38,111 nucleotides of DNA from Betaproteobacteria bacterium (GTDB lineage: Bacteria > Pseudomonadota > Gammaproteobacteria > Burkholderiales > Thiobacillaceae): the NCBI GenBank assembly GCA_020061585.1, contig JAGUXX010000255.1:1-38111 (forward strand), read 5' to 3'. A program made the position numbers and the translations under genes. The notes beneath the pieces are model-generated. The model ran no database searches, was not told the DNA's origin, and saw only the letters and a program-made list of their open reading frames with translations. Of this stretch, positions 1-38,111 are shown piece by piece (position 1 is the stretch's first letter; each line of letters begins with the position of its first letter).

Positions 1-306
1 CGGCTGGGTGTTCTTCTCGCCGATGATGGTGATCGACTCGGTGCCGGCGATGTTGGAGGTGATCTCGACCGGCACGACCGCGCCGTTCTCGGCGATGTCC
101 GGCGCTTTCACGCTGATGTCGCCCGCCGCCGCGCCAGTACCGCCGATCGCGCTCATCACGCCGCCCAGGTCCTTGCTTTCGAACGCAGCCTTGTTCCAGT
201 CGGACGCGAAAACCGCGCCTGGCTTCAGCAGGCCGGCAACCATCGCCACGCTCACCGCGCTGGCAGCGCCGGCGCCCTTCAGTACGTTTCTGCGCAAAAT
301 ATTCAT
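1..306 (-). CDS. soxY: SoxY, thiosulfate-oxidation carrier protein (partial, N-terminal 102 residues)
   Basis: The gene runs off the left edge, so only the first 102 codons are present. SoxY, with SoxZ, carries the sulfur intermediate on a C-terminal cysteine during periplasmic thiosulfate oxidation. The visible N-terminus has a Tat-type leader (LRRNVLKGAG, then a hydrophobic run ending near AVFAS) followed by SoxY-like sequence (DWNKAAFESKDLGGVM and VEITSNIAGTESI). The carrier GGCGG tail would lie outside the window and cannot be checked. The ATG at 304-306 has a strong ribosome binding site (AAAGGAG) a few bases upstream. It starts 24 bases after the soxX stop, so the two are probably one transcript, with soxZ expected beyond the edge. 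Confidence 0.88.
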   Translation of the reverse strand, partial: MNILRRNVLKGAGAASAVSVAMVAGLLKPGAVFASDWNKAAFESKDLGGVMSAIGGTGAAAGDISVKAPDIAENGAVVPVEITSNIAGTESITIIGEKNTQP

Positions 307-330
307 GTGCACTCCTTTGTGGATCGTTGA

Positions 331-696
331 TTAAAGGCTATGGACAAAGTCGACGACCTTGTCGATTTCTTCCTCGCTCAGCACTTGGTGCTTGCCGAAC
401 GGCGGCATGAAACTGGATGAATTGGACACCGCGGCATCCCAGATAATCGACCGCAAACGGGCTTTATCCGGAAAACGGGCCTGCATGGCGATGATCGGCG
501 GACCGCTGTTGCCGGTCTGCTCGGCATCCGGAATGGTCGGAAAACCGTGGCAAGCCAGGCAATTCCCCTTGGCGCGATCGAACACGATATCTTTGCCCGC
601 CGAATGCGGATTCGCGGACTGGGCGGAAGTCGTAGCGACCGCCAGCAAGGCGGCGAGAGCAAAGACCAACGTGGCGCGTTTGCGCACTACCAACAT
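331..696 (-). CDS. soxX: SoxX, sulfur-oxidation c-type cytochrome subunit
   Basis: SoxX is the small monoheme subunit of SoxAX, which attaches thiosulfate to the SoxY cysteine in the periplasm. With the ATG at 694-696 the protein has 121 residues: an N-terminal export signal (MLVVRKR, then a hydrophobic stretch to about TTSAQS), a heme-c motif CLACH at residues 46-50, and a probable distal methionine in SSSFMPPFG (about Met97). The open frame continues upstream to 792, but that extension puts a charged segment before the signal peptide, so the internal ATG, preceded by TTGGAACG, is preferred. Its position just before soxY fits the sox operon. The family is clear; the exact start is moderately sure. 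Confidence 0.85.
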   Translation of the reverse strand: MLVVRKRATLVFALAALLAVATTSAQSANPHSAGKDIVFDRAKGNCLACHGFPTIPDAEQTGNSGPPIIAMQARFPDKARLRSIIWDAAVSNSSSFMPPFGKHQVLSEEEIDKVVDFVHSL

Positions 697-832
697 CGTT
701 CCAAGCGAATTCAAATCAGCTACGCGATCCATCGAAAATTCAGTTGCGACCATCAGGGCGACGAAGCTTATTCGCAACATCCCATCCGGCACAAGTCAAA
801 AGCATCAATCTGGTACGATATTTTTCACCTTG

Positions 833-862
833 AGTATGTTAGTACCAAACCTTGTTTTTCAA
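833..862 (-). promoter_or_regulatory. Candidate sigma-70 promoter for soxXY
   Basis: Read on the minus strand, TTGAAA (857-862) and CATACT (833-838) are separated by 18 bases, giving 5/6 and 4/6 matches to the -35 and -10 consensus. It lies in the 260-base gap between tal and soxX and points toward soxX. This is pattern matching only. A SoxR-type operator could not be recognised. Confidence 0.3.
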
Positions 863-956
863 AGGGTTATTCGATCGCAGGCCAGTCATGTCGCGTGCTT
901 GCGCGCGACATCACCGACATAAGCTGGAACGAATGATCAAGGCGGAACGCGCGGGC

Positions 957-1910
957 CTATAACCTGGTCGCCAGCGCCTGCTCCAATTTGACTTGATCGG
1001 CGGTAAACCCGCGTATGCCTTCGGCGAGCTTTTCGGTCGCCATCGCATCCTGATTCATGTCCCAGCGGAATTCCGCCTCGGTCATCGAGGCCGGGCGCGG
1101 GTTGACCGCGCCGGTGTACTCAAGGCGACGCGCCAGCGTACCGGGCATTTGCCGCAATTCATCGAGCAGGGCCGGGCTGATGGTCAGCCGATCGCAGCCG
1201 GCCAGCGCGATGATTTCGCCACTGTTGCGGAACGAGGCGCCCATCACCGTGGTGGCGTAGCCGTGCGCCTTGTAGTAATCGTAGATGCGGCGCACCGACA
1301 GCACACCCAGATCCTCTTCGGCGGGTATCTCGCCGCGCCCCTCCTTGGCTTTCTGCCAGTCGAAAATCCGCCCGACAAACGGTGAAATCAAGGTCACCCC
1401 GGCCTCGGCGCAGGCGCGCGCCTGGGCGAAGCCGAACATCAGCGTCAGGTTGCAGTGGATACCTTCGTGTTCCAGGATTTCCCCGGCGCGTATGCCTTCC
1501 CAGGTCGAGGCGATCTTGATCAGCACGCGTTCGTTGGCGACGCCCGCTTCGTTATACATGCGGATGATCTTGCGCGCCTTGGCCAAGGTCGCCTGAGTAT
1601 CGAAGGACAGCCGCGAATCCACTTCGGTGGAAATGCGGCCAGGCACGATTTTCAGCACCTCCACACCGACTTCGACCGCCAGTTTGTCCATCGCGGCATT
1701 GATACGCTGGGTCCGATCTTCGCTTTGGATTTTTGCCCAGGCGATGGCATCGTCGATCAGCGGCGCATATTCCGGCAGGCTGGCCGCCTTCAGCAGCAGG
1801 GAGGGGTTGGTGGTGGCATCTTCCGGTTGATGGTGACGGATCGCTTCGATATCGCCGGTGTCGGCGACGATGGCGGTCATGGATTTGAGTTGATCGAGCA
1901 AATTGGACAT
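957..1910 (-). CDS. tal: Transaldolase (TalB type)
   Basis: Transaldolase moves a three-carbon dihydroxyacetone unit between sedoheptulose 7-phosphate and glyceraldehyde 3-phosphate in the non-oxidative pentose phosphate pathway. The 317-residue product matches the length and motifs of the E. coli TalB family: [34 protein letters not shown], the Schiff-base lysine in [14 protein letters not shown] (Lys132 from the chosen start), [18 protein letters not shown] and a GCDRLTISP segment. The ATG at 1908-1910 ([10 protein letters not shown]) is chosen over an upstream in-frame ATG because it aligns with the family N-terminus. It follows the receiver-like gene by 96 bases on the same strand. In an autotroph it links the Calvin cycle to the pentose pool; that role is inferred. 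Confidence 0.95.
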
Positions 1911-2006
1911 GGCGATTACCTCTTCAGTCATTCTTGTTGGCGAAGGAACAGCAAAACCCGCGCTTCAGTGTAGAGGTTTTCGCGGCGGCGCGTCGCCGGC
2001 GCCGCT

Positions 2007-2432
2007 TTACCCGCGTTGCCCGGCGGCGCGGCGCATTTCCCGCCAATCCGCCAACAGCGCTTGCAGTTCGGCTTCCTTGACCGGCAAGGTCAGTTCCGCG
2101 TCGATCCGGAAGCGCGCGCGCAACCGTTCCAGCGCGTGTTCATGCGCCGACTCGTAAAGCACCAGCAGTTTCGCATCCGGGTGCGACTGCGCGGTGGCCA
2201 GCAGCGATTCAAGATTGCTGACGCGGTCGCGAAAATCCGGCTGAAAATAGAAATCGGCGACGATCACCGCCGGTTTTTCCTTGCGCATCAGGCCAATCGC
2301 CTTGCGCACCGAGAATTCGGTCAAGACCCGATACCCCAGACCTTCGTAGATGACGCGCTGATTGGGATAACCCAGCAGTTCAATCACCGACAACAGTGTC
2401 GGCGGGTCAGCGATTTCGGCTTGCGGACTCAT
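2007..2432 (-). CDS. Small response-regulator receiver-like protein, function unknown
   Basis: The 141-residue protein resembles a CheY-like receiver fold without an obvious output domain. An alpha/beta alternation is visible (LLSVIELLGY, RVIYEGLGYRVLTEFS, KPAVIVADFYFQP, AKLLVLYES, DAELTLPVKEAELQALL). An Asp sits in the position expected of a phosphoacceptor (VIVADFYF), and a Pro-Val-Lys pair resembles the conserved KP of receivers (LPVKEAEL). The normal acidic pocket near the N-terminus is not evident, so it may be a pseudo-receiver. It lies 30 bases downstream of the topoisomerase gene on the same strand and is probably cotranscribed with it. No partner kinase gene is nearby. The coding call is firm; the fold is inferred from pattern. 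Confidence 0.72.
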   Translation of the reverse strand: MSPQAEIADPPTLLSVIELLGYPNQRVIYEGLGYRVLTEFSVRKAIGLMRKEKPAVIVADFYFQPDFRDRVSNLESLLATAQSHPDAKLLVLYESAHEHALERLRARFRIDAELTLPVKEAELQALLADWREMRRAAGQRG

Positions 2433-2462
2433 GGATAAACGTCCAAGCTGGGCGCGCCCGCG

Positions 2463-5126
2463 TCACTTCCCGGCCGCCTTGATCGCCAGCAATTCGATCG
2501 CCTGTTCCAGGGTCACCGCCTCCGGGCTCATTTCCTTGGGCAGCGTGGCGTTGAGCTTGCCATGCTGCACATAAGGCCCGAAACGGCCGGACTTGAGGCT
2601 GATCGGCTTGCCATCCTTGGGATGCTTGCCGAGTTCCTTGCCCGGGTCCGGCGCGGCGCGTTTGCCGGCGCCCTCGGCGCGCGGCTCGAATTCGAAGCCG
2701 ACCTTGCCCTCCTTGTCGCGCACCAGGAACGCCGAGAACTTGCGCTTGGTGCGCGCCGAAACGAAGCCGGTCAGCAGATCGGTCTTGCCTTCGTCAAGCA
2801 GCTTGCGCATCTGCGCGTGTTCCACCGGCTGTTGCAATATGGTCTTGCCGCTGCGGAAATCGCACTTCTTGTCCGGGCCGACACTGTGCTCGCAAACATA
2901 GGAATTGCCGTGTTCATACACCGCCGCGCCGCACTTGGGACAGGCGCCAAGCCTTTCCTGGGCGGAGAAGTCGACGGGCTCGGCGAGTTCACCCTCACGC
3001 GGCTGACCAAAGTCGAACTCCGGCGCCTGTTCGTCGTTGAGGCGAATCTCGGCATCGAACGGACGCCCCATCTTGTTCCTGAAACCGGTCAGCGGACCGA
3101 TCTTGCGATTGCTCAGCAACGCTTCCATCTCCGCCACCTCGAACTGACGGCCGGCGACGATCTTCCAGGCGCTCCAGTCGCAGGCCTGGCAGGCGAATTT
3201 CTTGTAGTTTTCCTTCACCACCCCGCCACATTTCGGGCAAGGCGTGCTCAAGGTGGCAAAGTCGCCCGGCACGGTATCGGATTCGTAGCGCTTGGCGCGG
3301 TCGACGATTTCCTGGGTCAGCCCGGTGATGTGCGCCATGAACTCTTCGCGCGTCAGCTTGCCGTGCTCCATCTGCGCCAGTTTGTATTCCCAGCCGCCGG
3401 TGAGTTCCGGCGAGGTCAGTTCCTTGACGCCGAGACCGCGCAACAGGGTGATCAGCGAGAACGCCTTGGCGGTGGGCACCAGATCGCGGCCTTCGCGATG
3501 CAGATAAACCTCGGACAGCAGATTTTCGATGATCTGCGCGCGCGTCGCCGGCGTGCCGAGTCCGCGTCCGGCCATCGCCGCGCGCAGTTCCTCGTCCTCG
3601 ATCATCTTGCCCGCGCCTTCCATCGCCGACAGCAGCGTGGCTTCGTTGAAGCGCGCCGGCGGCCGGGTGTGGGCGGCCTTGACTTCGACCGATCGGGTCG
3701 CCAGCGTTTCCCCCGGCACGATCGGCGACAGTGACGGCGTGGCGCCATCCTCGTCTTCCACCGCCGCTTCCTTGCCGTACACCGTCAGCCAGCCCGGGTT
3801 GACCAGCACCTTGCCTTCGGTCTTGAAGGCGTGTTCGGCGACCCGGGTAATGCGCGTGGTCACCGCATATTCCGCCGCCGGGTAGAACACCGCGAGAAAC
3901 CGTCGGGTGACCAGGTCGTACAGCTTCATTTCGATTTCATTCAGCGTTTTCGGCGGAATGCCGGTCGGAATGATCGCGAAGTGATCGGAAATCTTGGCGT
4001 TGTTGAATATCCGCTTGTTCGGCACCACCCATTTCTTGTCCAGGATGGTCGCCGCCAGCGGCGCATAGTCCTGCGGCAGGTTGGCCAGCACTTCATTGAC
4101 CGTCGGCAGGTAATCCTCCGGCAGGGCGCGCGCGTCGGTCCGCGGATAGGTCAGCACCTTGTGCTTTTCGTACAGCGCCTGCGCCAGTCCCAGGGTGACC
4201 TTGGCGGAGAAACCGAAACGGCCGTTGGCTTCGCGTTGCAGACTGGTCAGGTCGTACAGCAGCGGTGACAACTGACTGGTCGGCTTGGTCTCCTCGGTGG
4301 CCCGCGCCGGTTGGCCGACGCAGGCGTCGCGGATCGCCTCGGCGCTGGGCAGGTCCCACAGCCGATAGGCCGTGGCATGCTCGTCGTCTTCGACTTTCCT
4401 GAATTTCTCGTTGAACCAGCGCCCCGGATAGGCGCCCTTCTCGCCGGCGAAGCGCGCCTCCAGCTCCCAATACGGACGCGACACGAAACGCCGGATGCGC
4501 TCCTCGCGCTCGACCACGATGGCCAGCGTCGGCGTCTGTACCCGGCCGACCGTGGTCAGATGAAAGCCGCCGGTCTTGGAATTGAACGCGGTCATTGCCC
4601 GGGTGCCGTTGATGCCGATCAGCCAGTCGCTTTCGGCGCGGCTGATCGCGGCGGCGCGCAGGCCGGACATTTCCTCGCCGGCGCGCAGACTGGCGAAACC
4701 GTCGCGGATCGCGCTCTGGGTCATCGATTGCAACCACAGACGCCGCACCGGCTTCTTGGTGGCGCTGTGCTGGGCGATGTAATTGAAGATCAGCTCGCCC
4801 TCGCGTCCCGCGTCACAGGCGTTGATCAGCCCGTCGACATCCTTGCGCTTGATCAGGCGCGTCAGCAGCTTCAGGCGGTCTTCGGTCTTCTCCACCGGCT
4901 TCAGCGCGAAGTGCGGCGGAATCACCGGTAGATTGGCGAACGACCACTTGCCGCGCTTGACCTCGAATTCCTCGGGCAAGGTCAGTTCCAGCAGATGACC
5001 GACGGCGGATGACAGCACATAGTGCTCGGACTCGAAAAAGTCCTTGTCCTTGGTGAAACCGCCCAGCGCGCGGGCAATATCCTGAGCGACCGACGGCTTC
5101 TCGGCAATGATGAGTTGTTTGGACAC
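2463..5126 (-). CDS. topB: Type IA DNA topoisomerase (topoisomerase III/TopB-like, with C-terminal zinc and repeat modules)
   Basis: The 887-residue enzyme relaxes or decatenates DNA by a single-strand break through a 5'-phosphotyrosyl link. The N-terminal Toprim domain shows IIAEKPSVAQ (Glu9) and DAGREGE (Asp105 to Glu111). The cleavage domain shows TTVGRVQTPTLA (191-202) and the active-site tyrosine in VLTYPRTDARALP (Tyr327). Residues 521-529 give the family motif RGLGTPATR. The C-terminus adds two Cys-rich modules (CPKCGG...CQACDW at about 630-651, CPKCGA...CEHSVGPDKKC at about 729-755) and a GRFGPYV-type C-terminal repeat near 847. It is much longer than the 653-residue E. coli TopB because of this tail. 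A topoisomerase I name cannot be excluded; the core looks like the betaproteobacterial form next to smg-dprA, usually called topoisomerase III. Confidence 0.93.
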   Translation of the reverse strand: MSKQLIIAEKPSVAQDIARALGGFTKDKDFFESEHYVLSSAVGHLLELTLPEEFEVKRGKWSFANLPVIPPHFALKPVEKTEDRLKLLTRLIKRKDVDGLINACDAGREGELIFNYIAQHSATKKPVRRLWLQSMTQSAIRDGFASLRAGEEMSGLRAAAISRAESDWLIGINGTRAMTAFNSKTGGFHLTTVGRVQTPTLAIVVEREERIRRFVSRPYWELEARFAGEKGAYPGRWFNEKFRKVEDDEHATAYRLWDLPSAEAIRDACVGQPARATEETKPTSQLSPLLYDLTSLQREANGRFGFSAKVTLGLAQALYEKHKVLTYPRTDARALPEDYLPTVNEVLANLPQDYAPLAATILDKKWVVPNKRIFNNAKISDHFAIIPTGIPPKTLNEIEMKLYDLVTRRFLAVFYPAAEYAVTTRITRVAEHAFKTEGKVLVNPGWLTVYGKEAAVEDEDGATPSLSPIVPGETLATRSVEVKAAHTRPPARFNEATLLSAMEGAGKMIEDEELRAAMAGRGLGTPATRAQIIENLLSEVYLHREGRDLVPTAKAFSLITLLRGLGVKELTSPELTGGWEYKLAQMEHGKLTREEFMAHITGLTQEIVDRAKRYESDTVPGDFATLSTPCPKCGGVVKENYKKFACQACDWSAWKIVAGRQFEVAEMEALLSNRKIGPLTGFRNKMGRPFDAEIRLNDEQAPEFDFGQPREGELAEPVDFSAQERLGACPKCGAAVYEHGNSYVCEHSVGPDKKCDFRSGKTILQQPVEHAQMRKLLDEGKTDLLTGFVSARTKRKFSAFLVRDKEGKVGFEFEPRAEGAGKRAAPDPGKELGKHPKDGKPISLKSGRFGPYVQHGKLNATLPKEMSPEAVTLEQAIELLAIKAAGK

Positions 5127-5134
5127 GGCGGCGA

Positions 5135-5626
5135 TCAGTGCAAAGTGGGCTGCCAGCCGTTCAGCGGGCCGTCGTCCTGTTCGTCATCGTCGGACTCGCC
5201 GCCGCGCACCAGATCCTCCAGCCACAGCACATCGCCGGCGCCTTTCAGCTTCCACAGCGCCAGCAACGCGATCCATTTGACGCGATCGGTGGCCACCTCG
5301 GCGTCGCTCAACGCCAGCGCCCGGTCGATGATCCACTCCCGGGCATGCACCGGCAGCAGCCCGGAGCCTTCGAGAAAGGTCAGGAAACCGCGACCCTCGG
5401 TCGCCAGACGGCCGATCTCGTAATCGTTGTAAACCCGAATCGCGGGATGCTCGACGCCGCCCTCGTCGGGGGTCAGGTCATCCAGCGCGGCCAGCCAGTC
5501 GAGCGCTTCGTCGATGGCCTGGTCTTCGAAGCCGGCGGCGGACAATTTGCGTGAAAGCCGCTCCGGATCCGGGAAATGTTCGGACAAAAGATAGGTGTCG
5601 TAGAGATAGAGAAGGATGTCGAACAT
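5135..5626 (-). CDS. smg: Smg family protein (DUF494)
   Basis: The 163-residue acidic protein matches the Smg/DUF494 family found next to dprA in many proteobacteria. Seen in the sequence: the typical start MFDILLYLYDTYLL, a two-helix segment with LSAAGFEDQAIDEALDWL, and a C-terminal WIIDRALALSDAEVATDRVKW segment, followed by a low-complexity acidic stretch (GGESDDDEQDDG). Its biochemical role is not established. It sits between dprA (2 bases away) and the topoisomerase (8 bases away) on the same strand, so the three are almost certainly one operon. Family assignment is firm from sequence and context. Confidence 0.9.
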   Translation of the reverse strand: MFDILLYLYDTYLLSEHFPDPERLSRKLSAAGFEDQAIDEALDWLAALDDLTPDEGGVEHPAIRVYNDYEIGRLATEGRGFLTFLEGSGLLPVHAREWIIDRALALSDAEVATDRVKWIALLALWKLKGAGDVLWLEDLVRGGESDDDEQDDGPLNGWQPTLH

Positions 5627-5628
5627 TG

Positions 5629-6729
5629 TCAGAACAGTCGTTGATAAAGGCCGCCAGGCAGCTTGGCGACAGCGCCGCGCATTTCGGCCGCGAGAAGCTT
5701 GACCGAGACATCCTCCACCGTCAAGCCGAGACGGGAAGCGAGTTGATCCGGAATCAACGGACCGCCGGACAGCAGATCAAGCAAGGCGGCGTCGGCATCA
5801 CCGGCATCGACCGGCGCGGCAGCGGTTGGCAAGCCCCCCGGTATGGCACTTGGCAAGAGCCGGCCGAGTTCCTCCAGCACATCGGTCGCCGACTCGACCA
5901 GCTTGGCGCCCTGTTTGATCAGACGGTGACAGCCTTTGGTCAGCGCCGAATGTATCGAGCCGGGCAGCGCGAACACTTCCCGGCCCTGTTCGGCGGCGAG
6001 CCGCGCGGTAATCAGCGAACCGCTTTGCAGCGCCGCCTCGATCACCAGCACGCCCAGGCTCAGGCCGCTGATGATGCGATTGCGGCGCGGGAAATGGCCG
6101 CTTTTCGGCGGCGTGCCGATCGGGAATTCCGACACCAGCGCGCCCTCCGCCGCCAGGCGATGCGCCAAGGCCTTGTTGCGCGCCGGATAGACGCGATCCA
6201 GGCCGGTGCCGACCACCGCCACGCTGCTCGCCAGACCGTCCAGGCCGCCGCCATGCGCGGCGGTATCGATGCCCAGCGCCAGTCCGCTGACGATAGTCAA
6301 TCCGGCATCCGACAGGGCCCTGGCAAAGGCTTGCGCGTCACGCTGACCTTGCGGCGAGGCATGCCGACTGCCGACGATGGCCAGCATCGGTCGCGCCAGC
6401 CAGGCCGGATCGCCCTTGACATAGAGCCAGGCCGGCGGGGCCGGCAGATCGCGCAAGGCCGAAGGGTATGCCGGATCGTTCCAGGTCAGCAGGTGATTGT
6501 CCGGTTGCGCCAGCCAATCTCGCCCCGGTTGCAGGATCGAGTCATCGACATCCTGGGTGATGGCGCGCGCCAGCGCCGGCCCGACCAGCGCTTGCAATTG
6601 CGTGGCGGAGGCGCCCAGGATGCTCCGCGGGGCGCCGAAAGCCCGCAACAAACGCTGCGCCGACTCCGGACCAAGGCCGGGAATCGCCTCGAGCGTCAGC
6701 CAGGCATCGGCATCAGCGGGAACCGGCAA
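5629..6729 (-). CDS. dprA: DNA processing protein DprA/Smf
   Basis: DprA binds incoming single-stranded DNA during natural transformation and helps load RecA. The 366-residue protein has an N-terminal SAM-like region (TLEAIPGLGPESAQRLL), the Rossmann-like DprA core with AIVGSRHASPQG, IVSGLALGIDTAAHGGGL, FPRRNRIISGLS and GSLITARLAAEQGREVFALPG, and a C-terminal winged-helix-like tail (about 305-366). The only credible start in the frame is TTG at 6727-6729: the next in-frame stop upstream is the lysM stop at 6754-6756, with no ATG or GTG between, and no clear ribosome binding site precedes the TTG. The family N-terminus matches this start. The gene may depend on translational coupling to lysM. 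Confidence 0.93.
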   Translation of the reverse strand: MPVPADADAWLTLEAIPGLGPESAQRLLRAFGAPRSILGASATQLQALVGPALARAITQDVDDSILQPGRDWLAQPDNHLLTWNDPAYPSALRDLPAPPAWLYVKGDPAWLARPMLAIVGSRHASPQGQRDAQAFARALSDAGLTIVSGLALGIDTAAHGGGLDGLASSVAVVGTGLDRVYPARNKALAHRLAAEGALVSEFPIGTPPKSGHFPRRNRIISGLSLGVLVIEAALQSGSLITARLAAEQGREVFALPGSIHSALTKGCHRLIKQGAKLVESATDVLEELGRLLPSAIPGGLPTAAAPVDAGDADAALLDLLSGGPLIPDQLASRLGLTVEDVSVKLLAAEMRGAVAKLPGGLYQRLF

Positions 6730-6753
6730 CGGGAATCGCGGTTGTCGGCGCGC

Positions 6754-7866
6754 TCAGGGATTGCGCGCCGCATCACCCACCGAAACCGGCTCGACGGATT
6801 TCATCACCAACGCGTAAGCCACTTTGTTGAACACCCGGTAAACAAATGCCAGGCCATTGCGCGACTCCGGCAAGGCGCTGCTGTCGTCGGCATTCTTCAC
6901 GCAATCGTCGGCATGTCCGCGCCCGCCACCAGCCAGAAAGGCGATCTTCCCGGCGCGGATGCACTTCGGATCGGCCACCGAACGCCCCGGCCGGAACAAG
7001 GCCAGCACATGGCCTTCTTCCAGTCCGTCGCGCGCGCCTTTGTCCAGCACCAGAGTCATCCAGGCGCCGGCGAAGCGCGGTCCGCCCAGTGTCGATACGA
7101 CCTTGGCCTGAACCGCGTGGTCCGGCGCGTGCGGCATGTATTGCGGCGGCTCCATCTTCCAGGCCGGCACCAGACGATCGCGTTCCAGCACCTCCTGCTC
7201 GGTGCGCAGCAAACGTATCACTTGCGGATCACCGGGGGTTTCGGTGCGCGCTTCGGCGACATGGATCATTTCATAGGCCAGCACTTCCTTCGGGTCATCC
7301 GGGTTCTTCAACGCCTGTCCCAGGCGCACCACCCGCCAATCGACGATGTCCGCCTCGCCCTTCGACGCAAACACCCGATCACCCGGTCCGAACATCACCC
7401 GTTCATCGCTGGAGCCGAGAATTTTCGGCGCGGCGGCCAGATCACCCGGATCGCCGACGCCGCCACGACTCAACAGCGCCGAAATGGCGGCGATCGGAAT
7501 CGCCGGAATGCCGGCTTCCTTGATGATGATCGGCTCGCCGCGAATTTCCGGCGACAGCTTCACGGTGCGGTCGAAACGCCCGCCCTGCAAGGACAGACGC
7601 GGCTTGCCGCCTTCCATGGACAACAATACGATATCGCCGGGATAAATCAGATGCGGATTCTTGATCTGTTCTTTATTGAAGCCCCAGACCTCCGGCCACT
7701 TCCACGGATCCTTGAGAAACTTCGCCGAAATATCCCAGAGCGTATCGCCCTTGACCACGACATGACGATCGGGCGCCTGTTCCTGGAGTCGGATCTCATC
7801 CGCCCGGATCTGAGCGCTCAGACCTGTGCTCAATCCCAACGCCGCTATCAAAACGAGAGTACGCAT
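6754..7866 (-). CDS. LysM-domain cell-wall-associated protein
   Basis: The 370-residue protein has an export signal (MRTLVLIAALGLSTGLSAQIRA) and one LysM peptidoglycan-binding domain at about residues 34-84, shown by HVVVKGDTLWDISAKFL, WPEVWGFNKEQIKNP and HLIYPGDIVLL. The remaining 290 residues have no recognised catalytic motif; a GPGDRVFA segment and a GHVLALFRPGR segment recall beta-rich modules seen in the same betaproteobacterial family. The ATG at 7864-7866 is chosen over an upstream start because it gives a proper signal peptide and has an AAGGGAAG ribosome binding site. It sits upstream of dprA on the same strand, an arrangement common in Betaproteobacteria. The family is often annotated only as LysM peptidoglycan-binding domain protein. 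Confidence 0.88.
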   Translation of the reverse strand: MRTLVLIAALGLSTGLSAQIRADEIRLQEQAPDRHVVVKGDTLWDISAKFLKDPWKWPEVWGFNKEQIKNPHLIYPGDIVLLSMEGGKPRLSLQGGRFDRTVKLSPEIRGEPIIIKEAGIPAIPIAAISALLSRGGVGDPGDLAAAPKILGSSDERVMFGPGDRVFASKGEADIVDWRVVRLGQALKNPDDPKEVLAYEMIHVAEARTETPGDPQVIRLLRTEQEVLERDRLVPAWKMEPPQYMPHAPDHAVQAKVVSTLGGPRFAGAWMTLVLDKGARDGLEEGHVLALFRPGRSVADPKCIRAGKIAFLAGGGRGHADDCVKNADDSSALPESRNGLAFVYRVFNKVAYALVMKSVEPVSVGDAARNP

Positions 7867-7996
7867 GTTGCTTCCCTTCATGGATGGTCGCCGCAAGTAT
7901 ATGAACTTGGCACCGTTATAATTCAGTCACGAAAAAGCTTAAACCACTTTTCCTGATTTAGCCTTCATTCAGCCATCATTTTTGCCGACATTCGCC
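7867..7996. promoter_or_regulatory. Divergent promoter region between lysM and def
   Basis: This 130-base gap separates the divergent lysM and def genes and must hold both promoters. A perfect TATAAT lies at 7917-7922 on the plus strand, but no good -35 is found 16-18 bases upstream. On the minus strand TATACT occurs at 7896-7901, also with a poor -35. The def start has no obvious ribosome binding site. Assignment of either box is tentative. Confidence 0.3.
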
Positions 7997-8500
7997 ATGG
8001 CCCTGCTAAAAATCCTGCATTATCCCGATCCGCGCCTGCATACCGTCGCCAAGCCGATCGCCGAAGTCAACGACGAAATACGCCGACTGGCCGCCGACAT
8101 GGCCGAAACCATGTACGCCGCGCCGGGCATCGGCCTGGCCGCGACCCAGATCGACCGGCATATCCGGATGCTGGTAGTGGATATCAGCGAAGAGAAAAAC
8201 AGCCTGTTGACGCTGATCAATCCGCGCATTCTGCTCAAGGAAGGCGAAGCGATGCATGAAGAAGGTTGCCTGTCGGTGCCCGGTATTTACGACAAGGTCA
8301 GCCGCGCCGAACGCATCCGCGTGCAGGCCACCAATCTGGCCGGCGAAAGTTTCGAACTCGATGCCGACGGTCTGCTGGGCATCTGCATACAGCATGAAAT
8401 CGATCATCTCGAAGGCAAGGTGTTCGTCGAATACCTGTCGCGGCTGAAACAGACGCGCATCAAGCACAAGCTGACCAAGCAGGCCAAGGAAGCCATGTGA
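7997..8500 (+). CDS. def: Peptide deformylase
   Basis: Removes the N-formyl group from nascent proteins in the cytoplasm. The 167-residue product has all three family motifs: GIGLAATQ (44-51), EEGCLSVPG with the metal-binding Cys91, and QHEIDHLEG with His133, catalytic Glu134 and His137. The ATG at 7997-7999 ([14 protein letters not shown]) fits the family start; the in-frame TTG a little upstream is rejected. The stop TGA overlaps the fmt start by one base (TGATG), so def and fmt are translationally coupled, as is usual. It is divergent from the lysM-dprA-smg operon. Confidence 0.97.
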
Positions 8501-9423
8501 TGCGGCTGATTTTCGCCGGCACGCCGGAATTCGCCGCGCGGGCGCTGGAAGCGCTGATCGCCGCCGGACATCAGATCGCGCTGGTGCTGTCGCAGCCGGA
8601 TCGCCCCGCCGGGCGCGGCATGAAGCTGAAGATCAGCCCGGTGAAGGAAATCGCGGTGGCGCATGGCCTGCCGGTGGCGCAGCCGGCAAACCTGAAGACC
8701 GACAGCGCGCGCCAACCCATCCTCGACGCCCGCGCCGACCTGATGATCGTCGCCGCTTATGGTTTGATCCTGCCGCAGGTCGTGCTCGACATGCCGCGTC
8801 TCGGCTGCGTCAACATCCACGCCTCGCTGCTGCCGCGCTGGCGCGGCGCGGCGCCGATCCACCGCGCCATCGAAGCCGGTGACGATGAAACCGGCATCAC
8901 CCTGATGCAAATGGACAAGGGGCTGGATACCGGCGCCATGCTCAGCCGCGCGGCGCTGCCGATCCAGCCCGACGACACCACCGGCAGCCTGCATGACCGG
9001 CTGGCGGCGCTGGGCGCCAGTGAAATCGTGCGACTGCTGCCGAATCTGGAAACCGGTGGGGTAGCTGCCATGCCACAGGACGAAGCGCTGGCCAATTACG
9101 CCAACAAGATCAGCAAGGAGGAGGCGCGACTGGACTGGACGCGCCCGGCGGCGGAACTGGATCGCAAGATTCGGGCTTTCAATCCGTTTCCCGGCGCATT
9201 CGCGCTACTCGACGCCAGCCCGCTGAAAATCTGGCAAGCCAGTCCGGCCTCGGGCTCGGGCCAGCCGGGCGAAATTCTGGCGCTGACCCACGGCGCCCTG
9301 CATGTCGCTTGCGGCGAGGGCGCCTTGGCGGTCCGGGAAGTCCAGCAGGCCGGCGGCAAACGCCTGGCGATCAGCGCATTCCTGGCCGGCCACGCGTTGA
9401 AGCTCGGCGACCGACTGAGCTGA
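8500..9423 (+). CDS. fmt: Methionyl-tRNA formyltransferase
   Basis: Formylates initiator Met-tRNA with 10-formyl-tetrahydrofolate. The 307-residue protein shows the N-terminal formyltransferase domain with FAGTPEFAARAL, the loop SQPDRPAGRGMKLK, the catalytic-site block NIHASLLPRWRGAAPI (Asn105, His107) and Asp143 in MDKGLDTGAML. The C-terminal tRNA-binding domain begins near the segment YANKISKEEARLDW. An in-frame GTG lies directly before the ATG at 8500-8502; the ATG is chosen because it gives the standard [12 protein letters not shown] start. It overlaps the def stop by one base. It converges with lipA, leaving 18 bases between the stops. Confidence 0.97.
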   Translation: MRLIFAGTPEFAARALEALIAAGHQIALVLSQPDRPAGRGMKLKISPVKEIAVAHGLPVAQPANLKTDSARQPILDARADLMIVAAYGLILPQVVLDMPRLGCVNIHASLLPRWRGAAPIHRAIEAGDDETGITLMQMDKGLDTGAMLSRAALPIQPDDTTGSLHDRLAALGASEIVRLLPNLETGGVAAMPQDEALANYANKISKEEARLDWTRPAAELDRKIRAFNPFPGAFALLDASPLKIWQASPASGSGQPGEILALTHGALHVACGEGALAVREVQQAGGKRLAISAFLAGHALKLGDRLS

Positions 9424-9441
9424 ACTCGCAATGTCGGTCGA

Positions 9442-10368
9442 TTACAGCCCGAGAGCCTGGCGATCAGCGTGATAGCTGGACCGCACCAGCGGGCCGCTGG
9501 CGACGTTCCTGAAGCCCATGCTCAGGGCGATGCGTGCGAATTCGGCGAATTGCTCGGGCGGCACGAAACGCTCCACCGGCAGGTGATGCGCGGACGGTTG
9601 CAGGTACTGGCCGATGGTCAGCATGTCGACATCGTGCGCGCGCAGATCGCGCAGCACCTCCAGGACTTCCTCATCGGTTTCGCCCAGCCCGAGCATGATC
9701 CCGGACTTGCTCGGCACGCCCGGACAGCGTGTCTTGAACTGTTGCAGCAAATGCAGCGAATGCGCGTAATCGGCGCCCGGCCGGCAGGCTTTGTACAGGC
9801 GCGGCACGGTTTCCAGGTTGTGGTTGATCACGTCCGGCGGATCCAGCGCCAGGATGTCCAGGGCGATATCGAGCCGACCGCGAAAGTCGGGCACCAGGAT
9901 TTCGATGCGCGTACCGGGTGAAGCCGCGCGCGCGGCGCGCATGCAATCGACGAAATGCCGGGCGCCGCCGTCCTTGAGATCGTCGCGGTCGACGCTGGTG
10001 ATGACCACGTACTTCAAGCGCATGGCGGCCAGCGTCTCGGCCAGATGCCGCGGTTCGTCCGGGTCGGGCGGCCGCGGCTGGCCGTGACCGACATCGCAGA
10101 ACGGACAACGCCGGGTGCACAGGTCACCGAGGATCATGAAGGTGGCGGTGCCGTGTTTGAAGCACTCGCCCAGATTCGGACAAGAGGCTTCTTCGCACAC
10201 GGTATGCAGTTTGGCGTCGCGCAGGATCGCCTTGAGCTGCTGGACTTCCGGCGCGCTCGGCGCTTGCGCCTTGATCCACGCCGGCAACTTCAGGCGCGGC
10301 TTGGGCACGATCTTGATCGGGATGCGGGCGGTCTTGGCCGCGCCTTTGTGGAGTTCGGTATCGGACAT
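9442..10368 (-). CDS. lipA: Lipoyl synthase
   Basis: A radical-SAM enzyme that inserts two sulfurs into protein-bound octanoyl chains to make lipoyl cofactor. The 308-residue protein has the family cysteines for the auxiliary cluster (Cys58, Cys63, Cys69 in [15 protein letters not shown]) and for the radical-SAM cluster (Cys84, Cys88, Cys91 in CTRRCPFC), plus [41 protein letters not shown] and the C-terminal RSSYHAD. The partner lipB is not next to it here. Upstream on the same strand is tldD, separated by a 39-base gap filled with a palindromic repeat. Confidence 0.97.
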
Positions 10369-10370
10369 GG

Positions 10371-10404
10371 GTTTCTGGATACCGGCATTCGCCGGTATGA
10401 CAGA
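10371..10404. repeat. Dispersed palindromic repeat between tldD and lipA
   Basis: The gap between tldD and lipA contains a perfect inverted repeat, ATACCGGC at 10379-10386 and GCCGGTAT at 10391-10398, with a 4-base loop, in a context (TTCTGGAT ... ATGACAG) like the dispersed repeats of many Proteobacteria whose translations read as IPAFAGMT. The hairpin may stabilise or attenuate the transcript between the two genes. Identity as a repeat family is from memory of the pattern; other copies are not in this window. Confidence 0.65.
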
Positions 10405-10407
10405 TGT

Positions 10408-11850
10408 TTACTGCGTGCCGCCGACGGTCAGTCCGTCGATGCGCAGCGTCGGCTGGCCGACGCCGACCGGCACGCTCTGGCCTTCCTTGCCGCAGGTGCC
10501 GACGCCGGGATCGAGGCGCATGTCGTTGCCGATCATCGACACCCGGGTCAGCACGTCCGGACCGTTGCCGATCAAGGTTGCGCCCTTGACCGGATAGGTG
10601 ACCTTGCCGTCCTCGATCAGGTAGGCCTCGGCGGCGGAGAACACGAACTTGCCGCTGGTGATGTCGACCTGACCACCGCCGAAATTGACCGCGTACAAGC
10701 CGTTCTTCACCGAGGCGATGATCTCGGCCGGGTCTTTGTCCCCAGCCAGCATGTAGGTATTGGTCATGCGCGGCATCGGCAGGTGTGCGAACGATTCGCG
10801 CCGCGCGTTGCCGGTCGGCGCCATGCCCATCAGACGCGCGTTCATGCTGTCCTGCATGTAGCCGCGCAGGATGCCGTTCTCGATCAGCACCGTGCGCTGG
10901 GTCGGCGTGCCTTCGTCGTCGATATTCAGCGAGCCGCGTCGGTCGGCAATGGTGCCGTCGTCGACCACGGTGACACCGTCGGCGGCGACGCGCTGGCCGA
11001 TACGGCCGGAGAACGCCGACGATCCCTTGCGATTGAAATCGCCTTCCAGACCATGGCCGATGGCCTCGTGCAACAGGATGCCGGGCCAGCCGGAACCGAG
11101 CACCACGGTCATGCTGCCGGCCGGCGCCGGTTTGGCGTTGAGGTTGGTCAGCGCCTGATGCACCGCGTGTTCGGCGTATTCGCGCAGCATGGCGTCGCTG
11201 AAATAGGCGTAATCGAAACGTCCGCCGCCGCCGGCGCTACCCTGCTCGCGGCGACCGTCCTGCTCGACGATGACCTGCAACGACACCCGCACCAGCGGCC
11301 GCACATCGGCGGCGCCGCGGCCATCGAGGCGGGTCACGAAGATCACTTCGTATTCGCCGGCCAGACTGGCGACGACCTGGGTCACCCGCGCATCAAGCTG
11401 GCGCGCGTAGTCTTCCAGTCGATGCAACAAGGCGACCTTGTCCGATTCGCTCAACGACGCCAGCGGATCGATCGGCGCATACAGCGCGCGTCCCTGGCTG
11501 CGGCTGGCGACTCGGGCGGTGGCCGACTGGCCGGCGGCGGCGATGGCGCGCACCGTCGCGGCGGCTTCGAGGATCGCCGGCAGACGGATGTCGTCGGAAT
11601 AGGCGAACGCGGTCTTGTCGCCGACCACCGCGCGCACGCCGACGCCCTGGTCGATATTGAAGCTGCCGGATTTGACCTGGCCTTCTTCGAGGCTCCAGGC
11701 TTCGGAGCGGGTGTACTGAAAATACAGGTCGGCATCATCGACCTGATGCGCGGCAAGTTGGCCGAACACGCCATCGAGCTGGCCGGCATCGATGTCGTTC
11801 GGCGCCAGCAGCGTGGCGTCGGCGGTAGCAAAGGGTGAGGCAGTTGTCAT
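10408..11850 (-). CDS. tldD: Metalloprotease TldD
   Basis: TldD pairs with TldE (PmbA) to form a zinc protease that degrades unfolded peptides and matures some modified peptides in the cytoplasm. The 480-residue protein has the metal-binding motif [11 protein letters not shown] (His261, Glu262, His266), followed by [35 protein letters not shown] and the C-terminal glycine-rich [18 protein letters not shown]. Length and motifs match the family. The start ATG at 11848-11850 lies 15 bases after the nitrilase-family gene stop on the same strand. No tldE gene is in the window, so the partner must be elsewhere. Confidence 0.95.
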
Positions 11851-11865
11851 GAGTATCAGCGGTTA

Positions 11866-12780
11866 TCAGGGTTTGACGACATCGACTTCGATGCCGGTGG
11901 AACAATCCAGCGTACGGTGTTTGAGGGCCGGCAGGCTCTTGCGCAGACTTTCCTGGTAGGCGCGATTGACCCCGGCGACGACCACGCCGGAACCGCGCGG
12001 CAGGCGGTCGAGCACATTGCCCCAGGGATCGACGATCATGCTGTCGCCGTGGGTTTCGCGACCGGAGACATGATAGCCGCCTTGCGCCGGGGCGATGACA
12101 TAGGCGAGATTCTCGATCGCGCGGGCGCGGATCAGCGTCTCGAAATGCGCCCGGCCGGTGGTTGCGGTGAACGCCGCCGGGACCAGGATGATGTCGACAT
12201 CGCCCATCGCCCGATACAACTCGGGGAAGCGCAGGTCGTAGCACACCGACAAACCGATGCGGCCGAACGGCGAATCGACGACGACCAGGCGGTCGCCGGC
12301 TTCGATGGTGGTCTGTTCCTTGTAATGCTCATTGCCGAGGTCGAGTCCGAACAAGTGAATTTTGTCGTAACGCGCGACCCGCTTGCCCTTGTCGTCATAA
12401 ACCAGGCAGGCGTTACGGACTTTCTTCGGGTTGTCGCAGGCCATCGGCACCGAACCGCCAACCAGCCAGATCGCGTGTTTCTTGGCCTGGGCGGCGAGAA
12501 ATCGCTGGATCGGCCCCTTGGCATCGACTTCCGCGACCGAGACCTTGTCGGTTTCCTTCATGCCCATGATGGCGAAGAATTCCGGCAAAGCGACCAGTTT
12601 GGCGCCCGCCAGCACCGCCGAGTTGATCAGGCGCTCCGCCTCCGCGAGATTGGCCGCCACATTCGGGCCGGAGGCCATCTGCACCGCGGCGACTCGCACG
12701 ATACCGCTGGCGTCCTGCGCCGGTTTGGGCGTGGCGCGGGTTTTGGTCTTGGCAAAACTGGAAGGCTTGACGCGGGTCAC
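11866..12780 (-). CDS. Nitrilase-family carbon-nitrogen hydrolase (Nit1/Nit2-like, possible deaminated-glutathione amidase)
   Basis: A cytoplasmic amidase of the nitrilase superfamily. The catalytic triad is visible: Glu67 in LVALPEFF, Lys140 in RYDKIHLFGLDL and Cys180 in LSVCYDLRFPELYR. The pattern IHLFGLDLGN and HFETLIRARAIENLAYVIAP is typical of the Nit/NitA group that removes the amide from deaminated glutathione; the substrate is inferred. The open frame runs upstream to 12993, but that part is translated repeat DNA. The GTG at 12778-12780 is chosen because GGGAG precedes it by seven bases; it leaves a basic 27-residue leader before the conserved IVRVAAVQMASG. It sits between yhdP and tldD on one strand, a betaproteobacterial order. 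Confidence 0.88.
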   Translation of the reverse strand: MTRVKPSSFAKTKTRATPKPAQDASGIVRVAAVQMASGPNVAANLAEAERLINSAVLAGAKLVALPEFFAIMGMKETDKVSVAEVDAKGPIQRFLAAQAKKHAIWLVGGSVPMACDNPKKVRNACLVYDDKGKRVARYDKIHLFGLDLGNEHYKEQTTIEAGDRLVVVDSPFGRIGLSVCYDLRFPELYRAMGDVDIILVPAAFTATTGRAHFETLIRARAIENLAYVIAPAQGGYHVSGRETHGDSMIVDPWGNVLDRLPRGSGVVVAGVNRAYQESLRKSLPALKHRTLDCSTGIEVDVVKP

Positions 12781-12876
12781 AGGGGGGCTCCCGTAATGGC
12801 ATTGGAGAGGGTCGAGGGTACACAAGGACTTTACGCAACCGCAATAGCCAATATGGGCTGGATGCGGCGATGACCA

Positions 12877-13039
12877 ACGTGAAACGTGAAAAGTGACTTG
12901 CCGCTGCGCGGCGTTGGTGAAACGAGCGGCGGCTTCGCCGCGATTACCGCACTTTTCTCGTTTCACCAGCGGCGCAGCCGCATCACACTTCACCTTTCAC
13001 GTTTCACCAGCGGCGCAGCCGCATCACCCTTCACCCTTC
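12877..13039. repeat. TTCAC-heptad and inverted-repeat element at the yhdP 3' end
   Basis: An exact 28-base direct repeat (beginning CGTTTCACCAGCGG, ending GCCGCATCAC) occurs at 12959-12986 and 13000-13027. A diverged inverted copy lies at about 12900-12926, and outer GTGAAACGTGAAA (from 12879) is complementary to TTTCACGTTTCAC (near 12995-13007). A short GC hairpin with a TTC loop (12929-12941) is in the middle. The right end overlaps the last codons and the TGA of the yhdP-like gene. The unit TTCAC plus two variable bases recurs at two other places in this window. It has no open reading frame of its own and resembles a non-autonomous palindromic repeat. Confidence 0.75.
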
Positions 13040-16000
13040 CCTTTCGTCTTCACCACCTTGGTCACCACCGGATCCGCCCAGGGCCCGGTAATGACATACT
13101 CGAAGCTTGCCGCCTGGCCGATCGGGTTACGCAGAATCTTGTTGGCGATAAATGTGCCCAGACCGATGACCGGCCCGCCCAGCAAAGCGCCGGCAACCGC
13201 GACCGTATCTTCCAGACGCGGCTCGATGGTCACGCGCAGATTCTGGGTTTCGCGCGCCAGATCCGCCACGCCGCTCATGCGCACCTTGGCCGCCGGGCCG
13301 TTCATGCGCAGATCCTTGGCATAAGCTGAACCACGCGCCAGATGCACCGTACCGAGAATCTCGTCGAACGCGAAACCATCGCTGAACACATCGTGGAAAT
13401 CCAGCGCGATGCGGCGCGGCAGACTTTGCAGACTGAGCATGCCGAGAAGTTTTCCCGCCCCGGGTTCAACCTTGGTGAACTGACCCTGCTTGAGATTCAG
13501 GGTGAGATTGCCGTTCAAGGTCGCCAGATTGAAATCCTCCACTCCGCCCATCCAGCTCAGCGGTCCGCTGACGACGCCGGAACCGCCCTTCAAATGCCCC
13601 GGCAAACCGAGTCGGCCGAACAGCTTGCCGAGGTTGTCCGATTCCAGCTCCAAGGCGATGGATGTCGGCCGGCGCGCATGGTTGGCGAACAAACCCTTGC
13701 CGCGCAACAATCCGTCGCCACTCCTGAGCAGAAAGTGTTCCAGTCGCAGACTCGTGCCGCGCGCCACCGTTCCGGCATCGGGGGCAATGCGCAGGTGCAG
13801 TTCACCCAGCTCGCGACCTTGAAACAACGTGCTATCAGCGCTCAACTCAAGGCTAGCCAGAGCGTCCGCCAAGCCGCTCACGTGCGAATCAATCGGTGGA
13901 ATTTCCCGGGATTTTCCGGTTTCGGCTTCAAGCAGACTGAGTCGCTTGAAATTGGCCAGCAACCCGACTTTGTCGCCGCTCGGAACAGTCACTACTTCAC
14001 CGTGCAGCTCGCGTCCATTGATGTTCACCCGCCATCCGAGCCCCGCCGGACGCAACTTGATATAACTATCGCTCAAACGGCGATCGAACAAGCGCAACTC
14101 ATTGAAAGCGATGCTCGCCTCACGCAGCGGCAGGCTGTTGGGCAATCCAGGGGATGCCGCGGTAGCGGTGGTCGTCAAGTCGATCCGCCGCCAGGCATCA
14201 AGATCAAGCGTCCGCAACGCGCCGCTGAGCCATAGCCCGGCATCGCTCGGCGCAGCGACCTCGCCAGGGCCGAAACGCAGATGCGCGCGCATCGGCGCCT
14301 TATCCGGCCATAACACGCGCAAGCGGCACAATTCGCCGTAGCGCGCCAGTACGCCCACGGCCGCGCTACCGTCCAGCTCGACGTTATCCTTGGCGACATG
14401 CAGCGGCACGGCCTGCTCCGCGGTTTTGCCGAATGGCGCGGGCAGATTGATGGCCAGGCCACGCAGGTCGGAGATCAACTCGAACCCGGAGCTGGCGCCG
14501 CCCAGGCCGACTTCGGCGCGCCAGCCGGCGGCGCCGCTGAATCGCGCGGCCAGCGCCGCCGGCAGGTGCGGCTTGAGCAATGCCGGTGTAATTTCGCCAT
14601 GCAACTGAACCCGCGGCACGCCATGCCGCGCATCACTCGCGGCGGCTGTGTCGATATTCAGCTTGACCGGCAGTCCAAGCACTTCGGCGCGTATATCTCT
14701 GGCATGCAGCGCGTTCTGTGTGAAGTGTATGCCGCCGCCGACCCCGGTCAGCGCCGGCAGATCGCCGCCCGGGTCGAGATGGTTGTCTTCGAAGGTGTAT
14801 GAGCCGTTCAACGTGGTTGCATCGACATGGCGCAACGGCACCCGCAGATGCAACTCAAGACGGCCGTCGCCAACCGCCTTGAACGGCTCGGTGAAACGAT
14901 CGGTAAATTGATTGACCGGCGAGGCTCGAATGAAATCGAGGAATGCGCGGGACTCGCCGTGGGCGAGTCCATCGATGAACAATACCTCGTTCGGCGAATC
15001 ATGCAGATCAGGGATGGACACCTTGACCTGCCCCAGACGGGCATCCAGCACCCGACCGGATCGCGCATTCAGGGTCATCGCCGCTTCATGAAAAACCAGC
15101 ATGGCTTTGACGTCCTCGATGCGCGGCCAGCCCGGCGCATAGTCGAGCACCCCGTCGGCGATGTTGATCGCGACATTGAACTTGCCGCCCCCCTTGTCGA
15201 ACGGAAAACGATCCAGCGGCCCCTTGAGGACCAGCCGCACATCGTCGGACTTGCCGGCGATCAGACCGCGTTGCAGCCAATTATAGGTATCGTCGCCAAC
15301 CACCCGCGGCAGGTAGCGATACACGGCGGCGGCCTCGCCGCGCGAGAGTCGCGCGCTGATGTCAGCCTGGATTGATCCGCTGTCGGGAAACCGCAACTGG
15401 CCCCGCAAAACGCCTTCCAGATCAGGATTGACGATGCGTTTCGCGGCGAAATTCAACCGCATGCCATCGGCGTCGAACCGCCAATCCGCGCCGCCATCAA
15501 GCTGTTGGAAATGCAGATCATGGCGAAAGATGTTCGGCAGCGTCAGCGTCATGCCTTGGCCGTCGATCGCCGCCACGCCGCCTCGCGGATTCGCTTCGAT
15601 ATCGGCGCCCAGACCGCTGATGCCGGGAAAATCCTGAAACGGGTTGAGGCCCGCCGCCCGAATGCTCAGCTTGAGCGCGTAATCGTCAGCGCCCGCCCAA
15701 TGCCCTGCGCCCACCTCGACCAGGCCGCGCGGATTCAAACGCTGAATCAGATCGTGGCCGCGTCGCGGAATCGGCAATGCGCCGGTCAGCGCGGTCAGCG
15801 CTTCGAGACGCAAATTGCGCGCGCTGACGCCTATGCGCTGGAAACCGCCGCGTCCATCCTGAGTCAAGTTCAGACGTACCGATGCCGGTTCGCTGGGCGC
15901 CTCACCCGGGGTTTTGAAACGCAGTCGATCGACATAAAACGAATGCGCATTCTGGATTCTCGCCCAGCCGGCCTGACCAGTCAGCCTGTCGAACACCAGA

Positions 16001-16893
16001 TCGGGCAAGGTCTTGTCGATATTGATCGCGACCTGCTCCAGTCGCACATCACCGGAGAGGCCGAGCAACTTGCCCTGATCCAGAGTCGCCCAGAAGCGCA
16101 TGTCGCCGATGCCGCTTCTGACCGATTCCTGCGCCCACGGTACCCAGCTCCCCCAGGATTCGAAGCGCGCGCCATCGACACGGGCATAGATTTCGCCCGA
16201 CCACGCGGCCCAGTCGCTCAGACTGCGGCCTTTCAGATCACCACGCATTTCCAGGCGGCGCGCGGCGGCGGCGGTCGGGGTGGCGATGCCACCGAAACGA
16301 TGCCGACCCAAGCGGTTTTCCAACAGTATCCGCACGCTGGAAAAACGTAACTCCGGCGCATTGATTTTGTCGTCCAGCCAGACGATTTGCGCATCTTTGA
16401 CAACAATGCGCGGCTGCTTCAGCAACCAGTCCGAAAACTGGCCGGACTCCCCGGGCTGGTTGACCGCGACACCGGCCACCGAAATGACGCCGGCGGCATC
16501 GCGATGCATAAACAGTTGCGGCCGCTCCAGGCTGAGCCTGGTCAGTCGCAGATCCAGCAAGACCAACGACCACCAGGAAAACGACGCCTCGACACGCGGC
16601 AACACCAGCGGCGCGCCGGACAAAGCATCGTCGGCGGCGCGCATCCGCACATCGCTGAGGATCACGCGCGGATTCAGGCCACTCCAGTCCGCCTCAAGTT
16701 TGCCGATATCGACCGGCTGGCCGAGCGCGGCGGCGGCGGCATCCTCCAGTACGCCCTGATAGACGGAAATATTCGGCATCAGCCAGAACTTGAACGCCAG
16801 CGCGACGATGCATACCGCGATCACCGCCCCGCCGGCGACATAGGCGAGATAGTGATACAAGCGGCGGGCAAAGAGAATCAGACGGAGCGACAT
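13024..16893 (-). CDS. YhdP-family AsmA-like envelope protein (inter-membrane phospholipid transport class)
   Basis: The 1289-residue protein has one N-terminal membrane segment (about residues 12-38, VAGGAVIAVCIVALAFKFWL) and a very long, beta-rich periplasmic part, as in the YhdP/TamB/AsmA group that bridges the inner and outer membranes and is linked to phospholipid movement. Family-like segments include the DUF3971-type middle with YNWLQRGLIAGKSDDVRLVL and the C-terminal AsmA-like region with GPLSWMGGVEDFNLATLNG, LGMLSLQSLPRRIALDF and GPAAKVRMSGVADL. E. coli YhdP is of similar size. The last residues (TKGKGEG and stop) are encoded inside a TTCACCC-type repeat, so the natural C-terminus may have been replaced. 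It heads a minus-strand run with the nitrilase gene, tldD and lipA. The family is sure; the exact transport role is from family knowledge. Confidence 0.9.
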   Translation of the reverse strand: MSLRLILFARRLYHYLAYVAGGAVIAVCIVALAFKFWLMPNISVYQGVLEDAAAAALGQPVDIGKLEADWSGLNPRVILSDVRMRAADDALSGAPLVLPRVEASFSWWSLVLLDLRLTRLSLERPQLFMHRDAAGVISVAGVAVNQPGESGQFSDWLLKQPRIVVKDAQIVWLDDKINAPELRFSSVRILLENRLGRHRFGGIATPTAAAARRLEMRGDLKGRSLSDWAAWSGEIYARVDGARFESWGSWVPWAQESVRSGIGDMRFWATLDQGKLLGLSGDVRLEQVAINIDKTLPDLVFDRLTGQAGWARIQNAHSFYVDRLRFKTPGEAPSEPASVRLNLTQDGRGGFQRIGVSARNLRLEALTALTGALPIPRRGHDLIQRLNPRGLVEVGAGHWAGADDYALKLSIRAAGLNPFQDFPGISGLGADIEANPRGGVAAIDGQGMTLTLPNIFRHDLHFQQLDGGADWRFDADGMRLNFAAKRIVNPDLEGVLRGQLRFPDSGSIQADISARLSRGEAAAVYRYLPRVVGDDTYNWLQRGLIAGKSDDVRLVLKGPLDRFPFDKGGGKFNVAINIADGVLDYAPGWPRIEDVKAMLVFHEAAMTLNARSGRVLDARLGQVKVSIPDLHDSPNEVLFIDGLAHGESRAFLDFIRASPVNQFTDRFTEPFKAVGDGRLELHLRVPLRHVDATTLNGSYTFEDNHLDPGGDLPALTGVGGGIHFTQNALHARDIRAEVLGLPVKLNIDTAAASDARHGVPRVQLHGEITPALLKPHLPAALAARFSGAAGWRAEVGLGGASSGFELISDLRGLAINLPAPFGKTAEQAVPLHVAKDNVELDGSAAVGVLARYGELCRLRVLWPDKAPMRAHLRFGPGEVAAPSDAGLWLSGALRTLDLDAWRRIDLTTTATAASPGLPNSLPLREASIAFNELRLFDRRLSDSYIKLRPAGLGWRVNINGRELHGEVVTVPSGDKVGLLANFKRLSLLEAETGKSREIPPIDSHVSGLADALASLELSADSTLFQGRELGELHLRIAPDAGTVARGTSLRLEHFLLRSGDGLLRGKGLFANHARRPTSIALELESDNLGKLFGRLGLPGHLKGGSGVVSGPLSWMGGVEDFNLATLNGNLTLNLKQGQFTKVEPGAGKLLGMLSLQSLPRRIALDFHDVFSDGFAFDEILGTVHLARGSAYAKDLRMNGPAAKVRMSGVADLARETQNLRVTIEPRLEDTVAVAGALLGGPVIGLGTFIANKILRNPIGQAASFEYVITGPWADPVVTKVVKTKGKGEG

Positions 16894-16987
16894 GGTTTGC
16901 CGTGAGGGATGCGAGGTGCCGGGTATTGCGATGAAGAATCAGCCATTGCTTCCAGCTTAGCCAAGTTTGGTCTCAGGCAGGAACCCC

Positions 16988-17020
16988 AAAAAAAAACCGG
17001 GCGGTTTCCCGTCCGGCTTT
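16988..17020 (-). terminator. Rho-independent terminator of phosphoribulokinase gene
   Basis: On the minus strand, just after the prk stop, the sequence forms a GC-rich hairpin (CCGGACGG, loop GAAA, CCGCCCGG; one A-C mismatch) followed by nine T residues (complement of the A run 16988-16996). This is a strong intrinsic terminator and separates prk from the yhdP-like gene downstream. Confidence 0.9.
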
Positions 17021-17038
17021 TATTGCCATAAGCAGCAA

Positions 17039-17929
17039 TCAGCTGTTACGGCTTTCTTCCACCATGCGCTCGATGATCGGGCCGAGGATGACTTCCATGG
17101 CGAAGCCCATCTTGCCGCCCGGCACCACCAGGTTGTTCGGGCGCGACATGAAGGAATTCGGGATCATGTTCAGGAAGTAGGGGAAATCGGCCTTCTTCGG
17201 ATCGCGGAAACGCACCACCACCAGGCTCTCGTCCGGCGTCGGGATGTCGCGCGCAATGAACGGGTTGGAGGTATCGACCAGCGGCACGCGCTGGAAGTTG
17301 ATGTCGGTCTGCGAGAACTGCGGCGTCACGTAGTTCACGTAATCCGGCATGCGGCGCAAGATGGTGTCGACGATGACCTCGGCGGAATAGCCGCGCTCGG
17401 CGGCATCGCGATGGATCTTCTGGATCCATTCCAGGTTGACCACCGGCACCACGCCGACTCCGAGATCGACGTATTTGGGCATGTCGACCTTGTCGGTCTT
17501 GACCAAACCGTGCAGGCCTTCGTAGAACAGGATGTCGGTGTTGGCGGGCATGTCTTCCCAGGGGGTGAACTCGCCCGGTTTCAGGTTGGTGCCCAGGCGG
17601 GCATTGAGCTGGGCGGCTTCTTCATCACTGTGGATGTAGTAGCGCTTCTTGCCGGAGCCGGTCTCGCCATAGACCTTGAACATGTTGGCGAGGCCTTCAA
17701 AATCATTGGCTTCCGGGCCGAAGTGGCTGAAGGAATGGATGCCGGCGGCTTCGGCCTTTTTCATGGCCTCCTTGAATTCGACACGGCCCAGGCTGTGCAT
17801 GCTGTCGCCTTCGATGACGGCGGCGGACAACTTTTCGCGCGTGAAAATGTGTTCGAAAGCGCGTTTGACGGTGGTGGTGCCGGCGCCGGAAGAACCGGTA
17901 ACGACAACAACGGGATGTTTCTTGGACAT
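17039..17929 (-). CDS. prk: Phosphoribulokinase (bacterial class)
   Basis: Phosphorylates ribulose 5-phosphate to ribulose 1,5-bisphosphate, the CO2 acceptor of RubisCO, in the cytoplasm. The 296-residue length fits the octameric bacterial class rather than the longer plant and cyanobacterial form. The P-loop reads GSSGAGTTT (residues 12-20). Other family blocks are VIEGDSMHSLGR, HSFSHFGPEAND, KRYYIHSDEEAAQ, TDILFYEGLHGLV (with the Walker-B-like acidic residue) and GVGVVPVVNLEWIQKIHRD. GGGAG lies six bases before the ATG. Its own terminator follows, so it is probably monocistronic here. No RubisCO gene is in the window; with soxXY it points to a sulfur-oxidising autotroph. Confidence 0.95.
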   Translation of the reverse strand: MSKKHPVVVVTGSSGAGTTTVKRAFEHIFTREKLSAAVIEGDSMHSLGRVEFKEAMKKAEAAGIHSFSHFGPEANDFEGLANMFKVYGETGSGKKRYYIHSDEEAAQLNARLGTNLKPGEFTPWEDMPANTDILFYEGLHGLVKTDKVDMPKYVDLGVGVVPVVNLEWIQKIHRDAAERGYSAEVIVDTILRRMPDYVNYVTPQFSQTDINFQRVPLVDTSNPFIARDIPTPDESLVVVRFRDPKKADFPYFLNMIPNSFMSRPNNLVVPGGKMGFAMEVILGPIIERMVEESRNS

Positions 17930-17941
17930 GGTGACTCCCGG

Positions 17942-20776
<2,835 letters not shown>

Positions 20777-20785
20777 GAAAGAGTC

Positions 20786-21286
20786 ATGAGACGCGACGCG
20801 CTGAAATCCCTGCTCGGCCTGACCGCCGCCGTGTGCCTGGTCGGCTTGACCGGTTGCGGCTTCCAGTTGCGCGGCCAGGAGGCGCTGCCGTTCGACAATG
20901 CCTGGGTCGTCGCCTCCGATACATCCAACGTCGCCAACGCCTTGCGCCGCTCGCTGTCCAGCCAACTGAAGCTGGCGCCGAATCCGACCAGCGCGCGGAT
21001 TCGTATCACGCTGGACAGGGAAGCCTATGGCAAACGCATCCTGGCGCTGTCGGGCGGCGGCAAGGTCCGCGAATTTCGCCTTGATTACCGGGTTTTCTTC
21101 AGCGTCGCCGACTCCGTCGGAAAATTACTGGTCGAACCCACGGAAATCAGCCTGAGCAGCGACTTCTCGTTTACCGATGCGCAGGTGCTGGCCAAGGAGG
21201 CGGAGGAAGCCTCTTTGAAACGCGCCATGGAGCAAGACGCGTTGCGCCAGATTCTGCGCCGTCTGGCTTACCTCAGAACTTCATGA
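20786..21286 (+). CDS. lptE: LPS-assembly lipoprotein LptE
   Basis: LptE is the outer-membrane lipoprotein that plugs LptD and helps insert lipopolysaccharide at the cell surface. The 166-residue protein has a lipoprotein signal (MRRDALKSLLGLTAAVCLVG) with lipobox LTGC, Cys24 being the lipidation site, followed by the family-typical GFQLRGQEALPF. Later segments RFRLD-like (KVREFRLDYRVFFSV) and SDFSFTDAQVLAKEAEE fit the LptE/RlpB fold. It lies 9 bases after leuS and its TGA overlaps the holA ATG (ATGA), the usual leuS-lptE-holA order. Confidence 0.93.
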   Translation: MRRDALKSLLGLTAAVCLVGLTGCGFQLRGQEALPFDNAWVVASDTSNVANALRRSLSSQLKLAPNPTSARIRITLDREAYGKRILALSGGGKVREFRLDYRVFFSVADSVGKLLVEPTEISLSSDFSFTDAQVLAKEAEEASLKRAMEQDALRQILRRLAYLRTS

Positions 21287-22320
21287 AGCTGCGCGCCGAA
21301 CAACTCGAAGCAACGCTGAAACGACCGCTGTCGGCAATCTGGCTGGTCAGCGGCGACGAACCGCTGCTGACCGACGAGGCGGCGGCGCTGATCCGCGCCG
21401 CCGCCCGCGCGCAGGGTTTTGGCGAACGCCAATCCTGGCAGGCGGAAACCCATTTCAACTGGCGCGAATGGCTGTCCGGCTTCGATTCGCTGTCGCTGTT
21501 CGCCAGCCGGCGTCTGATCGAATTGCGTCTGCCCACCGGCAAACCCGGCATCGAGGGCGGCAAGACGCTGGAAGCCTGGGCGGCCAACCCGCCAGCCGAG
21601 ACCGTGCTGCTGATCAGCGCGCCGCGCCTCGACAAGGCCACGCTGTCGACCAAATGGGCGACCGCCATCGAACGCGCCGGCGTGCTGCTGCAAACCGCGC
21701 CACCGCCGATCGAGCGCTTGCCGGACTGGATCAGCGAACGCCTGGCGCGCCACCAACTCAGCGCCGACCGGGAAGCCCTGGCCTGGCTGGCGGCGCGAGT
21801 GGAAGGCAACCTGCTCGCCGCGCATCAGGAGATCGAAAAGCTGTCGCTGCTGGTGCCGCCCGGCCCGATCACCCTGACCACCTTGCAGGCGGCGGTGACC
21901 GATGTCGCGCGCTATGATGTCGGCGATCTGTCGGATGCCTTTCTCAAGGCCGATGCCGCGCATTTCTGCCGGGTGCTGGATGGCCTGCGCAACGAAGGCG
22001 AAGCCCTGGTGCTGGTGCTGACCGTGCTGGGCAACGAGATACGCACGTTGTACCGGATTCATGCCGGACTCACCCAGGGCCAGCGTTTGCCGGCGCTGAT
22101 GCAGGCGGCGCGGGTCTGGGACAACAAGCAGAGCCTGGTCGAGCGGGCGCTGCAACGCGCCGGGCCGAACAAACTGGCCTGGGCCATGCGCGGACTGGCG
22201 CGTCTGGACCGGGCCGCCAAGGGTCTGTCGCGCGAGGATGCCTGGGATGAACTGAAACAGCTCGGACTGGTGCTGATGAACCGTGCATCGGTGCAATCCA
22301 CCGCCGCGATTTTTTTGTAG
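21283..22320 (+). CDS. holA: DNA polymerase III delta subunit
   Basis: Delta opens the beta sliding clamp in the clamp-loader complex. The 345-residue protein has the family start [34 protein letters not shown], the middle segment ESLSLF-like [39 protein letters not shown], and the helical C-terminus with [22 protein letters not shown] and [13 protein letters not shown]. It overlaps lptE by four bases (ATGA). The following proA starts 19 bases after the stop and has its own ribosome binding site. Confidence 0.93.
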
Positions 22321-22339
22321 ATATTTCGTAGGAAGCAAT

Positions 22340-23611
22340 ATGGACATCAAGACATATATGCAAAGCATCGGCCAACAGGCGCGCGTCGCCGCCGCCGCCA
22401 TGGCGCGCGCCTCGACCAAGGCCAAGAACGACACCCTGAGCGAACTCGCGCGCCTGCTGCTGGCCGCCGGCGCGCCGTTGCAAGATGCCAATGCGCGCGA
22501 TGTCGCCGCCGCCGAAGCCGCCGGGCTGGCCGCGCCCATGGTTGACCGCCTGCGGCTGACCGACAAGATCATCGCCACCATGGCCGAAGGCTGCGAACAA
22601 CTCGCCGCGATGCCCGACCCGGTCGGCGAAATGACCGGCATCAAACGCCTGCCGTCCGGCCTCAGCGTCGGCCAGATGCGCGTGCCGCTAGGCGTGTTCG
22701 GGATGATTTTCGAGAGCCGTCCCAACGTCACCATCGAAGCCGCCTCGCTGGCCATCAAGAGCGGCAACGCCTGCATCCTGCGCGGCGGTTCGGAAGCCAT
22801 CCAGTCGAATCTGGCGTTGTGGAAGCTGGTCGGTCAGGCGCTGGAATCCGCCGGCCTGCCGGCCACCGCCGTGCAGATGCTGGAAACCACCGACCGCGCC
22901 GCCGTCGGCGAACTGATCACCATGCCGACCTATGTCGACGTGATCATCCCGCGCGGCGGCAAAGGCCTGATCGAACGCATCAGCAACGAAGCCAAGGTGC
23001 CGGTGATCAAGCATCTGGACGGCAACTGCCATACCTACGTCGACGCCGAGTTCGACCTGGAACAGGCGCTGATCGTCACCGACAACGCCAAGACCCAGAA
23101 ATACAGCCCGTGCAACGCCACCGAATCGCTGCTGGTGCATGAACGCGCCGCCGCCAGCTTCCTGCCGCGCATCGGCGCCATCTTCGCCGCCAAGGGCGTG
23201 GAAATGCGCTGCGACGCCGCCGCCAAGGCCATGCTCGACGGCGTGCCCGGCGCGCAGGTAACGGATGCCAGCGAAGACGACTGGTACACCGAATATCTGG
23301 CGCCGATCATCAGCGTCAAAGTGGTCGGCGACCTCGATCAGGCCATCGCCCACATCAATCACTACAGCTCGCACCACACCGACGCCATCCTCACCACCAA
23401 CCACCCGAACGCCATGCGCTTCCTGCGCGAAGTCGATTCCAGCTCGGTGATGGTCAACGCCTCCACCCGCTTCGCCGACGGTTTCGAATACGGTCTGGGC
23501 GCGGAAATCGGCATCTCCACCGACAAGATCCACGCCCGCGGCCCGGTCGGTCTGGAAGGCTTGACCAGCCAGAAATGGGTGGTGCTGGGTGATGGGCATG
23601 TGCGGGGGTAA
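22340..23611 (+). CDS. proA: Gamma-glutamyl phosphate reductase
   Basis: Second enzyme of proline synthesis; reduces gamma-glutamyl phosphate to glutamate semialdehyde with NADPH. The 423-residue protein is of the aldehyde-dehydrogenase fold, with [50 protein letters not shown] and the catalytic Cys258 in [14 protein letters not shown]. The ATG at 22340-22342 is preceded by AGGAAG; the upstream in-frame extension overlaps holA and is rejected. No proB is present here. After the stop the usual downstream neighbour nadD is displaced by about 1.2 kb of accessory genes. Confidence 0.96.
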
Positions 23612-23632
23612 CAAGTGATGCGTTTCTAGTTC

Positions 23633-24247
23633 ATGACTGAGCACCCCGTATCTGTCAGAGACTTTGCCGAGACGCACGGTCTGCGGAGGCAGACCGTTTT
23701 TAAGGTGCTCAAGCGTCTTGGGATTGACACGTCAAAGTCTCGTGGTGACATACAAAATCGCGGTCAGGTCATTGCATACATCACGAATGAAGAAGGGCAA
23801 AGGGTGCTTGAAGCACTGTCATCAAGCAGAAGCTCCAAGAACCAACAGGAAGGCGAAGAGTCAGATTTCCCTGAAGCCTCCCTATACGATATTGGTGTTT
23901 TTTATTTGTTGTGTTTGGAGCCAGAACACGACCCTCTGCGGTTCAAAGTTGGATTTGCCAGCAATATCAATGAGCGCTTACGCCAACATCGCTGTTCTGC
24001 TCCTTACACACAAATCGTTAAGACATGGCCTTGTCGAAGACTTTGGGAGAAAACGGCAATTGAGTGCGTCACTCAAGGATGTGAGCGGTTACACACAGAG
24101 GTTTTCCGTGCAAAGTCTATTGAATTTGTTGAGAGAAAATGCACAGAGTTCTTTGCCTTAATGCCTCAACCTATTGGTGAATCACCCACCTTAGGCCCTA
24201 TCAACCCGGAGGATGCCCACCATGAACTACCCCGCCCTGATTGCTGA
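23633..24247 (+). CDS. Putative HTH plus GIY-YIG-like (T5orf172/MUG113-type) protein
   Basis: The 204-residue protein is not a standard member of this operon. Residues 7-60 look like a helix-turn-helix region (SVRDFAETHGLRRQTVFKVL, then GQVIAYITNEEGQRVLEAL). Residues 86-170 resemble the GIY-YIG-like fold: DIGVFYLLCLE, FKVGFASNINERLRQHR with Arg115, and HTEVFRA with a Glu (156) in the position of the metal-binding residue. Base composition is visibly AT-richer and codon use less biased than in flanking genes, pointing to transfer. No good ribosome binding site precedes the ATG. It overlaps the following antitoxin gene by 26 bases. Nuclease activity is only suggested by the fold; a regulator is possible. 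Confidence 0.6.
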   Translation: MTEHPVSVRDFAETHGLRRQTVFKVLKRLGIDTSKSRGDIQNRGQVIAYITNEEGQRVLEALSSSRSSKNQQEGEESDFPEASLYDIGVFYLLCLEPEHDPLRFKVGFASNINERLRQHRCSAPYTQIVKTWPCRRLWEKTAIECVTQGCERLHTEVFRAKSIEFVERKCTEFFALMPQPIGESPTLGPINPEDAHHELPRPDC

Positions 24248-24479
24248 ACATGCCCAGCATCTGAAGCCCGCCGAGCAGAAGGAGGTGATGGATTTCATCT
24301 TGTTCCTGGAGCAACGCGCAAGCCAGCCCAGGACAGATATCGACGACGAAGAACGAAAGCGGCGTTTGGGTGAGGCATTACACCAACTACAGCTCGCGAA
24401 TCCCTTCAAAGACATTACCGATCCAGTTGCCTGGCAGCGCGAAATCCGCAAGGATCGTCCCTTGCCTGGTCGAGATTGA
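24222..24479 (+). CDS. VapB-like antitoxin (DUF2281-type)
   Basis: The 85-residue protein fits short antitoxins that pair with PIN toxins: an N-terminal helix block HLKPAEQKEVMDFILFLEQ, a charged linker and a C-terminal tail with DPVAWQREIRKDRPLPGRD, which resembles the toxin-wrapping tail of this antitoxin group. An ATG at 24213 abuts the GGAGG ribosome binding site (24208-24212) and is too close, so the ATG at 24222, nine bases away, is chosen. Its TGA overlaps the toxin ATG by one base (TGATG), as expected of a toxin-antitoxin pair. Family placement is by pattern. Confidence 0.8.
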   Translation: MNYPALIAEHAQHLKPAEQKEVMDFILFLEQRASQPRTDIDDEERKRRLGEALHQLQLANPFKDITDPVAWQREIRKDRPLPGRD

Positions 24480-24853
24480 TGCTGGCCGACAGCAACCTCC
24501 TGATCTACGCAGCCAAGCCCGAATATGCGGGGCTGGAAGCATGGATGGCAGAGCATGTCGATAGCGTATCGGCAGTCAGTCTTGTGGAGGTGCTCGGCTA
24601 TCACCGCATGACGCCGGAAGTTCTGCAATTACTGACACGCCTGTTTGCGCCGTTGCGTGTCAAGTATCCAACCGGCCTTACATTCGACATGGCAATAAAC
24701 CTACGCCAACAACGCAAAATGTCAGTCGGCGACGCCCTGATCGCCGCAACCTGCCTGGAACACAACGAACCACTCGCCACCGCCAATGTGGATGACTTCA
24801 AGTGGATCGCCGGGCTTGACGTCGTGAACCCGCTGGCAAACCTCGGCGCATGA
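24479..24853 (+). CDS. PIN-domain toxin, VapC-like
   Basis: PIN-domain ribonuclease, probable toxin partner of the preceding antitoxin. The 124-residue protein has the acidic residues expected of the fold: Asp4 in LADSNLLIYAA, Glu37 in SLVEVLGYHRM, Asp85 in MSVGDALIAATCL and Asp105/106 in TANVDDFKWI. The ATG at 24479-24481 is preferred over an in-frame TTG just upstream. Its TGA overlaps the nadD ATG (ATGA), so a toxin-antitoxin pair has been spliced into a housekeeping operon with translational coupling on both sides. RNA target unknown. Confidence 0.87.
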   Translation: MLADSNLLIYAAKPEYAGLEAWMAEHVDSVSAVSLVEVLGYHRMTPEVLQLLTRLFAPLRVKYPTGLTFDMAINLRQQRKMSVGDALIAATCLEHNEPLATANVDDFKWIAGLDVVNPLANLGA

Positions 24854-25512
24854 CTTTCGCCAATCAACCCATCGGCCTGCTCGGCGGCACGTTCGACCCG
24901 ATCCACTTCGGCCATTTGCGTCTGGCGGAGGAACTGGCCGAGGTGCTCGATATAGCGCAGGTGCGCGTCATTCCAGCCGGTCAACCGCCGCATCGTGGTC
25001 AACCGCGCGCCACCGCGCCGCAGCGACTGGAAATGGCGCGGCGGGCGGTGGCGGGCAATCCGCGGTTTCTGCTCGATGCCCGTGAAATCGACAAAAAGGC
25101 ACCGTGCTACAGCGTCGAGACACTCGCCGCGTTGCGCGCGGAATTGCCGAAAAACACGCCTCTGGTATTGTTCATGGGCGGCGATGCTTTTCTCGGCCTG
25201 ACCACTTGGCACGAATGGCGCCGAATATTCGATCTGGCGCACATTGCCGTGGCGCATCGACCGGGCTATTCGTTGGCAAGTTGGGAAGATGCCCTGCCCG
25301 ATCCTTTGCGCACGCTGCTGTCCACCCGACATTGCGAACACGCCGCTGAACTCGCGGAAAAACCGGCTGGACGGGTTTTTCCGCACACCATCACGCAACT
25401 CGACATTTCCGCCAGCCAGATTCGCGATCGCGCCCTGCGCGGCAAGAGTCTGCGCTATTTGTTACCCGACCCCGTCATTGATTACATCAACGAGAACCGA
25501 CTCTATGTCTGA
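24850..25512 (+). CDS. nadD: Nicotinate-nucleotide adenylyltransferase
   Basis: Adenylates nicotinate mononucleotide in NAD synthesis. The 220-residue protein has the nucleotidyltransferase motif GLLGGTFDPIHFGHLRLA, then RVIPAGQPPHRGQPRA, VLFMGGDAFLGLTTWHEW and the C-terminal ISASQIRDR signature. The ATG at 24850 overlaps the upstream PIN-toxin stop by four bases. Its stop overlaps the rsfS start by eight bases. The proA-nadD-rsfS order, minus the insert, is common in Betaproteobacteria. Confidence 0.96.
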   Translation: MTFANQPIGLLGGTFDPIHFGHLRLAEELAEVLDIAQVRVIPAGQPPHRGQPRATAPQRLEMARRAVAGNPRFLLDAREIDKKAPCYSVETLAALRAELPKNTPLVLFMGGDAFLGLTTWHEWRRIFDLAHIAVAHRPGYSLASWEDALPDPLRTLLSTRHCEHAAELAEKPAGRVFPHTITQLDISASQIRDRALRGKSLRYLLPDPVIDYINENRLYV

Positions 25513-25861
25513 ACACCAAACTACCGAACAACTGGTCAAAATCGCCATCGCCGCGCTGGAAGACATCAAGGGCAAGGAGATCACCGTGCTGGATGTCGGA
25601 CATCTGACCTCGATGTTCGACAAGATGATCGTCGCCAGCGGCGATTCCACCCGGCAGGTCAAATCGCTGGCCGACAATGTGCAGAAAAAACTCAAGGAAG
25701 CCGGCGCCGAGATCATCGGCATCGAAGGCGAGCAGGTCGGCGAATGGGTACTGGTCGATGCCGGCGGGCTGGTGGTGCATGTCATGCACCCCACCGTGCG
25801 TCTGCATTACAACCTGGAAGAGCTTTGGGGCGCGGCGCGCAAGGCGCGCGCAAGCCACTAA
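25505..25861 (+). CDS. rsfS: Ribosomal silencing factor RsfS
   Basis: RsfS binds ribosomal protein L14 and blocks subunit joining in poor nutrient conditions. The 118-residue protein has the family features KIAIAALEDIKGKEITVLDV, FDKMIVASGDSTRQVKSLADNV, GIEGEQVGEWVLVDAGGLVVHVM and PTVRLHYNLEELWG. The ATG at 25505-25507 lies inside the end of nadD. The rlmH gene that normally follows is missing; the next 187 bases show no open reading frame like RlmH. Confidence 0.95.
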   Translation: MSEHQTTEQLVKIAIAALEDIKGKEITVLDVGHLTSMFDKMIVASGDSTRQVKSLADNVQKKLKEAGAEIIGIEGEQVGEWVLVDAGGLVVHVMHPTVRLHYNLEELWGAARKARASH

Positions 25862-25954
25862 GCAGCGTTGCCGAATTCGCCGCTTGCCGGGTCGCGACAG
25901 CATTGCGGCGTGTGCTGGCGCCGCCCGACTCGGCCAGCAAAGTCGGATCGAAAG

Positions 25955-25974
25955 GCGTACATTTCCTCGTACGC
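25955..25974. promoter_or_regulatory. Short inverted repeat upstream of the GntR-family gene
   Basis: GCGTAC (25955-25960) and GTACGC (25969-25974) form a perfect 6-base inverted repeat with an 8-base loop, in the 187-base gap between rsfS and the regulator gene. It could be a terminator-like hairpin for rsfS (only a short A-rich stretch follows, no T run) or an operator of the GntR regulator. The rest of the gap has no recognised gene. Confidence 0.3.
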
Positions 25975-26048
25975 TACAAAATGAATCAGGCGGGCGGTAA
26001 GCCGCTGTCAAGGAAATACCCAGAACGAAAACCGTCGAGGAGAACACG

Positions 26049-26741
26049 GTGCCGGAGAACAAACTGAGCGCGAAGGAGGTTTACACCGGTTTGCGCGAGC
26101 GTATCCTGAATTTCGAGCTCTATCCCGGCAGCCGGGTCACCGAAACCGAATTGGCCGAATATTTCGGCGTCAGCCGTACGCCGATCCGCAGTGCGCTGCA
26201 ACGCCTGGAAGCGGAAGGTTATCTGACGGTGATGCCGAAACAGGGTTGTTTCATACGCAACCTGGAAATCGAAGATCTCAGGAAGTATTACCAGGTTCGG
26301 ATGAGCCTGGAGCATCTATCCTTGCAACTGGCTTGCACCTATATGAGCGATGCCGCCTTGAACGAACTGGCGGTGGCCTGGGATCCGGCCAACCAGGCGG
26401 AGCGCAGCGACGATCCGGAAGAAATGGAAGCACGCGATGAATCGTTTCATCTCGCCTTGGCGGAGGGCGGCGGCAATCTGGTGTTGCATGACTATCTGGC
26501 GGATGTGAACCGACATCTGCGCATCGTCAGGCGTCTCGGCTTCATGATGGCGGAGCGTATCGACCAGACCTATGCCGATCACTTCCTGATTTGCCAAAGT
26601 CTGCTGAAACGCGATTTGCAGGAGGCGCAGAACCTGATGCGCGAGCACATTACGCACAATGAACAATTCGTCAAAACCATCACCTTGACGCAGTTGGGCA
26701 TCCACAGGAAACGCGGCAAACAACTGGAAAAAGCAGCTTGA
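26049..26741 (+). CDS. GntR-family transcriptional regulator, FCD type
   Basis: The 230-residue protein has an N-terminal winged helix (residues 8-70: VYTGLRERILNFELYPGSRV, ELAEYFGVSRTPIRSALQRL, GYLTVMPKQGCFIR) and an all-helical FCD effector domain. Putative metal ligands Asp130, His134, His178 and His200 match the FCD pattern. The start is GTG at 26049-26051, supported by GAGGAG six bases upstream. It precedes, on the same strand, the transport/hydrolase operon at 27007-36000, and is the natural candidate for its regulator, probably a repressor released by a pathway compound. The effector is not deducible from sequence. Confidence 0.92.
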   Translation: MPENKLSAKEVYTGLRERILNFELYPGSRVTETELAEYFGVSRTPIRSALQRLEAEGYLTVMPKQGCFIRNLEIEDLRKYYQVRMSLEHLSLQLACTYMSDAALNELAVAWDPANQAERSDDPEEMEARDESFHLALAEGGGNLVLHDYLADVNRHLRIVRRLGFMMAERIDQTYADHFLICQSLLKRDLQEAQNLMREHITHNEQFVKTITLTQLGIHRKRGKQLEKAA

Positions 26742-26911
26742 CGCAGGGAGTCACGCACCAGAATTGAGCGCTTTCTGGGCGCAACGCACTGTTTCGCTTC
26801 ATCGGCCCGTATGCTGCCCAGGCCTGAGCAAGCCCCGCCTGCCGTTCACACCCCATTGATTTAAATAATGTTTTTTTCATTGCGAGTTGATCTCGACCAA
26901 CTCGCCGGGAC

Positions 26912-26939
26912 TGGCATGATGCATGCTATGTTGTATACA
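26912..26939 (+). promoter_or_regulatory. Candidate promoter and GntR operator before the oligo-urea operon
   Basis: TGGCATGATGCATGCT (26912-26927) has GG and GC spaced by 12 as in sigma-54 promoters, with two mismatches to TGGCACG-N4-TTGCW. Alternatively CTGGCA (26911-26916) and TATACA (26934-26939), 17 bases apart, form a modest sigma-70 promoter. TGTATACA (26932-26939), a perfect 8-base palindrome like GntR/FadR operators, sits where RNA polymerase would bind or start, suggesting repression. The gap from 26742 to 27006 holds nothing else recognisable. Confidence 0.4.
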
Positions 26940-27006
26940 TCGATGTGCGCTTGACGTGATCGTGACCAAAACAACCCGCTCAACTCAACCTTTTCTGGAG
27001 AATTTC

Positions 27007-27798
27007 ATGCGAAACAGGTCCACATCAACCCTCAGGAATCGGCGCCACGCTGGCTGGAGCAGCGTGTCCGGCGTTCTGGCATTGGCCTTGTTCGCCACGG
27101 CCAGCGCCACCAGCCAGGCGGCCGAATGGAGCACCACCAACGTCCAGTTGCTGTATGGCGACGGCTATGAACTGGGCGACAATTCGATGGCCATCATGAC
27201 CTTGGAGCATGCCAACGGCTGGAAATACGGCGACAATTTCTTCTTCCTCGATGTCAGCAATCCGACCGCCAAAGGCACCGGCTACTACGCCGAATTCTCG
27301 CCGCGCCTGAGTCTGGGCAAGATCAGCGGCAAGGACATGAAGTACGGCATCGTCAAGGATGTGCTGCTTTCGGGCACTCAGGAAATGGGCGAGGACTTGC
27401 GCGCCACCTTGCTCGGCATCGGACTGGCGCTGGACCTGCCCAAGTTCGCTTTCGCCGACTTCAACCTGTATTACCGCAAGAGCCACCGCGACTGGCTGGC
27501 GGCGCAGACCGACGGCGGCGCGCAGATCACCATCGACTGGCTGCTGCCGTTCAGCCTGGGCAATCAGAAACTGGCCTTCGAGGGCTTCGCCGACTACGCC
27601 TGGGGAGAGAAAGGCGGCAGCGCGCCGAAAGCCGACAACCTGGTTGCCGGCCCAAGATTGCTGATCGATGCCGGCAACTGGTTCGGCGCGCCGGGCACGC
27701 TACAGGTCGGCGTGGAATACCAGATCTGGCGCAACAAGTTCGGCGTCAAGGGATTCGACGAGGATATTCCGCAAGTGATGATCAAGTGGACGATGTGA
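27007..27798 (+). CDS. Tsx-like outer-membrane channel protein
   Basis: The 263-residue protein has a signal peptide (hydrophobic VSGVLALALFATASATSQAA, probable cleavage before EWSTTN) and a beta-barrel look: alternating aromatic strands such as NVQLLYGDGYEL, NFFFLDVSNPTA, GYYAEFSPRLSLGK, FADFNLYYRKSH, LAFEGFADYAWGE, and a C-terminal strand VMIKWTM. This fits the nucleoside-specific channel (Tsx) family. The ATG at 27007-27009 has GGAG six bases upstream. As the first gene of the operon it likely provides outer-membrane passage for the substrate handled by the ABC transporter; here that may be an oligo-urea rather than a nucleoside. This substrate is inferred from context. Confidence 0.8.
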   Translation: MRNRSTSTLRNRRHAGWSSVSGVLALALFATASATSQAAEWSTTNVQLLYGDGYELGDNSMAIMTLEHANGWKYGDNFFFLDVSNPTAKGTGYYAEFSPRLSLGKISGKDMKYGIVKDVLLSGTQEMGEDLRATLLGIGLALDLPKFAFADFNLYYRKSHRDWLAAQTDGGAQITIDWLLPFSLGNQKLAFEGFADYAWGEKGGSAPKADNLVAGPRLLIDAGNWFGAPGTLQVGVEYQIWRNKFGVKGFDEDIPQVMIKWTM

Positions 27799-27806
27799 GG
27801 CCCGAC

Positions 27807-28964
27807 ATGAAAAACACCAAATTGGACATGCAGCAGGATTACGCAATCGACCAGAGCCGGCGCGGCACACTCAAGGGTCTGGCCGGTCTTGGACTCGGCG
27901 CGTTGGCTGGCGGTCTGGGAATCGGCAACGCCGTGGCAGCGAGCAAAGTGACCATGGGCTTCCTCTACGTCGGTCCGCGCGACGACTACGGCTACAACCA
28001 GGCGCACTTCGAGGGCAAGTCGGCGATCGCCAAACAATCCTGGATCAAGGCGGTGGATCAGGAAAACGTGCCGGAAACCATCGCCGTGCAAAAAGCCATG
28101 GAAAGCATGATCAACCTGGACGGCGCGCAGGTGATCTTCCCGACCTCGTTCGGCTACTTCGACCCGCACATCCTGAAGATCGCGCCCAAGTATCCCGATG
28201 TGATGTTCCTGCATTGCGGCGGTCTGTATGACGCGAACAAGCATCCGAAGAACGTCGGCAGCTACTTCGGCTATATCGACGAGGCGGTGTATATCTCCGG
28301 CATCGTCGCCGGCCACACCAGCAAGACCGGCAAGCTGGGCTATATCGCCGCGATTCCGATCCCGCAGGTACTGCGCAACATCAACAACTTCACCATGGCG
28401 GCGCGCAGCGTCAACCCGAAGATCACCGTGCAGGTGGTGTTCACCGGCGGCTGGTCGAATCCGGTCAAGGAAGCGGAATCCGCCAACAGCCTGATCGACC
28501 AGGGCGTCGATGTGCTGACCTGCCATGTCGACAGTCCGAAGGTGGTCGTGGAAACCGCTGAAAAACGTGGCGTGTTTTCCTGCGGCTATCATGCCGACCA
28601 GTCGAAACTGGCGCCCAAGGGCTTCCTCACCGGCGCGGAATGGAACTGGAGCAAGATCTATCTCGATTACGCGACGATGATCGCCAAGAAGCAGAAGATT
28701 CCCAACCTGATTCGCGGCGGTTTCAAGGAGGGTCTGGTCAAGAGTTCGCCCTACGGCAAGGTGGTCAGCGCCAAGGCCAAGGCGCATGCCGACAAGGTGC
28801 GCGCGCAGTTCATGAAGGGCGATTTCGTGGTCTACCAGGGTCCGATCAAGGACAACACCGGTCGCGAAGTGATTCCGAAAGGCAAGTCCTACGGTCAGAC
28901 CGATTACTGGCTGGAAACCATGGACTGGCTGGTAGAAGGCGTGGTCGGCAAGACAAAAGGCTGA
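27807..28964 (+). CDS. BMP-family ABC transporter substrate-binding protein, Tat-exported
   Basis: The 385-residue periplasmic binding protein belongs to the BMP/PnrA-like group that usually binds purine nucleosides and related heterocycles. It has a twin-arginine leader (SRRGTLKGLAGLGLGALAGG) and lacks a lipobox. Domain features include FLYVGPRDDYGYNQAHFEGK, GAQVIFPTSFGYFDP, FGYIDEAVYISGIVAGHTSK, GKLGYIAAIPIPQV, VFTGGWSNPVKEAESANSL and GVDVLTCHVDSPKV. The ATG at 27807 lies nine bases after the channel gene stop and GAGG precedes it. It is followed by two permease genes. The substrate is unproven; the catabolic genes in the operon suggest biuret or triuret. Confidence 0.92.
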   Translation: MKNTKLDMQQDYAIDQSRRGTLKGLAGLGLGALAGGLGIGNAVAASKVTMGFLYVGPRDDYGYNQAHFEGKSAIAKQSWIKAVDQENVPETIAVQKAMESMINLDGAQVIFPTSFGYFDPHILKIAPKYPDVMFLHCGGLYDANKHPKNVGSYFGYIDEAVYISGIVAGHTSKTGKLGYIAAIPIPQVLRNINNFTMAARSVNPKITVQVVFTGGWSNPVKEAESANSLIDQGVDVLTCHVDSPKVVVETAEKRGVFSCGYHADQSKLAPKGFLTGAEWNWSKIYLDYATMIAKKQKIPNLIRGGFKEGLVKSSPYGKVVSAKAKAHADKVRAQFMKGDFVVYQGPIKDNTGREVIPKGKSYGQTDYWLETMDWLVEGVVGKTKG

Positions 28965-28967
28965 ACC

Positions 28968-29999
28968 ATGACATTCGCCCCGTTCCTGATTCCCCTGACG
29001 GCGTTGCTGCTGTCGCTGGCGCTGTTTGGGGTATTCGTCAGCCTGGCGGGGGCGGATGCGCTGGCGGTCTACCACTCGATCTATCGCGGCGCCTTCGGCA
29101 CCTGGTTTTCCTGGCAGAACACCCTGGTCAGCGCCGCGCCGTTGATGCTCACCGCCCTGTGCACGGCGTTGCCGGCGCGGCTGGGTTTGATCGTCATCGG
29201 CGGCGAAGGCGCGGTGGTATTGGGCGGACTCGCCGCCGCGCTGACCGGGTTGGCCTTGATCGATACCAACGCCTGGCTGGCATTGTCCGGCATGGCGCTG
29301 GCGGCGATGCTGGCCGGCGGCCTGCTGATCGGCCTGGTCGGCTGGCTGCGGCATAGCCGCAACGTCAACGAGACGATCAGTTCGCTGCTGTTCAACTACA
29401 TCAGCATCGCCATACTCAGTTTCCTGGTCATCGGCCTGCTGCGCGACCCGGAAACGCTGAACAAACCGTCGACGCATCACATCGGCGAAAGCCACATGCT
29501 GGGCGCGCTCGGCGAAACCTCGATCCACTGGGGCTTCGCCTATGGCGTCATCGCCTGCGTGATCCTGTGGCTGCTGTACAAACGCACCACCTTCGGCTTC
29601 GCGGTCGACATGATCGGCGGCAACCTGCGCGCGGCGCGGCTGTCCGGCCTGCCGGTGGGGCGCAACATTTTTCTGGTCTGCCTGATGGGCGGCGCGGCGG
29701 CCGGTCTGGCCGGCATGGTGGAAGTGGCGGCGGTGCATGGCCGCGCCAACACCTCGCTGAACGCCGGTTACGGTTACGAAGGCATCCTGATCGCCTTCGC
29801 CGCGCGCCACCATCCGCTGGCGATCATTCCGATGGCCATCCTGTTCGGCGGCATCCGCGCCGCCAGCGGCCTGATGCAACGCGATCATGATCTGCCCGAT
29901 GCCACCGGACTGGTGTTGCAAGGCATGATTTTCATCCTGCTACTGGCCAGCGAAGCGGTGTTCGCTCGCTTGGCGCTGAACAAGGGGAGCAAGGCATGA
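28968..29999 (+). CDS. ABC transporter permease (BPD_transp_2, first subunit)
   Basis: The 343-residue integral membrane protein has about eight to ten hydrophobic segments (for example FLIPLTALLLSLALFGVFVS, LSGMALAAMLAGGLLIGLVG, AILSFLVIGLL, WGFAYGVIACVILWLL, IFLVCLMGGAAAGLAGMVEV). It matches the permease type that works with BMP-family binding proteins (nucleoside-type importers). The motif GGNLRAARLSGLPVGRN is the cytoplasmic coupling loop. Its TGA overlaps the next permease ATG (ATGA). It starts 3 bases after the binding-protein stop. Confidence 0.93.
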   Translation: MTFAPFLIPLTALLLSLALFGVFVSLAGADALAVYHSIYRGAFGTWFSWQNTLVSAAPLMLTALCTALPARLGLIVIGGEGAVVLGGLAAALTGLALIDTNAWLALSGMALAAMLAGGLLIGLVGWLRHSRNVNETISSLLFNYISIAILSFLVIGLLRDPETLNKPSTHHIGESHMLGALGETSIHWGFAYGVIACVILWLLYKRTTFGFAVDMIGGNLRAARLSGLPVGRNIFLVCLMGGAAAGLAGMVEVAAVHGRANTSLNAGYGYEGILIAFAARHHPLAIIPMAILFGGIRAASGLMQRDHDLPDATGLVLQGMIFILLLASEAVFARLALNKGSKA

Positions 30000-30916
30000 G
30001 CGGCGAAGAATCCCAATGGCTGACGGTGCTGATCGCCGTGCTGGGCGGCGCGATCCGGGTCGGCACACCGTTCCTGTTCGTCAGCCTCGGCGAATGTCTG
30101 ACCGAGAAAAGCGGCCGCATCAATCTCGGCCTGGAAGGCAATCTGATCATGGGCGCGATGGCCGGTTATGGCGTCGCCTGGATCACCGGTTCGGCCTGGC
30201 TGGGCGTGCTGGCCGCCGGGGCGACCGGCGTCGTGCTCGGCTTCGTGCATGCGCTGCTCTGCCAGCAGCCGCGGGTCAACGACATCGCGGTCGGCATCGC
30301 GTTGATGATCCTCGGCACCGGCCTGGCGTTTTTCATCGGCAAACCGTTGATCCAGCCCACCGCGCCGCATCTGCCGGCCTTGCATCTGGGCGCCTGGAGC
30401 GACAACCCGGCGTTGCGCGCGGCGCTGGAAATCAACGCCTTGTTCATCGTCGGCGTGTTGCTGGCGCCGGCCATGGCCTGGTTCTTCAAGAGCAGCCGCT
30501 GGGGCCTGGCGATCCGCACCGTTGGTGAAAGCGACGACGCGGCGCGGGCGATGGGCCTCAACGTCAACGGCGTGCGCATGCTGGCGACCATGGCCGGCGG
30601 CTTTCTCGCCGGCGTTGGCGGCGCGTTTCTGTCGCTGTACTACCCGGGCGGCTGGAGCGAGGGCTTGTCCAGCGGCCAAGGACTAATGGCGGTGGCGTTG
30701 GTGATATTCGCGCGCTGGGACCCGATGCGCTGCCTGTACGCCTCGCTGCTGTTCGGCGGCGCCGGCGCGCTGGGCCCATCGCTGCAGGCGGTCGGCGTCA
30801 CCTCCGGCTACTACCTGTTCAACGCCGCACCGTATGTGCTGACGTTGATTCTGATGATCGCCGCCTCGTCCACCAAAGTCCGCTCCGGCATGCCCGGCTC
30901 GCTGGCGGCGCGCTAA
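29996..30916 (+). CDS. ABC transporter permease (BPD_transp_2, second subunit)
   Basis: The 306-residue integral membrane protein is the second permease of the same importer. Seen: GTPFLFVSLGECLTEKSGRINLGLEGNLIMGAMAGYGVA near the N-terminus, characteristic of this permease type, several hydrophobic helices, the coupling-loop-like GLAIRTVGESDDAARAMGLN, and GGWSEGLSSGQGLMAVALVIFARWDP. The pair of different permeases (343 and 306 residues) with a double ATPase is the normal set for BMP-type importers. It is followed after 15 bases by a hydrolase gene rather than directly by the ATPase gene. Confidence 0.93.
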   Translation: MSGEESQWLTVLIAVLGGAIRVGTPFLFVSLGECLTEKSGRINLGLEGNLIMGAMAGYGVAWITGSAWLGVLAAGATGVVLGFVHALLCQQPRVNDIAVGIALMILGTGLAFFIGKPLIQPTAPHLPALHLGAWSDNPALRAALEINALFIVGVLLAPAMAWFFKSSRWGLAIRTVGESDDAARAMGLNVNGVRMLATMAGGFLAGVGGAFLSLYYPGGWSEGLSSGQGLMAVALVIFARWDPMRCLYASLLFGGAGALGPSLQAVGVTSGYYLFNAAPYVLTLILMIAASSTKVRSGMPGSLAAR

Positions 30917-30931
30917 ACAACGGAGAAAACC

Positions 30932-31612
30932 ATGACTGCATACGTTGCCGCCGAACCTTATCCCTGGCCCTATGATGGCGATCTGCGGCCGGACAACACG
31001 GCGCTGATCATCATCGACATGCAGACCGATTTTTGCGGCATCGGCGGCTATGTCGATCGCATGGGTTATGACCTGTCGCTGACCCGCGCCCCGATTGAAC
31101 CGATCAGCCGCGTGCTGGCACAGGCGCGCAGCCTCGGCATGCTGGTCATCCACACCCGCGAAGGCCATCGCCCGGACCTGTCCGACCTGCCGGCCAACAA
31201 GCGCTGGCGCAGTCAGCGCATCGGCGCCGGCATCGGCGATCCCGGCCCCTGCGGGCGCATCCTGGTGCGCGGCGAGCCGGGCTGGGAAATCATCGCCGAA
31301 CTGGCGCCGCTGCCAGGCGAGCCAATCATCGACAAACCCGGCAAGGGCTCGTTCTACGCCACCGATCTGGAACTACTGTTGCACAAGGCCGGCATCCGCA
31401 ACTTGCTGATCTGCGGCATCACCACCGACGTCTGCGTACACACGACCATGCGCAACGCCAATGACATGGGCTTCGAATGTTTGCTGCTGGCCGACTGCTG
31501 CGGCGCCACCGACCCCGGCAACCACGCGGCGGCGTTGCACATGGTGAAGATGCAAGGCGGCGTATTCGGCGCGGTGGCGAACTCCGATCAACTGCTGGCG
31601 GCGCTGGCATGA
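30932..31612 (+). CDS. biuH: Isochorismatase-fold cysteine hydrolase, probable biuret hydrolase BiuH
   Basis: Biuret hydrolase splits biuret to allophanate and ammonia. The 226-residue protein has the cysteine-hydrolase triad: Asp29 in [10 protein letters not shown], Lys135 in [10 protein letters not shown] and Cys168 in [12 protein letters not shown]. The spacing and wording, including [51 protein letters not shown] and [13 protein letters not shown], closely recall the characterised Rhizobium BiuH, whose triad (D36, K142, C175) maps here with a constant offset of seven. RutB-type ureidoacrylate hydrolase and other family members are less likely. The gene lies within the transporter genes, between permease and ATPase, and its TGA overlaps the ATPase start (ATGA). 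Enzyme call is strong by remembered similarity; it has not been searched. Confidence 0.85.
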
Positions 31613-33135
31613 GCACGCTGGCGCTGGAAGCGATCAACGTCAGCAAGCGCTTCGGCGACTTGCAGGCGCTGGACCAGGTTTCGCTGAAACTCCGAAAAGG
31701 CAGCATCCACGCGCTGCTTGGCGAAAACGGCGCCGGCAAGAGCACGCTGGTCAAATGCATCGTCGGCTTTTACGTTCCGGACGACGGCGAAGTGCTGCTC
31801 GGCGAACGCCAGCAGGCCATCGCCAATCCGCGCGATGCGCATGACCTGGGCATCGGCATGGTCTATCAGCATTTCACGCTGATTCCGAACATGACGGTGC
31901 TGGAAAATCTGGTACTGGCCCGCCCGCATCTGCCGGCGGTGATCGACTGGCGCAAGGAACGGCGGGCCATCGCCGCGCGCATGCAAACCATGCCGTTCCA
32001 GTTGCCGCTGGATGTCTCGGTCAATCAGTTGGCGGCAGGCGAAAAACAGAAGCTGGAAATCGTCAAGCAGTTGCTGCTTAACGTGAAAGTGCTGATTCTC
32101 GATGAACCCACCTCGGTGCTGACGCCGAACGAGGCCGATGAAGTGTTGGGCCGCATCCGTGACATGACCCGCGCGGACGGCCTGAGCGTGCTGATCATCA
32201 CCCACAAGTTCCGCGAAGTGATGACCTATGCCGACGATGTCACGGTGCTGCGCCGAGGCAAGCACGCGGGTTCGGCGCGGGTGGCGGACAGCAATGTCAA
32301 GAGTCTCGCGGAACTGATGATCGGCAGCGAATTCACCAGCACCGCGCTGGCGCGGGAAAGCGTCGCCGAACAAACGTTGAAGCTCGAAATCGACACCCTC
32401 AAGGTCGCCGACGATAGCGGCATGCAAGCGGTGCGCGGTCTGTCGCTGCGGGTCATGGCGGGCGAAGTGGTGGGCATCGCCGGGGTATCCGGCAACGGCC
32501 AACGCGAACTGGTCGAAGCGCTGGCCGGCCAGCGACCGCCATCCGGCGGGCAGATCCGCGTCATGGGCGTAACCTACACCGGCCAACGCGCCAAGCTGCT
32601 GCGCCACGGTTTCCACTGTTTGCCGGAAGAACCGTTGCGCAACGCCGCCGTGGGGCGCATGAGCGTCGCGGAAAACCTCGCCTTCCGCCGCTACGACCAG
32701 CAACCGTTCAGCTTCGGCGGCTGGCTGCGCCGAGGCGCGATGCGCACGGCGGCGACACGCGCCATCGCCGATTTCAACGTGCGTCCGCCGCTGCCCGACA
32801 CGCCGATCGGCAATCTGTCCGGCGGCAACGTGCAGCGCGCCATCCTGGCGCGCGAACTGAGCGAACGCCCCAACGTGCTGGTGGTGGCCAATCCCTGCTT
32901 CGGCCTGGATTTCGGCGCGGTCAGCGAAATCCACGCCCGCATCATGGCGGCGCGCAACGCCGGCACGGCGGTGCTGCTGGTCAGCGAAGACCTGGATGAA
33001 ATTCTCGAACTGGCCGACCGCATCCTGGTCATGTCCGGCGGCCGTCTGGTCTACGAAACCACGCCGGGCCAGGCCGACCCCATCGTCATCGGCCGCCACA
33101 TGGCCGGCCATGGAGAGGAAACCCATGCCCATTGA
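31609..33135 (+). CDS. ABC transporter ATP-binding protein (two fused ATPase domains)
   Basis: The 508-residue protein has two ABC domains, as in sugar/nucleoside importers. The first has Walker [10 protein letters not shown] (38-46), Q-loop Gln87, a signature-like [10 protein letters not shown] (141-150) and Walker [13 protein letters not shown] with Asp165 and Glu166. The second is degenerate: GVSGNGQRE instead of a proper Walker A, signature [11 protein letters not shown] (403-413) and [13 protein letters not shown] in place of Walker B. This asymmetry is normal for the family. The ATG at 31609 overlaps the hydrolase stop by four bases; the next hydrolase gene starts 11 bases inside its 3' end. 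It energises the two permeases upstream. Confidence 0.94.
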
Positions 33136-33796
33136 CGCCCGTCCCTACCCCTACGAACTGCTCGCCAAACCGCCGGCGCTGGTGATCATCGACATGCAGC
33201 GCGATTTCGTCGAACCGGGCGGCTTCGGCGACGCGCTGGGCAACGATGTGGCGCGCCTGCAAACCTGCATCCCGGTGATCGCCCGGCTGCTGGCGACGGC
33301 GCGACGCCTGGGGCTGCCGGTGATCCACACTCGCGAGGCGCATCGCCCCGATTTGTCGGACTGTCCGCCGAGCAAGCGGCAGCGCGGCGATTGCCGGCTG
33401 CGCATCGGCGATGCCGGTCCGATGGGCCGGCTGCTGATCGATGGCGAACCGGGCAATGCCATCATCGAAGAACTGAAACCGCTGCCCGGTGAAATCGAGA
33501 TCGTCAAACCCGGCAAAGGCGCGTTCTACGCCACCCCGCTGGAACAGATCCTGCCGAATCTGGGCGTCACACATCTGTTGCTTGCCGGCGTCACCACCGA
33601 AGTCTGCGTGCAGACGACGATGCGCGAGGCCAACGACCGCGGCTACACCTGCCTGCTGATCGAGGATGCCACCGAGAGTTACTTCCCGGCGTTCAAACAA
33701 GCCACGTTGGAGATGATCGTCGCCCAAGGCGGCATCGTCGGCTGGGTCGCCGACAGCGACACGGTGATCCAGGCGCTGGAGCGGACCTATGGCTGA
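33125..33796 (+). CDS. Second isochorismatase-fold cysteine hydrolase, candidate triuret hydrolase
   Basis: The 223-residue protein belongs to the same family as BiuH but is clearly a different paralogue. The triad is Asp23 in [17 protein letters not shown], Lys128 in [13 protein letters not shown] and Cys161 in [16 protein letters not shown]. It shares [18 protein letters not shown] and [19 protein letters not shown] with hydrolases next to allophanate hydrolase genes. Known triuret hydrolase (TrtA) is a BiuH relative that yields carboxybiuret, which decarboxylates to biuret; a paralogue beside BiuH and AtzF is a good candidate. Other amide substrates cannot be excluded. It overlaps the ATPase gene by 11 bases and the cupin gene by 8, so all are one transcript. 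Confidence 0.75.
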
Positions 33797-34145
33797 AGCG
33801 GCCACCGGTCTGGTGCTGACGGATATCACCACGATTCCGCTGCGACAGCACGAATTTGCCTGGAACACGCTCGGGCCGGGGGTGGAGATCTGCCCGCTGC
33901 TGCGCGATGCGGCGGGCAACGCCAAACTGGCCCTGCTGCGCTACGCGCCGGGCGCGACGGTGCCCGAACACCTGCACACCGGCATCGAGTACATCCAGAT
34001 ATTGTCCGGCGCGCAGCGCGATCAGCGCGGTGTATATGGCGCCGGCAGCATGCTGGTCAGTCTTCCCGGCACGCGGCACAGCGTTGCCAGTCCGGAAGGC
34101 TGCGTGGCGCTGGCGATCTGGGAAGCGCCGGTGCAATTTTTGTAG
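33789..34145 (+). CDS. Small cupin-domain protein (ChrR-like), function unknown
   Basis: The 118-residue single-cupin protein has a metal-binding pattern: [16 protein letters not shown] supplies two His and a Glu, and GTRHSV supplies another His. It resembles ChrR-type cupins. It lies between the second hydrolase gene (8-base overlap) and the allophanate hydrolase gene (61 bases away). No known step in biuret or triuret breakdown requires a cupin. Guesses include help with an unstable carboxylated intermediate or a sensing role; neither is shown by the sequence. Confidence 0.82.
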
Positions 34146-34206
34146 CGCCATCCGCGATCAGCCCCGAACGCCAGTTCGCTCCGACTTTCCCTGACGCCAG
34201 AACGAC

Positions 34207-36000
34207 ATGCCCCCTGACCTGACGATTTCCAGCCTGCGCCGACGCTACCTGTGTGGCGAACTCAGCCCGCCGGCGCTGGTGGAAGAACTGCTCGAACAGT
34301 TGGCCGGCGAAGACCACCACCGGGTATGGATCAGCCGTCTCGATGCCGACGCATTGCGCAGTCATGCCCGCGCGCTGGAAGGCAAGGACATCGCCAGCCT
34401 GCCGCTGTACGGCATTCCGTTCGCGATCAAGGACAACATCGATCTGGCCGGCCTGCCGACCACCGCCGGCTGCCCGGCCTACGCCTACACGCCTGTCGAA
34501 TCCGCCAGCGTGGTGCGGCGCCTGATCGACGCCGGCGCCATTCCGCTCGGCAAGACCAATCTCGACCAGTTCGCCACCGGCTTGAACGGCACCCGCTCGC
34601 CGTATGGCGCCTGCCGCAACGCGTTCAACCCGGACTACATTTCCGGCGGTTCCAGCTCCGGTTCCGCCGTGGCGGTAGCTCTGGGTCTGGCGAGTTTCGC
34701 GCTGGGCACCGATACCGCCGGTTCCGGCCGGGTGCCGGCGGCGTTCAACAATCTGATCGGCCACAAGCCGAGTTGCGGCGCGCTGTCGACCCGCGGCGTG
34801 GTGCCGGCCTGCCGCTCGCTCGACGCGGTGTCGATCTTCGCGCTGACCGCCGAAGATGCCGAACGGGTACTGGCGGTGACTGCCGGGTTCGATTCCGAAG
34901 ACCCGTTTTCGCGGCCGCTGATGCCGCACGGTTTCGATTTCGGCCGCGCCGCCGCTTTCCGCTTCGGCGTGCCGATGGCGAAAGACCTGGAATTCTTCGG
35001 CAATGCCGAAGCCGCGCGGCTGTTTGGCGAGTCGGTGGAAAAACTGAAATCGCTCGGCGGCGTGCCGGTGGAAATTGATCTGACACCGTTCCTCGAAACC
35101 GCCCGTCTGCTCTACGGTGGCGCCTGGGTCGCGGAACGCTACCAGGCCATCCGCGAGTTCTTCGACGCGCGGGCCGATCAGGTATTTCCGCCGGTGCGCG
35201 ACATCATCGCCGGCGGCAAAGCGCTAACCGCCGCCGACGCCTTCGCCGGCCAGTACCGGTTGCGCGCGCTGAAAGCGCGGTGCGACACGGTATGGAACGA
35301 CATCGACGTGCTGCTGACGCCCACCGCCGGCACGATCTATCGCATCGAGGCAATGCGGGCCGACCCGATCCGCCTCAACGCCAATCTGGGCTACTACACC
35401 AACTTCATGAATTTACTGGACCTCGCCGCCAGCGCCGTGCCGGCCGGCTTCCAGGCGGATGGACTACCGTTCGGCGTGACGCTGATCGCCCCGCCGCGCC
35501 AGGATGCGCCCTTGCTGCATCTGGCCGCGCGATTGCAGCGAAAATCCAGCGATAGACTCGGCGCGACGTTACAACCTTTACCGCCGCCGGATGCGCTTTC
35601 GTTGTTGCCCAGCGGGCAAATCCAGGTCGCCGTGGTCGGCGCGCATCTGTCCGGTTTGCCGCTGAATTACCAACTCACGCAACGCCAGGCCCGCCTGGTC
35701 GAGACCACCCGGACCGCGCCGAACTACCGCTTCTACGCCTTGCCCGACGGCAAACGCCCCGGCCTGATCAAAGTCGCGCAAGGTGGCGCGGCGATTGACT
35801 GTGAAGTCTGGGAAATGCCGGCCAGCCAGTTCGGTTCTTTCGTCGCCGGCATTCCGGCGCCGCTGGGCATCGGCAAGCTGGAACTGGCGGATGGCGTGAC
35901 GCTGAACGGCTTCATCTGCGAACCCATCGGCCTCGACGCGGCGATCGACATTACCGAGCACGGCGGCTGGCGCGCCTGGCTGGCGACCAGGCGGCGCTGA
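34207..36000 (+). CDS. atzF: Allophanate hydrolase (AtzF type)
   Basis: Hydrolyses allophanate to ammonia and CO2, the last step of biuret and cyanuric acid catabolism. The 597-residue protein has an N-terminal amidase-signature domain with the Ser-cisSer-Lys triad: Lys75 in PFAIKDNIDLAG, Ser149 in ISGGSSSGSA and Ser173 in GTDTAGSGRVPAAFNN. The spacing between these residues equals that in Pseudomonas AtzF (91, 165, 189). A separate C-terminal domain follows (from about residue 450; RQARLVETTRTAPNYRFYAL, PGLIKVAQGGAAIDCEVW), as in full-length allophanate hydrolases. No urea carboxylase gene is nearby, which argues for biuret rather than urea as source. A 61-base gap precedes it; the ribosome binding site is weak. 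Confidence 0.92.
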   Translation: MPPDLTISSLRRRYLCGELSPPALVEELLEQLAGEDHHRVWISRLDADALRSHARALEGKDIASLPLYGIPFAIKDNIDLAGLPTTAGCPAYAYTPVESASVVRRLIDAGAIPLGKTNLDQFATGLNGTRSPYGACRNAFNPDYISGGSSSGSAVAVALGLASFALGTDTAGSGRVPAAFNNLIGHKPSCGALSTRGVVPACRSLDAVSIFALTAEDAERVLAVTAGFDSEDPFSRPLMPHGFDFGRAAAFRFGVPMAKDLEFFGNAEAARLFGESVEKLKSLGGVPVEIDLTPFLETARLLYGGAWVAERYQAIREFFDARADQVFPPVRDIIAGGKALTAADAFAGQYRLRALKARCDTVWNDIDVLLTPTAGTIYRIEAMRADPIRLNANLGYYTNFMNLLDLAASAVPAGFQADGLPFGVTLIAPPRQDAPLLHLAARLQRKSSDRLGATLQPLPPPDALSLLPSGQIQVAVVGAHLSGLPLNYQLTQRQARLVETTRTAPNYRFYALPDGKRPGLIKVAQGGAAIDCEVWEMPASQFGSFVAGIPAPLGIGKLELADGVTLNGFICEPIGLDAAIDITEHGGWRAWLATRRR

Positions 36001-36017
36001 GCGTCACCAGGCGAGCC

Positions 36018-37853
36018 TTAGCGCCGCACCCGAATCACCGTTCCTTCGCGCCGCGGATCGGCGGCGCCATCAGGTGCTTTGGCCGCGGCGTCGACGAACA
36101 CCGCCTGCACCGATCCTGTCGTGTCGCGACAGCCGTCCGTCGCGGCGGCCCCCGGTAGCAAGTGCCCCAGCTGGCGCAGCGCATCCTGCGCGGCAATCGT
36201 GAAACCGGGGAGCATGAAATCCCCGCCGCCTTCACAAACGATGCGTCCCGATGGATCGGTCACCGACAGTCGTGCCGCGTCTATCGCCCGTTGCGGCGGC
36301 ATGCCGTGGTCGACCAGATTGAGCGTGACATTGAGCACGGAATTGATGATCGTCGCGCCGCCGGGCGAGCCGAAGGCCGCCACCGGCTGGCCCGCTTTCA
36401 GCAGCAAGGTCGGCGCCATGCTGGAGCGTGGGCGCTTGCCAGGCGCGACATCATTGGCGCCGGTATTGCCGGTCGCGCGGTTGGCGGCGGGCGTGAAATT
36501 GAAATCGGTCAGTTGATTGTTGAGCAGGAAACCATAGCCCGGCACGGTAATGCCCGAACCCCAGGTGGATTCGATCGTGCTGGTATAGCTGACCACGTTG
36601 CCCAATCCGTCGATGATGGAAAAGTGCGTGGTATTCGGGCTTTCCAACGCCGCGTTCGACGGACCGGGAGGCTTGGTTTCGCCCGACACCCAGGGCAATG
36701 GATCGCCGGCCGATGGTGTCGCCATACGCGCCTCGGGCCGGATCAGCGCCGCGCGCGTCGCCAGATAGTCGGGATGCAACAATCCCCGCAGCGGCGGCAG
36801 CGCCACGCCGTCGTCATCGCCGATCCACAGCGCCCGATCGGCGAAGGCCAGGCGCATCGCCTCGATCATCGCATGCAGCGTCTTCGGGCTGCCGTAGCCG
36901 TAACCCTGGTTCGTATCGCCCAGCGGCAAGCTTTCCAGCAACGCCAGCATTTGCAGCAGCGTAATGCCGCCGGAGGACGGCGGCGGCATGGTCGCCAGAC
37001 GGTAGTCGCGATAGTGACCGATCAATGGTTCCCGGATGGCGACCCGATACCGCGCCAGATCGTCCAGCGTCATGCGTCCCCGGCCGGCTTGCGCGAGTTC
37101 GCCGCGGGCGCGTTGCTGCGCGGCGACGATGGCCGGGGCGATCGGTCCACGATAAAAGGCCGGCGGCCCGTCGGCGGCGATCAGCTTCAGCGTTTTGGCC
37201 AGATCGGGCTGCACCAGCCAATCGCCTTCGACCAGCGCCACCCCGCCGGGCCGAAAGATCGCGGCGGTTTCCGGATGAATTTGGGTGCGACCGTGATCGT
37301 TGGCGATGTCGTCGGCGAGAAATCGGTTGACCCGAAAACCGCCTTCGGCCAGCGCGATCGCCGGTTGCAGGGTTTCCGCCAGCGGCAGGCTGCCCCAGCG
37401 ACTCAACGCGGTCGCCACGCCGAGCAGCGTGCCCGGCACGCCAACCGCCACGCCGCTGGTCGAAGCCAGGGGGAAGGCCATCGCCCGGCCATCCGGCGCG
37501 AACATGTCCGGGCTGGCGGCGGCCGGCGCGCGTTCGCGGGAATCGACGATGACGGTTTCGCCGGTCGCGGCCAGATGAATCAGCATGAATCCCCCACCGC
37601 CGATGCCGGAGGACTGCGGTTCGACCACATTCAACGCGAACTGCACCGCCGCCGCCGCATCGACGGCATTGCCGCCTTTGGCCAGCATGCGCGCCCCGGC
37701 TGCGGCGGCCAGCGGATGCGAAACCGCCACCACGCCGGTGGAGGACGCGGCCCAAGCGGCTTGAGTCGGAATCGACCCGGCCAATGGCCAAGCGACAAGC
37801 CAAACGCTGAGCCAGACGACGAGTGAGGGCTTGGACAAGCTCATAAGTGGCAT
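36018..37853 (-). CDS. ggt: Gamma-glutamyltransferase (glutathione hydrolase)
   Basis: Periplasmic enzyme that cleaves gamma-glutamyl bonds, chiefly of glutathione, and is made as a precursor that cuts itself. The roughly 611-residue protein has a signal peptide (SLVVWLSVWLVAWPLAG, cleavage near AAWA), VVAVSHPLAAAAGARMLAKGG, SSGIGGGGFMLIH, MPPPSSGGITLLQML, and the processing site ESPNTTHFSIID, where the first Thr of TTHFS (about residue 408) becomes the nucleophile; SSMAPTLLLKAG, GSPGGATIINSVLNV and ADPRREG follow. The true start is uncertain: ATGs at 37853 and 37844 and a GTG at 37880 are all in frame with weak ribosome binding sites. It converges with atzF, with 17 bases between stops, and is not obviously part of that operon. 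Confidence 0.92.
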   Translation of the reverse strand: MPLMSLSKPSLVVWLSVWLVAWPLAGSIPTQAAWAASSTGVVAVSHPLAAAAGARMLAKGGNAVDAAAAVQFALNVVEPQSSGIGGGGFMLIHLAATGETVIVDSRERAPAAASPDMFAPDGRAMAFPLASTSGVAVGVPGTLLGVATALSRWGSLPLAETLQPAIALAEGGFRVNRFLADDIANDHGRTQIHPETAAIFRPGGVALVEGDWLVQPDLAKTLKLIAADGPPAFYRGPIAPAIVAAQQRARGELAQAGRGRMTLDDLARYRVAIREPLIGHYRDYRLATMPPPSSGGITLLQMLALLESLPLGDTNQGYGYGSPKTLHAMIEAMRLAFADRALWIGDDDGVALPPLRGLLHPDYLATRAALIRPEARMATPSAGDPLPWVSGETKPPGPSNAALESPNTTHFSIIDGLGNVVSYTSTIESTWGSGITVPGYGFLLNNQLTDFNFTPAANRATGNTGANDVAPGKRPRSSMAPTLLLKAGQPVAAFGSPGGATIINSVLNVTLNLVDHGMPPQRAIDAARLSVTDPSGRIVCEGGGDFMLPGFTIAAQDALRQLGHLLPGAAATDGCRDTTGSVQAVFVDAAAKAPDGAADPRREGTVIRVRR

Positions 37854-37928
37854 CACTTGCGGTTCAGGCGAAGGGACCACACTCTAAACCGCAATGCAGC
37901 GCGGATCACCAAACCATCACTATTACAA

Positions 37929-38111
37929 ATGCTTGCATATCGAAACATCGCCAACTTTGAACGCCGCTATCTGGCCGATGGTCGTCTCGGGCCGCATGAA
38001 ATGGCCAGCCTGGAACAGCGTCTGGAACAGGCTGAAAGGAACATCAAATGGGAAATCCGGGACCGCGAACGCGTGGCGGCCATGCACCGCCCCGGCGACA
38101 TGAAACACCCG
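37929..38111 (+). CDS. Partial small protein, unknown function
   Basis: From the ATG at 37929 a frame stays open to the window edge (61 codons, incomplete). The product is highly charged and helical: ANFERRYLADGRLGPHEMASL, then EQRLEQAERNIKWEIRDRERV. The pattern of a short linker with DGRLGPHEMASLEQRL resembles small proteobacterial proteins with a 'gG.Lt..E...L' repeat, function unknown. No clear ribosome binding site precedes the ATG and the frame also stays open upstream, so the start may differ. Divergent from ggt. Confidence 0.5.
   Translation, partial: MLAYRNIANFERRYLADGRLGPHEMASLEQRLEQAERNIKWEIRDRERVAAMHRPGDMKHP

Follow-up and report, generated by a model that had tools for sequence, protein, structure and literature searches.

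Operons that bring together trtA, biuH and atzF have been described in Herbaspirillum sp. BH-1 and Rhizobium leguminosarum bv. viciae 3841 (PMC7948467). In 2025, the operon core was also reported in ammonia oxidisers, where AOB and comammox contigs carry biuH, trtA, atzF and bmpA-nupABC, trtB being present in AOB only (PMC12625717). Here we describe a related locus found in a 38,111-nucleotide stretch of a Thiobacillaceae genome (hereafter the window). The first-pass annotation of the window overstated its novelty: both the enzyme operon and, for lithoautotrophs, the same set combined with an ABC transporter of the BMP type had already been published (PMC7948467, PMC12625717). The operon core is already known and most of the kit is of a known type; its unexplored parts are an outer-membrane channel and a small metal-binding protein. 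New here are the loss of Glu165 in operon-linked binding proteins, as opposed to its retention in AtzT-type relatives elsewhere, a small cupin that borders trtA in 42/80 loci but shares no locus with an AtzH-like decarboxylase gene, and, at the sequence level, a conserved sigma-54-like element with an adjacent palindrome.

Organization of the operon

The ten genes (26049-36000) all lie on the + strand and mostly overlap or are closely spaced, as the rechecked coordinates confirm. From the Tsx-like channel gene through the cupin gene, neighbours either share 4 to 11 bases or are separated by 3 to 15; the gaps between the GntR and Tsx-like genes and between the cupin and AtzF genes measure 265 and 61 bases, respectively. 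The earlier picture of ten gene families in a single orientation, with overlaps or short gaps, is thus borne out by coordinates, Pfam and NCBIfam. Two reading frame starts had to be revised: the channel gene, listed from 26923, most likely begins at 27007, and the BMP gene, listed from a GTG at 27786, probably begins at an ATG at 27807, while the remaining coordinates hold. The ATG of trtA (33125) was read directly from the sequence.

A GntR-family (FCD) protein (26049-26741; Pfam GntR and FCD above cut-off) is the probable regulator of the operon and heads the unit in genomes G002, G007 and G019. The membrane part of the importer consists of two ABC permeases (28968-29999 and 29996-30916; both Pfam BPD_transp_2), and a double ABC ATPase (31609-33135) matches Pfam ABC_tran in two stretches. 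The first-pass annotation had proposed a comparison of neighbourhoods, and when this was carried out three further genomes of the genus proved to have the same ten genes in an identical arrangement, AtzF being cut by the contig end in one of them. The order BMP-permease-permease-BiuH-ATPase-TrtA recurs in several phyla, and the operon core is present in dozens of genomes. Since the ten-gene order recurs within the genus and the core order across phyla, the gene set is not a product of chance. The operon is likely to be a complete triuret/biuret scavenging unit, comprising both importer and enzymes.

Identity of the hydrolases

What had been annotated as a BiuH-like and a second BiuH-family hydrolase can now be told apart by residues and tree: the first (30932-31612) is BiuH and the second (33125-33796) is TrtA. 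BiuH scores 420.1 bits against the equivalog model NF050097 (NCBIfam; cut-off 370), has Y, Y, S, D, T and V at the TrtA-numbered positions 35, 41, 134, 160, 187 and 205 (6/6), and possesses the whole catalytic set D, E, K, K, C and Q. TrtA stays below the BiuH cut-off (250.9 vs 370 bits), carries F, N, A, E, Y and I at the six class positions (6/6) plus the catalytic set, and has TrtA 6xix as its best PDB match (E 7.2e-88). In a tree built on 176 rows, of which 171 differ, both proteins group with crystallised references, BiuH with 6azo and TrtA with 6xix, and the TrtA group is set apart from BiuH on one side of a branch with a support of 97 (FastTree). The class label changes once over the tree, two unclassed rows falling outside this count. 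A position of both hydrolases outside the BiuH and TrtA clades, which the first-pass annotation had named as counting against its interpretation, was thus looked for and not observed.

It could be argued that the second hydrolase is a GuuH-like guanylurea hydrolase or a generalist, and that guanylurea or other carbamoyl compounds are what the operon is for. GuuH does belong to the same isochorismatase-like family, and such enzymes are up to 65% identical to relatives (PMC9800807). However, the complete set of six TrtA-specific residues, the catalytic set, the grouping with 6xix and the location of the gene together with those of BiuH and AtzF make this reading very improbable. A guanylurea or RutB-type identity was ruled out by residues and tree in a comparison that had no GuuH sequence. 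We therefore keep to TrtA as the name of the second hydrolase. The last gene (34207-36000) codes for the allophanate hydrolase AtzF with its amidase and C-terminal domains (TIGR02713, 804.9 bits vs a cut-off of 511.05, NCBIfam; AH_C, 170.5 vs 27, Pfam; PDB match 4gyr, E 2.2e-180).

The binding protein and the specificity of the importer

The BMP-type substrate-binding protein (27807-28964; Pfam Bmp) carries the motif SRRGTLKG, a putative Tat-like signal. Its nearest PDB relative is AtzT (6pi5, E 1.7e-61), in which Glu165 contacts the purine; the window protein (pocket string YSFVQNWHD) has Gln there. Among 65 operon-linked BMP proteins, a set gathered via TrtA similarity in which Gln165 may reflect shared ancestry, position 165 is Gln in 57, another residue in 8 and Glu in none. 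The class has 23 distinct AtzT-type proteins, 19 with Glu and four with Gln. The latter comprise the window protein itself, two encoded within triuret operons and one whose gene neighbours a different isochorismatase-family gene, while all 19 distinct proteins away from any TrtA-family match have Glu165. Two genomes (G257 and G207) each have both the Gln and the Glu form; the host genome has one BMP match. Because Glu165 is absent from the operon-linked proteins but kept in 19/19 other AtzT-type relatives, the pocket of the former looks retuned from purine binding. The earlier proposal that the importer carries biuret or triuret gains support from this altered pocket, whereas uptake itself is still something we infer.

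Alternatively, the enzymes may be what their names say while importer and channel alike transport purines or nucleosides, in line with their usual annotation (bmpA-nupABC, Tsx), triuret being made inside the cell by purine or uric acid chemistry. AtzT, the nearest solved relative, binds guanine at about 110 nM (PMC6834077), and the window protein retains Tyr45, Ser97, Phe98, Asn169 and Trp194, its His218 and Asp220 matching adenine-bound 3s99. In addition, the top fold match of the channel is E. coli Tsx with thymidine, and an importer of this type has been named an ABC nucleoside transporter (PMC12625717). Nonetheless, it is precisely the residue hydrogen-bonding guanine that the operon-linked proteins have lost, and Pfam assigns none of the ten operon genes to a family of purine breakdown. 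We consider purine or nucleoside import rather unlikely and favour the uptake of oligo-ureas. Residue 165 may then serve as a one-residue mark that tells oligo-urea importers from purine importers sharing the same annotation.

The outer-membrane channel

The Tsx-like outer-membrane channel with a signal helix (ATG 27007-27798) scores 49.6 bits against Pfam Channel_Tsx (cut-off 27.2). Its AlphaFold model (mean pLDDT 76.8) is a barrel of 13 strand elements, in keeping with the 12 strands of the Tsx barrel, and its best PDB match is Tsx 1tlw (E 2.4e-9). The channel does not reach the NCBIfam Tsx subfamily cut-off (21.4 vs 311). A channel gene went undetected in 56 of the 62 TrtA loci having enough upstream sequence, so the channel cannot count as a standard component of such operons. 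The view that a dedicated outer-membrane channel would be notable in this setting goes too far, as a channel-like protein beside a similar importer already exists in pADP-1. This protein, AtzS, assigned in pADP-1 by gene order, shares 29% identity with the window channel (E 2e-21) and presumably resides in the outer membrane. Pfam gives no match for it, even at E 0.1, and the published account of pADP-1 counts it among ABC transporter genes. In a sister operon, the channel slot is occupied by an AtzS relative.

Putative regulatory elements

A sigma-54-like promoter element, TGGCATG-N4-ATGCT (GG-N10-GC; 26912-26927, + strand), is identical in 4/4 genus genomes. It scores 20/22 with a consensus and weights set by hand, and shuffled sequences scored as well in 2, 0, 8 and 3 of 300 cases in the four genomes. 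A stricter pattern scan (TGGCACNNNNNTTGC, one mismatch) missed the element because the match demanded was too strict, and gave no excess over shuffles in the window. Inspection by eye upstream of the element led us to claim no NtrC sites. Just downstream, the palindrome TTGTATACA (26931-26939), likewise identical in 4/4 genomes, is a candidate GntR operator.

The cupin and the carboxybiuret step

The small single-domain cupin (33789-34145; Pfam Cupin_7) has an HxH-E-H metal site and is a candidate carboxybiuret decarboxylase. The carboxybiuret step, at which it might act, was absent from the first-pass annotation. The AlphaFold model (pLDDT 94.3) has the ChrR cupin and metal-cupin enzymes as its nearest folds. 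Among 80 TrtA loci, 42 have the cupin, 12 an AtzH-like decarboxylase gene, none both and 26 neither (one-sided Fisher p 4.5e-5), many loci being truncated so that the last count includes genes out of view; for the 55 loci with both flanks, the numbers are 32, 10, 0 and 13. The two states switch only 3 times on the TrtA tree. With three loci added (48 + 16 labelled rows) there are still 3 switches vs a shuffled mean of 14.3, and an independent-pairs test on these rows cannot reach significance. As a strong statistical case, the mutual exclusion is weakened by the few switches and the truncated loci. The argument for a shared slot is weaker too, since the AtzH-like gene is a direct neighbour of trtA in just 5 of its 12 loci, the other seven lying 0.7 to 6.8 kb away and twice on the opposite strand.

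In the Herbaspirillum genus, the gene beside trtA is AtzH-like rather than a cupin in 20/20 fetched loci, and therefore the cupin is probably not homologous to TrtB of Herbaspirillum BH-1. As no locus has both genes, the cupin might represent an additional type of carboxybiuret decarboxylase. There is an even chance, however, that the cupin is no enzyme at all but a small-molecule sensor or helper, with carboxybiuret decarboxylating spontaneously. The half-life of carboxybiuret is about 20 min in vitro (PMC7948467), the nearest sequence relatives of the cupin are ChrR anti-sigma cupin domains, and both the loci in which neither gene is seen and the scattered positions of the AtzH-like gene fit this explanation. 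An enzymatic role is favoured by the metal ligands H, H, E and H, invariant in 52/52 alignment rows, by the position of the cupin next to trtA on the same strand in 42/42 loci having it, and by its never occurring together with the AtzH-like gene. With the cupin, a candidate is named for an enzymatic step to which the published operons assign no gene. It is tempting to speculate, and we do so only tentatively, that two things hold jointly: that the cupin decarboxylates carboxybiuret, has no kinship with the AtzH-like decarboxylase and supplies a step apparently missing from many triuret operons, and that the BMP/ABC importer, together with its Tsx-/AtzS-type outer-membrane channel, arose from a purine importer through Glu165 replacement and is now devoted to oligo-urea uptake.

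Host genome and distribution within the genus

The host assembly (336 contigs, 93.5% complete) carries RuBisCO, a dsr cluster and soxY, which makes a CO2-fixing sulfur oxidiser plausible; the lithoautotrophy suggested earlier is supported at the level of genome content. A search for AMO, bearing on an ammonia oxidiser, had no match in the host and likewise none in the control genomes. Close TrtA copies occur in 4/23 genus genomes, the host included, and all four have the ten genes. With so few copies, we rejected the idea that the genus carries the operon as a constant part of its chromosome. No operon genes were found near nadD-rsfS in 17 fetched genus regions (3 to 6 kb beyond rsfS), and in G007 and G019 the operon is on contigs other than the nadD-rsfS one. 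This absence and the patchy TrtA distribution indicate that the operon is mobile or has been repeatedly lost.

Proposed pathway and comparison with known systems

Triuret or biuret would enter the periplasm through the Tsx-like channel and be captured there by the BMP protein. This protein is probably exported by the Tat route, and its pocket derives from a purine-binding kind but no longer has the purine-reading carboxylate. Judging from their families, the two permeases and the double ATPase would carry out import. The enzyme reactions are established for the families and assigned to the window genes by sequence and residues: TrtA would convert triuret to carboxybiuret and ammonia, carboxybiuret would yield biuret and CO2 either spontaneously or, as we propose, via the cupin, BiuH would turn biuret into allophanate and ammonia, and AtzF would split allophanate into two ammonia and two CO2. 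Nitrogen shortage probably turns the operon on from the sigma-54-like promoter, and the GntR protein probably represses it at the palindrome, which lies close to the start site. In a host that oxidises sulfur and fixes CO2, the ammonia would go into biosynthesis. The locus ties triuret, a little-known nitrogen source that stems from fertiliser or from the oxidation of uric acid, to a bacterium that probably oxidises sulfur and fixes carbon. Since cyanobacteria and Nitrospira have similar operons, triuret/biuret scavenging may well be widespread.

The channel resembles E. coli Tsx in its predicted fold and best PDB match, but is only 15-16% identical over the match, and the nucleoside specificity of Tsx need not extend to it. 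Closer in arrangement is atzRSTUVW of pADP-1 (Pseudomonas sp. ADP), where channel-like AtzS stands beside a Tat-type BMP protein and an ABC importer; unlike the window, that cluster has a LysR regulator, belongs to a cyanuric acid pathway and encodes a guanine-binding BMP protein keeping Glu165. The role proposed for AtzH, decarboxylation of an unstable N-carboxy-ureide between two hydrolases, parallels that considered for the cupin, whereas AtzH has an NTF2 fold (DUF3225) instead of a metal cupin (PMC6219798). The R. leguminosarum GLR17 plasmid has the order BMP, two permeases, formamidase, BiuH, AtzD, ATPase, TrtA and cupin, and so differs in its intervening formamidase and AtzD genes and in having no AtzF in the 13 kb shown. 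Two Herbaspirillum-genus genomes with TrtA 98-99% identical to 6xix have AtzF, an ATPase-like gene, BMP, two permeases, BiuH, ATPase, TrtA, AtzH-like and GntR genes in this order, the AtzH-like gene setting them apart from the window. Neither the examined GLR17 stretch nor those of the Herbaspirillum genus contain an outer-membrane channel gene. The TrtA, BiuH and AtzF pathway itself is shared with the operons of Herbaspirillum BH-1 and R. leguminosarum 3841 (PMC7948467). As for the AOB and comammox contigs, their description terms the importer a nucleoside transporter and makes no mention of an outer membrane, Tsx or cupin, yet they share with the window the same enzymes, the same type of importer and chemolithoautotroph hosts (PMC12625717).

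The operon and its enzymes

The ten genes that the first-pass annotation had placed in one orientation, with overlaps or short gaps, are all present on the + strand at 26049-36000 with their families matched: a GntR regulator, a Tsx-like channel, a BMP binding protein, two permeases, BiuH, a double ATPase, TrtA, a cupin and AtzF. Every junction from the channel gene through the cupin gene is either an overlap of 4 to 11 bases or a gap of no more than 15 bases, a layout suggestive of a single transcript. The left flank holds, judging by sequence, probable proA, nadD and rsfS genes, and the right flank a gamma-glutamyltransferase gene on the opposite strand.

The two hydrolases, initially described as BiuH-like and as a second BiuH-family member, prove to be BiuH and TrtA by class letters, catalytic set and tree. 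The first (30932-31612) scores 420.1 bits with the curated BiuH model, above its cut-off of 370; the second (33125-33796) falls below the same cut-off at 250.9 bits, and its closest solved relative is the TrtA structure 6xix. Six positions at which the TrtA and BiuH consensus differ are defined in the TrtA paper (PMC7948467). The first hydrolase has the BiuH letter at 6/6 and the second the TrtA letter at 6/6, both with the full catalytic set. On a tree of 176 family rows (171 different) taken from fetched loci and references, with classes set by the six letters, one change suffices to account for the classes, two rows matching neither class being omitted from this count. AtzF has both its amidase and its C-terminal domain.

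Many triuret operons (L100, L104, L205 and other loci) have a "formamidase" gene between permease and biuH; the ORF set contains 15 strong HMM matches to such genes, and distant ones occur in locus L030 and in the window at 11869-12996. At another locus (L154, G033:C42), a BiuH gene is found with AtzE- and AtzH-like genes and an ABC importer in different order, its BMP protein having Gln165; this is possibly a biuret route using AtzE instead of TrtA.

The carboxybiuret step

The cupin (33789-34145) is a single-domain protein of 118 residues with a confidently predicted fold near metal cupins, and its HxH, E and H are invariant in 52/52 rows, two duplicate loci included. Among the 80 best genome loci, retained from 510 relatives, the cupin is present in 42, an AtzH-like gene (Pfam PF11533) in 12, both in none and neither in 26. 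The cupin gene is an immediate neighbour of trtA in 42/42, usually following it and sometimes, chiefly in cyanobacteria, preceding it. Of the 12 AtzH-like genes, 5 adjoin trtA and seven are farther away. Across 31 genomes searched from the genus of one Herbaspirillum genome, 20 trtA loci were fetched; in each of them the AtzH-like gene lies beside trtA and there is no cupin within 1.5 kb, and one encodes a TrtA 99% identical to 6xix. Since a carboxybiuret decarboxylase, TrtB, has reportedly been named in Herbaspirillum, the AtzH-like protein most likely corresponds to TrtB. The substrate of AtzH is likewise an unstable N-carboxy compound (PMC6219798). Two Rhizobiaceae plasmids with AtzD have one partner each, the cupin in L205 and the AtzH-like gene in L206. 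On these grounds the cupin is proposed to be a second carboxybiuret decarboxylase; the case is suggestive rather than strong, because the tree has just three switches between cupin and AtzH-like gene. In locus L152 (G051:C6) AtzF, BiuH, cupin and TrtA genes are consecutive, the cupin sitting between both hydrolases, and BMP importer genes are absent from the fetched 19 kb.

The binding protein pocket

The closest solved relative of the window's BMP protein is AtzT, in which guanine is held (PMC6834077) by Ser97, Phe98 N, Glu165, Asn218 and Asn220, between Tyr45 and Trp194. In the window protein the Tyr, Ser, Phe and Trp are retained, while position 165 is Gln, 218 is His and 220 is Asp. His and Asp are also found in 3s99, modelled with adenine. 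The distinguishing change of the operon proteins is Glu to Gln at 165. Gln occupies this position in 57/65 operon-linked proteins and Glu in 0/65, linkage meaning a same-strand BiuH/TrtA-family gene at most 5.2 kb downstream, with two duplicate loci omitted. In the remaining eight the residue is P, S, T, A or F; low-scoring BMP proteins of another kind account for three of these. Six further proteins of this set lie outside the linkage rule. Three have Gln, two of these encoded divergently from trtA and the third at the edge of its locus; the other three, AtzT included, have Glu.

Of 23 distinct AtzT-type proteins, 19 have Glu and four Gln. These come from a search of 229 genomes of the class, of which 19 had any match, with 30 loci given; a score of 290 bits or more was required, and two duplicate and 7 lower-scoring rows were omitted. 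The Gln proteins are the window's own, one whose gene neighbours a distant isochorismatase-family gene, and two in triuret operons, one of these on the contig of locus L006 and already counted in the 65. For 0/19 Glu-type genes was there a TrtA-family match nearby in the same genome, and two genomes (G257 and G207) have both forms. In other words, a purine-contacting carboxylate is swapped for an amide, which would fit a neutral urea chain as ligand, and the change may partly reflect shared ancestry.

Regulation and the host organism

The gap between the GntR and Tsx-like genes contains a conserved block, identical in four genomes save one base, which includes a sigma-54-like element (26912-26927) and TTGTATACA (26931-26939). 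Scored with a weighted sigma-54 consensus, the element was equalled by 2, 0, 8 and 3 of 300 shuffles in the four genomes. Nitrogen control of the operon would be consistent with the sigma-54 dependence of atz operons described in PMC6834077.

The annotation had also assigned the operon to a probable sulfur-oxidising autotroph, and the gene content of the window's own genome (4.59 Mb in 336 contigs, completeness 93.5%) makes a sulfur oxidiser with CO2 fixation a plausible host. The RuBisCO large subunit is over its cut-off, and so are two dsrA genes (C250 and C242; loci L158 and L159), just one of them inside a dsr cluster and the other on a separate contig. Beside the clustered dsrA lie dsrB, two DsrE/F-family genes, DsrH, DsrC and relatives of DsrM, K, O and P, those of DsrM and DsrP scoring below their cut-offs; an NAD(P)-binding protein and a CobB-type protein are taken for DsrL and DsrN. 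DsrEFH is a mark of the oxidative type. Of four soxY matches, two are at contig ends, one being the window's left end; this fragment (1-132, - strand) was perhaps the source of the sulfur-oxidiser idea.

The outer-membrane channel

The first gene past the regulator (27007-27798) encodes a Tsx-family barrel by Pfam, predicted structure and fold match. Of 62 loci in which the trtA frame is preceded by over 6.5 kb of sequence, 6 have a related channel gene; in a seventh, short locus (L039) the gene is beside trtA on the other strand. The window's TrtA clade has nine rows (SH-aLRT 88), and the channel gene is present in 8/8 members having upstream sequence, the sequence of the ninth (L005) starting inside biuH. 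In L077 (Rhodobiaceae) TrtA comes immediately behind a Tsx-like gene and ahead of an AtzE-like gene, with one Glu-type and one Gln-type BMP importer nearby.

The pairing of a channel with a BMP importer has a precedent in AtzS of pADP-1, which we take to be an outer-membrane protein: in the sister operon L004 the protein in the channel slot shares 61% identity with AtzS, and the window channel shares 29%. AtzS, identified from the position of its gene between those for LysR and the BMP protein of pADP-1, gives no Pfam match even at E 0.1; PMC6834077 groups it with ABC transporter genes. The papers searched contained no report of a channel in triuret operons, and neither "outer membrane" nor Tsx was matched in the accessible parts of PMC12625717 and PMC7948467.

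Distribution and known systems

Close TrtA proteins are found in 4/23 genomes of the window's genus, its own included, and the other three (G002, G007 and G019) have the full ten-gene set. None of 17 genus regions examined has the unit beside rsfS. That four assemblies hold close copies speaks against a binning error.

More widely, the order BMP-permease-permease-BiuH-ATPase-TrtA, in some cases with a formamidase or AtzD gene interposed, recurs among the 80 best genome loci, retained from 510 relatives, in Alpha-, Beta- and Gammaproteobacteria, Nitrospira, cyanobacteria, a verrucomicrobium and SAR324, and it is also borne by the examined Enterobacter, Ideonella, Mesorhizobium, Sulfitobacter, Pseudomonas luteola and Rhizobium plasmids. 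Consequently, the triuret operon is a widespread type. The Enterobacter hormaechei copy (L100) is on a small plasmid, flanked by two IS1 elements, and sequence matches place BMP and TrtA relatives, 60-65% identical, on Klebsiella and Citrobacter plasmids as well. Nor are lithoautotrophs carrying this pathway new, since PMC12625717 already describes ammonia oxidisers that combine the same enzymes with an ABC transporter of BMP type.
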